DNA of 64,000 nt from Streptomyces sp. NBC_01298 (lineage in GTDB: Bacteria > Actinomycetota > Actinomycetes > Streptomycetales > Streptomycetaceae). Under the pieces are notes generated by a model, which saw only the letters and a program-made list of their open reading frames with translations, was not told the DNA's origin and searched no databases. Position 1 is the first letter of the stretch; the number at the start of each line of letters is the position of its first letter. Location of the stretch: assembly GCF_035978755.1 (NCBI RefSeq), contig NZ_CP108414.1, positions 7,192,001 through 7,256,000 of the forward strand, given 5' to 3'. Below, one piece after another: positions 1-64,000 of the stretch. The position numbers and the translations under genes were made by a program.

Positions 1-759
<759 letters not shown>

Positions 760-873
760 GTGCGCTCCTGCCTAGGGCAATGGTTGTGGGGCGTACCTTT
801 GCCGCTCGGGCGTGGCGGGCGCAAGACCCCTGCGTTAAACGGGGGTTACGAATGCCTCTCGGCCGGGGTGGAC

Positions 874-948
874 GGGTGGGTTCGGTGGGTTCGGCGGGTC
901 CGGTGGGTCCGGCGGGTCCGATGGGTTCGATGGGTTCGGTGGGGCCGG
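874..948. repeat. 9-bp GGTGGGTTC-like tandem repeat
   Basis: About eight degenerate copies of a 9-bp unit (GGTGGGTTC, GGCGGGTCC, GATGGGTTC variants) lie just 3' of the regulator stop codon at 950 and downstream of its transcription. The length is likely variable between strains. The run does not form an obvious hairpin and encodes nothing credible. Confidence 0.7.
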
Positions 949-949
949 A

Positions 950-1696
950 TCAGGTCAGGAACCCCCGCAGCAGCGCCGCCGTGCCGCAGCAGTGCTCGCG
1001 CATCACCTCGCGGGCCGCCGCCGGGTCGCGGTCCAGGACCGCCTCCACCAGGGTGCTGTGCTGCTGCTGCGAGTGCTCCAGGTTGCGCACCAGCAGCGGA
1101 ATGCAGTCCAGCAGGTCGTTCACGGTGGCCCGGACGGCCGCGTACTGGGCCGTCAGGGTGGCGGATCCGGCGAGTTCGCACAGGGTGAGGTGGAAGAGCG
1201 TGTCCTGGCGGCGGTAGTCGGGCAGCGGGGCGTCGTGGGTGGCGGTCAGGGCGGCGAGCAGCCGGTCGGTGTCCCGCTCGGACAGCCCCTGGGAGGCGCA
1301 CAGGCCGGCCGCGCCCACCTCCAGGACCTCGCGGAAGCGCAGGACGTCCTCGATGTCCACGCCCGCGACCCGGCGCCGCAGCTCCTCCTCGGTGCCCCCG
1401 GCCGGCGTGTCGGGGCGCGGCAGGACAAACGTTCCGCCGTACCGTCCGCGTCGGGCCTCCACCAGGCCCTGGTCCTGGAGCACCTTCAGCACCTCGCGGA
1501 GCGTCACCCGGCTGATCCCCATCCGCTCGGCCAACTCGCGCTCCGGCGGGAGCCGTTCCCCGCCCGGTACCAGCCCGAGCCGGACCACCTGGAGGATCTG
1601 CTCCAGCGCCTCCTCGAATCCGTTGCCCGCCCGCACCTGTCGCAGTACCGGATTGAGCCGTCGCGCGGCCTCGTCCTCGCTCGCCGTATCGGTCAT
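950..1696 (-). CDS. GntR/FadR-type transcriptional regulator (FCD domain)
   Basis: 248 residues from an ATG preceded by a near-perfect AGGAGG; a longer frame begins at 1717 but lacks a ribosome site. Residues about 25-90 form a winged helix with the GntR signature (LPPERELAERMGISRVTLREVLKVLQ read in two parts: LPPERELAERMGISR then VTLREVLKVLQDQGLVE), followed by an all-helical FCD ligand-binding domain (about 115-235). It lies between the permease and the divergently transcribed GlnA4-like gene, so it probably controls both in response to ethanolamine or a glutamylated intermediate. FadR-family FCD regulators bind small carboxylates or amides; the actual effector is not visible here. Confidence 0.88.
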   Translation of the reverse strand: MTDTASEDEAARRLNPVLRQVRAGNGFEEALEQILQVVRLGLVPGGERLPPERELAERMGISRVTLREVLKVLQDQGLVEARRGRYGGTFVLPRPDTPAGGTEEELRRRVAGVDIEDVLRFREVLEVGAAGLCASQGLSERDTDRLLAALTATHDAPLPDYRRQDTLFHLTLCELAGSATLTAQYAAVRATVNDLLDCIPLLVRNLEHSQQQHSTLVEAVLDRDPAAAREVMREHCCGTAALLRGFLT

Positions 1697-1773
1697 CTCG
1701 CCTCCTCCCCTTCCCAAGCAATGGTTCTATTCAATACCTTAGGCCTCCTCGGCTCACCGAAGGAGAGAATCCC
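1697..1773. promoter_or_regulatory. Divergent control region regulator/glnA4
   Basis: The 77-bp gap between divergent starts is unusually AT-rich at 1719-1738 (CAATGGTTCTATTCAATACC), where GGT and ACC half-sites are spaced by ten bases as a loose inverted repeat. This is the only candidate operator and promoter stretch for both genes. The +strand ribosome site AAGGAGA sits 6-8 bases before the GTG of the next gene. Operator assignment is inference. Confidence 0.4.
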
Positions 1774-3153
1774 GTGGTAGACCGCAAGCCGCCGCTTTCG
1801 ACCGAGGAACTCCGCGTCCTCGTCGCCAGCGGTGAAATCGACACAGTGGTCCTGGCCTTCCCCGACATGCAGGGGCGCCTCCAGGGCAAGCGGTTCGCCG
1901 CACAGTTCTTCCTCGACGAGGTCCTCCAGCACGGCACCGAGGGCTGCAACTACCTCCTCGCCGTCGACACGGACATGAACACCGTCGACGGATACGAGAT
2001 GTCCTCCTGGGACCGGGGCTACGGCGACTTCGCCATGCACCCCGACCTCGCCACCCTGCGCCGGATCCCCTGGAACCCGGGCAGCGCCTTCCTCCTCGCC
2101 GACCTCGCCTGGAACGACGGCTCGCCCGTGGTCGCCGCGCCCCGGCAGATCCTGCGCCGCCAGATGGAGCGTCTCGGCGAACTCGGGTACACCGCGATGG
2201 TGGGCACCGAGCTGGAGTTCATGGTCTTCCAGGACACCTACGAGCAGGCCTGGAACTCCAACTATCGCGGCCTGACCCCCGCCAACCAGTACAACATCGA
2301 CTACTCCGTCCTCGGGACCGGCAGGATCGAGCCCCTGCTGCGCCGCATCCGCAACGAGATGCAGGCCGCCGGCCTGGTCGTGGAGTCGGCCAAGGGCGAG
2401 TGCAACCTCGGCCAGCACGAGATCGCCTTCCGCTACGACGAGGCGCTGACCACCTGTGACCAGCACTCCGTCTACAAGACGGGGGCCAAGGAGATCGCCG
2501 CCCAGGAGGGCGTCTCGCTCACGTTCATGGCCAAGTACGACGAGCGCGAGGGGAACTCCTGTCACATCCACCTCTCCCTCTCCGACGCCGACGGACGCAA
2601 CGCGATGGCCGGTGAGGGGCCGGACGCGCACGACCACGGCGGTATGTCACCCGTGATGCGCCACTTCCTGGCCGGCCAGCTCGCCGCGCTGCGCGACTTC
2701 TCCCTTCTCTACGCCCCCAACATCAACTCCTACAAGCGTTTCCGGCCGGGATCCTTCGCGCCGACCGCCGTCGCCTGGGGCGTGGACAACCGGACCTGCG
2801 CGCTCCGAGTGGTCGGCCACGGCCGCTCCATGCGCTTCGAGAACCGCCTGCCCGGCGGCGACGTCAACCCCTACCTCGCCGTCTCCGGCCTGATCGCGGC
2901 CGGGCTCTACGGCATCGAGAACCGCCTGGAGCTGCCCGAGGCCTGCGCCGGAAACGCCTACACGGCCGACTTCGCGCACGTCCCGACCACCTTGCGCGAG
3001 GCCGCCGAGCTCTGGGAGAACAGCGAGATCGCCAAGGCCGCCTTCGGCCCGGAGGTCGTCGCCCACTACCGGAACATGGCCCGCGTCGAGCTGGACGCCT
3101 ACGACTCCGCCGTGACCGACTGGGAACTGCGCCGCTCCTTCGAACGCCTCTAA
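1774..3153 (+). CDS. glnA4: GlnA4-like gamma-glutamylethanolamide synthetase (glutamine synthetase family)
   Basis: 459 residues from GTG with AGGAG upstream. It carries the glutamine-synthetase fold landmarks: GTELEFMVF (metal-binding glutamate), CNLGQHEIAF, GNSCHIHLSL (catalytic-site histidine), NSYKRFRPGSFAPTAVAWGVDNR (substrate and ATP loop, read as NSYKRFRPGSFAPT then AVAWGVDNR). Length fits GSI-beta-like paralogues rather than canonical GlnA, and the adenylylation-site region is not canonical. Streptomyces GlnA4 is known to ligate ethanolamine to glutamate as the first step of ethanolamine use as nitrogen source. The neighbours (permease, FCD regulator, aldehyde dehydrogenase, SDR) support that role over a polyamine-specific GlnA3 role, but substrate choice between the two is inference. 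Confidence 0.85.
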   Translation: MVDRKPPLSTEELRVLVASGEIDTVVLAFPDMQGRLQGKRFAAQFFLDEVLQHGTEGCNYLLAVDTDMNTVDGYEMSSWDRGYGDFAMHPDLATLRRIPWNPGSAFLLADLAWNDGSPVVAAPRQILRRQMERLGELGYTAMVGTELEFMVFQDTYEQAWNSNYRGLTPANQYNIDYSVLGTGRIEPLLRRIRNEMQAAGLVVESAKGECNLGQHEIAFRYDEALTTCDQHSVYKTGAKEIAAQEGVSLTFMAKYDEREGNSCHIHLSLSDADGRNAMAGEGPDAHDHGGMSPVMRHFLAGQLAALRDFSLLYAPNINSYKRFRPGSFAPTAVAWGVDNRTCALRVVGHGRSMRFENRLPGGDVNPYLAVSGLIAAGLYGIENRLELPEACAGNAYTADFAHVPTTLREAAELWENSEIAKAAFGPEVVAHYRNMARVELDAYDSAVTDWELRRSFERL

Positions 3154-3284
3154 GGCGTGTCGGCAAAGTCCCGCCTGCTCGCGACGCCCGGCACGCCCTA
3201 GGACCGCGGCCGTCCCCGGTCCCCGCACACCGCATTACCGGATCCACCGCACGCCCCGCACCCGAACGTCTGAAAGGCCACCAC

Positions 3285-4649
3285 GTGTCCGATGCGCTGG
3301 AAGTCTTGAATCCGGCCACCGAGGAACTCGTCGCCGTCGTCCCGGCCGCCACACGGGACGACGTCGACGCCGCCGTCGTACGGGCCACCGCGGCCCAGCG
3401 GGCCTGGGCGGCGGCCGCGCCCGCCGACCGGGCCAGGCTGCTGCGCCGCTTCGCCGCGGTCGTCGACGGGCACGTCGAGGAACTGGCGCTGCTGGAGGTC
3501 CGGGAGGCGGGCCACACCATCGGAAACGCCCGCTGGGAAGCCGGCAACGTCCGCGACGTGCTCGACTTCGCCGCCGGGGGAGTGGAACGGCTCTCCGGCC
3601 GCCAGATCCCCGTCGCCGGCGGCATCGACGTCACCTTCCTCGAACCCCTCGGCGTCATCGGCGTGATCGCGCCGTGGAACTTCCCCATGCCGATCGCCGC
3701 CTGGGGCCTGGCCCCGGCGCTGGCCGCGGGCAACGCGGTCATCCTCAAGCCCGCCGAGACCACCCCGCTCACCGCGCTGCGCCTCGCCGAACTCGCCCTG
3801 GAGGCCGGACTCCCCGAGCACCTGTTCCAGGTGCTGCCCGGCCGGGGCGAGGTGGCGGGCGACGCCCTCGTCGAGCATCCGGGGGTGGCCAAGATCGTGT
3901 TCACCGGCTCCACCCGGATCGGCAAGCGGATCATGGCCAAGTGCGCCGACCGGGTGAAGCGCCTCACCCTCGAACTCGGCGGCAAGAACCCCAACATCGT
4001 CTTCGCCGACGCCGACCTGGAAGCGGCGGCGGCCTCGGCCCCGATGTCCTTCCTGGACAACACCGGGCAGGACTGCTGCGCCCGCACGCGGATCCTCGTA
4101 CAGCGCTCCGCGTACGACCGGTTCATGGAGCTGCTCGCCCCCGCCGTCGAGAAAGTCGTCGTCGGGGACCCGTACGACGAGAACACGCAGATCGGGCCGC
4201 TGATCTCGCGGGTGCAGCTGGAGCGCGTACGGTCCTACGTCACCGATGACCTCACCGCCGTCCGCGGCACCGCCCCCGAGGGCCCGGGCTTCTGGTACCC
4301 CCCGACCCTCGTCACCGGCGTCGACCCCACCGCCGCCATCGCCACCGAGGAGGTCTTCGGACCGGTCGCCGTCGTCCTGCCCTTCGAGGACGAGGAGGAC
4401 GCCGTACGGCTGGCCAACGCCACCGACTACGGCCTCGCCGGCTCCCTGTGGACCCGCGACGTGGGCCGCGCGCTGCGCGTCTCGCGCGCCGTCGCCGCGG
4501 GCAACCTGTCGGTCAACTCCCACAGCAGCGTCCGCTACTGGACCCCCTTCGGCGGCTACAAGCAGTCGGGACTCGGGCGCGAGCTCGGACCCGACTCCCT
4601 CACCGCTTTCACCGAGACCAAGAACGTCTTCATCAGCACGGAGGCCTGA
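3285..4649 (+). CDS. NAD(P)-dependent aldehyde dehydrogenase
   Basis: 454 residues from GTG, with GAAAGG upstream. Family landmarks in order: IAPWNFPMPI near 125, KPAETTPLTALRLAELALEA, FTGSTRIGKRIM (nucleotide loop), LELGGKNPNIVFADADLEAA with the general-base glutamate near 230, and GQDCCARTRI with the catalytic cysteine near 263. The region GNLSVNSHSSVRYWTPFGGYKQSGLGREL closes the active site (seen as two halves GNLSVNSHSSVRYWT and PFGGYKQSGLGREL). It lies 130 bp after glnA4 and 5 bp before the SDR gene, so it plausibly oxidises the glutamyl-acetaldehyde formed from glutamyl-ethanolamide. The exact substrate is inferred from context. Confidence 0.88.
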   Translation: MSDALEVLNPATEELVAVVPAATRDDVDAAVVRATAAQRAWAAAAPADRARLLRRFAAVVDGHVEELALLEVREAGHTIGNARWEAGNVRDVLDFAAGGVERLSGRQIPVAGGIDVTFLEPLGVIGVIAPWNFPMPIAAWGLAPALAAGNAVILKPAETTPLTALRLAELALEAGLPEHLFQVLPGRGEVAGDALVEHPGVAKIVFTGSTRIGKRIMAKCADRVKRLTLELGGKNPNIVFADADLEAAAASAPMSFLDNTGQDCCARTRILVQRSAYDRFMELLAPAVEKVVVGDPYDENTQIGPLISRVQLERVRSYVTDDLTAVRGTAPEGPGFWYPPTLVTGVDPTAAIATEEVFGPVAVVLPFEDEEDAVRLANATDYGLAGSLWTRDVGRALRVSRAVAAGNLSVNSHSSVRYWTPFGGYKQSGLGRELGPDSLTAFTETKNVFISTEA

Positions 4650-4654
4650 ACAGC

Positions 4655-5449
4655 ATGAGCACTGAGTCCACCGAAGAGATCGTCTGCCGCCGACTGGTCG
4701 GGCGCACCGCCGTCATCACCGGAGCCGGCAGCGGCATCGGCCTCGCCACCGCCCGCCGGCTGGCCTCCGAAGGCGCCAACGTGGTCTGCGGGGACATCGA
4801 CGAGACCGCGGGCAAGGCCGCCGCCGAGGAGGTCGGCGGCACCTTCGTCAAGGTTGACGTCACCAGCCCGGAGGAGGTCGAGGCCCTGTTCAAGACCGCC
4901 TTCGACACCTACGGCTCCGTGGACATCGCCTTCAACAACGCCGGCATCTCGCCCCCGGACGACGACTCGATCCTCACCACCGGCCTGGAGGCCTGGAAGC
5001 GGGTCCAGGACGTCAACCTCACCTCCGTCTACCTCTGCTGCAAGGCGGCCCTGCCCTACATGCGGCGCCAGGGCCGGGGCTCCATCATCAACACCGCCTC
5101 CTTCGTGGCCCGGATGGGCGCCGCCACCTCGCAGATCTCCTACACCGCCTCCAAGGGCGGCGTGCTGGCGATGTCCCGCGAGCTCGGCGTGCAGTTCGCC
5201 CGCGAGGGCATCCGCGTCAACGCGCTCTGCCCGGGTCCCGTCAACACCCCGCTCCTGCAGGAGCTGTTCGCCAAGGACCCGGAGCGCGCGGCCCGCCGGA
5301 TCGTGCACATTCCGCTGGGCCGGTTCGCCGAGCCCACCGAGATCGCCGCCGCCGTCGCCTTCCTCGCGAGCGACGACTCCTCCTTCATCAACGCCACCGA
5401 CTTCCTGGTCGACGGCGGGATCTCCGGCGCGTACGTCACCCCCCTTTAA
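4655..5449 (+). CDS. Short-chain dehydrogenase/reductase
   Basis: 264 residues. The frame is open further upstream, but ATG 4655 follows GGAGG by a normal spacing and gives the usual SDR N-terminus. Visible motifs: TGAGSGIG cofactor loop (about 20-27), NNAGIS, INTASFVARMG with the catalytic-region serine, ISYTASKGG (YxxxK near 163) and the C-terminal FLVDGGISGAYVTPL. It is only 5 bp after the aldehyde dehydrogenase, so the two are cotranscribed. In this cluster it could oxidise the hydroxyl of gamma-glutamylethanolamide to the aldehyde that its neighbour then oxidises; this order is inference, and SDR substrates cannot be read from sequence. Confidence 0.86.
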   Translation: MSTESTEEIVCRRLVGRTAVITGAGSGIGLATARRLASEGANVVCGDIDETAGKAAAEEVGGTFVKVDVTSPEEVEALFKTAFDTYGSVDIAFNNAGISPPDDDSILTTGLEAWKRVQDVNLTSVYLCCKAALPYMRRQGRGSIINTASFVARMGAATSQISYTASKGGVLAMSRELGVQFAREGIRVNALCPGPVNTPLLQELFAKDPERAARRIVHIPLGRFAEPTEIAAAVAFLASDDSSFINATDFLVDGGISGAYVTPL

Positions 5450-5498
5450 CCGACTTCGCCGGCGGGCCCTCCAAACGGTCGCCTCCCCACCACCCACC

Positions 5499-5532
5499 CG
5501 ACAGCCGGGCGTCGCACGACGCCCGGCTGTCG
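5499..5532 (+). terminator. Intrinsic-type terminator after SDR gene
   Basis: A perfect inverted repeat with arms CGACAGCCGGGCGTCG and CGACGCCCGGCTGTCG stands between the SDR stop and the next start. There is no T-tract, as is common for Streptomyces terminators. It ends the catabolic transcription unit. Confidence 0.75.
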
Positions 5533-5582
5533 TGCTCCACCGTCCGCGACGATCTTTCTGTGAACCAGGAGAACCCACCTCA

Positions 5583-6884
<1,302 letters not shown>

Positions 6885-6908
6885 AGGAAGGCGCGACTAA
6901 AGGCGCGG

Positions 6909-8111
6909 CTAGAGGAAGGTGCGGCCCTCGCCCCGGTAGGTCGGGGCGGTGGCCGTCACCCGGTCGCCCTCGACCAGGTGCAGGGTGTCGAAGCGCTCGC
7001 ACAGCTCACCGGCCTTCGCGTGCCGGAACCAGACCCGGTCGCCGATCAGGAGATCGTCGGCCGGGCTGCCGAGCAGCGGGCTCTGCACCTCGCCGGCCCC
7101 CTCCTGCGGGTCGTAGCGCAGCCCTTCGGGGAGGTACGGGACCGGCAGCCGGTCCGGGCCGGGCGCGCCGGAGGCCGGGTACCCGCCGCCGAGCACCGTG
7201 ACCACCCCGACCCCGGGCCGCCGGACCACGGGCTGGGCGAAGAGCGCCGCCGGGCGGCCGCTGAACGAGGTGTAGTTGTCGAAGAGCCGCGGTACGTAGA
7301 GCCCCGACCCGGCGGCGATCTCCGTGACGGCGTCCTCGGCGGCGGTCTGCTGCACGCTGCCGGTCCCGCCGCCGTTGACGAACTCCAGGTCGGGCACCAC
7401 CGCGCGCACGGCCCGTACGGCCTCGGCCCGGCGGGCGGCCAGCTCCTTGCGGGCGGCGCCCTGCATCAGCCGGATGGCGCGCGACCTCAGCGGGCGCCCC
7501 GCGAGCGCGTCGCCGACCCCGGCCACATGGCCCTCGTAGCCCATCACCCCGACCACCCGGAAGCCGGGCCGGGCGCTCACCGCGCGGGCCAGCTCCGCGA
7601 GCTGGGCGGGCTCGCGCAGCGGGGAGCGGCGGGCGCCGACGCGGACCCTGCCGCCGAAGAGCTGCAGGGCGGTGTCCAGTTCCAGGCAGACCCGGATCTC
7701 CTGGGTGCCCCCGTCGCGGGCCCGGTCCACGAGCTCCAGCTGCGCGAGGTCGTCGACCATCACGGTGACCGCGCCGGCCAGCTTCGGATCGGCGGCGAGC
7801 TCGGCGAAGCCGGCCCGGTCGGCGGACGGGTAGGCGAGCAGGACGTCCTCGAAGCCCGAACGCGCCAGCCAGATCGATTCGGCGAGGGTGTAGGACATGA
7901 TTCCGGCGAATCCGGGCCGCGCGAGGACCCGTTCGAGCAGCGCACGGCACCGTACGGACTTGCTCGCCACCCGGACCGGCTTCCCGCCCGCGCGACGCAC
8001 GAGGTCGTCGGCGTTCGCGTCGAACGCCTCCAGATCCACGAGGGCGAGCGGAGCGTCGAGATGGGCGGTGGCCCGGTCGTAACGGGCCCGGTCGGCGGCG
8101 GGGGAGTTCAT
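6909..8111 (-). CDS. Fold-type III PLP amino acid aldolase/deaminase
   Basis: 400 residues. N-terminal alanine-racemase-like barrel with VRVASKSVRC (probable PLP lysine, residue about 51), YEGHVAG, and VNGGGTGSVQ (phosphate-binding region); a C-terminal beta domain contains WFRHAKAGELCERFD, which supplies histidine and cysteine ligands as in D-threonine-aldolase/D-serine-dehydratase-like enzymes. The start ATG has only a weak ribosome site. It is convergent with the HAD gene, separated by 24 bp. The likely reaction is cleavage or deamination of a beta-hydroxy D-amino acid; the true substrate cannot be decided from motifs. Confidence 0.8.
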   Translation of the reverse strand: MNSPAADRARYDRATAHLDAPLALVDLEAFDANADDLVRRAGGKPVRVASKSVRCRALLERVLARPGFAGIMSYTLAESIWLARSGFEDVLLAYPSADRAGFAELAADPKLAGAVTVMVDDLAQLELVDRARDGGTQEIRVCLELDTALQLFGGRVRVGARRSPLREPAQLAELARAVSARPGFRVVGVMGYEGHVAGVGDALAGRPLRSRAIRLMQGAARKELAARRAEAVRAVRAVVPDLEFVNGGGTGSVQQTAAEDAVTEIAAGSGLYVPRLFDNYTSFSGRPAALFAQPVVRRPGVGVVTVLGGGYPASGAPGPDRLPVPYLPEGLRYDPQEGAGEVQSPLLGSPADDLLIGDRVWFRHAKAGELCERFDTLHLVEGDRVTATAPTYRGEGRTFL

Positions 8112-8363
8112 GGGCGGCAGCCTGCCAGACGGTTGTACCCGTGGGTAGGGGGTTCGGGGAGACCGCGGGACGCCGGGGCAGGTCAGGAGCCCGGGAAGGC
8201 CCTGCGGTCACATCTCGGTCTCGACATCCGGACGCCCCTTCCGGATCTGCAGGCGGTTGTTCGCATTTGCGTACCACCGCTCCTCCCCGGTCGGCGTTCC
8301 GGCACTCGCGGACGCGTAAAGTGAGGGCAGGCAGCCGACGGAATCGGGGGGCTGAGCCGCCGG

Positions 8364-9218
8364 ATGAGCACGTCCACACCGCACGGCGGGGTCCAGACCG
8401 CGCCCGACCACGCCTCGGTGCCGCCACGGCGGCGCCCCGGGAAGGTCTTCGCCGCCGCCCTGTGCGGCCTCCTCGGCCTCGGTCTCACCGGTGCGGCCGG
8501 CTACAAGGCCGTTTCCGATTACCGGGACGCGCACCGGCCGGTCGACCCCGCGGCCGCGTACCGCAAAGCCGCGTCCCTCTGGCACAGCGCACCCGCCGAC
8601 AGCCTGTTCCCGCCCCTCCTCGACGGCCAGGACGCCGGGCCGGGCGGCGCCGACCGCACGTGGACCCGTATCACCGCCCCCGCCGACGCGGGCTGTTCCG
8701 ACGCGCTCGCCGCCGACTGGCAGGCCCTGTTCGCCGGGACCGGGTGCACCCGCGTGCTCCGCGCCACCTACACCGACGCCACCCGCAGCTCCCTCGTCAC
8801 CGTCGGCATGGTCTTCACCCCCGCCGACGCCACCGCCATGGACGCCCTGCGCGACCGCCTGACCGTCGCCCCGGCCGGCTACGGATTCCCCGACAACCGC
8901 CGCGCGGCCTGGGCGGCCTCCGTCGTCCCCGGGGCCCCGGTCGTCGTCTACTCCGTCTCCGCCTTCGCCGACGGCCGCCGCCTCGGCGCCCCGAGCCCGG
9001 CCGAGGACAAGATGGCCGAGGACGCCAAGGGCCGGGTGGCCGAGGCCGGACTCGGCCACGAGGCCCAGGCCCTCGCCGACCTGATGGAAGGCACCGTGCG
9101 CACCCTCGCGGCCTCCGCGTCGGGCCTGCCGGCCCCGCGGACCTCGCCGGAGCCGGGGACGCCGCGGACACAGCAAACGCCGCAGACGCCGTCGGCGGCC
9201 CCGGAGGCCTCCCGATGA
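8364..9218 (+). CDS. Membrane-anchored hypothetical protein
   Basis: 284 residues, unrecognised. After a basic N-terminus there is one hydrophobic segment (about 29-47, FAAALCGLLGLGLTGAAGY), then an extracytoplasmic domain with cysteines at GCSDAL and GTGCTR that could form a disulphide, and a proline/threonine-rich tail (about 248-284). The stop overlaps the start of the mycosin-like protease by ATGA, so the two are translationally coupled and probably act together at the cell surface. The upstream gap of 250 bp holds a -10-like TAAAGT at 8317-8322, without a good -35. Confidence 0.65.
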   Translation: MSTSTPHGGVQTAPDHASVPPRRRPGKVFAAALCGLLGLGLTGAAGYKAVSDYRDAHRPVDPAAAYRKAASLWHSAPADSLFPPLLDGQDAGPGGADRTWTRITAPADAGCSDALAADWQALFAGTGCTRVLRATYTDATRSSLVTVGMVFTPADATAMDALRDRLTVAPAGYGFPDNRRAAWAASVVPGAPVVVYSVSAFADGRRLGAPSPAEDKMAEDAKGRVAEAGLGHEAQALADLMEGTVRTLAASASGLPAPRTSPEPGTPRTQQTPQTPSAAPEASR

Positions 9219-10399
9219 CCCCTCGCACCCCGCTCCCGGCCGCCCTCGCCCTCGGGGCCCTGTTCGCCGTCACCGCGGCGCCGCCGGCCGCCGCGGACTC
9301 CGTCCGCGACAGCCAGTGGCCGCTGTTGGCCCTGCGCACCGAGGAGGCCTGGGGCACGACCAAGGGCGAGGGGGTCACCGTGGCCGTCCTCGACACCGGG
9401 GTCGACCCGAGCCACCCCGACCTGGCGGGCCAGGTCCTGGACGGCATAGACCTCGTCGGCATGGGGGCGGTGCGCGGGGACCAGACCTGGGCCAGGCACG
9501 GCACCGCGATGGCGGGGATCATCGCCGGGAAGGGCCACGGCTCCCAGTGGCGCGGCGGCGTCATCGGCATCGCCCCGCAGGCCAAGATCCTTCCGGTTCG
9601 GGTGATCCTGGAGGAGACGGACCCGGGCCGGGAGAAGGCCCGCGCGAGCAAGGGCGGCGCCCTCGCCGAGGGCATCCGCTGGGCCGCCGACCACGGCGCG
9701 GACGTGATCAACCTCTCGCTCGGCGACGACAGCAGGGACGCCCACCACGACGCCACCGAGGACGAGGCCGTCCAGTACGCCCTCGCCAAGGGCGTGGTGG
9801 TGGTCGCCTCGGCCGGCAACGGCGGCAACAAGGGGGACCGCATCTCCTACCCGGCCGCCTACCCCGGGGTCATCGCCGTCACGGCCGTCAACCGCGAGAA
9901 CAAGAAGGCGAAGTTCTCCACCCGCAACTGGTACGCCACCGTCAGCGCCCCGGGCATCAAAGTGGCCGTCGCCGACCCGGTCCTCGGATACGGCGAGGCC
10001 TGGGGTACCAGTGCCGCCGCGGCCTTCGTCTCCGGCTCCGTCGCCCTCGTCAAGGCGGCCCACCCCGACCTGTCCCCGGCACAGATCAAGAACCTGCTGG
10101 AGGACACCGCCTCCGACCCCCCGCCCGGCGGCCGCGACGACTCCCGCGGCTTCGGCCTGGTGGACCCGGCCGCCGCGCTCCAGGCCGCCGACGGGATCGC
10201 CGCCGAACCGGTGCTCCCCGCACCCGTCGCGGCAGTGAAGCCCTACTTCGGCGCCGGCCCCGATCCGGTGCCCGATCCCGGGCCCTGGGCCCGCTTCGGA
10301 GTCCCGGTGGGCGGGGTCGCGGGACTGGCCCTGCTCGTGGCGGCCGGCGTACTGGCCCGGCGGCCCGGGGCCGGACGGCGGGACCCGGACGCGGGATAG
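9215..10399 (+). CDS. S8 subtilisin-like serine protease, mycosin type
   Basis: 394 residues from an ATG that overlaps the preceding stop; the longer frame to 8141 is only an open extension. Signal peptide about 1-26 (cleavage after AAA). Catalytic triad: VAVLDTGVDPSHPDL (Asp about 60), WARHGTAMAGIIAG (His about 95), oxyanion ASAGNGG, and GTSAAAAFVSG (Ser about 266). A proline-rich spacer and one C-terminal transmembrane helix (GGVAGLALLVAAGVLARR) anchor it outward, the architecture of type VII secretion mycosins. No ESX core genes (EccC, EsxA) are in this window, so its coupling to secretion versus a stand-alone surface protease role is open. Confidence 0.85.
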   Translation: MTPRTPLPAALALGALFAVTAAPPAAADSVRDSQWPLLALRTEEAWGTTKGEGVTVAVLDTGVDPSHPDLAGQVLDGIDLVGMGAVRGDQTWARHGTAMAGIIAGKGHGSQWRGGVIGIAPQAKILPVRVILEETDPGREKARASKGGALAEGIRWAADHGADVINLSLGDDSRDAHHDATEDEAVQYALAKGVVVVASAGNGGNKGDRISYPAAYPGVIAVTAVNRENKKAKFSTRNWYATVSAPGIKVAVADPVLGYGEAWGTSAAAAFVSGSVALVKAAHPDLSPAQIKNLLEDTASDPPPGGRDDSRGFGLVDPAAALQAADGIAAEPVLPAPVAAVKPYFGAGPDPVPDPGPWARFGVPVGGVAGLALLVAAGVLARRPGAGRRDPDAG

Positions 10400-10432
10400 G
10401 CGCGGGGAGAGGCGGGATAGGCTCGGGGAACT

Positions 10433-11173
10433 GTGGCGAACAAAAACATCCCTGACCCCGGTTTCTCCGACGACGACGGCTCGGCCGACCCCCGGCTGGG
10501 CGCGGCCCTGGCCGCCTGGGCCGAGGACAGAGCCAAGGAGCCGGAGGTGCTGGCGGCCCTGAAGGACGCCCGCCTGCTGGTTCCCGTCGTCGCGGTCCTC
10601 GGTGAGGTCGAGACCGACCCCGAGACCGGGCTCAAGCGCGAGAAGACCAGCGACATGGCCGTCCCGACCCTGCGCGCGGGGGACCGGCGGGCCCTGCCCG
10701 CCTTCACCTCCATCGCCTCGCTGGCGCTGTGGGACCCGGCCGCCCGCCCGGTGGCGGTGCCGCTGCACCAGGCGCTGGCCGCCGCCGCGCACGAGAAGGC
10801 CGACACCATCGTGCTGGACCTCTCCGGACCCGTCCCGTACCAGCTCGCGGGCCCCGCGCTGCTCGCGCTCGCCGAGGGCCGCACGGACGCCGGCCCGCTC
10901 GCCGACCCCGCCGTGCGCGAGGCCGTACGGGCCGTCGTGACCGCCGAGCCGGCCGTGCTCGGCGCCCACCTGGGCCCGGGCGGCGCGGACGCCGACGGAA
11001 CCCTGGCGATCGTGCTGGCGGCCGGTCCGCAGGCAGCGGCGGCGGCCCGCCGGGTGGCCGAGGCCCTGGCGGCCGACGAGACCCTGCGCGCACGCCTCGT
11101 AGGCGGACTGGATCTCGCACTGCTCCCGGAAGGGGCCCCGGTCCCGCCGGGCGAGCCGCTCTTCACGCGCTGA
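10433..11173 (+). CDS. SseB-family protein
   Basis: 246 residues from GTG. The N-terminal half (about 20-135) matches the SseB N-terminal domain pattern seen in actinobacteria (LLVPVVAVLGEVETD, KTSDMAVPTLRAGDRRALPAFTS read as MAVPTLRAGDRRALPAFTS, VPLHQAL). The C-terminal half is alanine-rich and less conserved. In Streptomyces this gene commonly sits just upstream of infC, as here. SseB proteins have no defined biochemical role outside type III secretion relatives; I infer nothing further. Confidence 0.78.
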   Translation: MANKNIPDPGFSDDDGSADPRLGAALAAWAEDRAKEPEVLAALKDARLLVPVVAVLGEVETDPETGLKREKTSDMAVPTLRAGDRRALPAFTSIASLALWDPAARPVAVPLHQALAAAAHEKADTIVLDLSGPVPYQLAGPALLALAEGRTDAGPLADPAVREAVRAVVTAEPAVLGAHLGPGGADADGTLAIVLAAGPQAAAAARRVAEALAADETLRARLVGGLDLALLPEGAPVPPGEPLFTR

Positions 11174-11205
11174 GAAGTCCGGAAGTCCGGAAGTCCGGAA
11201 GCCGG

Positions 11206-11244
11206 AAAGGGGCCCCGGCAGCTTGCGGCTGCCGGGGCCCCTTT
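11206..11244. terminator. Bidirectional terminator sseB/DUF1844
   Basis: A 17-bp perfect stem with arms AAAGGGGCCCCGGCAGC and GCTGCCGGGGCCCCTTT lies between convergent genes; each strand ends in a short T run. Three CCGGAAGT repeats precede it at 11178-11203. Confidence 0.85.
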
Positions 11245-11261
11245 CCTTCGGAACTCCGTGA

Positions 11262-11651
11262 CTACGCGTACACGGGACCCGTGAACTTCTCGCCCGGGCC
11301 CTGACCCGGCTCGTCCTGCACCAGCGAGGCCTCGCGGAAGGCCAGTTGGAGGGACTTCAGTCCGTCGCGCAGCGGGGCCGCGTGGAAGGAGCTGATCTCG
11401 GTGGCACTCGCGGTGACCAGGCCGGCGAGGGCGGTGATCAGCTTGCGGGCCTCGTCGAGGTCCTTGTACTCGGAGTCCGGCTTGTCCAGGCCCAGGTTGA
11501 CCGCCGCCGCGCTGAGCAGGTGGACGGCCACCGTGGTGATGACCTCGACGGCCGGCACGTCCGCGATGTCGCGGGTGAGGTCGTCGTAGTCGGGAGCGGC
11601 CGGGGATTCGGGGGATCCGGAGGGGGAACCGGAGGGCGTCGCGTCAGTCAT
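11262..11651 (-). CDS. DUF1844 protein
   Basis: 129 residues from ATG 11651 (an in-frame ATG three codons earlier at 11660 is also possible). An acidic, serine/proline-rich N-terminus precedes a helical domain with the DUF1844 pattern: [64 protein letters not shown] (read in parts). The family is soluble and of unknown function, found beside infC in many actinobacteria, divergent from it as here. No catalytic residues are evident. Confidence 0.8.
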
Positions 11652-11691
11652 GTGCCCCACGATATGCCGTGCGGCGGGCTTGCAACGCGGG

Positions 11692-11700
11692 TGCTAGTAT
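11692..11700 (+). promoter_or_regulatory. Extended -10 promoter candidate for infC operon
   Basis: TGCTAGTAT is an extended -10 element (TG-C-TAGTAT) about 300 bases before infC, in the right place for the long leader. No consensus -35 is 17-18 bp upstream, which an extended -10 can tolerate. Transcription start is inferred. Confidence 0.4.
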
Positions 11701-11999
11701 GTACTTCGACCGGCCGGACACTTATGTGCCCGGCCCACAAGTGGAGGCTCCGATTCTCCCACCCAGCCGCCCTCACGGGAGGCGGGTCACCGGTCAGGTG
11801 GTATCCATCGTTCCGTACGGACGATGGAAAGCTGCCCGATTTTGCGCCCCGCGGTTCGCACGCGACGGTGCTCCGGTTGTATTGGAGCCCTCGTCTGTGC
11901 CCGGCGGGGCTTTTTGCTTTGTCCCGCCGCGGTCGGTCTGACGGAAAAACGTCAGCGGCTGTCCTCCAGGCAGCCGTGTGGTGCTACCGAGGAGGATCC
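11701..11999 (+). promoter_or_regulatory. infC operon leader RNA with attenuator-like hairpin
   Basis: The 300-base untranslated leader contains a hairpin CCATCG/CGATGG at 11805-11827 (with an inner TCCG/CGGA pairing), then a terminator-like element at 11886-11915: AGCCC pairs with GGGGCT and is followed by TTTTT, a rare T run in this genome. The leader then continues for about 85 bases to the infC ribosome site. Autogenous control by IF3 or L20 through transcription attenuation is the obvious hypothesis, as in other bacteria where L20 or IF3 regulates this operon. No Rfam match was tested. Confidence 0.55.
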
Positions 12000-12764
12000 A
12001 TCAGCACCGAGCCCCGCATCAACGACCGGATTCGCGTTCCCGAGGTACGACTCGTCGGCCCGAGTGGCGAGCAGGTCGGCATCGTGCCGCTTGCCAAGGC
12101 GCTCGAGCTCGCGCAGGAGTACGACCTCGACCTGGTCGAGGTCGCGGCGTCCGCACGCCCGCCGGTCTGCAAGCTCATGGACTACGGCAAGTTCAAGTAC
12201 GAGTCGGCCATGAAGGCCCGTGAGGCGCGCAAGAATCAGGCGCACACGGTCATCAAGGAAATGAAGCTCCGGCCGAAGATCGACCCGCACGACTATGACA
12301 CCAAGAAGGGTCACGTCGTTCGGTTCCTCAAGCAGGGCGACAAGGTCAAGATCACGATCATGTTCCGTGGTCGCGAGCAGTCCAGGCCGGAACTCGGCTA
12401 CCGACTGCTGCAGCGTCTGGCTTCGGACGTCGAGGACCTCGGGTTCATCGAGTCGAACCCGAAGCAGGACGGCCGAAACATGATCATGGTTCTCGGTCCG
12501 CACAAGAAGAAGACCGAGGCGATGGCCGAAGCCCGCGAGGCGCAGGCCGCCCGCAAGGCAGAGCGCCAGGGTGTCGCGCACGGCGACGAGAGTGGTGACG
12601 AGGCCCTGGCCGCCGACGCCGCGCTCGAGGCCGAGAACGCCGCACTCGAAGCCGAGGACGTGGACGCCGAGGACGCTTCCGACGAAGCGGCCGAGGCTGA
12701 CGACGCGGCCGAGGCCGGCACCGACGAGGCAGCCGCCTCGGACGAGGCCTCTGCCCAGGCCTGA
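12000..12764 (+). CDS. infC: Translation initiation factor IF-3
   Basis: About 254 residues if translation begins at ATC 12000, which follows GAGGAGGAT by the ideal spacing and gives the standard N-terminus [15 protein letters not shown] at 11976 would add eight residues (WCYRGGS) that are not needed by the fold and places the ribosome site inside the gene. IF3 N domain about 5-75, C domain about 85-170 ([37 protein letters not shown]); then an acidic Ala/Glu/Asp-rich tail of about 65 residues beyond normal IF3 length. infC genes elsewhere use AUU or AUC starts that IF3 itself discriminates against, giving autoregulation; that mechanism fits here. Confidence 0.93.
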
Positions 12765-12868
12765 TTCCGAGGCAGCCCGTCTCGGATCACCGATACAACA
12801 TGACGCTCCCGTGAGCCGGCCCCCACCAGGGCCGGTGGGGGCGCCACCGACGAGGAGATAACGGCGCC

Positions 12869-13063
12869 ATGCCGAAGAACAAGACGCACTCCGGGACCAA
12901 GAAGCGCTTCAAGATCACCGGCTCCGGCAAGGTGCTCCGCGAGCGCGCCGGCAAGCGCCACCTGCTCGAGCACAAGTCGTCCCGTGTCACCCGCCGCCTG
13001 ACCGGCACCGCGGAGATGGCCCCCGGCGACGCCAAGAAGATCAAGAAGCTTCTCGGCAAGTGA
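12869..13063 (+). CDS. rpmI: 50S ribosomal protein bL35
   Basis: 64 residues with the full bL35 pattern: [38 protein letters not shown] and [15 protein letters not shown] lies upstream of the ATG. The 104-bp gap after infC contains a stem CCCCCACC/GGTGGGGG at 12820-12841, which may modulate relative expression. Second gene of the infC-rpmI-rplT operon. Confidence 0.97.
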
Positions 13064-13166
13064 CGTCCTCCGCTCCCCTTCCGGGAGCGGGAGCACGTCA
13101 AGACCGGGACCCCATCGAATTCGGGCCGTGTGAACACTTCCACGGCCCCGCTACAAGGAGTACACA

Positions 13167-13553
13167 GTGGCACGCGTCAAGCGGGCAGTAAACGCGCACA
13201 AGAAGCGTCGGGCAATCCTCGAGGCGGCGAAGGGTTACCGCGGTCAGCGTTCGCGCCTGTACCGCAAGGCCAAGGAGCAGGTCACCCACTCCCTGGTCTA
13301 CAACTTCAACGACCGCAAGAAGCGCAAGGGCGACTTCCGTCGCCTCTGGATCCAGCGCATCAACGCGGCTGCCCGCCAGAACGGCATGACGTACAACCGC
13401 CTCATCCAGGGTCTGAACGCCGCCAACATCGAGGTGGACCGCAAGATCCTCGCCGAGCTGGCCGTCAACGACGCCAACGCGTTCGCCGCGCTGGTCGAGG
13501 TCGCGCAGAAGGCCCTCCCGGCCGACGTCAACGCCCCGAAGGTCGCTGCCTAA
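13167..13553 (+). CDS. rplT: 50S ribosomal protein bL20
   Basis: 128 residues from GTG with AAGGAG upstream. Typical bL20: [74 protein letters not shown]. Binds 23S rRNA early in large-subunit assembly and in other bacteria represses its own operon through leader RNA. Last of the infC-rpmI-rplT set; a terminator follows. Confidence 0.97.
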
Positions 13554-13584
13554 GCAGCACGCCCTCAAGGCCGCAGTAACTTGC

Positions 13585-13617
13585 CCGGACCCGCAGGCCT
13601 CGCGCCTGCGGGTCCGG
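13585..13617 (+). terminator. Terminator after rplT
   Basis: Arms CCGGACCCGCAGGC and GCCTGCGGGTCCGG pair perfectly with a five-base loop. No T-tract. Confidence 0.8.
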
Positions 13618-13621
13618 TGCG

Positions 13622-13665
13622 TTGACCCACCCTTTCCGTTGACCCACCAGTTGCGTCGACCCACC
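13622..13665 (+). repeat. Three TTGACCCACC repeats, 17-bp period
   Basis: TTGACCCACC at 13622 and 13639 and TCGACCCACC at 13656 are spaced exactly 17 bp between the rplT terminator and the methyltransferase start. The TTGACC cores also resemble -35 hexamers, so the run may be a promoter duplication. Confidence 0.6.
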
Positions 13666-13704
13666 AGTGCCACCCGCTGTACGTACGGAAGCGAGCCGAC
13701 CGCC

Positions 13705-14565
<861 letters not shown>

Positions 14566-14621
14566 TAATGTGGCGGCCCGGGGGGCCCACTGTGGTACTC
14601 GGAGATGTGGGGTACGGGGAC

Positions 14622-15896
14622 ATGACCGTCGGTACGAACAGCTCGCCAGGCGCCGCCAAGGCGGCCGGCGCACCGGTCCTGGCGACCGTGTCCCAGCTGG
14701 CCGCGCCCGCCGCCCGGGTGCCCGTACAGCAGCCCCAGGGAGCCCCCGCCGCGCCCCCGCGGGCCGCCCGGCCGGCGCCCGCGCCGTCGAGCCAGGGCGG
14801 GGACACGGACGGGCTCGGTGAGTACGCCGCGCTCGGGATCGATCCCGACGACCTGCCCGACGGGCTCGTGATCGCCGACGCCACCGGCCGGGTCATCTGC
14901 TTCAACTCCGCCGCCGCCCGGATCACCGCCCTCGTGGCGGACGAGGCCCTGGGACACGGGATCGAGCGCGCCCTCCCGCTGGAGGACCTCGAAGGCCGCC
15001 GCTGGTGGGCGCTGACCGACCCCTACGGAGGCCTCGTCACCCGGCGCGGACAGCCCGAGCGGAACCTGCTGCTGCCCGGCGGCCGTGAGGTCCTCGTCTC
15101 CGCCCGGTACGTGCGCACCCACCCCAAGGGCCCGGTGCGCCGGCTGGTGGTCACCCTGCGCGGCACCGAGGCCCGGCGGCGCACCGAGCGCAGCCACGCC
15201 GAGCTGATCGCCACCGTCGCGCACGAGCTGCGCTCCCCGCTCACCTCCGTGAAGGGGTTCACGGCGACGCTGCTCGCCAAGTGGGAGCGGTTCACCGACG
15301 ACCAGAAGCGCTTGATGCTGGAGACCGTGGACGCCGACGCGAACCGCGTCACCCGGCTCATCACCGAGCTCCTGGACATCTCCCGCATCGACTCGGGCCG
15401 CCTCGAGGTGCGCCGCCAGCCGGTGGACATCTCCACCGCCGTGGGACGCCACGTCCAGGCGCTCACCGCGAACGGACAGGCCCCGGAGCGGTTCCTCGTC
15501 AGTGTGAGCCGACCGCTGCCCGACCTGTGGGCGGACCCGGACAAGATCGACCAGATCCTCGGCAACCTGCTCGAAAATGCGGTGCGCCACGGCGAGGGAA
15601 CCGTCACCATCGACGTGACGCCGACCAGCTTCGCGAACGCCGCGGGGAAGACCGAGAAGGGAACCGCCGTCACCGTGACCGACGAGGGCCCCGGAATCCC
15701 CGAAGAGTCGATGAAACGCGTCTTCACCCGTTTCTGGCGGGGCAGCAAGCGCGGCGGCACCGGCCTGGGCCTGTACATCGTCAAGGGCATCGTGGAAGCC
15801 CACGGCGGCACCATCACGGTCGGCCGCGGACCCGGCGGCGGCGCCGAGTTCCGATTTATCCTGCCCGTCGGCGCCCCGGCATACCTCACGCAGTAG
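14622..15896 (+). CDS. PAS-domain sensor histidine kinase
   Basis: 424 residues from ATG 14622, with GGGGA upstream; the frame is open to 14499. An alanine/proline-rich N-terminal stretch (about 1-65) precedes a PAS domain (LPDGLVIADATGRVICFNSAA), HisKA with VAHELRSPLTSVKGF (phospho-acceptor His about 201), and a HATPase: N box LGNLLENAVRHGEG, G1 DEGPGIPEE, G2 GGTGLGLYIVKGI. No transmembrane helix is visible, so it is a cytoplasmic sensor. No response regulator lies beside it; its partner is elsewhere (orphan kinase). It sits between the methylase and pheS in conserved order. Confidence 0.88.
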   Translation: MTVGTNSSPGAAKAAGAPVLATVSQLAAPAARVPVQQPQGAPAAPPRAARPAPAPSSQGGDTDGLGEYAALGIDPDDLPDGLVIADATGRVICFNSAAARITALVADEALGHGIERALPLEDLEGRRWWALTDPYGGLVTRRGQPERNLLLPGGREVLVSARYVRTHPKGPVRRLVVTLRGTEARRRTERSHAELIATVAHELRSPLTSVKGFTATLLAKWERFTDDQKRLMLETVDADANRVTRLITELLDISRIDSGRLEVRRQPVDISTAVGRHVQALTANGQAPERFLVSVSRPLPDLWADPDKIDQILGNLLENAVRHGEGTVTIDVTPTSFANAAGKTEKGTAVTVTDEGPGIPEESMKRVFTRFWRGSKRGGTGLGLYIVKGIVEAHGGTITVGRGPGGGAEFRFILPVGAPAYLTQ

Positions 15897-16047
15897 CCCT
15901 GCGGAGCGTCTCGCCGGGCGGCCCACGGGCCCCTTCACCCCCAGCGACCTTTAGACTCGACCTTTGGCACCTTTGTGTCCTAGTGCCGAGCGCGTCCTGC
16001 GCGTCGCGCGGGGGACCACCAGCCAGCCATCGGAAGTACGGGAAGAG

Positions 16048-17175
16048 ATGTCGGCACCGAACAAGTCGTACGACCCTGTTGAGGTCGAGGCACTGAAACC
16101 GGATGAGATCGAGCGCATGCGGGACGAGGCGCTCGCCGCCTTCGCCGCCGCCGGCGACCTCGACGAGCTTCGCGAGGCGAAGACCGCGCACATGGGCGAC
16201 CGCTCGCCCCTGGCGCTCGCCAACCGCGAGATCGGCGCGCTGCCCCCGCAGGCCAAGGCCACCGCGGGCAAGCTCGTGGGCCAGGCCCGCGGCGCCGTGA
16301 ACAAGGCGTTCGGGGCCCGCACCGTCGCGCTCGAAGCCGAGCGCGACGAGCGGGTGCTGGTCGAGGAGGCGGTGGACGTCACGCTGCCCTACGACCGTGT
16401 GCCCGCCGGCGCCCGGCACCCCCTGACCACGCTGATGGACCGCATCGCGGACATCTTCGTGGCCATGGGGTACGAGGTCGCGGAGGGCCCCGAGGTCGAG
16501 GCGGAGTGGTTCAACTTCGACGCCCTCAACTTCACGCCCGACCACCCCGCGCGCCAGATGCAGGACACCTTCTTCGTCCGGGGGCCGGAAGGCACCGAGG
16601 GCGACGAGTCCGGCGTCGTGCTGCGCACCCACACCTCCCCGGTGCAGGCGCGCTCGCTGCTGGAGCGCAAGCCCCCCGTCTACATCGTGTGCCCGGGGCG
16701 GGTGTACCGCACCGACGAGCTCGACGCGACGCACACCCCGGTCTTCCACCAGGTCGAGCTGCTCGCCGTGGACGAGGGCCTGACCATGGCGGACCTCAAG
16801 GGCACCATGGACCACATGGTCCAGGAGCTGTTCGGCGAGGGCACCACCACGCGCCTGCGCCCGCACTTCTTCCCCTTCACCGAGCCGTCCGCCGAGATGG
16901 ACATGCAGTGCTACGTGTGCCGCGGCGAATCGGTGGGCAACCCCGACCGCCCGTGCCGCACCTGCTCCAGCGAGGGCTGGATCGAGCTCGGCGGCTGCGG
17001 CATGGTCAACCCGAAGGTGCTCACCGCCTGCGGCGTGGACCCGGAGAAGTACAGCGGGTTCGCCTTCGGCTTCGGCATCGAGCGGATGCTGATGTTCCGC
17101 CACAACGTAGAAGACATGCGAGACATGGTCGAGGGTGACGTTCGTTTCACCCGGCCGTTCGGGAGTGAGATCTGA
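16048..17175 (+). CDS. pheS: Phenylalanyl-tRNA synthetase alpha subunit
   Basis: 375 residues from ATG 16048 (GGAAGAG upstream). N-terminal coiled coil (about 20-95), then class II catalytic core: [35 protein letters not shown] (in parts [19 protein letters not shown]), motif 2 region [19 protein letters not shown], and motif 3 [23 protein letters not shown]...CRTC pair between motifs is a small zinc-like knuckle present in some PheS. Overlaps pheT by one base (TGATG), so the subunits are translationally coupled. Charges tRNA-Phe as an alpha2beta2 enzyme. Confidence 0.96.
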
Positions 17176-19703
17176 TGCGCGTCCCGCTTTCTTGGCTGCG
17201 GGAGTACGTCGACCTCCCCGCGGGTGAAACCGGTCGCGACGTGGCCCACAAGCTCGTCGACGCCGGCCTCGAGGTCGAAACCGTCGAGCAGCTCGGCGGC
17301 GGGCTCAAGGGCCCGCTCGTCGTCGGCCAGGTCCTGACCATCGAGGAGCTCGAAGGCTTCCGCAAGCCGATCCGCTTCTGCACGGTCGACGTCGGCGCCG
17401 CAAACGGCACCGGCCTGCCGCAGGAGATCGTCTGCGGCGCCCGGAACTTCTCCGTCGGCGACAAGGTCGTCGTGGTGCTGCCCGGCGCGGTGCTGCCCGG
17501 CGACTTCGCGATCGCCGCGCGCGAGACGTACGGCCGCACCTCGCACGGCATGATCTGCTCCGGCGACGAGCTGGGCATGGGCGACGACGGCACGCACGGC
17601 ATCATCGTGCTGCCGCACGAGCACGAGGTCGGCTCCGACGCGATCAAGCTCCTGGAGCTGGTCGACGAGGTCCTCGACATCGACATCACCCCGGACCGCG
17701 GCTACTGCATGTCGATGCGCGGTGTGGCCCGCGAGGCCGCCACCGCGTACGGTCTGCCGCTGCGCGACCCGGCGCTGCTCGACGTGCCCCAGCCGAACTC
17801 GTACGGCTACGCCGTCAAGATCGACGACCCGCAGGGCTGCGACCGCTTCACCGCGCGCACGGTGACCGGCCTCGACCCCGAGGCGCGCTCCCCGATCTGG
17901 CTCACGCGCCGCCTCCAGAAGGCGGGCATGCGCCCGATCTCGCTCGCCGTGGACATCACCAACTACGTGATGCTCGAGCTCGGCCAGCCGCTGCACGCCT
18001 ACGACCGCTCGCGGATCGACGGCGCCATCGGCGTCCGCCGGGCCGAGCAGGGCGAGAAGTTCACCACCCTGGACGGGGTCAAGCGCACGCTCGACTCCGA
18101 GGACCTGGTGATCACCGACAACAGCGGCCCGATCGGGCTCGCCGGTGTCATGGGCGGAGCCAACACCGAGATCGCCGACTCCGTGACCGACCCCGAGACC
18201 GGCCAGGTCACGGGCACCACGGACGTCGTCGTCGAGGCCGCGCACTTCGACTCCGTGTCGATCTCGCGCACCGCCCGCCGGCTCAAGCTGTCCTCCGAGG
18301 CGTCCAAGCGCTTCGAGCGCGGCGTGGACCCGCAGGCCGCCGCCGCCGCCGCGCAGCGCACCGTCGACCTGCTCGTGCTGCTCGCGGGCGGCACCGCCGA
18401 GGCCGGCGTCACCGAACTCACCGCCCCGGGCGCCCCGCGCACCATCGCAATGAGCGCGGACCACCCCGACAAGGTCGCGGGCATGGACTACGGACGGGAG
18501 ACCGTCGTACGCCGCCTGCAGGAGGTCGGCTGCGACGTCTACGGCCAGGACGAGCTCGTCGTCACCACGCCCTCGTGGCGGCCCGACCTCGCCGAGCCCA
18601 ACGACCTCGCCGAGGAGGTCATCCGGCTGGAGGGCTACGGGAACCTTCCCTCCACCCTCCCGCAGGTGCCCTCCGGCCGCGGTCTGACCGCCCGGCAGCA
18701 GCTGCACCGCCGGGTCGGCCGCGCGCTGGCCGGCGCGGGCTACGTCGAGGCGCTCAGCTACCCCTTCATCGGGGAGGGCGTCTTCGACCAGCTCCAGCTG
18801 TCCGCGCACGACGCCTCCCGCCAGGTCGTCAAGCTGGTCAACCCGATCTCCGACGAGGAGCCGGCGCTGCGCACCACGCTGCTGCCGGGTCTGCTCGGCG
18901 CGCTGCGCCGCAACGACAGCCGGGGCAGCCACGACCTCGCGCTCTTCGAGACCGGCTCGGTCTTCCGGGCCGCCGCTCAGCCGGGCGTCGCCGTACGCCT
19001 CGGCGTCGACCGGCGTCCCACCGACGAGGAGATCGCCACCCTGAACGCGGCCCTGCCCGCGCAGCCGCGCTACGCCGCGGTCGTGCTGGCCGGGGCCCGC
19101 GAGCAGGCCGGCTGGTGGGGCAAGGGCCGTCCGGCCGACTGGGCCGACGCGGTCCAGGCGGCGCGCTCGCTGGCCGTCGAGGCCGGTGCGGAGCTCGTCG
19201 TGCGCCAGGGCCAGTACGGCCCCTGGCACCCGGGCCGCTGCGCCGAGCTGCTCGTCACCCTGGACGGGGTGGAGACGGTCATCGGCCACGCCGGTGAGCT
19301 GCACCCGCGCGTGGTCAAGGCGATGGGCCTGCCGGCCCGCACCAGCGCCATGGAGCTCGACCTGGACCGCCTCGCGGCGGCCGGCGGCGAGGCCCTCCAG
19401 GCGCCCCGGATCTCCTCCTTCCCGGTGGCGACCCAGGACGTCGCGCTGATCGTGGACGCGTCCGTGCCGGCTTCGGCCGTCGAGGACGCGCTGCACAAGG
19501 GCGCGGGCGAACTCCTCGAATCGCTGCGGCTGTTCGACGTGTTCGAGGGTGAGCAGGTCGGCGAGGGCAAGAAGTCCCTCGCGTACGCGCTGCGCTTCCG
19601 CGCGGCCGACCGCACGCTGACCGCCGAGGAGTCCACGGCGGCCCGCGACGCGGCGGTCGCCCTCGCGGGCGAGCGCACGGGGGCGGTACTGCGCGGCGCA
19701 TAG
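17175..19703 (+). CDS. pheT: Phenylalanyl-tRNA synthetase beta subunit
   Basis: 842 residues, standard length. N-terminal [17 protein letters not shown]; tRNA-binding domain about 40-155 ([18 protein letters not shown]-like [20 protein letters not shown] in parts); B3/B4 editing domain with [18 protein letters not shown]5 domain; catalytic-like core [20 protein letters not shown]-terminal FDX-ACB anticodon domain ([17 protein letters not shown]...[19 protein letters not shown]). Start overlaps the pheS stop. A strong terminator follows at 19723. Confidence 0.96.
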
Positions 19704-19722
19704 CCGCTGCCGCTGTGTCGTC

Positions 19723-19762
19723 GAGGGGGTGCATCCCGGATCCGTCCGGGGTGCACCCCCTC
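19723..19762 (+). terminator. Terminator after pheT
   Basis: Arms GAGGGGGTGCATCCCGGA and TCCGGGGTGCACCCCCTC form an 18-bp stem with one G-T pair and a TCCG loop. Confidence 0.85.
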
Positions 19763-19838
19763 AACCGTTCCCCGGGCTGCGCGGGGCGGCGGGCCGGCCC
19801 TGCGGGGAGGTCCCCTACCCACCCTTCGCCCGTTCCCC

Positions 19839-19969
19839 GGGGCTGCGCCCCGGGCCCGCTTGGGGCTGCGCCCCGGGCCCGCTTGGGGCTGCGCCCCGGG
19901 CCCGCTTGGGGCTGCGCCCCGGGCCCGCTTGGGGCTGCGCCCCGGGCCCGCTTGGGGCTGCGCCCCGGG
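19839..19969. repeat. Six-copy 23-bp palindromic repeat array
   Basis: Six copies, five exact steps of 23 bp, starting at 19839, 19862, 19885, 19908, 19931 and 19954; each begins GGGGCTGCGCCCCGGG, itself a GGGGC-TGC-GCCCC hairpin, and the copies are joined by CCCGCTT. The sixth copy decays into a different 3' end. The unit resembles GC-rich hairpin repeats scattered through Streptomyces intergenic DNA, but here in tandem. It fills most of the gap between pheT and the ABC-F gene. Confidence 0.9.
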
Positions 19970-20012
19970 TCCCCTCCGGGGGAAAGGGCGTGCGGGGCGT
20001 GGGGGCTCTCCG

Positions 20013-20109
20013 TTAGTTTGGTCGGCATGTCTGCGCCCCGAGTTTCCTAGCTCAAGGACCCACTCCCACGTCACCCGTGTGTCCTTCCGCTGTCTCGGAG
20101 CGTTATCCC
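20013..20109 (+). promoter_or_regulatory. Possible attenuator leader of ABC-F gene
   Basis: A -10-like TTAGTT (20013-20018) lies just before a short ORF (20027-20050). A stem AAGGAC-C-CAC with GTG-T-GTCCTT follows at 20054-20086, and GGAG stands 11 bases before the ABC-F ATG. This is the arrangement of ribosome-stalling leaders that control ABC-F resistance genes; the similarity is by layout only. Confidence 0.35.
20027..20050 (+). CDS. Candidate leader peptide of ABC-F gene (7 aa)
   Basis: ATG then six codons and TAG give MSAPRVS. The ATG is about 9 bases after a -10-like TTAGTT, so it could be leaderless. Too short to judge by coding bias; its only support is its place before a hairpin and an ABC-F gene. 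Confidence 0.25.
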   Translation: MSAPRVS

Positions 20110-21714
20110 ATGATCACTGTTCGTGGTGTAGACGTGCGCGCAGGCGCCCGTCTGCTGCTGTCCGACATCTCCTTCACCGTCTCTCCCGGTGACCGCATCG
20201 GCCTGGTGGGCCGCAACGGTGCCGGCAAGACCAGCCTGCTGAACGTCCTGGCCGGGGCGGCGAAGCCCGCTGCCGGGACCGTCACCCGTACCGCACCCGT
20301 CGGGTACCTGGCGCAGGACTCCCGCGCCGCCGATTCCTCGGTCACCGTCACCGACCGGATCCTGTCCGCCCGGGGTCTGGACCGCTCCGTACGCGCACTG
20401 CGTGCGGCCGAGGCCGCCATGGCCGCGGGCGGCGGCCCGGGGTCTTTGCGAGCGGCGATGGACGCGTACGCGCGCGCCGAGGCGGAGTTCCAGGCCCGCG
20501 GTGGGTACGCGGTGGAGGCGGAGGCGGCCCGGGTGGCCGCCGGGCTCGGCCTGCCGGGCCGGGTCATGGACCGGCCCGTGGGGGAGCTGTCCGGCGGGCA
20601 GCGGCGGCGGGCGGAACTGGCCCGCATCCTCTTCGGCGGACACCGGGGCACCCTGCTGCTCGATGAGCCGACCAACCACCTCGACGCCGACTCCGTCGCC
20701 TGGCTGCGCGCCTTCCTGACCGGTCACCGCAGTGGCCTGGTGCTGATCAGCCACGACACCTCCCTGCTCGCCGACACCGTCAACCGGGTCCTGCGCCTCG
20801 ACGCGCTCCGCACCACGGTCGAGGTGTACAACACCGGCTGGCAGGCCCATCTCGCACAGCGGGAGGCCGACGAGCGCCGGCGCGCCCGGGAGCGGGCGAA
20901 CGCCGAACGCAAGGCGGCCGCCCTGCACGCCCAGGCCGACCGGATGACGGCCCGGGTGGCCACGGCCGTCGTGGCCAGGAGCATGGCCCGGCGGGCCGAC
21001 CGCCTGCTGGCCGGGCTGGAGCCGGTCCGCCGGACGGAGAAGGCCGCCAGGATCCGGCTGCCCGAGCCCGCGCCGTGCGGACGCACGCCGCTGGGTGCGG
21101 TCGGGCTGGCCAAGTCGTACGACGGTCACCCGGTCCTGGCCGGGGTGGACCTCGCCGTCGACCGGGGCGGCCGGTTGGTGGTCCTCGGACTCAACGGCGC
21201 GGGGAAGACCACGCTGCTGAGGCTGCTCGCCGGACAGGAGGCGCCCGACGGCGGCCGGGTCGTACACGGGCCCGGGCTACGGATCGGGTACTTCGCCCAG
21301 GAGCACGACACCCTGAGCCCGGACCGCACGGTGCTGGAGAACCTCGCCGCCGCGGCGCCCCACCTCGGCGAGGGCGAAGTGCGCCGGGTGCTCGGTGCGT
21401 TCCTCTTCACCGGCGACGACGCCGACAAGCGGGCCGGTGTGCTCTCGGGAGGGGAAAAGACCCGGCTGGCCCTGGCCGGACTCGTGCACAGCGGCGCCAA
21501 CGTACTGCTGCTGGACGAGCCGACGAACAACCTCGACCCCGCTTCCCGGGGCGAGGTGCTGGCCGCCGTGGACACCTATCCGGGCGCGATCGTCATGGTC
21601 ACCCACGACGAGGGCGTACTCGACGCGCTGCGTCCCGATCGGGTCCTGCTGCTGCCGGATGCCGAGGAGGACCTCTGGAGCGAGGAGTACCGGGACCTGC
21701 TCGCCCTGGCCTGA
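20110..21714 (+). CDS. ABC-F family ATP-binding protein
   Basis: 534 residues with two ABC domains and no membrane segments. Domain 1: Walker A GRNGAGKTSLLN, signature LSGGQRRRAELARILF, Walker B LLLDEPTNHLD. Linker of basic helices about 230-300 (the P-site tRNA interaction motif region in ABC-F proteins). Domain 2: GLNGAGKTTLLRLL, LSGGEKTRLALAGL, LLLDEPTNNLD. ABC-F proteins act on ribosomes, some conferring resistance to translation antibiotics, others regulating translation. Linker length and lack of a known specificity motif do not decide which. ATG 20110 has GGAG upstream. It has no neighbour in an operon. Confidence 0.88.
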   Translation: MITVRGVDVRAGARLLLSDISFTVSPGDRIGLVGRNGAGKTSLLNVLAGAAKPAAGTVTRTAPVGYLAQDSRAADSSVTVTDRILSARGLDRSVRALRAAEAAMAAGGGPGSLRAAMDAYARAEAEFQARGGYAVEAEAARVAAGLGLPGRVMDRPVGELSGGQRRRAELARILFGGHRGTLLLDEPTNHLDADSVAWLRAFLTGHRSGLVLISHDTSLLADTVNRVLRLDALRTTVEVYNTGWQAHLAQREADERRRARERANAERKAAALHAQADRMTARVATAVVARSMARRADRLLAGLEPVRRTEKAARIRLPEPAPCGRTPLGAVGLAKSYDGHPVLAGVDLAVDRGGRLVVLGLNGAGKTTLLRLLAGQEAPDGGRVVHGPGLRIGYFAQEHDTLSPDRTVLENLAAAAPHLGEGEVRRVLGAFLFTGDDADKRAGVLSGGEKTRLALAGLVHSGANVLLLDEPTNNLDPASRGEVLAAVDTYPGAIVMVTHDEGVLDALRPDRVLLLPDAEEDLWSEEYRDLLALA

Positions 21715-21745
21715 GCGCCGCGGGCGGGGCCGGGGGAGCGGGGCG

Positions 21746-21778
21746 CGGACGTCCGTGCGGCTGGGGCGCGGACGTCCG
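21746..21778. repeat. Two CGGACGTCCG palindromes
   Basis: CGGACGTCCG at 21746-21755 and again at 21769-21778, each preceded by GGGGCG, spaced 23 bp apart, about two helical turns. Could be a protein-binding pair or a remnant of a duplicated GC-rich element. Confidence 0.45.
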
Positions 21779-21801
21779 GGCCGGTATCGGGGACCACGCG
21801 G

Positions 21802-21826
21802 GCCGGGCCCGGTGGGTGGGCCCGGC
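21802..21826 (+). terminator. Hairpin terminator after ABC-F gene
   Basis: Arms GCCGGGCCC and GGGCCCGGC pair perfectly with a seven-base loop, about 90 bp after the ABC-F stop. Confidence 0.6.
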
Positions 21827-22041
21827 GCGCGTTCGGTCCGGCTCGGCCGGGGCCCGGCGACCAACCAGGACCCGGCGGAGCCGAAGCGCGCCGCCCGCCT
21901 GCCGTGGAGTGTCGGGCAGACAACAGGACGGGCGGCGCGGTTGACGGGTCGTCGCACTGTACGAGGGGGAGCCGACGACCCGAGCCACCTCTTGGCGAGG
22001 CCCCTAAGTGAAGCGCTCGGACGGAGCCCCGCGCGAGGGTG

Positions 22042-22109
22042 CGTATCGCATTTATGCGCGTACTGGCTTCACACCCTGTGTGAATTGGACGCAGTACACC
22101 CCGTGTGAA
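22042..22109. promoter_or_regulatory. Palindromic operator cluster before NsdA-like gene
   Basis: Three elements precede the start at 22154: GTATCGCATTTATGCGCGTAC at 22042-22062 reads as inverted arms CGCAT/ATGCG plus GTA/TAC; a perfect 17-bp palindrome TTCACACCCTGTGTGAA at 22068-22084; and a degenerate copy ending CACCCCGTGTGAA at 22093-22109, 25 bp downstream. A -10-like TAGCCT at 22121 follows. The gap 21715-22153 otherwise shows only the palindromes and hairpin noted separately. Confidence 0.65.
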
Positions 22110-22153
22110 GCGCGCACCCACTAGCCTGGATTCGACGAGCCCTTGGAGCGGCC

Positions 22154-23491
22154 ATGCAGCCCAATGCACTGCTCGACGCCCTCCTCGCCGAGGCGGGCAT
22201 GTCCCATGCCGGACTCGCCGCGTACGTGAACCAGGCGGGCCGATCCCGCGGACTGGCCCTGCGCTACGAACACACCGCCGTGGCGCGGTGGTTGAAGGGG
22301 CAGCGCCCGCGCGGACAGGTCCCGGACCTGATCTGCGAGGTCATCGGGGGCCGGCTGCGGCGGCCGCTCTCCCTCGATGATGTGGGGTTCGGTCTGCCCT
22401 GGCAGGCCGCCGATCCCAACGGGTCCCCGCTCAGCGGCTTCGTCGACCGCGCCGCCGCCCTGTGGCGCTCCGACGGCAACGGCCGCCAGCCCCTCGACGC
22501 CGGGGCGCTGACGGGTACCCCCGCGGTGATGCCCGTGTGGGAGTGGGAGAACCCGCCGGAGGACTCCGACGTGTCGAGGCAGGGCCCGAACCGCGTCGGG
22601 CCCGAGCACGTGGAGATCCTGAAGGCCGCCCGCGCGCACTACGAGCTGATGTACCGCAGGGCCGGCGGCGTGGCCACCCGCGACCGGGTCGTCCGCTTCC
22701 TCGGTACCGAGACCGCCCCCATGCTGCGCGGCAGTTACTCCGACGGGCTCGGTCGCAGCCTGCACCGGGCCGGGGGTTCCCTGGTGGCCGTGGCGGGGAT
22801 CTGCGCCTACGACTCGGACGCGCACGGGCTGGCCCAGCGGTACTTCCACCAGGCGCTGAGGCTGGCCAAGGCGAGCGGGGACCGGGGACTCGGGGCCTAT
22901 GTGATCGCGCTGATCGTCAACCAGAGCCTGCACCTACGGGAGTTCCGCCAGGCCGTGGCCTTCGCCGAGGCCGCCCTGCGCGCGGCCGGCCGGCACACCA
23001 CCCCGGCCCTGGCCGCGGACCTGTACGCCATGCAGGCCAAGGCCTACGCCCAACTCGGCGACACCGCCGCCGCGTTGGCCTGCATCCGCAAGGCCGAGGC
23101 GGCGGCGGAGCGGATCCGGCCCGGCACGGAGCCGGACGAGACGGGGTACGTGCAGCCCGGGCTGGTCAACGTACAGGTGGCGGAGGCGCTGCTCGGGCTG
23201 GGTGATCTGCGGGGGGCCCGGGAGCAGGCTTCGGCCGCCGTCGGCACGCCCGCGCACGACCGGGGCCGGGTGCACCGGCTCGCGATGCTGTGCGAGATCC
23301 AGCTGCGCCAGGGCGAGGCCGATCAGGCGGTGGCCTCGGCGGCCGAAATGGCCGAGCGGGCCAAGGGGATGGAGTCGTTGCGCCTGCGCGACCGGCTGCG
23401 CGCGGTCCGGGAGCAACTGCTGACCAGCGGTTGTTCGGGGGCCGAGGACACGGCCGAGCTCATCGACGGGGCGCTGCGCGTTCCGCTGTGA
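22154..23491 (+). CDS. NsdA-like TPR regulatory protein
   Basis: 445 residues from ATG with GGAGC upstream. The N-terminal ~75 residues (LLDALLAEAGMSHAGLAAYVNQAG, VARWLKGQRPRGQVPDLICEVI) read as an atypical helix-turn-helix region; residues about 155-430 are helical repeats of TPR type (YFHQALRLAKASGDRGLGAYV, YAMQAKAYAQLGDTAAALACIRKAE in parts, LALLGLGDLRGAREQA). Streptomyces NsdA and relatives, which repress antibiotic production and sporulation, share this layout. The 17-bp palindromes upstream suggest self-regulation. DNA binding by the protein itself is assumed, not shown. Confidence 0.7.
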   Translation: MQPNALLDALLAEAGMSHAGLAAYVNQAGRSRGLALRYEHTAVARWLKGQRPRGQVPDLICEVIGGRLRRPLSLDDVGFGLPWQAADPNGSPLSGFVDRAAALWRSDGNGRQPLDAGALTGTPAVMPVWEWENPPEDSDVSRQGPNRVGPEHVEILKAARAHYELMYRRAGGVATRDRVVRFLGTETAPMLRGSYSDGLGRSLHRAGGSLVAVAGICAYDSDAHGLAQRYFHQALRLAKASGDRGLGAYVIALIVNQSLHLREFRQAVAFAEAALRAAGRHTTPALAADLYAMQAKAYAQLGDTAAALACIRKAEAAAERIRPGTEPDETGYVQPGLVNVQVAEALLGLGDLRGAREQASAAVGTPAHDRGRVHRLAMLCEIQLRQGEADQAVASAAEMAERAKGMESLRLRDRLRAVREQLLTSGCSGAEDTAELIDGALRVPL

Positions 23492-23592
23492 CATCCCCCG
23501 CGGCGTTCTCTGCGCCGCCCTGTGCGCGTTCCCCCGGGCGGGGGTGAACTGCTGCCATGTTGCCACCTACTCGATCGGAAGGTGGCAGAACC

Positions 23593-24123
23593 GTGCAGTG
23601 GACGAACCTGAGTGAGCAAACCGTGTACACGAACCGCTGGTTCGATGTGAATCTCGCCGATGTGGAGCTCCCCGACGGCCGGCACCTGGACCACTTCGTC
23701 ATCCGGCTGCGCCCGGTCGCCGTCGCCACGGCCGTCAACGCGGCCAACGAGGTGCTGCTGCTGTGGCGCCACCGCTTCATCACCGACAGCTGGGGCTGGG
23801 AACTGCCCGCCGGGGTCGTCGAGGACGGGGAGCCGGTGGAGCGGGCGGCCGCCCGCGAGATGGAGGAGGAGTCGGGCTGGCGGCCCGGCCCCCTGCACCA
23901 CCTGATGACCGTGGAGCCGTCCAACGGGCTGACCGACGCCCGCCACCACCTCTACTGGGCGGACGGGGCCACGTACGTGGGCCACCCCGAGGACGACTTC
24001 GAGTCCTCGCGCCGTGAATGGGTACCGCTCAAGCTGGTCCCCGACATGATCGCGCGCGGCGAGGTCCCGGCCGCCAACATGGCGGCCGGGCTGTTGCTGC
24101 TGCACCACCTGCGGCTCGGCTGA
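23593..24123 (+). CDS. Nudix hydrolase
   Basis: 176 residues from GTG 23593; an ATG at 23557 would add twelve residues. Complete Nudix box: GVVEDGEPVERAAAREMEEESGW (G-x5-E-x7-REUxEExGU with all four glutamates; read as GVVEDGEPVERAAAREME then EESGW). Upstream VIRLRPVAVATAVNAANEVLLLWRHRF and the SWGWELPAG strand match ADP-ribose/nucleoside-diphosphate-sugar pyrophosphatases. Cytoplasmic, magnesium-dependent hydrolysis of a nucleoside diphosphate linked to another group. Convergent with the dehydrogenase gene 37 bp away; no shared pathway is evident. Confidence 0.88.
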   Translation: MQWTNLSEQTVYTNRWFDVNLADVELPDGRHLDHFVIRLRPVAVATAVNAANEVLLLWRHRFITDSWGWELPAGVVEDGEPVERAAAREMEEESGWRPGPLHHLMTVEPSNGLTDARHHLYWADGATYVGHPEDDFESSRREWVPLKLVPDMIARGEVPAANMAAGLLLLHHLRLG

Positions 24124-24160
24124 GCCGCGGGTGGCGGGCCGTGCGGGCAGCCGTACAGGC

Positions 24161-25057
24161 TCAGCCGTACGGGTAGAAGCCCGAGCCGGTCTTGCGGCCG
24201 AGGCGGCCGGCGTCGACCATGCGCTGGAGCAGCGGGGGAGCCGCGTACAGGGGCTCCTTGAACTCCGCGTACATCGAGTCGGCCACCGAGGCCACCGTGT
24301 CCAGGCCGATGAGGTCCGCGAGCTTCAGCGGACCCATCGGGTGGGCGCAGCCCAGCTCCATGCCGTTGTCGATGTCCTCACGGCTCGCGATGCCCGACTC
24401 GAACATCCGGATCGCGGACAGCAGGTACGGGATGAGGAGCGCGTTGACGACGAAGCCGGAACGGTCCTGGGCGCGGATCGCGTGCTTGCCCAGGGCCTGA
24501 CCGACCAGCGCCTCGGCGCGCTTGATGGTCTCGTCGCTGGTGGTCAGCGCCGGGATCAGCTCGACGAGCTGCTGCACCGGGGCCGGGTTGAAGAAGTGGA
24601 TGCCGATGACCTGGTCGGGACGCGAGGTCGCGACGGCCAGCTTGACCAGCGGAATCGAGGAGGTGTTGGAGGCGAGGATCGCGTCCGGGCGGGTGACCAC
24701 CTGGTCGAGGACCTGGAAGATCTCCGTCTTGACCTGCTCGTTCTCGACGACCGCCTCGATGACGAGGTCACGGTCGGCGAACTCGCCGAGATCGGTGGTG
24801 AACGACAGGCGGGCCAGCGTCGCGTCCCGCTCCTCCTCGCTGATCTTGCCGCGTTCGGCGGCCCTGGTCAGAGAGGTGTGCAGCCGGGTCCGACCGAGTT
24901 CGAGCGCCTCGCCGGTGGTTTCGGCGACCATCACCTCGAGCCCGCTCCGGGCGAACACCTCCGCGATGCCCGCGCCCATCTGGCCACAGCCCACTACGCC
25001 GACGCGTGCGATGTCGTCTGGGAGGTCCGTCACTTCGTGCCTTTCGCTGCTCTCCAT
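24161..25057 (-). CDS. 3-hydroxybutyryl-CoA dehydrogenase
   Basis: 298 residues from ATG 25057 (GGGGGA upstream); a GTG at 25033 would trim eight residues. Rossmann start VGVVGCGQMGAGIAEVFA, VIEAVVENEQVK, LASNTSSIPLVKLA, GIHFFNPAPVQQLVELI (catalytic histidine), and C-terminal DRSGFVVNALLIPYL, LGCAHPMGPLKLADLIGLD, GRLGRKTGSGFYPYG. Stand-alone short 3-hydroxyacyl-CoA dehydrogenase, NAD(P)-linked, as in butyryl-CoA and polyketide-precursor supply. No acyl-CoA partner gene is adjacent. Confidence 0.9.
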   Translation of the reverse strand: MESSERHEVTDLPDDIARVGVVGCGQMGAGIAEVFARSGLEVMVAETTGEALELGRTRLHTSLTRAAERGKISEEERDATLARLSFTTDLGEFADRDLVIEAVVENEQVKTEIFQVLDQVVTRPDAILASNTSSIPLVKLAVATSRPDQVIGIHFFNPAPVQQLVELIPALTTSDETIKRAEALVGQALGKHAIRAQDRSGFVVNALLIPYLLSAIRMFESGIASREDIDNGMELGCAHPMGPLKLADLIGLDTVASVADSMYAEFKEPLYAAPPLLQRMVDAGRLGRKTGSGFYPYG

Positions 25058-25207
25058 CGCGGGTCCCCCGTACTCGTGCAGTGGTAACTGCGTTCCGGCG
25101 CCCGCCACGCCCCCCGACGTTACCCCCGTCCTTGCCCGGCGTGTCGGGCCGGGGCGGGCATGCTGGGCGGACGTAACCAATGTCACGCAGCGGAACGGAG
25201 TCGTCAC

Positions 25208-26497
25208 ATGACGCCCATCGGGAGGCGGGCCATCGGGAGGCGGCCCATCGGGAGGCGGGAAGTGCTGGCCGCGGCGGCGGGGGTGCTGGCCGCGGTGGCG
25301 GCCGCCCCCGCGCGAGCGGTCGGGCCGGCGGAGGCGGGCGGGGCGGGGCGGGCGGGCGCGGCGGGCGAGCCCGCGTTCCGCGGGATGTGGGTGGCCTCCG
25401 TGCAGAACGTCGACTGGCCCTCGCGGAGCGGGCTTTCGGCGCGCGAGCAGCGTACCGAGCTGCTGGACCTCCTCGACACCGCCGTCGCCCGCCGCCTCAA
25501 CGCGGTGATCCTCCAGGTCCGGCCCACCGCCGACGCGATGTGGCCCTCGGCGCGCGAGCCCTGGTCGCAGTGGCTCAGCGGGGAGCAGGGCGTCGACCCC
25601 GGCTGGGACCCGCTCGGCACGGCGGTGGCCGAGGCGCACGCCCGGGGGCTGGAACTGCACGCCTGGTTCAACCCGTACCGGGTGGCCAACCACACCGACC
25701 GGAGCCTGCTCGTCCCCGAGCACCCGGCCCGGCGCAACCGGGACTGGACCGTGCCCTACGGCGGCAAGCTGTACTACAACCCCGGGCTGCCGGAAGTCCG
25801 CCGCTTCGTACAGGACGCCATGCTCGACGCCGTCGCCCGCTACCCCCTGGACGGGGTGCACTGGGACGACTACTTCTACCCGTACCCCGTCGAGGGCCGC
25901 GATTTCGACGACGACGCCGCCTACGAGCAGTACGGCCGGGCCTTCGCGACCCGCGCCGACTGGCGCCGCCACAACACCGACACCCTGGTCCGCGAGATGT
26001 CCGAGCGGCTGCGGGCGCTGCGCCCCGCGACGCGCTTCGGCGTCAGCCCCTTCGCCATCTGGCGCAACTCCGACCGCGATCCGCTCGGTTCGCCGACGCA
26101 GGCGGGCGTCGCCACGTACGACGACCTGTACGCGGACACCCGCAAGTGGGTGCGCGAGGGCTGGATCGACTACATCGTGCCGCAGGCGTACTGGCAGATC
26201 GGCCACCCGGCCGCCGACTACGCCGCCATCGTCCCCTGGTGGGCGCGGACCGTCGCGGGCACCCGCGTCCAGCTCTACGTGGGGGAGGCGCTGTACCGCT
26301 GCGACGCGGAGAGCTCCACCGCCGCCTGGCGCGATCCGCGCGAGCTGTCCCGGCACCTGCGGTTCGCCGCCGGATACCCGGAGGTCCGCGGCCACGCCTA
26401 CTTCTCCGCGAAGCAGGTGGTCGCGGACCCCAACGGGGCGATGGCCCGGGTGGTCGCCGATCACTACCCGACGCCGGTGGCGGTGCCGCCGCGCTGA
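25208..26497 (+). CDS. Secreted GHL10-like glycoside hydrolase (Tat signal)
   Basis: 429 residues. Signal peptide about 1-38 with IGRREVLAAAAGVLAAVAAAPARA (twin arginine, hydrophobic core; read in parts) and cleavage after ARA. Mature part is a TIM-barrel with GHL10 (former DUF187) features: FRGMWVASVQNVDWP, LLDTAVARRLNAVILQVRPTADA, HAWFNPYRVANHTD, GGKLYYNPGLPEVRRF, YPLDGVHWDDYFYPYP (acidic pair) and VPQAYWQIGHPAADYA. Likely acts on cell-wall or environmental glycan outside the cell. The N-terminal IGRR motif is repeated three times, see the repeat entry. Confidence 0.83.
   Translation: MTPIGRRAIGRRPIGRREVLAAAAGVLAAVAAAPARAVGPAEAGGAGRAGAAGEPAFRGMWVASVQNVDWPSRSGLSAREQRTELLDLLDTAVARRLNAVILQVRPTADAMWPSAREPWSQWLSGEQGVDPGWDPLGTAVAEAHARGLELHAWFNPYRVANHTDRSLLVPEHPARRNRDWTVPYGGKLYYNPGLPEVRRFVQDAMLDAVARYPLDGVHWDDYFYPYPVEGRDFDDDAAYEQYGRAFATRADWRRHNTDTLVREMSERLRALRPATRFGVSPFAIWRNSDRDPLGSPTQAGVATYDDLYADTRKWVREGWIDYIVPQAYWQIGHPAADYAAIVPWWARTVAGTRVQLYVGEALYRCDAESSTAAWRDPRELSRHLRFAAGYPEVRGHAYFSAKQVVADPNGAMARVVADHYPTPVAVPPR
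25216..25260 (+). repeat. 15-bp triplicate inside Tat signal peptide
   Basis: Three tandem copies of a 15-bp unit CATCGGGAGGCGGNN encode IGRRA, IGRRP and IGRRE. The third copy is the functional twin-arginine box followed by the hydrophobic core. Confidence 0.8.
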
Positions 26498-26572
26498 TCC
26501 GGTGTTCCTCGGCAGCCCTCACCGGCCGTACGTCCGGCAGCCGGCCCTCGCCGGAGGGGCGGCCGCCGTTCC

Positions 26573-26770
26573 TCAGTGGTCGTGGTCGGCCGGGTGCTTC
26601 ACGACGCAGTCGGGTCCGGGGGACATGACGGCCTCGTGTCCGTCCGTGAAGCGGACGCGGTAGGGAGGGGTGCCGTTCTCTCCCAGGACCTGGGTGATCT
26701 CACCGACCTTGTCGTGCTGGCCCACGATCCTGCCGTGCTGAACCAGCTGGTCGCCCTCGGTCGCGCGCAT
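26573..26770 (-). CDS. DUF1918 small protein
   Basis: 65 residues: MRATEGDQLVQHGRIVGQHDKVGEITQVLG, TPPYRVRFTDGHEAVMSPGPDCVV, histidine-rich end HPADHDH (read in parts). Matches the small beta-rich DUF1918 domain with the GxxGxI and VRFxDG-H-xxxxPG pattern. Function unknown. ATG has GAGGTCAGC upstream. Single gene, transcribed toward the GHL10 gene. Confidence 0.82.
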   Translation of the reverse strand: MRATEGDQLVQHGRIVGQHDKVGEITQVLGENGTPPYRVRFTDGHEAVMSPGPDCVVKHPADHDH

Positions 26771-26810
26771 GCTGACCTCCTCGGTGGCGGTCCGATCCGG
26801 TGCTAGCAGT

Positions 26811-27755
26811 TTAGGTCGTCCCGCCCCTTTTTGACCCGTCGGGCCGCTGCGTCACGGCGATGCAGACGAGCACCGCGCAGGCGGCCACGGGCGCGGCCGG
26901 GGACAGGTGCTCGCCGAGCAGCAGCACCGACCACAGCAGGGTCAGCAGCGGCTGCGCGAGCTGGAGCTGACTCGCGCGGGCCGCGCCGATCTCGGCCATG
27001 CCCCGGTACCAGACGAAGAGGCCGAGGAAGGAGGAGCCGACCGCCACCCAGACCAGCCCGGCCACGCCGCGGCCGGTCAGCTCGACCGGTTCGTACGCGA
27101 GCCCGAGCGCGGAGCCGATCAGGCCGATGGGCAGGCACAGCACCAGTGCCCAGGCGATCACCTGCCAGCCGGGCAGCAGCCGGGCCAGGCGCCCGCCCTC
27201 GGTGTAGCCCGCCGCGCACACCAGGAGCGCGGCGAACAGGAAGGCGTCGCCGGCCGACAGGGCGCCGCCGCTCTGGGCGACGGTGAAGCCGAGGACGACG
27301 ACCGCGCCGGCGACGGCGGCGGCCCAGAACCTCCGCGAGGGCCGGGCTCCGGTGCGCAGCGAGGAGACGACCGCCGTGGTGAGCGGGAGCAGTCCGACGA
27401 CCACGGCGGCGTGCGAGGTGGTGGAGGTCTGCAGGGCGAGGGTGGTCAGCAGCGGGAAGCCGACGACCACGCCGCCGGCGACGACCACCAGCCCGGCCCA
27501 GTGAGCGCGGGCGGGCACCGGGACGCGCAGGGCCAGCAGGAAGGCGCCGGCCGTCAGGCCCGCGAGCAGACAGCGCAGACCGAAGAGGGACCACGGGCCG
27601 AAGCTCTCCAGGCCCCAGGCGGTGCCCGGGAAGGTCAGCGAGAAGGTGACGACTCCGGCCGCGGCGAGCGTGGTGCCCCCGAGAGCGGGCCGGCGGGCTT
27701 CGGTGCCTCCAACTGCTATCGCGTTGGGGAGAGTAGCGCTATTCTTTGCTGTCAT
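26811..27755 (-). CDS. EamA/DMT-family transporter
   Basis: 314 residues with ten predicted helices in two five-helix halves (about 28-160 and 165-300), for example LFGLRCLLAGLTAGAFLLAL, WAGLVVVAGGVVVGFPLL, FWAAAVAGAVVVLGFTVA, AGLVWVAVGSSFLGLFVWYRG, PLLTLLWSVLLLGEHLSP. Drug/metabolite exporter of the cytoplasmic membrane. It is divergent from the MocR regulator and their start codons share bases (CATG at 27753-27756), so the regulator almost certainly controls it. Likely both are leaderless mRNAs. Substrate unknown. Confidence 0.87.
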   Translation of the reverse strand: MTAKNSATLPNAIAVGGTEARRPALGGTTLAAAGVVTFSLTFPGTAWGLESFGPWSLFGLRCLLAGLTAGAFLLALRVPVPARAHWAGLVVVAGGVVVGFPLLTTLALQTSTTSHAAVVVGLLPLTTAVVSSLRTGARPSRRFWAAAVAGAVVVLGFTVAQSGGALSAGDAFLFAALLVCAAGYTEGGRLARLLPGWQVIAWALVLCLPIGLIGSALGLAYEPVELTGRGVAGLVWVAVGSSFLGLFVWYRGMAEIGAARASQLQLAQPLLTLLWSVLLLGEHLSPAAPVAACAVLVCIAVTQRPDGSKRGGTT

Positions 27756-29202
27756 GTATGAGCGTAGCAGTGTGGTGGAACTGGCGGAATCCCTTCGAGG
27801 CGAGCTGAACCGCTACTCGGTGGGTGGAAAGCTCCCGTCGAGCAGGGCTCTGGTCGAGCAGTACCGGGTCAGCCCCGTCACGGTCTCCCGGGCCCTCGCC
27901 CAGCTCGCCGCCGAAGGCCTGGTGGTCACCCGCCCCGGAGCCGGCGTCTACCGCGCGCAGCCCCGTACCCAGGCGCCCGCGCCCGGCGACACCTCCTGGC
28001 AGGCCGTCGCCCTGAGCGCCGAGGACTCCGGCGAGGTGGTCCCGCGCTCCGTGGACGCCTCCGGGGTGCTCGTCACCCTGGCCGCCCCGCCGGCCGGGGT
28101 CATCCCCCTGCACAGCGGCTATCTGCACTCGGCGCTCCAGCCCGAGCGGGCCATGGCGGCGGCCCTCGCCCGGGCCGGCCGGCGGCCCGGGGTGTGGGGG
28201 AGGCCGCCCGTGGAGGGCCTGCCGGAGCTGCGGGACTGGTTCGCGCGGGAGATCGGCGGGAGCGTCGCGGCCGGGGGCGTACTGGTGACCGCCGGCGGCC
28301 AGAGCGCGCTCGCCACCGCACTGCGGGCGCTGGCCCCGCCCGGGGCGCCGATCCTCGTCGAATCCCCGACCTACCCGGGTCTGCTGGCCCTCGCGCGGGC
28401 CGCCGGCTGCCGCCCGGTGCCGGTCCCGGTGGACGCGGACGGGGTCCGGCCGGAGCTGCTGGCCGCCGCCTTCGAAGCGACCGGGGCGCGGGTGTTCGTA
28501 TGCCAGCCGCTGTTCCAGAACCCGACCGGGGCCGTGTTGTCCGGCGAGCGGCGGGGGGAGGTGCTGCGGATCGCGCGGGCCGCCGGGGCGTTCGTCCTGG
28601 AGGACGACTACGCGCGGCACCTGGGCCACGAGGACTCGGGTCCGCTGCCGGCGCCGCTCGCCGCCCAGGACCCCGACGGGGTGGTCGTCCACGTGCGGTC
28701 CCTGACCAAGGTCACCTCGCCCAGCCTGCGGGTGGGCGCGCTGGCGGCCCGCGGCCCGGTCTTCGACCGGCTGCGCGCCATCCAGGTCGTGGACAGCTTC
28801 TTCGTGCCCCGGCCGCTCCAGGAGGCCGCCCTGGAACTGGTGGGCGCACCCGCCTGGCCGCGCCACCTCAAATCCGTGGCCGCCGAACTGCGCCACCGCC
28901 GCGACGTCCTCACCGGAGCGCTGCGGCGGGAGCTGCCGGAGCTGGAAGTGCCCCATCCGCCGCGCGGCGGCTACCAGTTGTGGGCGCGTCCCGGCGGGGG
29001 CGGCGACGACGCGGCCTTCGTCGCCGCCGCCCTGCGGGCCGGGGTCGCGGTCGCGCCGGGACGGCCGTACTTCTGCGCGGAACCGCCCGGCCCGTTCGTC
29101 CGGCTGAGCTTCGCCGGGGTGTCCGGCGCGGGCGAACTGACCGAGGCCGTACGGAGGTTGCGGGCCGGCCAAGATCCGGAGGCGACGGCCCCATGGGGCT
29201 GA
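27754..29202 (+). CDS. MocR-type GntR/aminotransferase regulator
   Basis: 482 residues. N-terminal GntR winged helix (about 5-70, LPSSRALVEQYRVSPVTVSRALAQLAAEGLV in parts) fused to a fold-type I aminotransferase domain: FQNPTGAV, LEDDYARHL, and HVRSLTKVTSPSLRVGAL with the PLP lysine near 317. Such MocR/PdxR proteins sense PLP or amino compounds and rarely have catalytic activity. ATG 27754 shares its AT with the divergent EamA start; TATTCT at 27740-27745 would place transcription near the ATG, so a leaderless message is expected. The frame is open upstream to 27622 but runs into the transporter gene. Confidence 0.88.
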   Translation: MYERSSVVELAESLRGELNRYSVGGKLPSSRALVEQYRVSPVTVSRALAQLAAEGLVVTRPGAGVYRAQPRTQAPAPGDTSWQAVALSAEDSGEVVPRSVDASGVLVTLAAPPAGVIPLHSGYLHSALQPERAMAAALARAGRRPGVWGRPPVEGLPELRDWFAREIGGSVAAGGVLVTAGGQSALATALRALAPPGAPILVESPTYPGLLALARAAGCRPVPVPVDADGVRPELLAAAFEATGARVFVCQPLFQNPTGAVLSGERRGEVLRIARAAGAFVLEDDYARHLGHEDSGPLPAPLAAQDPDGVVVHVRSLTKVTSPSLRVGALAARGPVFDRLRAIQVVDSFFVPRPLQEAALELVGAPAWPRHLKSVAAELRHRRDVLTGALRRELPELEVPHPPRGGYQLWARPGGGGDDAAFVAAALRAGVAVAPGRPYFCAEPPGPFVRLSFAGVSGAGELTEAVRRLRAGQDPEATAPWG

Positions 29203-29252
29203 GGCGGCCAAATTCGGTTGAGGCGCCGGTGGGGCGTGCCTAGCCTGCGGGC

Positions 29253-30032
29253 ATGGACGACAGCACAGACACCAGCGGCTCGGGCATCCGGATCACCACG
29301 ATCGCGGAGCGGCCCGAACTGGCTTCCCGGCTCTGGGACATGAAGGACTCGTGGCCCGAGTTCGCGCAGCACGACGCGCTGGCCTGGCTGCTGTATCCGC
29401 GGATGGTGGCCGAGTTCCCGGAGTACGTCCTGATCGCCACGGACGGGGACGCGGTGGTCGCCCGGGGCTTCAGCCTGCCCTTCGCGCAGCACGCGCCGGG
29501 CCGCGCCGGGGCGCTGCCCGCGCAGGGCTGGGACCAGATCCTGATGTGGGCCTTCTCCGACCGGCGGCGCGGGGGCGAGACCGACACCGTGAGCGCGATC
29601 GAGATCAGCGTCGCGGTCGGCCGGCAGGGCGAGGGGCTCTCGGCCCTGATGCTCACCGCGATGCGCGAGAACGCCCGCGCCCGCGGCTTCGCCGAGGTGG
29701 TGGCCCCGGTGCGGCCCAGCGGGAAGCCGGCCGAGCCGGACGCCTCGATCCACGCATACGCGTACCGCACCCGCGAGGACGGCCTCCCGCACGACCCGTG
29801 GCTACGGGTCCACGTGCGGGCGGGCGGTGTCATCGACTCGGTGGCCCCGCTGTCGATGACGATCACCGGCTCGCTCGCGCAGTGGCGGGAGTGGACCGGC
29901 CTGCCCTTCGACACGGCCGGCCCCGTCCGCGTCCCGGGCGCCCTGTCCCCGGTCCACTGCGAACCGGAGCAGGGCTTCGCGGTCTACGTGGAGCCGAACG
30001 TCTGGGTCCGGCACGCGCTTTCCCGGAGCTAG
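29253..30032 (+). CDS. GNAT-like acetyltransferase
   Basis: 259 residues. No exact acetyl-CoA box, but ISVAVGRQGEGLSALMLTAMRENARARGFAEVVAPVRPSGK (in parts) resembles the GNAT QGxGxG loop and beta4-alpha3, with a long N-terminal addition. Start ATG 29253 has a weak AGCCTGCGGGC region upstream. It follows the MocR gene by 50 bp, maybe cotranscribed. Substrate unknown. Confidence 0.65.
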   Translation: MDDSTDTSGSGIRITTIAERPELASRLWDMKDSWPEFAQHDALAWLLYPRMVAEFPEYVLIATDGDAVVARGFSLPFAQHAPGRAGALPAQGWDQILMWAFSDRRRGGETDTVSAIEISVAVGRQGEGLSALMLTAMRENARARGFAEVVAPVRPSGKPAEPDASIHAYAYRTREDGLPHDPWLRVHVRAGGVIDSVAPLSMTITGSLAQWREWTGLPFDTAGPVRVPGALSPVHCEPEQGFAVYVEPNVWVRHALSRS

Positions 30033-30046
30033 AGGAGCCAGGGGAG

Positions 30047-30688
30047 CTAGAGGAGCGCGATGGGGGCGGTGGCGGAGGAGGAGAGGTAGATCCCGCCGAT
30101 GCCCGCGTAGGTGGCCCGGTAGCCGCGCAAGAGTTCGTCCAGCGGGATCGTCAGCCGGGCCGGGGTATCGCAGCGGGCGGCTCCGAACTGGTCGGTGACG
30201 GCGGTGCACAGCGTCCGGCCGCCGACGGTGGTGAAGGTGACCGGTACGCCGTCCAGCCCGGCCGGGGCGTCCGCGATCCGCACGGTGGTGCTGAGGTTCT
30301 TGACCCCGAAGAGCAGCCCGTTCAGCTTCGCCGGACCAGCCGTGGTGGCCGTGGCCACAGCGGGCCGGACCAGCTCGGGCGCCTCGCAGAGCTGGGTGCC
30401 GGGAGCGTAGACCTGCCCGGTGGGGCAGGCCACGACGGTGGCGATCCCGCCCCCGCACTGCACGTAGAACCGCTGGTCCTGCGGCCGCGGCAGCCGCCCG
30501 GTGACGCCGCCGGCGCACGAGCCCTCGGCGGCGCTCGCGGGCACGGCCCCCGTTCCCAGCGCGAGGAGCGCCCCGGCGGCCAGCGCGGCGAGCGCGGCCC
30601 GTCCCCCGCGGGTCCGTTCCCCGCGGGTCCGTTCCCGGCCGGCCGGTCCCTTGCCGATACGTAACACCCTTGCCCCCAGCTCACTCAC
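30047..30688 (-). CDS. Secreted CBM14-like chitin-binding protein
   Basis: 213 residues from GTG. Signal peptide with basic RTRG duplicates then AALAALAAGALLALGTGAVPASA cleavage near 53. Residues about 55-105 have the peritrophin-A (CBM14) layout: GRLPRPQDQRFYVQCGGGIATVVACPTGQVYAPGTQLCEAP (read in parts) with cysteines and aromatic FYVQC. A beta-rich C-terminal half includes a CTAV...RCDT cysteine pair. Likely binds chitin on the cell surface or in soil; CBM14 domains are common in animals and occasional in Streptomyces. Convergent with the GNAT gene. Confidence 0.7.
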   Translation of the reverse strand: MSELGARVLRIGKGPAGRERTRGERTRGGRAALAALAAGALLALGTGAVPASAAEGSCAGGVTGRLPRPQDQRFYVQCGGGIATVVACPTGQVYAPGTQLCEAPELVRPAVATATTAGPAKLNGLLFGVKNLSTTVRIADAPAGLDGVPVTFTTVGGRTLCTAVTDQFGAARCDTPARLTIPLDELLRGYRATYAGIGGIYLSSSATAPIALL

Positions 30689-30791
30689 TGTGACGATATG
30701 AATACGAAGTGACTATAGGGACGGGCGCGCCAAGGAAGCAACGCCCTCAGGGCATCGCCAGGAAGTGCGAATATCCGCCGAAAGGAGCGGC

Positions 30792-31571
30792 CTAGCGGCC
30801 CCGCGGCTTTCCGCGCTTGCCGGTGGACTTCGCCGTGGCCTTGCCGCCCTTGGGAGCGCCGGAACGCGGGTTCCTGGCGGCCGGCTTGCCGCCCGACTTG
30901 GGGGCGGGCTTGCGGGCCGGCTTGGCCTTCTTCTGCTCGGGCTCGGGCTGCGTACGGCCGCGTCCGCGCGAGCTGTTGACCGTTCGCCCGCGCACGATCC
31001 CGATGAACTCCTCGACCAGCTCGGGAGTCTCGTCCGCCTCGGGCCACGACAGCGCGACGCGCGATTCGGGGGCGTCCAGCAGGGTCCGGTACGTGAGGTC
31101 CTTGCGGTGGTGCAGCCGCGCGAGCGACTGGGGCACGATCAGGACCCCGATGCCCGCGGCCACCAGCTCGATCGCGTCGGCCGTGGTCTCCGGGCGCTGG
31201 AGCGCGGCCTTGCCCGGCAGCTGCTCCCATTCGAGGGTGTCGTCCAGCGGGTGGAGCACGATGTCGTCGGCCAGCTCCGCCATCGACAGCTCCTCGGCCG
31301 CGGCCATGAGGTGGTCCTTGGGGATCACGACGACCGTGGTCTCGGTGTAGAGGGGGATCGCGCTGAGGTCCGTACGGTCGATCGGCAGCCGGACGAAACC
31401 GGCGTCGGCGCCGCCGCCGCGCAGCAGGGCGGGAGCCTCGGCGGGACTGACCTGCACGAGGGTGAGCGGAACGTCGGGCAGCCGCTCCTTCCAGATCCGG
31501 ACCCACTTCGTGGGAGTCACCCCGGGGACGTATGCGAGCTGGAACGACGGGGGTGTCCGGGAGTCTGTCAC
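30792..31571 (-). CDS. HTH-less LysR substrate-binding domain protein with basic tail
   Basis: 259 residues from GTG. It starts directly with the LysR effector domain (FQLAYVPGVTPTKWVRIWKERLPDVPLTLVQV in parts, GGGADAGFVRLPID, VVVIPKDHLMAA, VAAGIGVLIVPQSLARLHH), with no N-terminal winged helix. The last ~60 residues are lysine/arginine/proline-rich (KKAKPARKPAPKSGGK, RGKPRGR), a charged tail that could bind nucleic acid. Divergent, 58 bp, from a DUF5997 gene. TAATCT at 31583-31578 (minus strand) would make the GTG leaderless. Function unclear: a regulator using the tail for DNA binding, or an effector-binding partner. Confidence 0.7.
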   Translation of the reverse strand: MTDSRTPPSFQLAYVPGVTPTKWVRIWKERLPDVPLTLVQVSPAEAPALLRGGGADAGFVRLPIDRTDLSAIPLYTETTVVVIPKDHLMAAAEELSMAELADDIVLHPLDDTLEWEQLPGKAALQRPETTADAIELVAAGIGVLIVPQSLARLHHRKDLTYRTLLDAPESRVALSWPEADETPELVEEFIGIVRGRTVNSSRGRGRTQPEPEQKKAKPARKPAPKSGGKPAARNPRSGAPKGGKATAKSTGKRGKPRGR

Positions 31572-31629
31572 CCGGCCAGATTACCGGCCGTGGTCGGAGG
31601 TGGCGCACATGCTCGATACCCTGGACCCC

Positions 31630-32034
31630 ATGACGTCGCACCAGACCACCCAGACCATGAAGCCCGCCACTGCGGCGAAGAAGCTGGGTGTGTACCTCGA
31701 GGCCACCCCCGCAGAGTTCCAGGAGGGTGTCGTCTCGCGCACCGAGCTCGCCGCCCTCCAGGCCGAGCCGCCCCAGTGGCTGCAGGACCTCCGGAACAAC
31801 GGCCCGCACCCCCGTCCGGTGGTCGCGGGGAAGCTCGGCGTCTCCATCGCCGGTCTGGCGCGCGGCGGTGTCACCGAGGCGCTCACCACGGAGCAGATCG
31901 AGGCCCTGAAGCAGGAGATGCCGGAGTGGCTCGCGAAGGAGCGCGCCATCCAGGCCGACGTCCGCAAGGAGACCGTCCGCATCAAGCAGATGCAGGCGGA
32001 AAAGGCCGAGAAGGCCGACAAGGCCAAGAAGTAG
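31630..32034 (+). CDS. DUF5997 family protein
   Basis: 134 residues from ATG 31630. Pattern KKLGVYLEATPAEFQEGVVSR, ELAALQAEPPQWLQDLRNNGPHPR (in parts), VSIAGLARGGV, lysine-rich end. Small soluble protein of unknown function; the pairing with the divergent LysR-like gene is conserved in Streptomyces as far as I recall. -10-like TACCCT lies about 10 bases before the start. Confidence 0.75.
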   Translation: MTSHQTTQTMKPATAAKKLGVYLEATPAEFQEGVVSRTELAALQAEPPQWLQDLRNNGPHPRPVVAGKLGVSIAGLARGGVTEALTTEQIEALKQEMPEWLAKERAIQADVRKETVRIKQMQAEKAEKADKAKK

Positions 32035-32097
32035 CGGCCCCTGCCGGGCCCCTCCCGCGCCGCTGCCGGACCCCGGTCGGCCCGCACCGCGCGTGAG

Positions 32098-32541
32098 ATG
32101 CTGGTGCGCGTGACGATCGAGGACCTGGTGCGGCTGCGGCGGGCCCGGGACCTGATGGACCGCGACTACGCCGAGCCGCTGGACGTGCCGGCGCTGGCGT
32201 CCGTCGCCCTCATGTCGCCCGGGCACTTCTCCCGCAGCTTCCGGGCGGCCTTCGGGGAGAGCCCGTACAGCTATCTGATGACCCGCCGCGTCGAGCGGGC
32301 GAAGGCGCTGCTGCGCCGGGGCGACCTGAGCGTGACCGAGGTCTGCTTCGCGGTCGGATGCACCTCGCTGGGATCGTTCAGCTCGCGCTTCACGGAGCTG
32401 GTCGGCGAGACCCCCAGCGCCTACCGGGCCCGGCCGCACGAGGCGGGCGCCGCCATCCCCGCGTGTGTAGCCAAGGTCCTCACCCGGCCCGTCCGCCGGC
32501 CCGCGGGCCGCGGGGGAGCGGGATCCGCGGCCGCGTCGTAG
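32098..32541 (+). CDS. Short AraC-family regulator
   Basis: 147 residues, nearly all AraC DNA-binding domain: two HTH units, LDVPALASVALMSPGHFSRSFRAAFGESPYSYLMTRRVERAKALL (in parts) and LSVTEVCFAVGCTSLGSFSSRFTELVGETPSAYR. No sensor domain; the C-terminal tail is arginine/alanine-rich. GTG alternatives exist a few codons later. It is 9 bp before a VOC gene, so it probably regulates or cotranscribes with that. Confidence 0.82.
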   Translation: MLVRVTIEDLVRLRRARDLMDRDYAEPLDVPALASVALMSPGHFSRSFRAAFGESPYSYLMTRRVERAKALLRRGDLSVTEVCFAVGCTSLGSFSSRFTELVGETPSAYRARPHEAGAAIPACVAKVLTRPVRRPAGRGGAGSAAAS

Positions 32542-32550
32542 CGTCGGGGC

Positions 32551-32967
32551 ATGACCATCAAGCTCGCGCAGTGCTTCATCGCCGTCGACGACCACGACAA
32601 GGCGCTGGCCTTCTACCGTGACGCCCTCGGCATGGAAGTGCGCAATGACGTCGCCTTCGAGGGGATGCGCTGGGTGACCGTCGGCTCGCCCGAGCAGCCC
32701 GACGTGGAGATCGTCCTCGAACCGCCGCTCGCCGACCCCGGGGCATCTCCGGCCGACCGGCAGGCGATGGCGGAACTGCTGGCCAAGGGCGTGCTCCGCG
32801 GGGTGATCTTCGCGACGGACGACGTGGACGCCACCTTCGAGCGCATCCGGGCCAGCGGCGCGGAGGTGCTCCAGGAACCCGCCGACCAGCCGTACGGGGT
32901 CCGCGACTGCGCCTTCCGTGATCCGGCCGGCAACATGCTCCGCTTCAACCAGCCCCGGAACCGCTGA
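32551..32967 (+). CDS. VOC-family (glyoxalase/bleomycin-resistance fold) protein
   Basis: 138 residues: IKLAQCFIAVDDHDKALAFYRDALGMEVRNDV, VGSPEQPDVEIVL, GVIFATDDVDATFERIRASGAEVL, GVRDCAFRDPAGNMLRFNQP. The two beta-alpha-beta-beta-beta modules and the end DPAGNMLRF are classic VOC. Typical metal-binding residues are partly present, so enzyme or ligand binder cannot be decided. A 28-bp tandem duplication spans its stop codon. Confidence 0.83.
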   Translation: MTIKLAQCFIAVDDHDKALAFYRDALGMEVRNDVAFEGMRWVTVGSPEQPDVEIVLEPPLADPGASPADRQAMAELLAKGVLRGVIFATDDVDATFERIRASGAEVLQEPADQPYGVRDCAFRDPAGNMLRFNQPRNR

Positions 32968-33011
32968 CCCGGAGCCGCCGGCCCGGAACCGCTGACCCGG
33001 AGCCGCCGGCC
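32956..33011 (+). repeat. 28-bp perfect tandem duplication at VOC stop codon
   Basis: A 28-bp unit beginning CGGAACCGCTGACCCGG occurs twice in tandem at 32956-32983 and 32984-33011. The first copy holds the VOC TGA stop; the second copies it just downstream. Confidence 0.75.
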
Positions 33012-33034
33012 CTGTGGCGGCACCGTGGCGGCCC

Positions 33035-33748
33035 TCACCCGGCCGCGGCGAACCCCGGGATCGTCGGCAGCACCCGTTCGGCCACGCGCAGGACGACCGC
33101 GTCGTCGGGCACCGCGCCGTCGGAGCGCCACAGGTTCAGCTCGTAGGAGCCGCCGCCGTCCTGCGGGTCCATGGCCACCACGAGGGCTCGGGTCGGAACG
33201 CCGGGGACGCTGCTCGTATCGCTGCCGTCCAGGCGGAAGCTGATGCTGATCGTGCGGTCCGAGTAGAAGGTGGCCGGGCGGCCCAGCACCGTCCGCGGCG
33301 GCGCACCGCCCCCGAGGAGCTCGGCCACGGTGGCGACCGAGAGCCGGCCGTAGGAGGCCCTCAGATGCACCGTGTAGGTCTCGAACTCGATCTCGGCCGT
33401 CGGGGTGTGGATCTCCTCGCCGGTGCCGGCGGGCTTGGAGGTGCTGCCACCGCCGTTCGCGTTCTTCACGACCTCCCCCGGGGTGCCCAGCAGATCGGCG
33501 AGATCGGGACGGTGCAGCGCCTCGCACAGCTGGACCCCGGAAACCTGCCCCGGCCCGTGCGCAGGCGTCTTCTCCGGCTTCTTCCCGGGGTACTCGTGCG
33601 AGCAGGTGACGGGCTGCGGCCGGGCGCTCGCGTCCATCGACTGCCCCACCGCCCAGAGGCCGATTCCCATGCCCCCGATCAGGACCACGGCCGTGATGCC
33701 CTGCCCTATCGCCGCGCGTGCCGTGATCGTCCCGACGTCTTCGGTCAT
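33035..33748 (-). CDS. Membrane-anchored hypothetical protein (DUF6215-like)
   Basis: 237 residues from ATG 33748 with AGGTGGGGGA upstream; a longer frame to 33979 overlaps argC. One N-terminal helix (about 10-35, AAIGQGITAVVLIGGMGIGLWAV in parts) then an extracytoplasmic domain with cysteines at VTCSHEYPG and VQLCEALHRPDLADLLGTPGE, a pattern I associate with DUF6215. Function unknown. Divergent from argC. Confidence 0.6.
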   Translation of the reverse strand: MTEDVGTITARAAIGQGITAVVLIGGMGIGLWAVGQSMDASARPQPVTCSHEYPGKKPEKTPAHGPGQVSGVQLCEALHRPDLADLLGTPGEVVKNANGGGSTSKPAGTGEEIHTPTAEIEFETYTVHLRASYGRLSVATVAELLGGGAPPRTVLGRPATFYSDRTISISFRLDGSDTSSVPGVPTRALVVAMDPQDGGGSYELNLWRSDGAVPDDAVVLRVAERVLPTIPGFAAAG

Positions 33749-33853
33749 GTCCCCCACCTGCTGTGATCCCCCGATATGTGCCCGGGGAACGTAACCCGTG
33801 ATCATCCGGCGGACAAGGGAGTGACACTGGGGGAGCGGGGCCAGATGACTGCT

Positions 33854-34935
<1,082 letters not shown>

Positions 34936-34939
34936 GCAG

Positions 34940-34969
34940 GGGGCACCTCCCAGCGGTAGCTGGGGGAGC
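34940..34969. repeat. Dispersed Streptomyces hairpin between argC and argJ
   Basis: CCTCCCAGC-GGTA-GCTGGGGGAG hairpin inside a GGGGGCACCTCCCAGC-type element that is widely repeated in Streptomyces genomes, to my recollection. Stem 8-9 bp. May act as an intercistronic RNA stabiliser. Confidence 0.7.
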
Positions 34970-34991
34970 ACGGGCAGCCACCGGGCTGCAG

Positions 34992-35054
34992 ATGACGACG
35001 ATGGCCGCAGGGGCGCGCTGCTCGGGCGGAGAAGCGAACGAGGAGATGCAGTGA
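34992..35054 (+). CDS. Possible 20-aa ORF coupled to argJ
   Basis: ATG followed by 19 codons and a TGA that overlaps the argJ GTG (GTGA). Encodes [20 protein letters not shown]. It fills the gap between the dispersed hairpin and argJ and places a ribosome at the argJ start. No own ribosome site and no known homologue; could be chance. Confidence 0.25.
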
Positions 35055-36223
35055 GCGTCACGGCAGCACAGGGGTTCACGGCGGCGGGCATCGCCGCCGG
35101 GATCAAGGCGAACGGCAATCCCGACCTGGCCCTCGTGGTCAACACCGGGCCGCGCCTGGCCGCGGCGGGCGTCTTCACCTCCAACCGGGTCAAGGCCGCG
35201 CCCGTCCACTGGTCCGAGCAGGTCCTGCGCGGCGCGACCGTCAGCGCGGTGGTCCTCAACTCCGGCGGCGCCAACGCGTGCACCGGCCCCAAGGGCTTCC
35301 AGGACACCCACGCCACCGCCGAGAAGGTCGCGGCCGTCCTGAACCAGCAGGGTCTCGGGAACGGGGTCAACGCCGGCGAGGTCGCCGTCGCGTCCACCGG
35401 CCTGATCGGCGTCCTGCTCCCGATGGACAAGCTCCTCCCCGGCATCGAGACCGCGGCCGCCGCGCTCTCCGCCGACGGCGGCGAGGCCGCCGCCATCGCC
35501 ATCAAGACCACCGACACCGTGCACAAGACGGCCACCGTCACCCAGGACGGCTGGACCGTCGGCGGCATGGCCAAGGGCGCGGGCATGCTCGCCCCGGGCC
35601 TGGCCACCATGCTCGTCGTCCTCACCACCGACGCGGAGCTGGACAGCGCCACCCTCGACAAGGCGCTGCGCGCCGCGACCCGCACCACCTTCGACCGGGT
35701 CGACTCCGACGGCTGCATGTCCACCAACGACACGGTGCTGCTGCTCGCCTCCGGGGCGTCCGGCCGGGTGCCGGCGTACGGGGCGTTCGCGGAGGCCGTA
35801 CGCACGGTCTGCGACGACCTGGCCCGCCAGCTGATCGGCGACGCCGAGGGCGCCAGCAAGGACATCCACATCGAGGTCATCGGCGCGGCCACCGAGGAGG
35901 ACGCGGTCGAGGTCGGCCGGTCCATCGCCCGCAACAACCTGCTCAAGTGCGCCATCCACGGCGAGGACCCGAACTGGGGCCGCGTCCTGTCCGCCATCGG
36001 GACCACGAAGGCCGCCTTCGACCCGGACCGGCTGAACGTCGCCATCAACGACGTCTGGGTCTGCAAGAACGGCTCGGTCGGCGAGGACCGCGACCTGGTG
36101 AGCATGAAGGGCCGCGAGGTGCGCATCACCGCCGACCTGTCCACCGGTTCCGAGTCCGCGGTCATCTGGGCCAACGACCTGACCGCCGAGTACGTCCACG
36201 AGAACAGCGCGTACTCCTCATGA
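35051..36223 (+). CDS. argJ: Bifunctional ornithine acetyltransferase/N-acetylglutamate synthase
   Basis: 390 residues from GTG (GAGGAG upstream). Contains the self-cleavage segment [19 protein letters not shown]: peptide bond before Thr about 186 is cut to give alpha and beta chains, the Thr becoming nucleophile. Other landmarks: [55 protein letters not shown]. Recycles acetyl between ornithine and glutamate in the cyclic arginine pathway. Stop overlaps argB (ATGA). Confidence 0.95.
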
Positions 36224-37158
36224 GCACGGCAGGCAAGAGCACCGCACGCAGGCACACCGCGCTGCCCAAGGCCGAGATCCTCATCGAGGCCCTGCCCTGG
36301 CTGACCCGGCACAACGGCAAGGTCGTCGTCATCAAGTTCGGCGGCAACGCCATGATCGACGAGGACCTCAAGGCGGCCTTCGCCCAGGACGTCGTCTTCC
36401 TGCGCCAGGCCGGCCTGAAGCCGGTCGTCGTGCACGGCGGCGGCCCGCAGATCAACGCCCAGCTCGACAAGCAGGGCCTGGTCAGCGAGTTCAAGGCGGG
36501 TCTGCGCGTCACCACGCCCGAGGCGATGGACGTCGTACGGATGGTCCTGGCCGGGCAGGTCCAGCGCGAGCTGGTCGGGCTGCTCAACCAGCACGGGCCG
36601 CTGGCCGTCGGCATGACCGGCGAGGACGCGCACACCATCACCGCCACCAAGCACCTGCCCGAGATCGACGGCGAGAGCGTAGACATCGGACGGGTCGGCG
36701 AGATCACCGCCATCGACACCGGCGCGATCGAAGCGCTGCTGGCGGACGGCCGGATCCCGGTCATCTCCTCCATCGCGCGCAGCGCTGACGACCACCACGT
36801 GTACAACGTGAACGCCGATACGGCCGCCGCGGCGCTCGCCGCCGCGCTCGGCGCCGAGACGCTGATGGTCCTCACCGACGTGGAGGGCCTCTACGCGGAC
36901 TGGCCCAACAGCGACGAGGTCATCAGCCGGCTCACCGTGAGCCAGCTGGAGAAGCTGCTGCCCGAGCTGTCCAGCGGCATGGTCCCCAAGATGGAGGGCT
37001 GCCTGCACGCCGTCCGCAACGGGGTGACCACCGCCAGGGTGATCGACGGGCGGGTCCAGCACTCGATCCTGCTGGAGATCTTCACGGACGAGGGAATCGG
37101 CACGATGGTCGTGCTCGACGACCAGGGACTCAACACTCAGGGAGGGGACCCCGCATGA
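36220..37158 (+). CDS. argB: Acetylglutamate kinase
   Basis: 312 residues from ATG overlapping the argJ stop; the longer frame from 35278 is spurious. Kinase fold: [25 protein letters not shown] (in parts), [67 protein letters not shown]. Phosphorylates N-acetylglutamate. An N-terminal helix with the LIEALPWL motif is typical of arginine-inhibited hexameric NAGK, implying feedback inhibition by arginine. Stop overlaps argD. Confidence 0.95.
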
Positions 37159-38369
37159 CCGGCGACCAGGCCACCGGCAACCAGCACTTCGCCGCCCGCT
37201 GGCAGGGCGCGCTGACCAACAACTACGGCACCCCCGCGCTGGCGCTCGTACGCGGCGAGGGCGCGCAGGTCTGGGACGCGGACGGCAAGCAGTACACCGA
37301 CTTCGTCGGCGGTATCGCGGTCAACGCCCTCGGCCACGCGCACCCGGCCATCGTCACCGCCGTGACCGAGCAGATCTCCACCCTGGGCCACGTCTCCAAC
37401 CTCTACGCCTCCGAGCCGGTCCTCGCGCTCGGCGAGCGGCTGCTCCAGCTCTTCGGCCGCCCCGGCAAGGTCTTCTTCTGCAACTCCGGCGCCGAGGCCG
37501 TCGAGGCCGCCTTCAAGATCGGCCGGCTGACCGGGCGGACCCACATGGTCGCCACCGACGGCGGCTTCCACGGCCGCACCATGGGCGCCCTGGCGCTCAC
37601 CGGCCAGCCCAAGAAGCAGGCTCCGTTCCTGCCGCTGCCCGGAGACGTCACCCACGTTCCGTACGGCGATGTGGAGGCCCTGCGGGCCGCCGTCACCGAA
37701 GAGACCGCGCTCGTGATCATCGAGCCGATCCAGGGCGAGAACGGCGTGGTCGTCCCGCCGGCCGGCTACCTGACGGCCGCCCGTGAGATCACCCGGGCCA
37801 CCGGCACCCTGCTGGTCCTCGACGAGGTGCAGACCGGCATCGGCCGCTGCGGCCAGTGGTTCGAGCACCAGGCGCACGAGGGCGTCGAGCCCGACGTCGT
37901 CACCCTCGCGAAGGGCCTCGGCGGCGGCCTGCCGATCGGCGCCGTCGCGGCCTTCGGACCCGTGGCCGACCTGCTCCAGCCCGGTCAGCACGGCACCACC
38001 TTCGGCGGCAACCCGATCGCGTGCGCCGCCGGCCTCGCCGTGATCGACACCATCGCCGCCGACGGGCTCCTCGACCAGGTCAAGGAGCGCGGCGAGCGTC
38101 TGCGGGGCGGAATCGAGGGATTCGCACACCCGCTCGTCTCGCACGTCCGCGGTGCGGGCCTTCTGCTGGGTATCGTGCTGACCGAGCCGCTCGCACCGCA
38201 GGTGCAGCGCGCGGCTCAGGACGCCGGCTTCCTGGTCAACGCGCCCGCCCCCGACGTCGTACGGCTCATGCCTCCGTACGTGCTGTCCGAGGCCGAGGTG
38301 GACGCGTTCCTCCAGGCCCTGCCCGGCGTGCTGGACGCGGCGAAGTCCGCCGCGGACGTGGACGGATGA
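37155..38369 (+). CDS. argD: Acetylornithine aminotransferase
   Basis: 404 residues, ATG overlapping the argB stop. Class III aminotransferase: [64 protein letters not shown] [28 protein letters not shown], and [16 protein letters not shown] with the PLP lysine near 252. Makes N-acetylornithine from the semialdehyde; may also act as succinyldiaminopimelate aminotransferase. Followed by argR 22 bp later. Confidence 0.94.
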
Positions 38370-38391
38370 TCAATCGGGGAATGGGACGACG

Positions 38392-38928
38392 ATGAGTCAG
38401 GCGCAGGAACACGAGTCGAACGGCCAGTCCGTTCCGCAGACCCGCACCGCGCGCCACCGGCGGATCGTGGACATCCTCAACCGGCAGCCGGTCCGCTCCC
38501 AGAGCCAACTGGCCAAGCTGCTCGCCGACGACGGGCTGAGCGTCACCCAGGCGACGCTCAGCCGCGACCTCGACGAGCTCGGCGCGGTGAAGATCCGCAA
38601 CACCGGCGGCGAGCTGATCTACGCGGTCCCCAGCGAGGGCGGCTTCCGCACCCCGCAGGCGCCGCTCGGCGAGTCGGCGAAGGAGGAGCGCATGCGGCGC
38701 CTCTCCGGCGAACTGCTGATCTCCGCGGAGGCCTCCGCGAACCTCGTGGTCCTGCGCACCCCGCCGGGTGCGGCCCAGTTCCTCGCCTCGGCGATCGACC
38801 AGGCCGAACTCCAGGCCATCCTCGGCACGATCGCGGGTGACGACACCCTGATGCTGATCAGCCGCGACCCGGCGGGCGGCCAGGCCCTCGCCGACCACCT
38901 GCTGAGGCTGGCCCAGAAGGAAGGCTGA
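38392..38928 (+). CDS. argR: Arginine repressor
   Basis: 178 residues. N-terminal winged helix (about 18-80, [31 protein letters not shown] in parts, [20 protein letters not shown]) and C-terminal hexamerisation/arginine-binding domain (about 105-175, [31 protein letters not shown] in parts). The DLDEL and GT-AGDDT motifs are diagnostic. Binds ARG boxes with arginine as corepressor, likely at argC and argG. Last gene of argCJBDR. Confidence 0.95.
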
Positions 38929-38969
38929 CCCGGATGGTGGGCTGACCCGGAAGGCAGGCTGACGCCGCC

Positions 38970-39668
38970 TCAGTACCGGGTGACGGCCAGCTCGCCGGAC
39001 TCCGTGCCGATCACGATGTGCGGCTGCCTGTGCGGGTCCGCCCAGCGCAGCACCGCGCGCATCGCGCCCTCGGGGACCGATACGCAGCCGGCCGTCGCGC
39101 CCTTGCCGTTCACGTGCAGGAAGATGCCCGCGCCCCGGCCCCGTACCGGATGCTCGTAGTTGAAGTCGATGACCAGGGCGTGCGCGTACTGCTTCGCGTA
39201 CGCGGTCAGGTGCTCCGCCTCGCCGGGCGCACAGTCCGCGGGCAGCGGCTCCACCCAGCGGTTGTAGCTCGCCGAGGCATTGTCCTGGCACCACCAGGAG
39301 TCGCTGGTCACCCGTCGGTAGCGGTACGCCGTACCGGCCGGCGCGTGCGCGATGCCGAAGGCGTAGGGGAGCGCGTAGAGCCCCGCCGGGGTGGTGTTCG
39401 TGCCCTGGGTCCGGGTCGCCCCCTCGGTCAGCCCGTTCGCGCCGAACCGGGCGGGCGCGCTGCCCGCCGCGTACCAGCGCCCCGCCCGCCGGTCCCACCA
39501 GGTCAGGCGCCCGGTCGTGGAGCCGGGGGCCGGAGCCACGGCGGTGATCAGCTGGCTGCCGCCGCCGGTGTCGGCGAGCCGGGCGGGCAGCGGGGGGTCA
39601 CCGTGGGGGCCCTGTGGCAGCAGGCTGGTGACGATCAGTGAGGTGGCGAGGAGCGCGGTACGCAGCAC
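38970..39668 (-). CDS. Secreted L,D-transpeptidase-like protein
   Basis: 232 residues with a signal peptide (about 1-20, LLATSLIVTSLLP). The C-terminal YkuD-like core has ALVIDFNYEHPVRGRGAGIFLHVNGKGATAGCVSVPEGAM (in parts) with the nucleophile cysteine near 207 and the upstream histidine, though the usual SHGC is TAGC. Likely forms or modifies peptidoglycan cross-links outside the membrane. Transcribed with the PPOx gene (ATG 3 bp after its stop). Confidence 0.78.
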   Translation of the reverse strand: MLRTALLATSLIVTSLLPQGPHGDPPLPARLADTGGGSQLITAVAPAPGSTTGRLTWWDRRAGRWYAAGSAPARFGANGLTEGATRTQGTNTTPAGLYALPYAFGIAHAPAGTAYRYRRVTSDSWWCQDNASASYNRWVEPLPADCAPGEAEHLTAYAKQYAHALVIDFNYEHPVRGRGAGIFLHVNGKGATAGCVSVPEGAMRAVLRWADPHRQPHIVIGTESGELAVTRY

Positions 39669-39671
39669 ATG

Positions 39672-40253
<582 letters not shown>

Positions 40254-40296
40254 GGCCGGATTATCTCCCCCGACTTCCGGGCCCTGTCACGGAATT

Positions 40297-41775
40297 TCAG
40301 TCGGTGAGACCGAGCCGGGAGCGGCGCAGTCCCAGCTCGTACGCGTCGAAGAGGTGCGCGGACCGCCCGAGCAACGCGGCCAGCTCGGCCCGGTCCGCTT
40401 CTGCGAAGTGGAGGGTGACATGCCATTTCCAGCCGCGTACGAGCGCCCGCGCCTGTGTACGCAGCCCCGGGTCGGGGTCGGCCGTCAGGGCCACCGCGGC
40501 CCGCAGCTCGTGGATCCCGCCCCGCGCGCGGAGCAGCCGGAAGGCGGCCCGGCGGACGTGCGCGGGCCGCTCGGGCCCGATCCGTTCGGTCAGGTGGGCG
40601 TGGTCCAGCCTGCCGGCCACCGGGAGCAGGCTGAGCGCGGCCTCCCGGGCGACGCCGGGCCACGGGTCGTCCAGCAGCGGGATCAGGAACGCGTCCTCGG
40701 GGGAGGCCTCCAGCCGGCGCAGCCCGGCCACGGCGGCGGCCCGCACCGCCCCGTCGGGGTGGCCGAGCAGGCTCCGCAGCAGCGGTGCGTCCGCCCGCTT
40801 CGCGCACTCGGAGAAGCCGGTCACCGCGTACGGGGAGAGCTGCCCGGGAGCCGTGACCAGGGCGAGGCAGGACGCGTAGGGGTCGCCGCCGTCCTGCGCG
40901 AGGAGCCAGCGCGCGCAGGCCCGTACGAGCCCGGAGCGGTCGGTGAGGTGCCGCGCGGCCTCGGCCGCCCGGCCGGCCCCGCGCAGGGCGGTGACCCCGG
41001 CGGCCCGGACCGTCGGGAGGCGGCCGCCCAACAGGGCGTCGACCGCCGCGTCGTCCGGCCCGCCGGTGGCCAGGGCGAGCAGCGCGGCGTCGGTCCACAG
41101 CCGAGCCGTGGCCGGATCCGGTTCGCGGGCGGCCCGCCGCGCGAGGTCCCGTACGCGGGTCTCCCCGGCGGCGACGGTCAGCCGGGCGGCGAACCGCCGG
41201 GTCGGCGGGTCGGCCCGGTCGGCCAGGCGGGCGAGGGCCTCGGCGCACTGTTCCCCGGTCAGGGCCTTCCAGCTCCACGCGGCCGGGGGCCGGCCGGGGT
41301 GCCATCCCGCGGTGACGGGGGAGCGCCGGCCGCTCAGGGCGGTCTCCAGCTGCTCCACCGCCCAGGCGCCGTGTTCGCGCCGGCCCAGCCGCACGATGAG
41401 CGGGCTGAGATCGACCAGGGCGGCGACCGGGTCGCGGGCCACGACCCCGGCGAGCACCCGCCGGGCGCGCTCGCGCACTTGCGGGGCCCAGTCGGCGCAC
41501 CTGATCAGGACGAGCTGCGGCGAGAGGTCCCGTTCTTCGCACAGCGCGGCCTCGCGGACCCGCCCGTCGCGGTCGCAGAGCCGGGCTTCGATCCGGCTGC
41601 CTCGGGGCGGCCGCCAGGAGAACGCGGTGAGGTCGCGCACCTCCTCGTCGAAGGCGGTCCAGGCCTCCGGCCCGGTACCGGCGAGCCGGGCGGAGACCGG
41701 GATCCCGGCCCCGGCCAGGAGCGCCGCCGCGGCGGCGCGCCCCCGCTCCGCGTCCTGCCGCGCCCTGGTTCCCAT
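40297..41775 (-). CDS. HEAT-repeat protein
   Basis: 492 residues built of repeated ~30-residue helix pairs (for example RERARRVLAGVVARDPVAALVDL, GHPDGAVRAAAVAGLRRLEAS, DPWPGVAREAALSLLPVAG, RPAHVRRAAFRLLRARGGIHEL), characteristic of HEAT/PBS-type solenoids used for protein or DNA binding. No catalytic motif. Cytoplasmic. Opens the minus-strand HEAT-PPOx-LDT unit and is divergent from argG. Confidence 0.75.
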   Translation of the reverse strand: MGTRARQDAERGRAAAAALLAGAGIPVSARLAGTGPEAWTAFDEEVRDLTAFSWRPPRGSRIEARLCDRDGRVREAALCEERDLSPQLVLIRCADWAPQVRERARRVLAGVVARDPVAALVDLSPLIVRLGRREHGAWAVEQLETALSGRRSPVTAGWHPGRPPAAWSWKALTGEQCAEALARLADRADPPTRRFAARLTVAAGETRVRDLARRAAREPDPATARLWTDAALLALATGGPDDAAVDALLGGRLPTVRAAGVTALRGAGRAAEAARHLTDRSGLVRACARWLLAQDGGDPYASCLALVTAPGQLSPYAVTGFSECAKRADAPLLRSLLGHPDGAVRAAAVAGLRRLEASPEDAFLIPLLDDPWPGVAREAALSLLPVAGRLDHAHLTERIGPERPAHVRRAAFRLLRARGGIHELRAAVALTADPDPGLRTQARALVRGWKWHVTLHFAEADRAELAALLGRSAHLFDAYELGLRRSRLGLTD

Positions 41776-41869
41776 GGGTCCTCCCCTTGTCGTCCACCGA
41801 TGGTAGGCGGGGCTCAGGGAACGGGCCTCTCTTATATGCGCAGGTCAGTGGAGGTGGCCCCGGACTCGA

Positions 41870-41904
41870 TTGACGAAACATGCAGAGCAGTGCATAGTTA
41901 TGCC
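41870..41904 (+). promoter_or_regulatory. argG promoter with ARG box
   Basis: -35 TTGACG (41870-41875), 17 bp, -10 CATAGT (41893-41898). GCATA-GT-TATGC at 41892-41903 is a perfect inverted repeat overlapping the -10, with a further ATGCA half-site at 41880. Matches the argC sites in 10 of 12 positions. Confidence 0.65.
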
Positions 41905-41951
41905 TACCGCTGTTGGACGTGACGGCGGATGCACCGTGTAAGGAGAACCCC

Positions 41952-43145
41952 GTGGCCGAGCGCGTCGTACTCGCCTATTCAGGCGGTCTGGACACGTCCG
42001 TCGCCATCGGCTGGATCGCCGAGGAGACGGGCGCCGAGGTCATCGCCGTCGCGGTGGACGTCGGCCAGGGCGGCGAGGACCTGGACGTCATCCGCAAGCG
42101 GGCGCTCGCCTGCGGTGCGGTCGAGGCCGAGGTGGCCGACGCCCGGGACGAGTTCGCCGACGAGTACTGCCTCCCGGCGATCAAGGCGAACGCCCTCTAC
42201 ATGGACCGCTACCCGCTGGTCTCCGCCCTCTCGCGGCCGGCCATCGTCAAGCACCTCGTGGCCGCCGCCCGCAAGCACGGCGCCACCACCGTCGCCCACG
42301 GCTGCACCGGCAAGGGCAACGACCAGGTCCGCTTCGAGGCCGGCATCGCCGCCCTGGGCCCCGACCTCAGGTGCATCGCCCCGGTCCGCGACTACGCGAT
42401 GACCCGCGACAAGGCCATCGCCTTCGCCGAGAAGGCGGACCTGCCGATCGCGACCACCAAGAAGTCCCCGTACTCCATCGACCAGAACGTCTTCGGACGC
42501 GCCGTCGAGACGGGCTTCCTGGAGGACATCTGGAACGCGCCGATCGAGGACATCTACGAGTACACCGCCGACCCGGCCCTGACGCGCGAGGCCGACGAGG
42601 TCGTCATCTCCTTCAAGGAGGGCGTCCCGGTCGCCATCGACGGCAAGCCCGTCACCGTGCTCCAGGCCATCCAGCAGCTCAACGAGCGCGCCGGGGCCCA
42701 GGGCATCGGCCGGATCGACATCGTCGAGGACCGGCTCGTGGGCATCAAGTCCCGCGAGGTGTACGAGGCGCCGGGCGCGATCGCGCTGATCACCGCGCAC
42801 CAGGAGCTGGAGAACGTCACCGTCGAACGCGAGCTCGCCCGCTACAAGCGGCAGGTCGAGCAGCGCTGGGGCGAGATGGTCTACGACGGCCTGTGGTTCT
42901 CCCCGCTGAAGCGGGCGCTGGACGGTTTCGTCAACGAGGCCAACCAGCACGTCAGCGGCGACATCCGGATGACCCTGCACGGCGGCCGCGCCGTCGTCAC
43001 CGGCCGGAAGTCGGACGAGTCGCTGTACGACTTCAACCTCGCGACCTACGACTCGGGCGACACCTTCGACCAGTCGAAGGCCCAGGGCTTCATCGAGATC
43101 TTCGGCCTCTCCTCGAAGATCGCGGCCCGCCGCGACCTCGCCTGA
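41952..43145 (+). CDS. argG: Argininosuccinate synthase
   Basis: 397 residues from GTG 41952 after AAGGAGAA; frame open to 41913. PP-loop [64 protein letters not shown] (substrate loop), [17 protein letters not shown]. Joins citrulline and aspartate with ATP. Own ARG-box promoter rather than part of argCJBDR, but next to it; argH follows with a 121-bp gap. Confidence 0.95.
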
Positions 43146-43153
43146 TCCACACC

Positions 43154-43191
43154 GTTCGTACCCTCGTTACCCGGGTACCCGCAGTACGAAC
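43154..43191. other. Hairpin between argG and argH
   Basis: GTTCGTAC (43154-43161) and GTACGAAC (43184-43191) form an 8-bp perfect arm enclosing TACCCGGGTA, itself a palindrome. Could be an attenuator, processing site or weak terminator. Confidence 0.5.
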
Positions 43192-43254
43192 CGCTTCCCC
43201 GTTACCTCCGCGGCGGGGAGGCGGTTGCACATCCGAAGCCATGCACGTTCTTGA

Positions 43255-44697
<1,443 letters not shown>

Positions 44698-44720
44698 CCG
44701 CAGCAAGAGATCGCCGTACC

Positions 44721-44766
44721 CGCAGGGGCGGCCGGAGCCTGGTCCAAGGCTCCGGCCGCCCCTGCG
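44721..44766. terminator. Bidirectional terminator after argH
   Basis: Nineteen-base arms CGCAGGGGCGGCCGGAGCC and GGCTCCGGCCGCCCCTGCG with an eight-base loop, perfect pairing, between convergent genes. Confidence 0.88.
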
Positions 44767-44769
44767 GCG

Positions 44770-45285
44770 TTACGCCGCCCACTGGGCCAGCGCGTCGAAG
44801 TCGGCCCGGACCAGCCCGATCCGCTCGTCGATCCGCAGCAGCAGCGCGTGCGCGGGGTGGCGCTGCTCCACGTAGTCGCGGTCCAGGCCGGTGATGTCGT
44901 CGTCGATCCAGGCGAAGGGCCGCCCGCCCGCGTACTCCAGGATGTACTGGGTCTTCCAGAAGGTGCCGCGCGGTGCGCGCCCGTGCATCTGGGGCCAGTC
45001 GATCCAGGGGAGCTCCGGCAGCCCCAGGTGCGGGCCTATCCACTCGTTCGCCTCGCCCTTCCAGGTGGTCGCCCAGACGAGCTCGTACGCCTCCGCGAGC
45101 GCGAGCAGCTCCTCGCCGTGGGCGGGATTCAGCCAGACCCGCAGCGGCTTCGCGCTCTCCGTCCGCGACCAGCCGGTCGGCCGCACGCGGTGCGTGGCGT
45201 ACCCCTCGGGGCGGCGCTGGGGCTTGGCCGCGTACGGGTTCAGCGGGCCGTCCACGTCGATCAGCAGCAGGGGCTTCGGGTTCAT
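44770..45285 (-). CDS. HAD-like small hydrolase
   Basis: 171 residues. Motif I LLLIDVDGPLNPYA (DxDG), motif II ATTWKGEAN and motif IV-like FAWIDDDITGLD. No cap domain, short, lacks the usual DGTL so substrate and activity are uncertain. Convergent with argH, starts just after the TetR divergent promoter. Confidence 0.7.
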   Translation of the reverse strand: MNPKPLLLIDVDGPLNPYAAKPQRRPEGYATHRVRPTGWSRTESAKPLRVWLNPAHGEELLALAEAYELVWATTWKGEANEWIGPHLGLPELPWIDWPQMHGRAPRGTFWKTQYILEYAGGRPFAWIDDDITGLDRDYVEQRHPAHALLLRIDERIGLVRADFDALAQWAA

Positions 45286-45346
45286 CTCGGCATGCTTCCT
45301 TCCGGCGCCCGAGGGGGCACCTCATTTTTTGGGTGAACAAGGCTCG

Positions 45347-45386
45347 ATGAGACACTGACGTCTCATTCGGGTTATGGTTGTCTCAT
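45347..45386. promoter_or_regulatory. TetR operator candidate
   Basis: ATGAGAC-ACTGAC-GTCTCAT at 45347-45366 is a perfect 7-bp-arm inverted repeat. A further GTCTCAT half-site at 45380-45386 overlaps the tetR ATG. TATGGT at 45374-45379 could be the -10 of a leaderless message. Control of the tetR-MFS unit and of the divergent HAD gene by TetR is inferred. Confidence 0.68.
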
Positions 45387-45936
45387 GGCCATGGATCGTG
45401 ATCAGGTGCTCCGCGCCGCCGCCGCCCTGCTCTCCCGCAAATCGACCGCCACGATGGACGAGGTCGCGAGGGCCGCCGGCATCGGCCGCGCGACCCTCCA
45501 CCGGCACTTCGCGGGGCGTGACGCCCTCGTACGGGCACTCGAAGAGCTCGGCATCCGGGAGTTCGAGGTGTCCTTCGACAACGCCCGCCTCGACGAGGGC
45601 ACGGCGATCGACGCGCTCCGCAGGCTCGTCGCCGAGGCGGAGCCCAACGCCGAGCTGCTGGCCTTCCTCGTCACCGAGAACCAGCTCTTCGAGGGGGACC
45701 AGGTCAACGAGGGCTGGGCCCGCCTCGACGCCCGCGTCGGCGACCTCTTCCGGCGCGGCCAGCACGAGGGCGACATCCGGATCGACCTGAGCCCCGCCTG
45801 GCTCACCGAGGCCCTCTACGGGCTCATCGGCACCTGCGCCTGGGCCGTCATGGACGGCCGGGTCGCTGCCAAGGACTTTCAGTACATGATCATCGAGTTG
45901 CTGCTCGGTGGCGCACGACGGAGTGTGGAGAAATGA
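45385..45936 (+). CDS. TetR/AcrR-family regulator
   Basis: 183 residues. HTH about 8-50 (AAALLSRKSTATMDEVARAAGIGRATLHRHFAGRDALVRAL in parts); helical ligand domain follows. ATG 45385 may be leaderless; a second in-frame ATG at 45391. Stop overlaps the MFS start by ATGA. Almost certainly represses the efflux gene. Confidence 0.9.
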   Translation: MAMDRDQVLRAAAALLSRKSTATMDEVARAAGIGRATLHRHFAGRDALVRALEELGIREFEVSFDNARLDEGTAIDALRRLVAEAEPNAELLAFLVTENQLFEGDQVNEGWARLDARVGDLFRRGQHEGDIRIDLSPAWLTEALYGLIGTCAWAVMDGRVAAKDFQYMIIELLLGGARRSVEK

Positions 45937-47477
45937 GCCGTACCGAACAGCTGACCCGGACCCAGGGGGCACAGGGCCGTCGCCGCGGGCGCTGGCTCGC
46001 GCTCTCCGTGCTCGTACTGGCCGTCCTGCTGGTCGCCGTCGACGCCACCGTACTCGGTCTCGCCACGCCCGCCCTCAGCGAGGACCTGAAGCCTTCGGGC
46101 ACCCAGCTCCTGTGGATCGGCGACATCTACTCCTTCGTCATCGCCGGCCTGCTCGTCTCCATGGGCTCCCTCGGCGACCGGATAGGCCGAAAGAAGCTCC
46201 TCCTCGTCGGCGCGACCGCCTTCGGCGCCGTCTCGGTCCTCAACGCCTACGCCACCAGCCCCGAGATGATGATCATCGCCCGGGCCCTGCTCGGCGTGGC
46301 CGGCGCGACCCTGATGCCCTCCACCCTCGCGCTGATCCGCAACATCTTCCACGACCCCAAGGAGCGCAGCCTCGCCATCGGCATCTGGGGCGCCACCGCC
46401 TCGGCCGGCGCGGCCGTCGGCCCGGTGGTCGGCGGAGCCCTGCTCCAGCACTTCTGGTGGGGCTCGGTCTTCCTCATCAACCTCCCCGTGATGGTCGTCC
46501 TGGTCATCGTCGGCATCAAGCTGCTGCCCGAGTCCAAGAACCCGGTCGCCGGCCCCTGGGACCTCTTCAGCGTCGGCCTCTCCCTCGTCGGCATCATCGG
46601 CGTGGTCTACGCCGTCAAGCAGGTCGCCACCCACGGCATGGGCTGGCAGGTCTGGGTGGCCGCCGCCATCGGAGCGGGCGCGCTCTACACCTTCGTACGC
46701 CGCCAGTTCACGCTGCCGGCCCCGCTCCTCGACATGCGCCTGTTCAAGCACCGCGGGTTCTCCGGCGCGGTCCTCGCCGACCTGCTCACCGTCTTCGGGC
46801 TGTCCGGACTGGTCTTCTTCCTCTCCCAGTTCCTCCAGCTCGTCCAGGGCCGCGATCCGCTCGAAGCGGGCCTCGCCGAACTGCCCGCCGCCGTCGGCGC
46901 CGTGGTCACCGGCCTGGTCGCGGGCAGGTACGCCCGCAGGTACGGGGTACGGGTCATCGTGACCGGAGGCCTCGCCGCCATCGGCATCGCGCTGGCCGCG
47001 CTGACCGTGATCCACAAGGAGACCGGCTACCCGCTGCTCGGCGCGGCCCTGCTCATCGTCGGCCTCGGCGCCGGCTTCTCCTTCACGGTCACCGCCGACG
47101 TGATCCTCTCCAGCGTCCCCAAGGAGCAGGCCGGTTCCGCCTCGGCCGTCTCGGAGACCGCCTACGAACTGGGCGCCGCCCTCGGCATCGCCCTGCTCGG
47201 CTCGGTCGTCACCGGCGTCTACCAGGGCTTCACCGCCCCGGCCTCCGTCACCGGACCCGTCGCCGACGCCGCCCACGAATCACTCGGCGGCGCCGTCGAA
47301 GCGGCCCGGTCGCTGGACCCGCAGACCGCCCAGCAGATGGTCGGCGCCGCTCAGGAAGCCTTCGTGGACGGCCTGCGGCTGGCCTCCGGCGTCGGCGCGG
47401 CCGTCCTGCTGGCCACCGCGGTGGCGGCCTGGTTCCTCCTCAAGGGGCAGGAGCTCCAGGACGGCATCGAGCACTGA
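45933..47477 (+). CDS. MFS transporter, DHA2-type drug efflux
   Basis: 514 residues with about 14 helices. Motif A GSLGDRIGRKKLLL, motif C-like GAAVGPVVGGALLQ, RLFKHRGFSGAVLADL, AGLAELPAAVGAVVTG. DHA2/QacA-type proton-drug antiporter. Fully translationally coupled to TetR. Substrate unknown; an aromatic or cationic drug is typical. A hairpin terminator follows. Confidence 0.9.
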   Translation: MSRTEQLTRTQGAQGRRRGRWLALSVLVLAVLLVAVDATVLGLATPALSEDLKPSGTQLLWIGDIYSFVIAGLLVSMGSLGDRIGRKKLLLVGATAFGAVSVLNAYATSPEMMIIARALLGVAGATLMPSTLALIRNIFHDPKERSLAIGIWGATASAGAAVGPVVGGALLQHFWWGSVFLINLPVMVVLVIVGIKLLPESKNPVAGPWDLFSVGLSLVGIIGVVYAVKQVATHGMGWQVWVAAAIGAGALYTFVRRQFTLPAPLLDMRLFKHRGFSGAVLADLLTVFGLSGLVFFLSQFLQLVQGRDPLEAGLAELPAAVGAVVTGLVAGRYARRYGVRVIVTGGLAAIGIALAALTVIHKETGYPLLGAALLIVGLGAGFSFTVTADVILSSVPKEQAGSASAVSETAYELGAALGIALLGSVVTGVYQGFTAPASVTGPVADAAHESLGGAVEAARSLDPQTAQQMVGAAQEAFVDGLRLASGVGAAVLLATAVAAWFLLKGQELQDGIEH

Positions 47478-47493
47478 CACTGCGCCAGAGGGC

Positions 47494-47537
47494 GGTGTCC
47501 CGCGCGGAGTTGACAGTCCGTCGACGCGCGGGACACC
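47494..47537 (+). terminator. Hairpin terminator after MFS gene
   Basis: GGTGTCCCGCGCG and CGCGCGGGACACC pair perfectly over 13 bp; an 18-base loop contains TTGACA. May act as terminator or as operator for the next gene. Confidence 0.55.
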
Positions 47538-47546
47538 ATCCCGGCG

Positions 47547-49022
47547 ATGGAGATCAACGACTTGACCCCGGCGGAGCGCCGCATATGGGACGCCTTCCCC
47601 CGCGGGGAGCGCGTCGATTTCCTCGAACAACCCGGGGAAACCGGCTCCGGCGGCGCCGACTGGGGGCCGGAACGGACCGTGCGCGCCGAGGTCCTCACCG
47701 CGCTCCTGCTGGGTGGCCCCACCGCCGAAGGGCAGGTCGCCGGACTGAACGTCCGGGGTGCGCGGATCACCGGCAAGCTGAACCTCAAGTACGCCGTCGT
47801 GGAGCACCCGATCCGGCTGCGGGCCTGCTGGTTCGAACGCAAACCCCTGCTCTACGGAGCCCAGTTGCGGGTCTTCGTGGCCAACGACTCCACTCTGCCC
47901 GGCCTCACCGCGAACACCGTCCGCGTCGATCTCGCGCTCCGGCTGTCGTGCTGCCGGATCACGGGGCCGGTACGCCTCGCCGGTGCCCGGATAGCCGGCG
48001 GACTCTTCCTCCGCAAGGCGGTCATCGGCATCGCGGGCCCGGCCGAGGAGGGCCAGGAGGCGACCCTCCAGTTCAACCACGCCGACATCGGGACCGACGT
48101 CATCGCCATGGAGCTCACCGTCCACGGCCAGACCCGCATCAACGGCGCAACCGTCGGCGGCCAGATCAACTTCGACGACGCCCGGCTCCTTGCCCCCGGC
48201 GGGACCGCTCTGCACGCCGAGATCCTCAACGTCGGCACCGACCTGCGCGCCATGCGGCTGGAGGCCCGCGGCCGGGTCAACCTCACCGGCTCCCGAATAC
48301 CGGGCCAGCTCAACCTCGCCTACGCCCGCCTCATCAACCCCGGCGGGGTCGCCCTGCGCGCCTCCAGCTGTGTCGCCGGCGAGGTGTGGCTGCGCAATTG
48401 CCCGACCATCCAGGGCGGCGTGAACCTGCGCCGCTCCCAGTTCGACATGCTCCACATCGCGCCCGAGACCTGGCCGGGGGAGATCCGCATCGCGGGACTC
48501 GCCTACCGCGCCCTCAGCCCGCACGTTCCCGCCGAGCAGCGACTGCCCGTTCTCGAGCGCGAGGAGTCGGGCTACGTCCCGTACGCCTACGAGCAGCTCG
48601 CCACGGCCTACCGTACGGCGGGCGACGAGGCGGCGGCGCGGACCGTCCTGCTCGCCAAACTGCGGCGCCACCGCCGCACCCTGCCCCGGATCGCCAGGTT
48701 CTGGGGGCTGCTCCAGGACGGCACCGTGGGCTACGGGTTCCGGCCGCTGCGCGCCGCGGGCTGGCTGCTGGCGCTGCTGATCACTGGGAGCCTCGCGTAC
48801 GGGCTCCACCCGCCGCGGGAGCTGAAGCAGGGGGAGGCGCCGGAATTCAACCCGGTCTTCTACACGCTCGACCTGATGGTGCCGATCATCAGCTTCGGCC
48901 AGGAGGCGCCCTACGCACCGGACGGCTGGTACCAGTGGCTGTCGTACCTGCTGATCGTGACCGGCTGGATCCTCGCCACGACGACCGCGGCGGGCGTCAG
49001 CCGGTCACTGCAACGGCAGTAG
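47547..49022 (+). CDS. Membrane-anchored repeat protein (beta-helix-like)
   Basis: 491 residues. Residues about 55-320 contain repeated ARITGKLNLKYA, ARIAGGLFLRKA, ATVGGQINFDDARL, SRIPGQLNLAYARL and similar units of a beta-helical solenoid, related in style to pentapeptide repeats. After that come a helical stretch and two to three C-terminal membrane segments (WLLALLITGSLAYGL, WYQWLSYLLIVTGWILATTTAAG). Databases often name such proteins membrane-associated oxidoreductase without evidence; I see no redox motif. Function unknown. Confidence 0.6.
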   Translation: MEINDLTPAERRIWDAFPRGERVDFLEQPGETGSGGADWGPERTVRAEVLTALLLGGPTAEGQVAGLNVRGARITGKLNLKYAVVEHPIRLRACWFERKPLLYGAQLRVFVANDSTLPGLTANTVRVDLALRLSCCRITGPVRLAGARIAGGLFLRKAVIGIAGPAEEGQEATLQFNHADIGTDVIAMELTVHGQTRINGATVGGQINFDDARLLAPGGTALHAEILNVGTDLRAMRLEARGRVNLTGSRIPGQLNLAYARLINPGGVALRASSCVAGEVWLRNCPTIQGGVNLRRSQFDMLHIAPETWPGEIRIAGLAYRALSPHVPAEQRLPVLEREESGYVPYAYEQLATAYRTAGDEAAARTVLLAKLRRHRRTLPRIARFWGLLQDGTVGYGFRPLRAAGWLLALLITGSLAYGLHPPRELKQGEAPEFNPVFYTLDLMVPIISFGQEAPYAPDGWYQWLSYLLIVTGWILATTTAAGVSRSLQRQ

Positions 49023-49028
49023 CGGGGG

Positions 49029-49700
49029 TCAGGCCGCCTTGGCCTTGGTCGCGTACATGTCCACGTACTCCTGGCCGGAGAGCCGCATGACCTCGGCCAT
49101 CACCGAGTCGGTGACGGCGCGCAGCACGTAGCGGTCGCGGTCCATGCCCTCGTACCGGGAGAACTCCATCGGCTCGCCGAACCGGACGGTGACCCGGCCC
49201 GGGCGCGGCATGCCGGCGCCGCCGGGCTGCAGCTTGTCGGTGCCGATCATCGCGAAGGGGACGACGGGCGCGCCGGTCATCAGGGTCAGGCGGGCGATTC
49301 CGGTGCGGCCCCGGTAGAGGCGGCCGTCGGGGGAGCGGGTGCCTTCGGGGTAGATCCCGAAGATCTTGCCCTCTTCGAGGATCCGGCGGCCCGTCATCAG
49401 GGCGGCGACGCCGCCGTTGGCCCCGTCGCGGTCCACCGGGATCATGCCGGCGCCGGTGAAGAACCAGGCCATGGCCCGGCCCTTGATGCCCTTGCCGGTC
49501 ACGTACTCGTCCTTGCCGATGAAGTGGACCGTGCGGTCGCACACCAGCGGCAGGATCATCGAGTCGATGAAGGTGAGGTGGTTGCCCGCGAGGATCACCG
49601 GGCCGCTGCCCGGAATGTTCTCGATGCCCTCGACGCGGGTGCGGAACATCAGGCGCATGACGGGTCCGACAGTGGCTTTGATCAGGCGCGTACGGAACAA
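49029..49700 (-). CDS. 1-acyl-sn-glycerol-3-phosphate acyltransferase
   Basis: 223 residues from TTG 49700 preceded by GGAGGG. PlsC motifs: AGNHLTFIDSMILP (NHx4D), GKDEYVTGKGIKGR, IYPEGTRSPDGRLYRG (block III), VPFAMIGTD. Transfers acyl to lysophosphatidate on the inner membrane face for phospholipid synthesis. TTG start may lower its yield. Convergent with the repeat protein gene. Confidence 0.9.
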   Translation of the reverse strand: MFRTRLIKATVGPVMRLMFRTRVEGIENIPGSGPVILAGNHLTFIDSMILPLVCDRTVHFIGKDEYVTGKGIKGRAMAWFFTGAGMIPVDRDGANGGVAALMTGRRILEEGKIFGIYPEGTRSPDGRLYRGRTGIARLTLMTGAPVVPFAMIGTDKLQPGGAGMPRPGRVTVRFGEPMEFSRYEGMDRDRYVLRAVTDSVMAEVMRLSGQEYVDMYATKAKAA

Positions 49701-49802
49701 CGTGGGCCCTCCGGCATCGAAAAGCTAAGGTTCTCGCACCCACCACGCGGCGGTAGTGCAGGTGAGGACGATACTCGCGGGTCCGCACTGATCGCACATC
49801 GG

Positions 49803-49835
49803 GTTCACGAGGTGGATACGCAGTGTTGACGCACG
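49803..49835 (+). promoter_or_regulatory. Putative PHO box of glpQ1
   Basis: Three in-phase 11-bp units: GTTCACGAGGT, GGATACGCAGT and GTTGACGCACG. The first and third resemble the PhoP direct-repeat unit (GTTCAYY...). Located 130 bp upstream of glpQ1, which is reported PhoP-controlled in S. coelicolor. Confidence 0.5.
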
Positions 49836-49964
49836 TTTCCGCCGTGTTCCGCCCGCGCACCCCCGCCCGCCACCGGAGCTTGCCTACCATCGGCACGCGG
49901 ATTCGGGCCGTCAGGCCCCGGAGATCCCGGGACGCCCGGCCCTTGTCCGAGGGGGAGAGCACTC

Positions 49965-51161
49965 ATGACGCAGGGTGGGGCAGCGCGGCGCACGGTACTG
50001 GGCGCGGCCGTCGTCGCGGCGGGCGGAGCCTTCGGCTCACTCGCGGCGGGCGGCGGTTCGGCCGCGGCGGCGGAGGGCGGCCAGGGGGGCGGCCCCGGAG
50101 GCTCGGGAGGCGGGCAGGGCGGCGGCTACCGCGACCTGCCGGTGCCGACGGTCATCGGACACCGCGGAGCCAGCGGCTACCGGCCCGAGCACACGCTCGG
50201 GTCCTACCAGCTCGCGCTCGACCTCGGCGCCGACGTCGTCGAGCAGGACCTCGTGCCCACCAAGGACGGCCACCTGGTGTGCCGCCACGAGAACGAGATC
50301 GGCGGCACCACGGACGTCGCCGACCACCCCGGCTTCGCCTCCCGCAAGACCACCAAGACGGTCGACGGGATCGCGGTCACGGGCTGGTTCACCGAGGACT
50401 TCACCCTCGCCGAACTGAAGACCCTGCGGGCCAAGGAACGCATCCCCGCTCTCCGGCAGCGCAACACCCTCTACGACGGCCGCTGGGACGTCCCCACCTT
50501 CGAAGAGGTGCTCCGCTGGGCCGACCGCGAGGGCCGGCGGCGCGGGAAGCGCGTGTGGCTGCACGTGGAGACCAAGCACCCCAGCTACTTCCGCGGCCTG
50601 GGCCTCGGTCTGGAGGAGCCCCTCGCCAAGCTGCTGCGCCGCTACGGGCGCGACGGCCGCGGAGCCCCGCTCTTCCTGCAGTCCTTCGAACCCTCCAGCA
50701 TCCAGCGGCTCTCCCGGCTGGTCTCCGCCCCGCGCGTGGTGCTCCTGTCCGCGGCGGGCACCCGCCCGTGGGACTTCGAGCTGGCCAAGGACCCGCGGAC
50801 GGTCGCCGATCTGGTCAAGCCCGAGGGGCTGCGGTGGATCGCCGGCTTCGCCCAGGGCATCGGGCCGACCATGGACCTGATCCTGCCGCGCGACGCCGCC
50901 GGCAAGCTCGGCGCCCCGACGACCCTGGTCGCGGACGCCCACGCGCGGGGGCTGATCCTGCACCCCTACACCGCGCGCAACGAGAACAACTTCCTGCCGG
51001 CGGACTTCCGCAAGGGCGCCGACCCGACGGCGTACGGGGACGCCTTCGGCGCCTTCAAGGCCTACTTCGAGCAGGGCATCGACGGCATCTTCACCGACCA
51101 GCCCGACACCGGCCTGCTCGCGGCGGAGGCCTTCCGCCCGGGCCGCGGCGACCAGGGCTAG
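49965..51161 (+). CDS. glpQ1: Secreted glycerophosphodiester phosphodiesterase
   Basis: 398 residues. Signal peptide with twin arginine (GGAARRTVLGAAVVAAGGAFG; cleavage near AAAA, about 37), a glycine-rich spacer, then GDPD barrel: TVIGHRGASGYRPEHTLGSY (catalytic HRG...E), VVEQDLVPTKDGHLVCRHEN (metal ligands, read in parts), WLHVETKHPSYF, LILHPYTARNENNF. Hydrolyses glycerophosphodiesters outside the cell for phosphate scavenging, consistent with the PHO-like box upstream. Confidence 0.93.
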   Translation: MTQGGAARRTVLGAAVVAAGGAFGSLAAGGGSAAAAEGGQGGGPGGSGGGQGGGYRDLPVPTVIGHRGASGYRPEHTLGSYQLALDLGADVVEQDLVPTKDGHLVCRHENEIGGTTDVADHPGFASRKTTKTVDGIAVTGWFTEDFTLAELKTLRAKERIPALRQRNTLYDGRWDVPTFEEVLRWADREGRRRGKRVWLHVETKHPSYFRGLGLGLEEPLAKLLRRYGRDGRGAPLFLQSFEPSSIQRLSRLVSAPRVVLLSAAGTRPWDFELAKDPRTVADLVKPEGLRWIAGFAQGIGPTMDLILPRDAAGKLGAPTTLVADAHARGLILHPYTARNENNFLPADFRKGADPTAYGDAFGAFKAYFEQGIDGIFTDQPDTGLLAAEAFRPGRGDQG

Positions 51162-51201
51162 GCGTTGACGCCCGACCGTCAAGGCCAGGCCGTCAACGCC
51201 T
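51160..51201 (+). terminator. Hairpin at glpQ1 end
   Basis: AGGCGTTGACG and CGTCAACGCCT form an 11-bp perfect stem starting at the glpQ1 stop codon. Confidence 0.6.
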
Positions 51202-51276
51202 GACCGGAGCTTCTCGTACGAGTGGGCCGTGCCCGGCGGGGAAACCGCCCGGCACGGCCTTCGCGTCCCGCCCGGC

Positions 51277-51828
51277 ATGGACCTGCTGAAGGCTGATCTC
51301 CCCGACCTGTTCGAAACGCTCCGCCCGCTGCTCTCGGCCGAAGCCGCCGCCGAGACCGCCGGCACCGGGGTGGACGCCGACGACGTGGAACAAGCCGTCT
51401 GGGTCAGACTGCTGGAGCACCGCCGCATCCCCGCCGAACCCGCCGACTGGCTGCGCCGGGCGGTGCGCGGGGAGGCCCGAAGGGCGCGGCGCCGGGCCCG
51501 GCGCGAGGTCCCGTACGACCGCCCGTCGGTGCACGGCGGGCCCGGCGCGGGGACCCGTACCAGCACGGGCGCGGAACCGGAAGACGCCCTCCTGCACGGC
51601 GAGGCGAACCGGGCCCTCCGATCGGCGGTCGCCCGATTGCCCGGAAGGTGTCCGGAGCTCATGAGGGCACTTATGTCGCCCAGGGACCTCACCTACCGTG
51701 AAATCGCAGGAGAGTTGGGTATCTCACAAGGAAGTTTGGGGCCCGTCCGTTCCCGATGCCTGGGATGTCTGCGCAGAATGCTGGCCGTAGAGGTTGCGGC
51801 TCCCGCCCCGCGGGGAATGGAGCGGTAG
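51277..51828 (+). CDS. ECF-type sigma-factor-like protein
   Basis: 183 residues from ATG 51277 (no clear ribosome site; frame open to 51229). Region 2-like VDADDVEQAVWVRLLEHRRIPAEPADWLRRAV in the first half, basic linker, then region-4 HTH LTYREIAGELGISQGSLGPVRSRCLGCLRRML (in parts). Sigma-70 family protein; the weakly conserved region 2 makes its promoter specificity unknown. No anti-sigma gene adjacent. Confidence 0.75.
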   Translation: MDLLKADLPDLFETLRPLLSAEAAAETAGTGVDADDVEQAVWVRLLEHRRIPAEPADWLRRAVRGEARRARRRARREVPYDRPSVHGGPGAGTRTSTGAEPEDALLHGEANRALRSAVARLPGRCPELMRALMSPRDLTYREIAGELGISQGSLGPVRSRCLGCLRRMLAVEVAAPAPRGMER

Positions 51829-51865
51829 ACCAGAAGGCCACCAGGTGAGCGGGAGGCATGCGCAC

Positions 51866-52372
51866 ATGGGCATGAGCGTGACCATTTCGGCGGCAGCTGC
51901 CGAGGATGCCGAGCAGATCATCAAACTGCAGTATCTGGCGTTCCAGAGCGAGGCCGAGCTGTACGGCAACTACCGAATCCAGCCGCTCACCCAGTCCCTG
52001 GACTCCCTCAAGGCCGAGCTGGCCACGGACACCGTGCTGGTGGCCCGGCTGGGCGAGGAGATCGTCGGAGCCGTGCGCGGCACCGTCGACGAGGAGGGCA
52101 CCGGCAAGATCGCCAAGCTCTGCGTGCACCCCCGGCTCCAGGGCCACGGCCTCGGCGCCCGGCTGCTGGGCGCGGTCGAGGCGGCCCTGTCCGGCAGCGA
52201 CGCGACCGCCCGGTTCCGGCTGCTCACCGGCCACAAGAGCGAGTCGAACCTGCGGCTCTACCGCAAGGCCGGCTACACCCAGGTCGGCGGGCGCACCGCG
52301 TCCGACGGCGTACGCCTGGTGATCCTGGAGAAGGAGGCCAAGGAGGCCACCGACTTCGCGGTCAGCGCCTAG
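51866..52372 (+). CDS. GNAT-family N-acetyltransferase
   Basis: 168 residues from ATG 51866 with GGGAGG upstream. Motif A KIAKLCVHPRLQGHGLGARLLGAVEAALSG (in parts) with Q/RxxGxG loop QGHGLG, followed by LLTGHKSESNLRLYRKAGYTQVG. Acetyl-CoA-dependent acylation of an unknown amine. Convergent with the two small membrane genes. Confidence 0.86.
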   Translation: MGMSVTISAAAAEDAEQIIKLQYLAFQSEAELYGNYRIQPLTQSLDSLKAELATDTVLVARLGEEIVGAVRGTVDEEGTGKIAKLCVHPRLQGHGLGARLLGAVEAALSGSDATARFRLLTGHKSESNLRLYRKAGYTQVGGRTASDGVRLVILEKEAKEATDFAVSA

Positions 52373-52393
52373 CAGCCGGGCGGCAGCCGGGTT

Positions 52394-52825
52394 CTAGCGC
52401 TTCGCGCGAAGCCAGAGCATCCCGGTGATCGGCAGGATCACCGGGATGAACAGGTAGCCCATCCCGAAGTCCGACCACACGGTCGCGTCGGGGAAGGCCT
52501 CGGGCCGCGCCAGGGTCCAGGTGCCCACGACGAGGACGCCGGCCAGCTCGGCGGCGCAGCAGATCCGCGCCGCCTTGCGGGCCGTCTCCCCGCCGCGCAC
52601 CAGCGAGTACGTGATGAAGGCGTAGACGAACGCGGCCACGGCGGACAGCGAGTACGCGAGCGGAGCCCGGTCGAACTCCGTGGAGATCTGGTAGATCGAG
52701 CGCGAGACCGCGCCGACGGTGATCACTCCGTAGAACCAGACCAGCAGCACGCCGGGCCCGGTCACCAGTCGCTTGCGTCCGGTCGGCGGAGTGGCGGCGG
52801 TGGCGTCCGTGTCGGTATCAGGCAC
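52394..52825 (-). CDS. Hypothetical four-helix membrane protein
   Basis: 143 residues, helices about 27-45, 60-78, 86-104, 121-140. Unrecognised. It overlaps the preceding membrane gene by 8 bp, so the pair is cotranscribed and may form a complex. Confidence 0.7.
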   Translation of the reverse strand: MPDTDTDATAATPPTGRKRLVTGPGVLLVWFYGVITVGAVSRSIYQISTEFDRAPLAYSLSAVAAFVYAFITYSLVRGGETARKAARICCAAELAGVLVVGTWTLARPEAFPDATVWSDFGMGYLFIPVILPITGMLWLRAKR

Positions 52826-53186
52826 CGGTGTTTCCCCAGATGTCGTAGAGCCGTACTTCGAGCACGGCGAGGACGACCGCTCCCGCCGCCACTGTCACCG
52901 AACCCCATTTGGTCCGTTCGCCCAGCGAGAGCAGGCCCGCGGCCGGGATGGTCGCGAAGGCGCCCACCAGGTAGGCCAGGAAGAGCACCGTGCCCTGGCC
53001 GGGCTTCTCGCCGCGTGCGAGCTGGACCAGGCCGATCACCAGCTGGGCCAGGACCAGTACGGTCACCACGGCCATGCCGATGAGGTGCCAGTCCTTGGTC
53101 GGCTGGTTCCGCGCGGCGGCGAAACCGCACCAGGCGGCGAGAGCGAGTGCGGCCACGCCGATGGCGACCGTAAGGGCGTCAAGCAT
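52818..53186 (-). CDS. Hypothetical membrane protein
   Basis: 122 residues, three to four hydrophobic segments (MLDALTVAIGVAALALAAWCGF, IGMAVVTVLVLAQLVIGLVQ, VLFLAYLVGAFATIPAAGLL, in parts). Unrecognised. Overlaps the downstream membrane gene. Confidence 0.7.
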   Translation of the reverse strand: MLDALTVAIGVAALALAAWCGFAAARNQPTKDWHLIGMAVVTVLVLAQLVIGLVQLARGEKPGQGTVLFLAYLVGAFATIPAAGLLSLGERTKWGSVTVAAGAVVLAVLEVRLYDIWGNTGA

Positions 53187-53254
53187 GCAGCGAGGGTATT
53201 ACGGGCCGAAAGACCCGATGCGCTCACCCCTGCCCCGGGGCTTTCCTGGAAGGT

Positions 53255-53929
53255 ATGAACCTGCTGCACGGGAAGCTCGGCCCGCAATTCGACGCGCTGC
53301 TGTTCGACAACGACGGCATGCTCGTCTCCTCGATGGAGTCGGTGCACCGCTGCTGGACCCGCTGGGCCCGGGAGTACGGGATCACCGAGGAGGCCTTCGC
53401 CGCGGTGGAGCTCCACGGCCGCCCGGCCGCGGAGATCATCGCCGACCTGCTGCCCGAGGACGTACGGGCCGGGGCGCTGGCCCGCATCGAGGTGCTGGAG
53501 ACCGAGGACGTGGCGGGCGGCGTGGTCCTGCTTCCCGGCACCAAGGAGCTGCTCTCCGCCCTTCCCGCCGGCCGGTGGGCCGTGGTCACCTCCGCCACCC
53601 GGCCGCTGGCCGAGGCCCGGCTGCGGGAGGTGGGCATCGACTTCTCGGAGATGGTGGCCGCCGACGACATCACCCGCGGCAAGCCCGACCCGGAGCCCTT
53701 CCTGCTGGCCGCCGCCCGCCTCGGCGTGGACCCGGCCCGCTGCGCGGTCTTCGAGGACGCCCCCGCGGGCCTGGCCGCGGGCCGCGCCGCCGGGATGACC
53801 ACCGTGGCCTTGACCACAACCCACCCGGCCGCCGGGCTCGACGCGGACGTGGTCGTACGGGACCTCTCGGCCGTGTCCGTGCTGGTCGGAGCCGATGGCG
53901 TGACGATTGAGACGGACGATCGGCCCTGA
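53255..53929 (+). CDS. HAD-family phosphatase (beta-phosphoglucomutase-like)
   Basis: 224 residues. Motif I ALLFDNDGMLVSSMESVHRCW, motif II VVTSATRPLAEARL, motif III KPDPEPFLLAAARLG, motif IV VFEDAPAGLAAGRAAGM. C1 cap of GS1-like/DOG1 enzymes; DNDG is a common Streptomyces variant of DxDGT. Cytoplasmic phosphomonoesterase, natural substrate unknown. Confidence 0.85.
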   Translation: MNLLHGKLGPQFDALLFDNDGMLVSSMESVHRCWTRWAREYGITEEAFAAVELHGRPAAEIIADLLPEDVRAGALARIEVLETEDVAGGVVLLPGTKELLSALPAGRWAVVTSATRPLAEARLREVGIDFSEMVAADDITRGKPDPEPFLLAAARLGVDPARCAVFEDAPAGLAAGRAAGMTTVALTTTHPAAGLDADVVVRDLSAVSVLVGADGVTIETDDRP

Positions 53930-53978
53930 CCGGTGTTGTCCGGTATGCGGCCGAAATTCGTCCGCTATTCGGACACCT

Positions 53979-54009
53979 TTGATCGGTCACGGGGAACGTC
54001 TGGTTTACT
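53979..54009 (+). promoter_or_regulatory. Promoter of metN leader peptide
   Basis: -35 TTGATC (53979-53984), spacer 19, -10 TTTACT (54004-54009). Predicted start about 54016, exactly at the leader ATG, suggesting a leaderless leader peptide. Confidence 0.45.
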
Positions 54010-54015
54010 GGGCCC

Positions 54016-54102
54016 ATGACCACGACGAGCAGCCGCACCCTTGCGACCGAGGCGACGATGACGCCCGGTGCTCGTTGTATGTGTCGAATGCGCGCCTTCT
54101 GA
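54016..54102 (+). CDS. Met/Cys-rich leader peptide upstream of metN
   Basis: 28 codons: begins MTTTSSRTLATEATMTPGAR and ends RCMCRMRAF then TGA. The run CMCRM places two Cys and two Met next to the stop, in front of a GGTCTC...GAGACC hairpin (about 54117-54140) and of the methionine importer genes. This is the form of a ribosome-mediated attenuation peptide sensing charged tRNA-Met/Cys. Coding and function are inferred from position and composition; ATG may be leaderless. Confidence 0.5.
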   Translation: MTTTSSRTLATEATMTPGARCMCRMRAF

Positions 54103-54303
54103 GGGCCCCTGCCCCAGGTCTCACGCCCCGAAGCGAGACCGGCCGAGCAGCTCCCGGCACCCCCGTGTGAACCCGGAACGCTCCTGCCCCGCGCATGCGC
54201 CGAAGCCGTCGATTTCCGATGCTTCGCCCCGTATCGCGTCCCCAGATGTATGCCCCGTGCCCGGCACCCGCTGCGCCGCGCACTCGACAGCGACGGAAAT
54301 CCT
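54103..54303 (+). promoter_or_regulatory. metN leader region after leader peptide
   Basis: Contains GGTCTC-ACGC...GCGAGACC pairing at 54117-54140 and several GC-rich stretches. No SAM-I or SAM-IV riboswitch core was recognised by eye. The metN start follows at 54304. Confidence 0.35.
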
Positions 54304-55377
54304 GTGATCACCACATCGGGCCTCACGAAGGTCTACCAGTCCCGTGGCCGCGAGGTCACCGCCCTGGACGGCGTCGACCTGCACGTCCGCCAGGGCGAGG
54401 TCTACGGAGTCATCGGCCAGAGCGGCGCCGGAAAGTCCTCCCTGATCCGCTGCGTGAACCTGCTGGAGCGCCCCACCACCGGCACGGTGTCCGTGGACGG
54501 CGTCGACCTCACGGCCCTCGCCGGCCGCGGCCGGCGCGCCGGCAAGGAGCTCCGCGAGGCCCGCAGCCGCATCGGCATGGTCTTCCAGCACTTCAACCTG
54601 CTGTCCTCGCGCACCGTCCAGGGCAACATCGAGCTGCCCCTGGAGATCCTCGGGGTCTCCGGCCGCGAGCGCTCCCGCAAGGCCGCCGAACTGCTCGACC
54701 TCGTCGGCCTCGCCGACAAGGCCAAGTCCTACCCCGGTCAGCTCTCCGGCGGCCAGAAGCAGCGCGTCGGCATCGCGCGCGCCCTGGCCGGCGACCCCAA
54801 GGTGCTGCTCTCCGACGAGGCCACCAGCGCCCTGGACCCGGAGACCACCCGCCAGATCCTCCAGCTGCTGCGCGACCTCAACCGCCAGCTGGGCCTGACC
54901 GTCCTGCTCATCACGCACGAGATGGACGTGGTCAAGTCGGTCTGCGACTCGGCCGCCCTCATGCGCCAGGGCAGGATCGTCGAGGCCGGCAAGGTCACCG
55001 AACTGCTGGCCACCCCCGGCTCCGAGCTCGCCCACGAACTGTTCCCGCTGACCGGCTCCGCGACCACCGCGGAGCACACGGTCATCGACGTCACCTTCCA
55101 CGGCGAGACCGCGACCCAGCCGGTCATCTCCCAGCTGGCCCGCACCTACAACATCGACATATCGATCCTCGGCGCCGCGATGGACACCGTCGCCGGCCGT
55201 CAGATCGGCCGCATGCGCATCGAGCTGCCCGGCCGCTACGAGGACAACGTCGTACCCGTGGGCTTCCTGCGCGAGCAGGGCCTCCAGGTGGACGTCGTAG
55301 AGGCGGACGTGGACGGGGACGTAGGCGGGGACGTCGACGGCGAACTGGCCGAGCTGGTCAAGGATGGTGCGAAGTGA
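54304..55377 (+). CDS. metN: Methionine ABC transporter ATP-binding protein
   Basis: 357 residues from GTG 54304 (GGAAA upstream); ATG 54250 gives 18 more residues but no ribosome site. Walker A VIGQSGAGKSSLIRC, Q-loop VFQHFNLLSSRTV, signature YPGQLSGGQKQRVGIARAL, Walker B VLLSDEATSALDP, H-loop LLITHEM; C-terminal NIL/ACT-like domain (about 255-335) for methionine regulation. Energises import with MetI and MetQ. Confidence 0.95.
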   Translation: MITTSGLTKVYQSRGREVTALDGVDLHVRQGEVYGVIGQSGAGKSSLIRCVNLLERPTTGTVSVDGVDLTALAGRGRRAGKELREARSRIGMVFQHFNLLSSRTVQGNIELPLEILGVSGRERSRKAAELLDLVGLADKAKSYPGQLSGGQKQRVGIARALAGDPKVLLSDEATSALDPETTRQILQLLRDLNRQLGLTVLLITHEMDVVKSVCDSAALMRQGRIVEAGKVTELLATPGSELAHELFPLTGSATTAEHTVIDVTFHGETATQPVISQLARTYNIDISILGAAMDTVAGRQIGRMRIELPGRYEDNVVPVGFLREQGLQVDVVEADVDGDVGGDVDGELAELVKDGAK

Positions 55378-56042
55378 CCTGGTCCGAAATGCAGCCGCTG
55401 CTCACGCAGGGCACCTTCGACACCCTCTACATGGTGTTGTGGTCCGCCCTCGTGACCATCCTGGGCGGACTGCCCATCGGCATCCTGCTCGTCCTGACCG
55501 ACAAGGGCGGCCTGCTCCAGAACCGCGCGGTCAACAAGATCCTCGGCGTGATCGTGAACATGGGCCGCTCGCTGCCCTTCATCATCCTGCTGATCTTCCT
55601 GATCCCGGTCACCACGGCGATCGTCGGCACCTTCATCGGCCCCACCGCGATGATCGTCCCGCTCGCCATCGGCGCCATCCCCTTCTTCGCCCGGCTCGTC
55701 GAGACCGCGGTCCGCGAGGTGGACCACGGCCTGGTCGAAGCCGTCGAGTCCATGGGCGGCGGCATCCCGACCCTGGTCGGCAAGGTGCTCCTCCCGCAGG
55801 CGCTGCCCTCGCTGATCGCCGCCGTCACCACCACCGTGATCACCCTGATCGGCTACTCGGCCATGGCCGGCGCGGTCGGCGGCGAGGGCCTCGGCTCCAA
55901 GGCCATCACGTACGGCTTCCAGCGCTTCGAGACCGGCTTCATGATCGCGACCGTCGTGGTGCTGATCGTGCTCGTCACGGTGATCCAGCTCATCGGCGAC
56001 GGCGTGGTACGCCTCCTCGCGCGGCGCGGTCGGACAGCCTGA
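55374..56042 (+). CDS. metI: Methionine ABC transporter permease
   Basis: 222 residues from GTG that overlaps the metN stop (GTGA); the long frame from 54195 is spurious. Five to six membrane helices and the EAA-type coupling loop EVDHGLVEAVESMGGGIPTLVGKVLLPQALPS (in parts). Channel of the MetNIQ importer. Confidence 0.95.
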   Translation: MTWSEMQPLLTQGTFDTLYMVLWSALVTILGGLPIGILLVLTDKGGLLQNRAVNKILGVIVNMGRSLPFIILLIFLIPVTTAIVGTFIGPTAMIVPLAIGAIPFFARLVETAVREVDHGLVEAVESMGGGIPTLVGKVLLPQALPSLIAAVTTTVITLIGYSAMAGAVGGEGLGSKAITYGFQRFETGFMIATVVVLIVLVTVIQLIGDGVVRLLARRGRTA

Positions 56043-56144
56043 TCCGGGCCTGAGCCGGACATAGACCAACTTTTCCCAAGAAAGCCCGCACTTGTCGTGC
56101 TTGGGCCGTCATCCATAAAGCAAGACGCAAGAAAGGCACTCTTC

Positions 56145-57008
56145 GTGCGCAAGAACATCAAGCTCACCGCCCTCGCCGCCACCGTCTCGGCGCTCGCCCT
56201 CGGACTCACCGCCTGCGGCAGCTCCTCGGACCCGTCCTCCACCAAGGCCGACGGCGGCAAGACCGACGAGAGCAAGCCCCTGGTCGTAGCGGCGTCCCCG
56301 TCCCCGCACGCCGACATCCTGAAGTTCGTCCAGGACAACCTGGCGGCCAAGGAGGGCCTCAAGCTGGAGGTGAAGGAGTTCACGGACTACGTCCTGCCGA
56401 ACACCGCCACCCAGCAGGGTCAGGTCGACGCCAACTACTTCCAGCACGTGCCGTACCTCGACGACTTCAACAAGAAGAACGGCACCGACATCGTGCCCGT
56501 CGTGAACGTGCACCTGGAGCCCCTGGGCCTGTACTCCAAGAAGGACAAGGCCCTCACCGACATCAAGGCCGGCCAGACCATCGCCGTCCCCAACGACCCC
56601 ACCAACGAGGGCCGCGCGCTCCAGCTGCTCGCCGCGAACAACCTCATCACCCTCAAGGAGGGTGTCGGCACGGCCGCCAAGCTGTCCGACATCACCGACA
56701 AGAAGGGCCTCGAGTTCAAGGAGCTGGAGGCCGCCACGGTCCCGCGCGCCCTGAACGACGTGGACGCCGCCGTCATCAACGGCAACTACGCCATCGAGGC
56801 CAAGCTCGTCCCGGCCAAGGACGCGCTCGTCCTGGAGAAGGCCGAGGGCAACCCGTACGCCAACATCCTGGCGGTCAAGAAGGGCAACGAGAACGACCCG
56901 CGGATCCAGAAGCTCGCCAAGCTCCTGAACTCCCCCGAGGTCAAGAAGTTCATCGACGACAAGTACGAGGGCTCGGTCATCCCGGCCTTCGGCAAGCCCG
57001 TCGCCTGA
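56145..57008 (+). CDS. metQ: Methionine-binding lipoprotein
   Basis: 287 residues from GTG 56145 after AGAAAGG. Lipobox ALGLTACGSSSDP, so membrane-anchored after cysteine. NLPA/MetQ fold: VVAASPSPHADILKFVQDNLAAKEGLKL (in parts), VNANYFQHVPYLDDFNKKNG-like DANYFQHVPYLDDFN, VPNDPTNEGRALQLLA. Binds methionine outside the membrane for MetNI. Confidence 0.95.
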   Translation: MRKNIKLTALAATVSALALGLTACGSSSDPSSTKADGGKTDESKPLVVAASPSPHADILKFVQDNLAAKEGLKLEVKEFTDYVLPNTATQQGQVDANYFQHVPYLDDFNKKNGTDIVPVVNVHLEPLGLYSKKDKALTDIKAGQTIAVPNDPTNEGRALQLLAANNLITLKEGVGTAAKLSDITDKKGLEFKELEAATVPRALNDVDAAVINGNYAIEAKLVPAKDALVLEKAEGNPYANILAVKKGNENDPRIQKLAKLLNSPEVKKFIDDKYEGSVIPAFGKPVA

Positions 57009-57022
57009 TCCGTGCCCCCGCA

Positions 57023-57111
57023 CCCGGCCGGTCCGATCCGGCCGGGCCCGGCAACCGGCCCCGTACGCCCCACCGGTGTACGGGGCCGGGCGCTGCCCGC
57101 TTCCGGGCAGC
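57023..57111 (+). terminator. Triple-hairpin terminator after metQ
   Basis: Three consecutive stems: CCCGGCCGG/CCGGCCGGG (57023-57046), CCGGCCCCGTAC/GTACGGGGCCGG (57055-57089), and GCTGCCCG/CGGGCAGC (57092-57111). Clear end of metNIQ. Confidence 0.8.
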
Positions 57112-57217
57112 CCGGCCCTGCACATCACCAGGCCGATGCTGCATGCTGTGGCCTACGACCCGCACCAAGGTCGCCTCGCATCACGGTCGCACCACGGTCT
57201 CAGGCTTGGAGCTGCGC

Positions 57218-58015
57218 ATGACTACCACCTTCCCGGACGTCACCATCAGCACGGACCGGCTGGTGCTGCGCCCCTTCGAGGAAGAGGACGTCACCGCGCT
57301 CGCCGAGATGATGAACGACGAACACGTCACCGCCTGGACCTCCGTCCCGCACCCCTACACCTACGCCGACGCGGTCACCTGGGCCACGAAGACCGCCCAC
57401 ACCGAGCGCACCGAGGGCCGCGGCATCGTCTTCGCCGTCACGGAGTTCCTCACCCAGCGGCTCGTCGGCATCGTGCACCTGCAGGACACCGACTGGCGGA
57501 CCCGCACCACCGAGGTCGGCTACGTCACCGCCCCCTGGGCCCGCGGCGAGGGCTACGCCAGCGAGTCCGTCCGCGCCGTGGCCCGCTGGCTCTTCACCGA
57601 CCAGCGCTTCGAACGCCTCGAACTGCGCACCGCCGCCGACAACACGGCCTCCCAGCAAGTGGCCCAGAAGACCGGTTGCATCAGTGAAGGCGTCCTGCGC
57701 AACGCCTGCATAGTGCGCACCCAGAATTCCGACGGCTCCTGGGCCGACACCCGCAGCGACCTCATCGTCTGGGGCCTGGTCCCCGAAGACCTCGACGAGG
57801 ACGACGACGGCTACTCCGGCTACTCCGACGAGTACTCCGGTGACTACGCGGACGGCTACGCGGACGGCTACTCCGTGGGCTACGCGGACCCCCGCGACGA
57901 AGCACGCGACGGCGCGCGCGCCGACGCACGCGAGGGCGCGCGCGAGGGGCACCGGATCCACCCCGTCCACGTGAACGACGCGAGCGGCTACGCCCTCTTC
58001 TCGGACCGGAACTGA
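57218..58015 (+). CDS. GNAT acetyltransferase with Tyr/Gly/Asp tail
   Basis: 265 residues from ATG 57218 (TTGGAG upstream). N-terminal RimJ/RimL-type GNAT (DRLVLRPFEEEDVTALAEMM, EVGYVTAPWARGEGYASESVRAVARWLF in parts, RLELRTAADNTASQQVAQKTG). Residues about 195-245 form a low-complexity tail of repeated DGYSGYSDEYSGDYADGYADGY (in parts) and then Arg/Glu/Asp repeats. Alanine-rich N-acetylation of a protein terminus is plausible for the core; the tail is unusual. Confidence 0.8.
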   Translation: MTTTFPDVTISTDRLVLRPFEEEDVTALAEMMNDEHVTAWTSVPHPYTYADAVTWATKTAHTERTEGRGIVFAVTEFLTQRLVGIVHLQDTDWRTRTTEVGYVTAPWARGEGYASESVRAVARWLFTDQRFERLELRTAADNTASQQVAQKTGCISEGVLRNACIVRTQNSDGSWADTRSDLIVWGLVPEDLDEDDDGYSGYSDEYSGDYADGYADGYSVGYADPRDEARDGARADAREGAREGHRIHPVHVNDASGYALFSDRN

Positions 58016-58121
58016 CCGGACGACCGGGTAGTCTCACCAAGCCCGACCCCCTCGACGAAGCTTCGCCCCGCCCCGGCCACCGCCGGGCGGGGCCCGCTCC
58101 CACACCAGGAGACTGACGACG

Positions 58122-59339
58122 ATGGCCGACCGGGTCACGGTGATCGGCTGGGACGGCTCCCCCCTGACCGCGGCAGCCCGGTCCGCGCTCTCCGCCGCCA
58201 CCCTGGTGGCCGGCGCCGGCCACCACCTCGCACTCCCCGAAATCCCGCCCACCGCCGAACGCGTGCGCCTGGGCAGCCTGTCCCTCGCCGCCCGCCGGAT
58301 CGCCGGCCACCGCGGCACCGCCGTCGTCCTCGCCGACGGGGACCCCGGCTTCTTCGGCGTCGTACGGGCCCTGCGCGCCCCGGAACACGGCCTGGAGGTG
58401 GAGGTCGTACCGGCCGTCTCCGCCGTCGCCGCCGCCTTCGCCCGCGCCGGGATGCCCTGGGACGACGCCCAGGTCGTCGTCGCCCACAGCCGTACCCTGC
58501 GCCGCGCCGTCAACGTCTGCCGGGCCCACTCCAAGGTCGCCGTCATCACCTCGCCCGGCGCCGGCCCCGCCGAACTCGCCCTGCTGCTCGAAGGCGTCCA
58601 CCGCACCTTCGTCATCTGCGAGGAACTCGGCACCGACAAGGAACAGGTCACGGTCCTCACCTCCGACAAGGCCGCCGACCACAGCTGGCGCGACCCCAAC
58701 GTGGTCATCGTCATCGGCGGTACGGGACCGGCCGGGGCCGCCGCCGAACCGGCCTGGCTGCTGGGCCGCAGCGCGACCCCGACCGCCGGACGGGGCTGGG
58801 CCCGCCCCCAGATCGACGTGGGAGAAGGGGAGTCCACGCAGCTGCGCGCCGCCCAGCTCGCCCGGCTCGGCCCGCGCACCGGGGACCTCGTCTGGGACAT
58901 CGGCTCCGGCTCCGGAGCCCTCGCCGTGGACGCCGCCGCCCTCGGCGCCGCCGTCATCGCCGTCGACGCCGACCGGCTCGCTTGCGAACGCACAACCGCC
59001 GCCGCCCGCGCCCGCGGTGTGCAGCTCCAGGTCGTCAACGGCCGCGCCCCGCACGTACTCGAAACCCTGCCCGAACCCGACGTCGTCCGCGTCGGCGGCG
59101 GCGGAGCACAGGTGGTCGCCGCCGTCGCCGACCGGCGCCCCGAACGGATCGTCAGCCACGCCTCCACGCGCGACGAGGCCGAGGCCATCGGCCGGGTCCT
59201 GACCGAGGGCGGGTACACCGTCGAGTGCGCGCTGCTCCAGTCCGTGGCGCTGGACACCCGTACCTGGGCCGAAGAACGACGCTCCGTGGTGTTCCTGCTG
59301 GCCGCCGAACGCCCCGTTAACCGCCCGGACCGACCCTAG
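58122..59339 (+). CDS. cobL: Precorrin-6Y C5,15-methyltransferase (decarboxylating)
   Basis: 405 residues. N-terminal CbiE-like tetrapyrrole methylase (VIGWDGSPLTAAARSAL, ADGDPGFFGVVRAL, VVPAVSAVAAAFARAGMPWDD in parts) fused to CbiT (about 205-395) with WDIGSGSGALAVDAAALGAAVIAVD (in parts) SAM-binding motif. Makes precorrin-8 in cobalamin synthesis. Head of the cob group cobL, cobT fusion, cobA. Confidence 0.93.
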   Translation: MADRVTVIGWDGSPLTAAARSALSAATLVAGAGHHLALPEIPPTAERVRLGSLSLAARRIAGHRGTAVVLADGDPGFFGVVRALRAPEHGLEVEVVPAVSAVAAAFARAGMPWDDAQVVVAHSRTLRRAVNVCRAHSKVAVITSPGAGPAELALLLEGVHRTFVICEELGTDKEQVTVLTSDKAADHSWRDPNVVIVIGGTGPAGAAAEPAWLLGRSATPTAGRGWARPQIDVGEGESTQLRAAQLARLGPRTGDLVWDIGSGSGALAVDAAALGAAVIAVDADRLACERTTAAARARGVQLQVVNGRAPHVLETLPEPDVVRVGGGGAQVVAAVADRRPERIVSHASTRDEAEAIGRVLTEGGYTVECALLQSVALDTRTWAEERRSVVFLLAAERPVNRPDRP

Positions 59340-59567
59340 CCACGAGCCCGGGGTAGGCTGGCCGATCGTCACACCGCCCGGACGTTTCGGGCACGCGGTT
59401 CCGGCCGGACGCGCGACGTGGCGCAGTCCACAGAGGACCGTGCCGGTTATGGCCGCCACGGTGGCGAACGGGCAGGACAATACTTACTGGTTGTCGTGCG
59501 GTCGTACGTGAGGCCTCGTGGACGACCGGGCAGTCGAAGAGGCAACACCGATGGGCGAGGGGTACGC

Positions 59568-62500
59568 ATGACTGACACCGGCCAGGTTCCGGGCGAGGGT
59601 TTCCCGGACAGCACGGGCATGGTGGATCAGCAGGGCGTCCCCGCCCCGGTTCCGCCCTCCTCCCCGGCGACCGGGAGCTACGCCTTCCAGGACCTCGTGG
59701 ACCACCCGGCCGAGCCGGAGGACGAGGAACTGCTGCTGATGCCGAGCAGCCAGGGCGCGTGGAGCGACCCCCAGGTCGTCCCGCCGGTGCCCGCCTTCCC
59801 CGAGTTCCCCGAGCCGTCCGCGTACGCGGACGCCCCGTACCCGGAGGCCCCGTACGCGGACGGCCCCTACGCCGATTTCGCGGGTGCCCCGGAGTACCAG
59901 CAGCCCCAGCAGCCCCACCCGGCCCAGCTCCCGGTTCCCGAGGCATCCCTCGGCTACGAGAGCGCCGGCTACCCGCAGCAGTCCTTCGAGGGGCAGTCGT
60001 TCGCGGAGCAGCCGGCCTTCGCCGACGCCTCCTACGCGGACGCCTCCTACGGCGCCGGCGCGCACGAGGCCGGGGGCCGGGACACCGGTGCGCTGGACCT
60101 CGGCGGCCTGGCCGCCCCGCAGCAGCCGCTGTCCGCCTCCCAGCCCCAGTCCCCGGTGGCTTCCGTGGCCGCGGCCCCGATGCGGCGGCCGCTGCACATG
60201 GGCCCGCCCGTGCCCGAGGCCACCGGCGGAGTCGTACGGTCCCTCGCGGACCGGGGTCCGGCAGCGACGCCGGCGCCCGCGCAGGCCCCGGTTCCGCCGG
60301 CGCCCGGCGCGGTCCCGGTCGACGCCGCGCCCGCCCCGCTCCCTTCCCCCGCCGCCTCCGAGCCCGTGGCCCCGGCCCCGGCCCCGGCCCCGGCCCCGGC
60401 CCTGAGCACCCCGGCGATGCCCGTCCCGGTGCGGCAGTCCGGCCCGCCGACCACGGGTCCCGAGTACCTGGACTTCACGCAGGCCGCCGGCGAGGCCGTG
60501 GCCGTGGCCGAGCACGTGCCGGCGCAGCAGCAGCCGGTCGAGATCCCGGTGCAGGCCGGGACCCCGTGGACCGTGGAGCCGGCCGCCGAGGCCGCGCACG
60601 CCCCGGAGGAACCCGTCGCCGAGGCCCCGGCCGAGCCGGTGGCCGCCCCCGAGCCCGCGGGCGAGCCCGTCGCCGAGCCGGTGCTCGTGGAGCCCGTCGT
60701 CTTCGCCGAGCCCGCGCCGGTCCTCGCGCCGGAGCCCGTGGCCGTGGCCGTCGCCGAGGCGGTGCTCGTGGAGCCCGCGCCGGAGGCCGTCGCCGAGCCC
60801 GCCGAGCCCGAGGTACCCGTCGTGGCGGCACCCGAGCCCGTCCTGGTTGCCGAGGCGGCCGTGGCTCCCGAGGCCGAGGCCGTCGTCGAGCCCGTGGCCG
60901 TCTTCGCCGTCGAGCCCGCGCCCGAGCCGCAGCCCGCAGAAACGGTGGCTCAGGCCGAGCAGCCGGAGCCCCTGTCCGAGCCCGCCGTCGCCGCCGTCGT
61001 CGTACCCGACTCCGAGCCGGTCGCCGTGGCGCAGCCCGACGCACCGCTGGAGGCCGGGCAGGCCCCCGAGGCCGCAACCGAGCAGCGGCCCGGGCCGGAA
61101 GCCGGGCCGGAAGCCGAGCCCGAGGCCCCCGTCACCGAGGCGGCCCCCGGATACGCCGACGCCGAGCGCGAGGCCGTCCTGCGCGTCATGCGCGAGCGCC
61201 GCGACATCCGCAAGGGCTTCCGCCGCGACCCCATCCCGCACGAGGTGCTGCTGCGCGTCCTGGAGGCGGCCCACACCGCGCCCAGCGTCGGCCACTCGCA
61301 GCCCTGGGACTTCGTCGTCATCAAGTCCGCGGAGACCCGCCGGACGATGCACGAGCTCGCCGAGCGACAGCGCGAGGCCTACGCGAAGTCGCTGCCCAAG
61401 GGCCGCGCCAAGCAGTTCAAGGAACTCAAGATCGAGGCCATCCTCGACACCCCGGTGAACATCGTGGTCACCGCCGACCCGACCCGTGGCGGCCGCCACA
61501 CCCTGGGCCGGCACACCCAGCCGCAGATGGCCCCGTACTCCTCGGCCCTCGCCGTGGAGAACCTCTGGCTCGCGGCGCGCGCCGAGGGCCTCGGGGTCGG
61601 CTGGGTCAGCTTCTTCGACGAGCGCGAGATGGTCCGCGAGCTGGGCCTCCCGGAGCACCTGGAGGTCGTCGCCTACCTGTGCGTCGGGTACGTGGACGAG
61701 TTCCCCGACGAGCCCGAGCTCGCCCAGGCCGGCTGGTCGCAGCGGCGGCCCCTCTCCTGGGTCGTGCACGAGGAGACGTACGGGCGCCGCGCGCTGCCCG
61801 GCGAGGAGCCGCACGACCTGCTCTCCGAGACGGTCGCCAGCATCCGCCCGCTCGACGCGAAGGCGCTCGGCGAGGCGTGGGAGCGGCAGAAGCGCATGAC
61901 CAAGCCCGCAGGGGCCCTCGGCATGCTCGAAATCATCTCGGCCCAGCTGTCCGGCCTCTCGCGGGTCTGCCCGCCGCCGATCCCGGAGCCCGCCGCGGTC
62001 GCGATCTTCGCGGGTGACCACGGCGTGCACGCCCAGGGGGTCACCCCGTGGCCGCAGGAGGTCACCATGCAGATGGTGGCCAACTTCCTGGGCGGCGGCG
62101 CGGTGTGCAACGCGTTCGCCAACCAGGTGGGCGCCGAGGTCTGCGTGATCGACGTCGGCGTCGCCGGCGACCTCCCGGCCACGCCGGGCCTGCTGCCGCG
62201 CAAGGTCCGCCCGGGCACGGCCGACCTGTCGGTCGGCCCCGCGATGACCCGCGAGGAGGCCGTCGCGGCCATCGAGGTGGGCATCGAGACGGCCCGCGAC
62301 CTGGTCGCGGCGGGCAACAAGGCCCTCCTGACGGGCGAGATGGGCATCGCCAACACCACGGTGTCGGCTGCCCTGATCTCCGTCTTCACCGGGGTGGACC
62401 CGGGCGAGGTCACCGGGCGGGGCACGGGCATCAACGACGAGACGCACGCCCGCAAGGTCGAGGTCGTGCGGCGCGCCCTGGAACTCCACCAGCCGGACCC

Positions 62501-62867
62501 GGCGGACCCGATCGGCGTCCTGGCGGCGATCGGCGGCCTGGAGCACGCGGCGATCGTGGGCCTCCTCCTCGGTGGAGCCTCCCTGCGGACCCCGGTGATC
62601 CTGGACGGCGTCAGCGCCGGCGCGGCCGCGCTGGTGGCCCGGGCGATCGCCCCGGAGTCGCTGTCGGCGTGCATCGCCGGACACCGCAGCGCGGAGCCGG
62701 GCCACGTGGCCGCCCTGAACAAGCTCGGCCTGCGCCCGCTGGTCGACCTGGACCTGCGCCTCGGCGAGGGTACGGGGGCGCTGCTGGCGCTGCCGCTGGT
62801 GCAGAGCGCCGCGCGGGCGATGCACGAGGTGGCCACGTTCGACTCGGCCGGTGTCACGGAGAAGTAG
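59568..62867 (+). CDS. cobT: BluB-CobT fusion (DMB synthase / nicotinate-nucleotide DMB phosphoribosyltransferase)
   Basis: 1099 residues from ATG 59568. Residues about 1-520 are low complexity (Pro/Ala/Glu/Val-rich, VAEPVAEPV-type runs, aromatic YADAPYPEAPYADGPYADF segment), with no known fold. About 525-745 a BluB nitroreductase-like domain: RERRDIRKGFRRDPIP, AAHTAPSVGHSQPWDFVVI, MAPYSSALAVENLWLAARAEGLGVGWVSFFD (in parts). About 770-1099 CobT: FAGDHGVHAQGVTPWPQEVT, TGEMGIANTTVSAAL, GRGTGINDETHARKVEVV, AGHRSAEPGHVAAL. Combines making dimethylbenzimidazole and activating it as the lower ligand of cobalamin. Confidence 0.9.
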   Translation: MTDTGQVPGEGFPDSTGMVDQQGVPAPVPPSSPATGSYAFQDLVDHPAEPEDEELLLMPSSQGAWSDPQVVPPVPAFPEFPEPSAYADAPYPEAPYADGPYADFAGAPEYQQPQQPHPAQLPVPEASLGYESAGYPQQSFEGQSFAEQPAFADASYADASYGAGAHEAGGRDTGALDLGGLAAPQQPLSASQPQSPVASVAAAPMRRPLHMGPPVPEATGGVVRSLADRGPAATPAPAQAPVPPAPGAVPVDAAPAPLPSPAASEPVAPAPAPAPAPALSTPAMPVPVRQSGPPTTGPEYLDFTQAAGEAVAVAEHVPAQQQPVEIPVQAGTPWTVEPAAEAAHAPEEPVAEAPAEPVAAPEPAGEPVAEPVLVEPVVFAEPAPVLAPEPVAVAVAEAVLVEPAPEAVAEPAEPEVPVVAAPEPVLVAEAAVAPEAEAVVEPVAVFAVEPAPEPQPAETVAQAEQPEPLSEPAVAAVVVPDSEPVAVAQPDAPLEAGQAPEAATEQRPGPEAGPEAEPEAPVTEAAPGYADAEREAVLRVMRERRDIRKGFRRDPIPHEVLLRVLEAAHTAPSVGHSQPWDFVVIKSAETRRTMHELAERQREAYAKSLPKGRAKQFKELKIEAILDTPVNIVVTADPTRGGRHTLGRHTQPQMAPYSSALAVENLWLAARAEGLGVGWVSFFDEREMVRELGLPEHLEVVAYLCVGYVDEFPDEPELAQAGWSQRRPLSWVVHEETYGRRALPGEEPHDLLSETVASIRPLDAKALGEAWERQKRMTKPAGALGMLEIISAQLSGLSRVCPPPIPEPAAVAIFAGDHGVHAQGVTPWPQEVTMQMVANFLGGGAVCNAFANQVGAEVCVIDVGVAGDLPATPGLLPRKVRPGTADLSVGPAMTREEAVAAIEVGIETARDLVAAGNKALLTGEMGIANTTVSAALISVFTGVDPGEVTGRGTGINDETHARKVEVVRRALELHQPDPADPIGVLAAIGGLEHAAIVGLLLGGASLRTPVILDGVSAGAAALVARAIAPESLSACIAGHRSAEPGHVAALNKLGLRPLVDLDLRLGEGTGALLALPLVQSAARAMHEVATFDSAGVTEK

Positions 62868-62924
62868 CCGGGCTGCGGGGCCGGCGCCGGGGACGACACC
62901 CCACCCCGTCCCCGACACCTAATC

Positions 62925-62992
62925 CAGCCCCTCCGGCCACATTCAGCCCCTCCGGCGTTTGAGGAGCGGGGGCCCGGGGGCGGAGCCCCCGG
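62925..62992. repeat. Dispersed GC-rich repeat between cobT and cobA
   Basis: Direct repeats CAGCCCCTCCGGC at 62925-62937 and 62944-62956, then GTTTGAGGAGCGGGGG, then hairpin CCGGGGGC-GGA-GCCCCCGG at 62974-62992. This composition recurs in many Streptomyces intergenic regions, as far as I recall. The rest of 62868-63285 is GC-rich with no gene. Confidence 0.65.
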
Positions 62993-63285
62993 TTTCGGGA
63001 AGGGGCGGGGTGGGGAAAGCCCCGCAGGGCCCGGCCGTACCGCGTCGGCCTCGCAGCCACTCCCGGCGGGAGCCCGCGTCCGGCCGGGTGATCATGGGGC
63101 GGCAGCCCCGTGGCCTGGGGCGGAGCCGGTGCTCCGCAGGGCCGGGGGATCGGCCCCCGGGGCGACCACCGCGCAGGTGGGTCGTATCGTGGACCCCGGA
63201 CGGGCCACCGCACGTCACCGCCCGATCAGCCGCTCCAGCGACGCAGCGGCCCGCCGTCACCGCCGCATCAGGAGCCGCAACCGCC

Positions 63286-64000
63286 ATGGGACACCCGGCA
63301 CACCCCGCCTACCCCGTCGGACTCCGCCTCACGGGCCGCCGCGTCGTCGTGATCGGCGGTGGCCAGGTCGCCCAGCGCCGGCTGCCCGCGCTCATCGCGG
63401 CCGGCGCCGACATCGTCCTGATCTCCCCCTCCGCGACCCCCTCCGTGGACGCCATGGCGGAGACCGGCGAGATCCGCTGGGAGCGCCGCCGCTACGCGGA
63501 CGGTGACCTGGCCGGCGCCTGGTACGCCCTGGTCGCCACCCGGGACCGTGCCGCCAACGACACCGCCTCCGCCGAGGCCGAGCGCGAGCGCGTCTGGTGC
63601 GTTCGCGCCGACGACGCCGAGGCCGCGAGCGCCTGGACCCCGGCCACCGGCCGGGTGGAGGGCGTCACCGTCGCCGTACTGAGCGGCAACGACCCCCGCC
63701 GCTCCGCCGCCGTCCGCGACGCGGTCGTCGAGGGGCTGCGGGACGGCTCCCTGACCGCCGCCCGCCCGCACACCCCCGGCGTGTCCCTCGTCGGCGGCGG
63801 TCCCGGGGACCCGGACCTGATCACGGTCCGCGGCCGCCGCCTCCTGGCCGAGGCCGACGTGGTCATCGCCGACCGGCTCGGCCCCCGCGACCTCCTCGAC
63901 GAGCTCCCGCCGCACGTCGAGGTCATCGACGCGGCGAAGATCCCGTACGGCCGTTTCATGGCCCAGGAGGCCATCAACGAAGCGCTCATCACGCACGCCA
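63286..64000 (+). CDS. cobA: Siroheme synthase/uroporphyrinogen-III C-methyltransferase (partial)
   Basis: 238 codons visible, frame open to the window end. N-terminal Rossmann domain of precorrin-2 dehydrogenase (LRLTGRRVVVIGGGQVAQRRLPALI in parts), then SUMT start GVSLVGGGPGDPDLITVRGRRLLAEADVVIADRL (in parts). AGGAG precedes ATG 63286. Methylates uroporphyrinogen III to precorrin-2 at the entry of corrin and siroheme synthesis. Whether the dehydrogenase half is active cannot be judged; its Gly-rich loop is intact. Confidence 0.92.
   Translation, partial: MGHPAHPAYPVGLRLTGRRVVVIGGGQVAQRRLPALIAAGADIVLISPSATPSVDAMAETGEIRWERRRYADGDLAGAWYALVATRDRAANDTASAEAERERVWCVRADDAEAASAWTPATGRVEGVTVAVLSGNDPRRSAAVRDAVVEGLRDGSLTAARPHTPGVSLVGGGPGDPDLITVRGRRLLAEADVVIADRLGPRDLLDELPPHVEVIDAAKIPYGRFMAQEAINEALITHA

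Follow-up and report, generated by a model that had tools for sequence, protein, structure and literature searches.

In classical trp-type attenuators, the sensor codons are carried by a leader peptide. The methionine-importer leader described here departs from this type in that no intrinsic terminator was found and in that the apparently selected fold occupies the 5′ portion of the ORF. Mycobacterial poly-Cys attenuators (Canestrari et al. 2020), as described in papers citing that work, consist of a leaderless short ORF with Cys codons that attenuates downstream genes. The present leader shares the short, here putatively leaderless, ORF and the Cys codons; it differs in that Met and Cys codons alternate and that a conserved three-way junction is predicted within the ORF. 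The survey of Seliverstov et al. 2005 (PMC1262725), in its available part, describes actinobacterial cys leader peptides without obvious terminators, for which Rho is proposed, and, ahead of leuA, a structured LEU element. A leader peptide lacking an obvious terminator is common to these cys/LEU elements and the present system, whereas no conserved RNA structure is reported in that part of the survey upstream of methionine operons.

The metL leader itself is already published for one species, Streptomyces lividans, as an attenuator whose mode of termination is unclear (Droste et al. 2021, PMC8079986). The available text describes a leaderless start, several downstream hairpins, and no typical terminator, and it names methionines and threonines. 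The present leader resembles metL of S. lividans TK24 in gene position and peptide family, and the metL peptide is identical to that of two loci of our set (L204 and L209). The accessible description of metL mentions neither an RNA junction within the coding sequence nor any involvement of Cys, both of which are proposed here. Neither a folded RNA inside metL nor joint Met/Cys sensing ahead of metN was found in the open-licence full texts searched; our comparison points to both.

Leader ORF, upstream region, and sensor codons

The window (the whole stretch of DNA analyzed, 64,000 nucleotides in length) contains metN, metI, and metQ, which are preceded by a short upstream ORF (uORF), a promoter-like box, and a palindrome:

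53959..53975, unstranded: palindrome CGTCCGCTATTCGGACA (GTCC-N7-GGAC), a candidate NdgR site from pattern conservation
54004..54009, + strand: −10 box TTTACT, six bases ahead of the leader ATG
54016..54102, + strand: putatively leaderless uORF (metL), MTTTSSRTLATEATMTPGARCMCRMRAF, from the sequence and genus comparison; the S. lividans TK24 member is named metL SLIV_29928 in the available part of its publication
54076..54090, + strand: sensor codons TGT ATG TGT CGA ATG (C-M-C-R-M), from conservation among 136 loci
54304..55377, + strand: metN, ABC ATPase with a C-terminal NIL domain (PF00005 and PF09383 over the Pfam cut-offs; TIGR02314 at 381 bits, cut-off 499.7)
55377..56042, + strand: metI, permease (PF00528)
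56145..57008, + strand: metQ, NlpA lipoprotein (PF03180, 312.7 bits)

The curated NCBIfam cut-offs for MetN and MetQ are reached by neither of the window proteins, and the term methionine importer is therefore a family-level assignment. The genes SCO1557–SCO1559 (metQIN) are reported to be upregulated under oxidative stress in an HbpS-SenS-SenR–dependent manner (PMC4991794, available part). Elsewhere in the window, at 11705-11917, an Rfam match to the Streptomyces sRNA Scr1601 was recorded (152.5 bits).

The leader ORF comprises 28 codons and a TGA stop, from which the GTG start codon of metN at 54304 is 201 nt away. This arrangement, a 28-codon ORF with TTTACT just upstream and metN about 200 bases farther on, had been noted in a preliminary description of the locus, and that observation is confirmed. 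The comparison across Streptomyces metN loci found the ORF intact in all 138 extracted loci (101 distinct peptides), each with a −10-type box 6 or 7 nt 5′ of the leader ATG (TTTACT in 135, TTTAAT in two, and TTAACT in one), a geometry compatible with a leaderless start. A sigma-70 consensus promoter scan of the window leader returned no promoter, the TTTACT box included. Leader DNA was matched in 142 of 150 genomes (149 of the same genus and the window's own). The genus is taken to be Streptomyces, since the named Streptomyces records L039–L049, L053, and L055 contain the same leader. The 138 loci stem from 138 of the matching genomes, with four weak-match genomes and a second place in one genome (G002) left out. 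In G002, two equally good metN-leader matches (C196:18658-18992 and C185:45743-46077) may represent a duplicate locus or an assembly duplication. As the contig of L224 lacks the metN start, the spacer, duplex, and accessibility counts refer to 137 loci.

MetN is absent at E ≤ 1e-90 from six of the 12 genomes with no match (eight) or a weak match (four), and present in the other six. All four weak-match genomes with MetN (L296, L297, L298, and L300) contain a diverged Cys-rich uORF, e.g., MTGASSHHQAPETGTLSGARCPRRMCAR. Two loci cannot be judged for a leader: MetN of L299 begins at contig base 6, and the match of L301 starts only at residue 43. Judged by sequence comparison, conservation of the leader is far beyond chance. 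A homology search was used because a degenerate DNA pattern for RCMCR, found in 175 of 199 genomes, was also matched by its backwards control in most rows among the matches listed.

At least 10 of the 12 positions of the operator pattern TGTCCG-N5-CGGACA are matched in 133 of 138 leaders, as opposed to 3 of 138 in shuffled controls, and the palindrome is centered at −49 to −51 from the leader ATG in 124 of these 133. Its half-sites fit the published 15-bp motif of NdgR, reported to regulate genes for leucine, methionine, and cysteine (PMC4340878, available part); three inner positions of the window site deviate. The names metN, SCO1557, SCO1558, and SCO1559 do not occur in the available main text of that NdgR ChIP paper. 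Seven of the 26 genomes searched carry the operator pattern 47 to 49 nt ahead of a LeuB-like ORF, and the first 60 residues of one such ORF match the 3-isopropylmalate dehydrogenase model with 75.6 bits (full-length cut-off 393). At L302, an operator match lies 31 nt ahead of an ORF named by eye as an AhpC-like peroxiredoxin. An NdgR-like operator at −50 may contribute transcriptional control.

As in the leaderless leader-peptide class, conserved codons near the stop specify the amino acid that the downstream operon deals with. Of the 136 loci with a PG anchor, Cys occupies the first C-M-C-R-M position in 124 and the third in 125, Met the second in 115 and the fifth in 111, and Arg the fourth in 119. 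In the preliminary description, stalling at CMCRM upon scarcity of tRNA-Met or tRNA-Cys was proposed, with control by methionine as the inference; the CMCRM codons are conserved, Met and Cys being kept together. The two sensor Cys residues are encoded by TGT in 118 and 121 loci, and the three Cys codons of the window metNIQ are all TGC; the sensor Arg is CGA in 107 loci, a codon absent from the window metNIQ. In certain species, the tail unit is repeated (CMCRMCRMCAF, CMCRLMCRMCAF), and each of the 24 leaders from sister genera contains both Cys and Met, one or more of either, among its last ten residues. Kitasatospora-type leaders (11 loci) have a different N terminus and tails like RMCGRRMCRR; herein, the genus is named for L051 and L052 only, and the other nine were collected with a pattern built on those two (9 of 297 genomes).

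Met/Cys-rich short ORFs that are unrelated in sequence to the Streptomyces leader occur upstream of metN in the family of genome G429, where MetN was matched in 31 of 61 genomes. Across 30 such loci, the tails contain on average 2.87 Cys and Met residues, compared with 1.05 after shuffling and 0.73 for reverse-strand ORFs (a combined p-value exaggerates independence, as the loci share ancestry); individually, 12 of the 30 reach p ≤ 0.02 against shuffles and 18 do not. Since unrelated uORFs in another family are Met/Cys-rich, they support sensing of both amino acids, and of all functional statements, selection for codons of both Met and Cys has the best support. In Actinomadura rubrisoli (L054), a MetN relative with 62% identity is preceded by MTAARSCLAHRSLTQRAGRMCCRRMCDR, which was identified by eye from the sequence. 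At L285, another short ORF, MHQYLTKRRHVDYGRVTAHSCPR, lies ahead of a MetN-like gene; it resembles the Cys leader peptides of sulfur operons.

The predicted three-way junction

The first 63 nt of the leader ORF are predicted to fold into a three-way junction of the helices P1 (ACGACGAGC/GCUCGUUGU), P2 (CGCA/UGCG), and P3 (ACCG-A-GGCG/CGCC-CGGU), a structure derived from the minimum free energy (MFE) fold of one sequence:

54022..54030, + strand: P1 5′ strand ACGACGAGC, pairing with 54070-54078
54034..54045, + strand: P2 hairpin CGCA-CCCT-TGCG, from the MFE fold, comparison, and recoding
54046..54069, + strand: P3 hairpin ACCG-A-GGCG/CGCC-CGGT with a bulged A at 54050, from comparison and recoding
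54070..54078, + strand: P1 3′ strand GCTCGTTGT, which contains the first sensor Cys codon, from comparison

The coding sequence is constrained as expected of such a fold. At codon positions 1, 2, and 3, the entropy is 0.11, 0.10, and 0.19 for paired and 0.64, 0.81, and 0.38 for unpaired bases (95 distinct sequences, standard spacing in 133 of 138 loci). None of the shifts in a circular-shift test reached the observed value, with only 68 distinct shifts being available. Codon 6 mostly encodes Ser, Cys, Asp, Tyr, Asn, or Thr, yet its third base is C in 136 of 138 loci, and the codons GGT, GCT, CGT, TGT, and CGA of the leader run counter to the local codon preference. Synonymous sites are thus frozen amid varying residues, likely because of the three-way junction. 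When the same peptides are recoded with metNIQ codon usage, the mean pair probability drops from 0.82 to 0.01 for P1, from 0.76 to 0.06 for P2, and from 0.94 to 0.09 for P3, with a mean z of −3.13 over 116 leader sequences. The whole ORF of the window is modestly stable, with z = −1.67 against dinucleotide shuffles (10 of 200 equally good) and z = −1.66 against whole-ORF recoding. Elsewhere, a codon-selected fold is not clear: the mean z is −0.81 for ten ORFs of other families (a set without L271 and L274), and z ranges from −0.98 to −1.24 for three Kitasatospora-type leaders.

Covariation was determined in alignments A1 (43 of 51 selected sequences), A2 (43 sequences, namely 44 selected, minus L138 and L173, in which an extra codon shifts the register, plus L298), and A3 (21 sequences from Streptomyces and 16 of the 24 from sister genera). 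The sequences omitted from A3 include the irregular L352, L353, and L356, and its statistics are flattered for that reason. In 43 diverse sequences, 93.6% of the junction cells pair, and changes on both sides affect 7 pairs and 20 cells, compared with shuffle means of 2.7 and 3.8 (0 of 500 shuffles each). In the alignment of 37 sequences, 12 of 500 shuffles reached the observed count of both-side pairs. P3 cells are paired to 98.5% (43 sequences) and 98.6% (37), with three and two pairs, respectively, being changed on both sides. Sliding the partner strand by −2 gives 8 (43 sequences) or 7 (37) both-side pairs, which is as many as the structure itself has, together with fewer both-side cells (11 and 10 vs. 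20 and 38) and about 40% of cells paired. Further pair types did not exceed shuffles in either alignment (296/500 and 471/500), and RNAalifold alone returned P3 and two to three other pairs without the rest of the junction. Much of the junction covariation seen in these alignments is clade-wide.

At E ≤ 1e-6, the covariance model of the junction (R2) detects it in six sister genera. Of 26 regions fetched, 24 are leaders, and one of the remaining two came from another model; the sole fetched match of model R2 above E 1e-6 (G573, L357) is no leader. At E ≤ 0.01, R2 matches 87 of 150 genomes of the family, many weak matches included. Most sister-genus leaders replace Ser5 AGC by Asn AAC together with Ala GCT by Val GTT or GTC, which preserves pair 14-56. 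This pair is standard in 157 of 160 leaders (133 G-C, 22 A-U, and 2 G-U), a count that includes all 24 sister-genus leaders and excludes two loci without PG; the step from G-C to A-U may represent one ancestral double change. P2 is weak in the sister genera (mean pair probability 0.28). A fold within the leader ORF thereby appears to be supported both comparatively and in silico. It was missed in the preliminary description, as were the evidence for Cys across families and the earlier publication, and the interpretation given there is partly supported.

Downstream hairpin and spacer

Three further elements lie between the sensor codons and metN:

54082..54093, + strand: strand 1 of a possible long-range helix, UGUCGA-A-UGCGC, a candidate from the MFE fold
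54117..54140, + strand: downstream hairpin GGTCTCACGCCCCGAAGCGAGACC with a conserved CCCCGAA loop, from motif conservation and partial covariation
54278..54289, + strand: strand 2 of the possible long-range helix, GCGCA-C-UCGACA, 15 to 26 nt 5′ of the metN start, a candidate from the MFE fold

The arms of the downstream hairpin are GGTCTC (54117-54122) and GAGACC (54135-54140). It had been proposed that ribosome stalling remodels this hairpin and so raises metNIQ. The hairpin does exist: 134 of 138 loci carry its motif no more than 75 nt past the stop, although the window copy deviates by an A-C mismatch from the consensus CTCGC-GCCCCGAA-GCGAG. A function as the switch is not borne out: among the 24 sister-genus leaders, nine show no such motif in the first 150 nt past the stop (L337, L340, L343, L347, L349, L354, L355, L360, and L361), and modeled stalling has, on average, no effect on the metN Shine–Dalgarno (SD)/start region. 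Of the hairpin cells in 43 sequences, 85.9% are paired; 12 both-side cells compare with 3.6 in shuffles (0/500), and three both-side pairs with 2.0 (122/500), the latter being not unusual. Within the class, the hairpin model R1 matched 30 of 296 genomes, of which 28 are of the same genus (the window's own counted). The R1 match in G429 is a metN leader. A weak one in G393 was rejected, as there is no Met/Cys-rich ORF at the match and the 3063 bases of G393 contain no MetN relative. An alternative pairing between P1 and the hairpin was likewise discarded since, on inspection, sister-genus P1 covaries with its own partner (AAC/GTT) and the hairpin, in leaders that have one, does not follow.

The spacer contains more C than G in all 137 loci, and no intrinsic terminator with a U run, as a classical attenuator would have, was found in 53900-54400. 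Conserved blocks, e.g., CCCCGCG(T/C)CAC and ATGCCCCGTGCCCGG, were seen in the spacer (54187-54264) and in L336–L361.

Proposed mechanism and rival explanations

The best explanation, which we consider probable, is a two-layer translation-coupled attenuator of metNIQ. The first layer would be the leaderless uORF ending in Met and Cys codons; given these codons, a ribosome should halt at the uORF end if either charged tRNA is short. The second layer would be the three-way junction in the first 63 nt, which is closed by helix P1; this helix extends into the first Cys codon of the sensor run and ends there. An initiating or sensor-halted ribosome would cover strands of P1 and P3 and keep the junction open, which would refold once no ribosome is present. 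Junction state and ribosome position together would then set how much transcription or translation arrives at metN. The output may be Rho-dependent termination in the C-rich 201-nt spacer or translation control; Rho is tentatively preferred, given that the search for an intrinsic terminator was negative and that the model shows no differential occlusion of the metN start, with the C-richness of the spacer being weak evidence in the same direction.

A rival reading is translational attenuation, in which the uORF end (UGUCGAAUGYGC) would pair with GCGCACUCGACA just 5′ of the metN start until a stalled ribosome releases the pairing, resembling the mycobacterial leaderless poly-Cys attenuators. 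This helix is part of the whole-leader MFE fold, at least 8 of its 12 site bases are paired in 106 of 137 duplex predictions with the pre-metN UCGACA, and blocking of the ribosome site raises accessibility of the distal site at −26..−15 by 0.14 on average (137 loci). The same in-silico equilibrium model, which leaves out co-transcriptional folding and pseudoknots, gives a mean change of about zero at the metN SD/start whether there is no ribosome, a stalled one, or one on the stop codon (137 loci); a ribosome at the stop codon acts in the same way as a stalled one. In the window's own leader, modeled stalling even lowers the openness of the SD region from 0.59 to 0.44. Both strands are nearly invariant, no compensatory changes were found among the relatives, and L184 and L206 in Streptomyces as well as several sister-genus loci have only one strand altered. 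As a lock on the ribosome-binding site, long-range pairing finds no support in the accessibility model or in changes among relatives, and this form of attenuation is unlikely overall.

The junction could also be a ligand-binding riboswitch for SAM, methionine, or a thiol that overlaps the uORF, and a conserved structured RNA ahead of a methionine importer, with a single strong match per matching genome, would suit such an element. Most aptamers differ from the pattern of varying loops and fixed stems that is seen here, where the J1/2 strand varies along with the loops and two junction strands have zero length. The Rfam search of the leader, suggested earlier as a means of excluding a SAM riboswitch, gave no such match: nothing reached gathering scores, and the sole matches at E ≤ 10 were two on the minus strand, below threshold and to unrelated families. 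We regard a riboswitch as highly improbable. Only slightly more credible, and still very unlikely, is a fold that mainly tunes 5′-end stability or the rate of leaderless initiation, with the peptide being a constitutive uORF that senses no amino acid. P1 begins at nt 7, which the footprint of an initiating ribosome can reach; Met and Cys codons in the unrelated uORFs of other families would, however, be left unexplained.

A bolder extension of the two-layer attenuator, which we hold to be unlikely, is a new dual-input class in which the coding sequence of a leaderless uORF is itself the RNA switch. Methionine would herein be read at initiation, where fMet-tRNA on the bare AUG must open P1, and again, together with Cys, at C-M-C-R-M; the refolding junction would decide between termination and importer expression.

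SAM depends on the supply of methionine, as does antibiotic production in Streptomyces. RNA structure can fix the synonymous codons of a leader ORF, and peptide conservation in such an ORF is therefore not evidence of peptide function. For the two-layer attenuator, the structured coding RNA and the joint sensing of Met and Cys offer specific helices and codons for testing.
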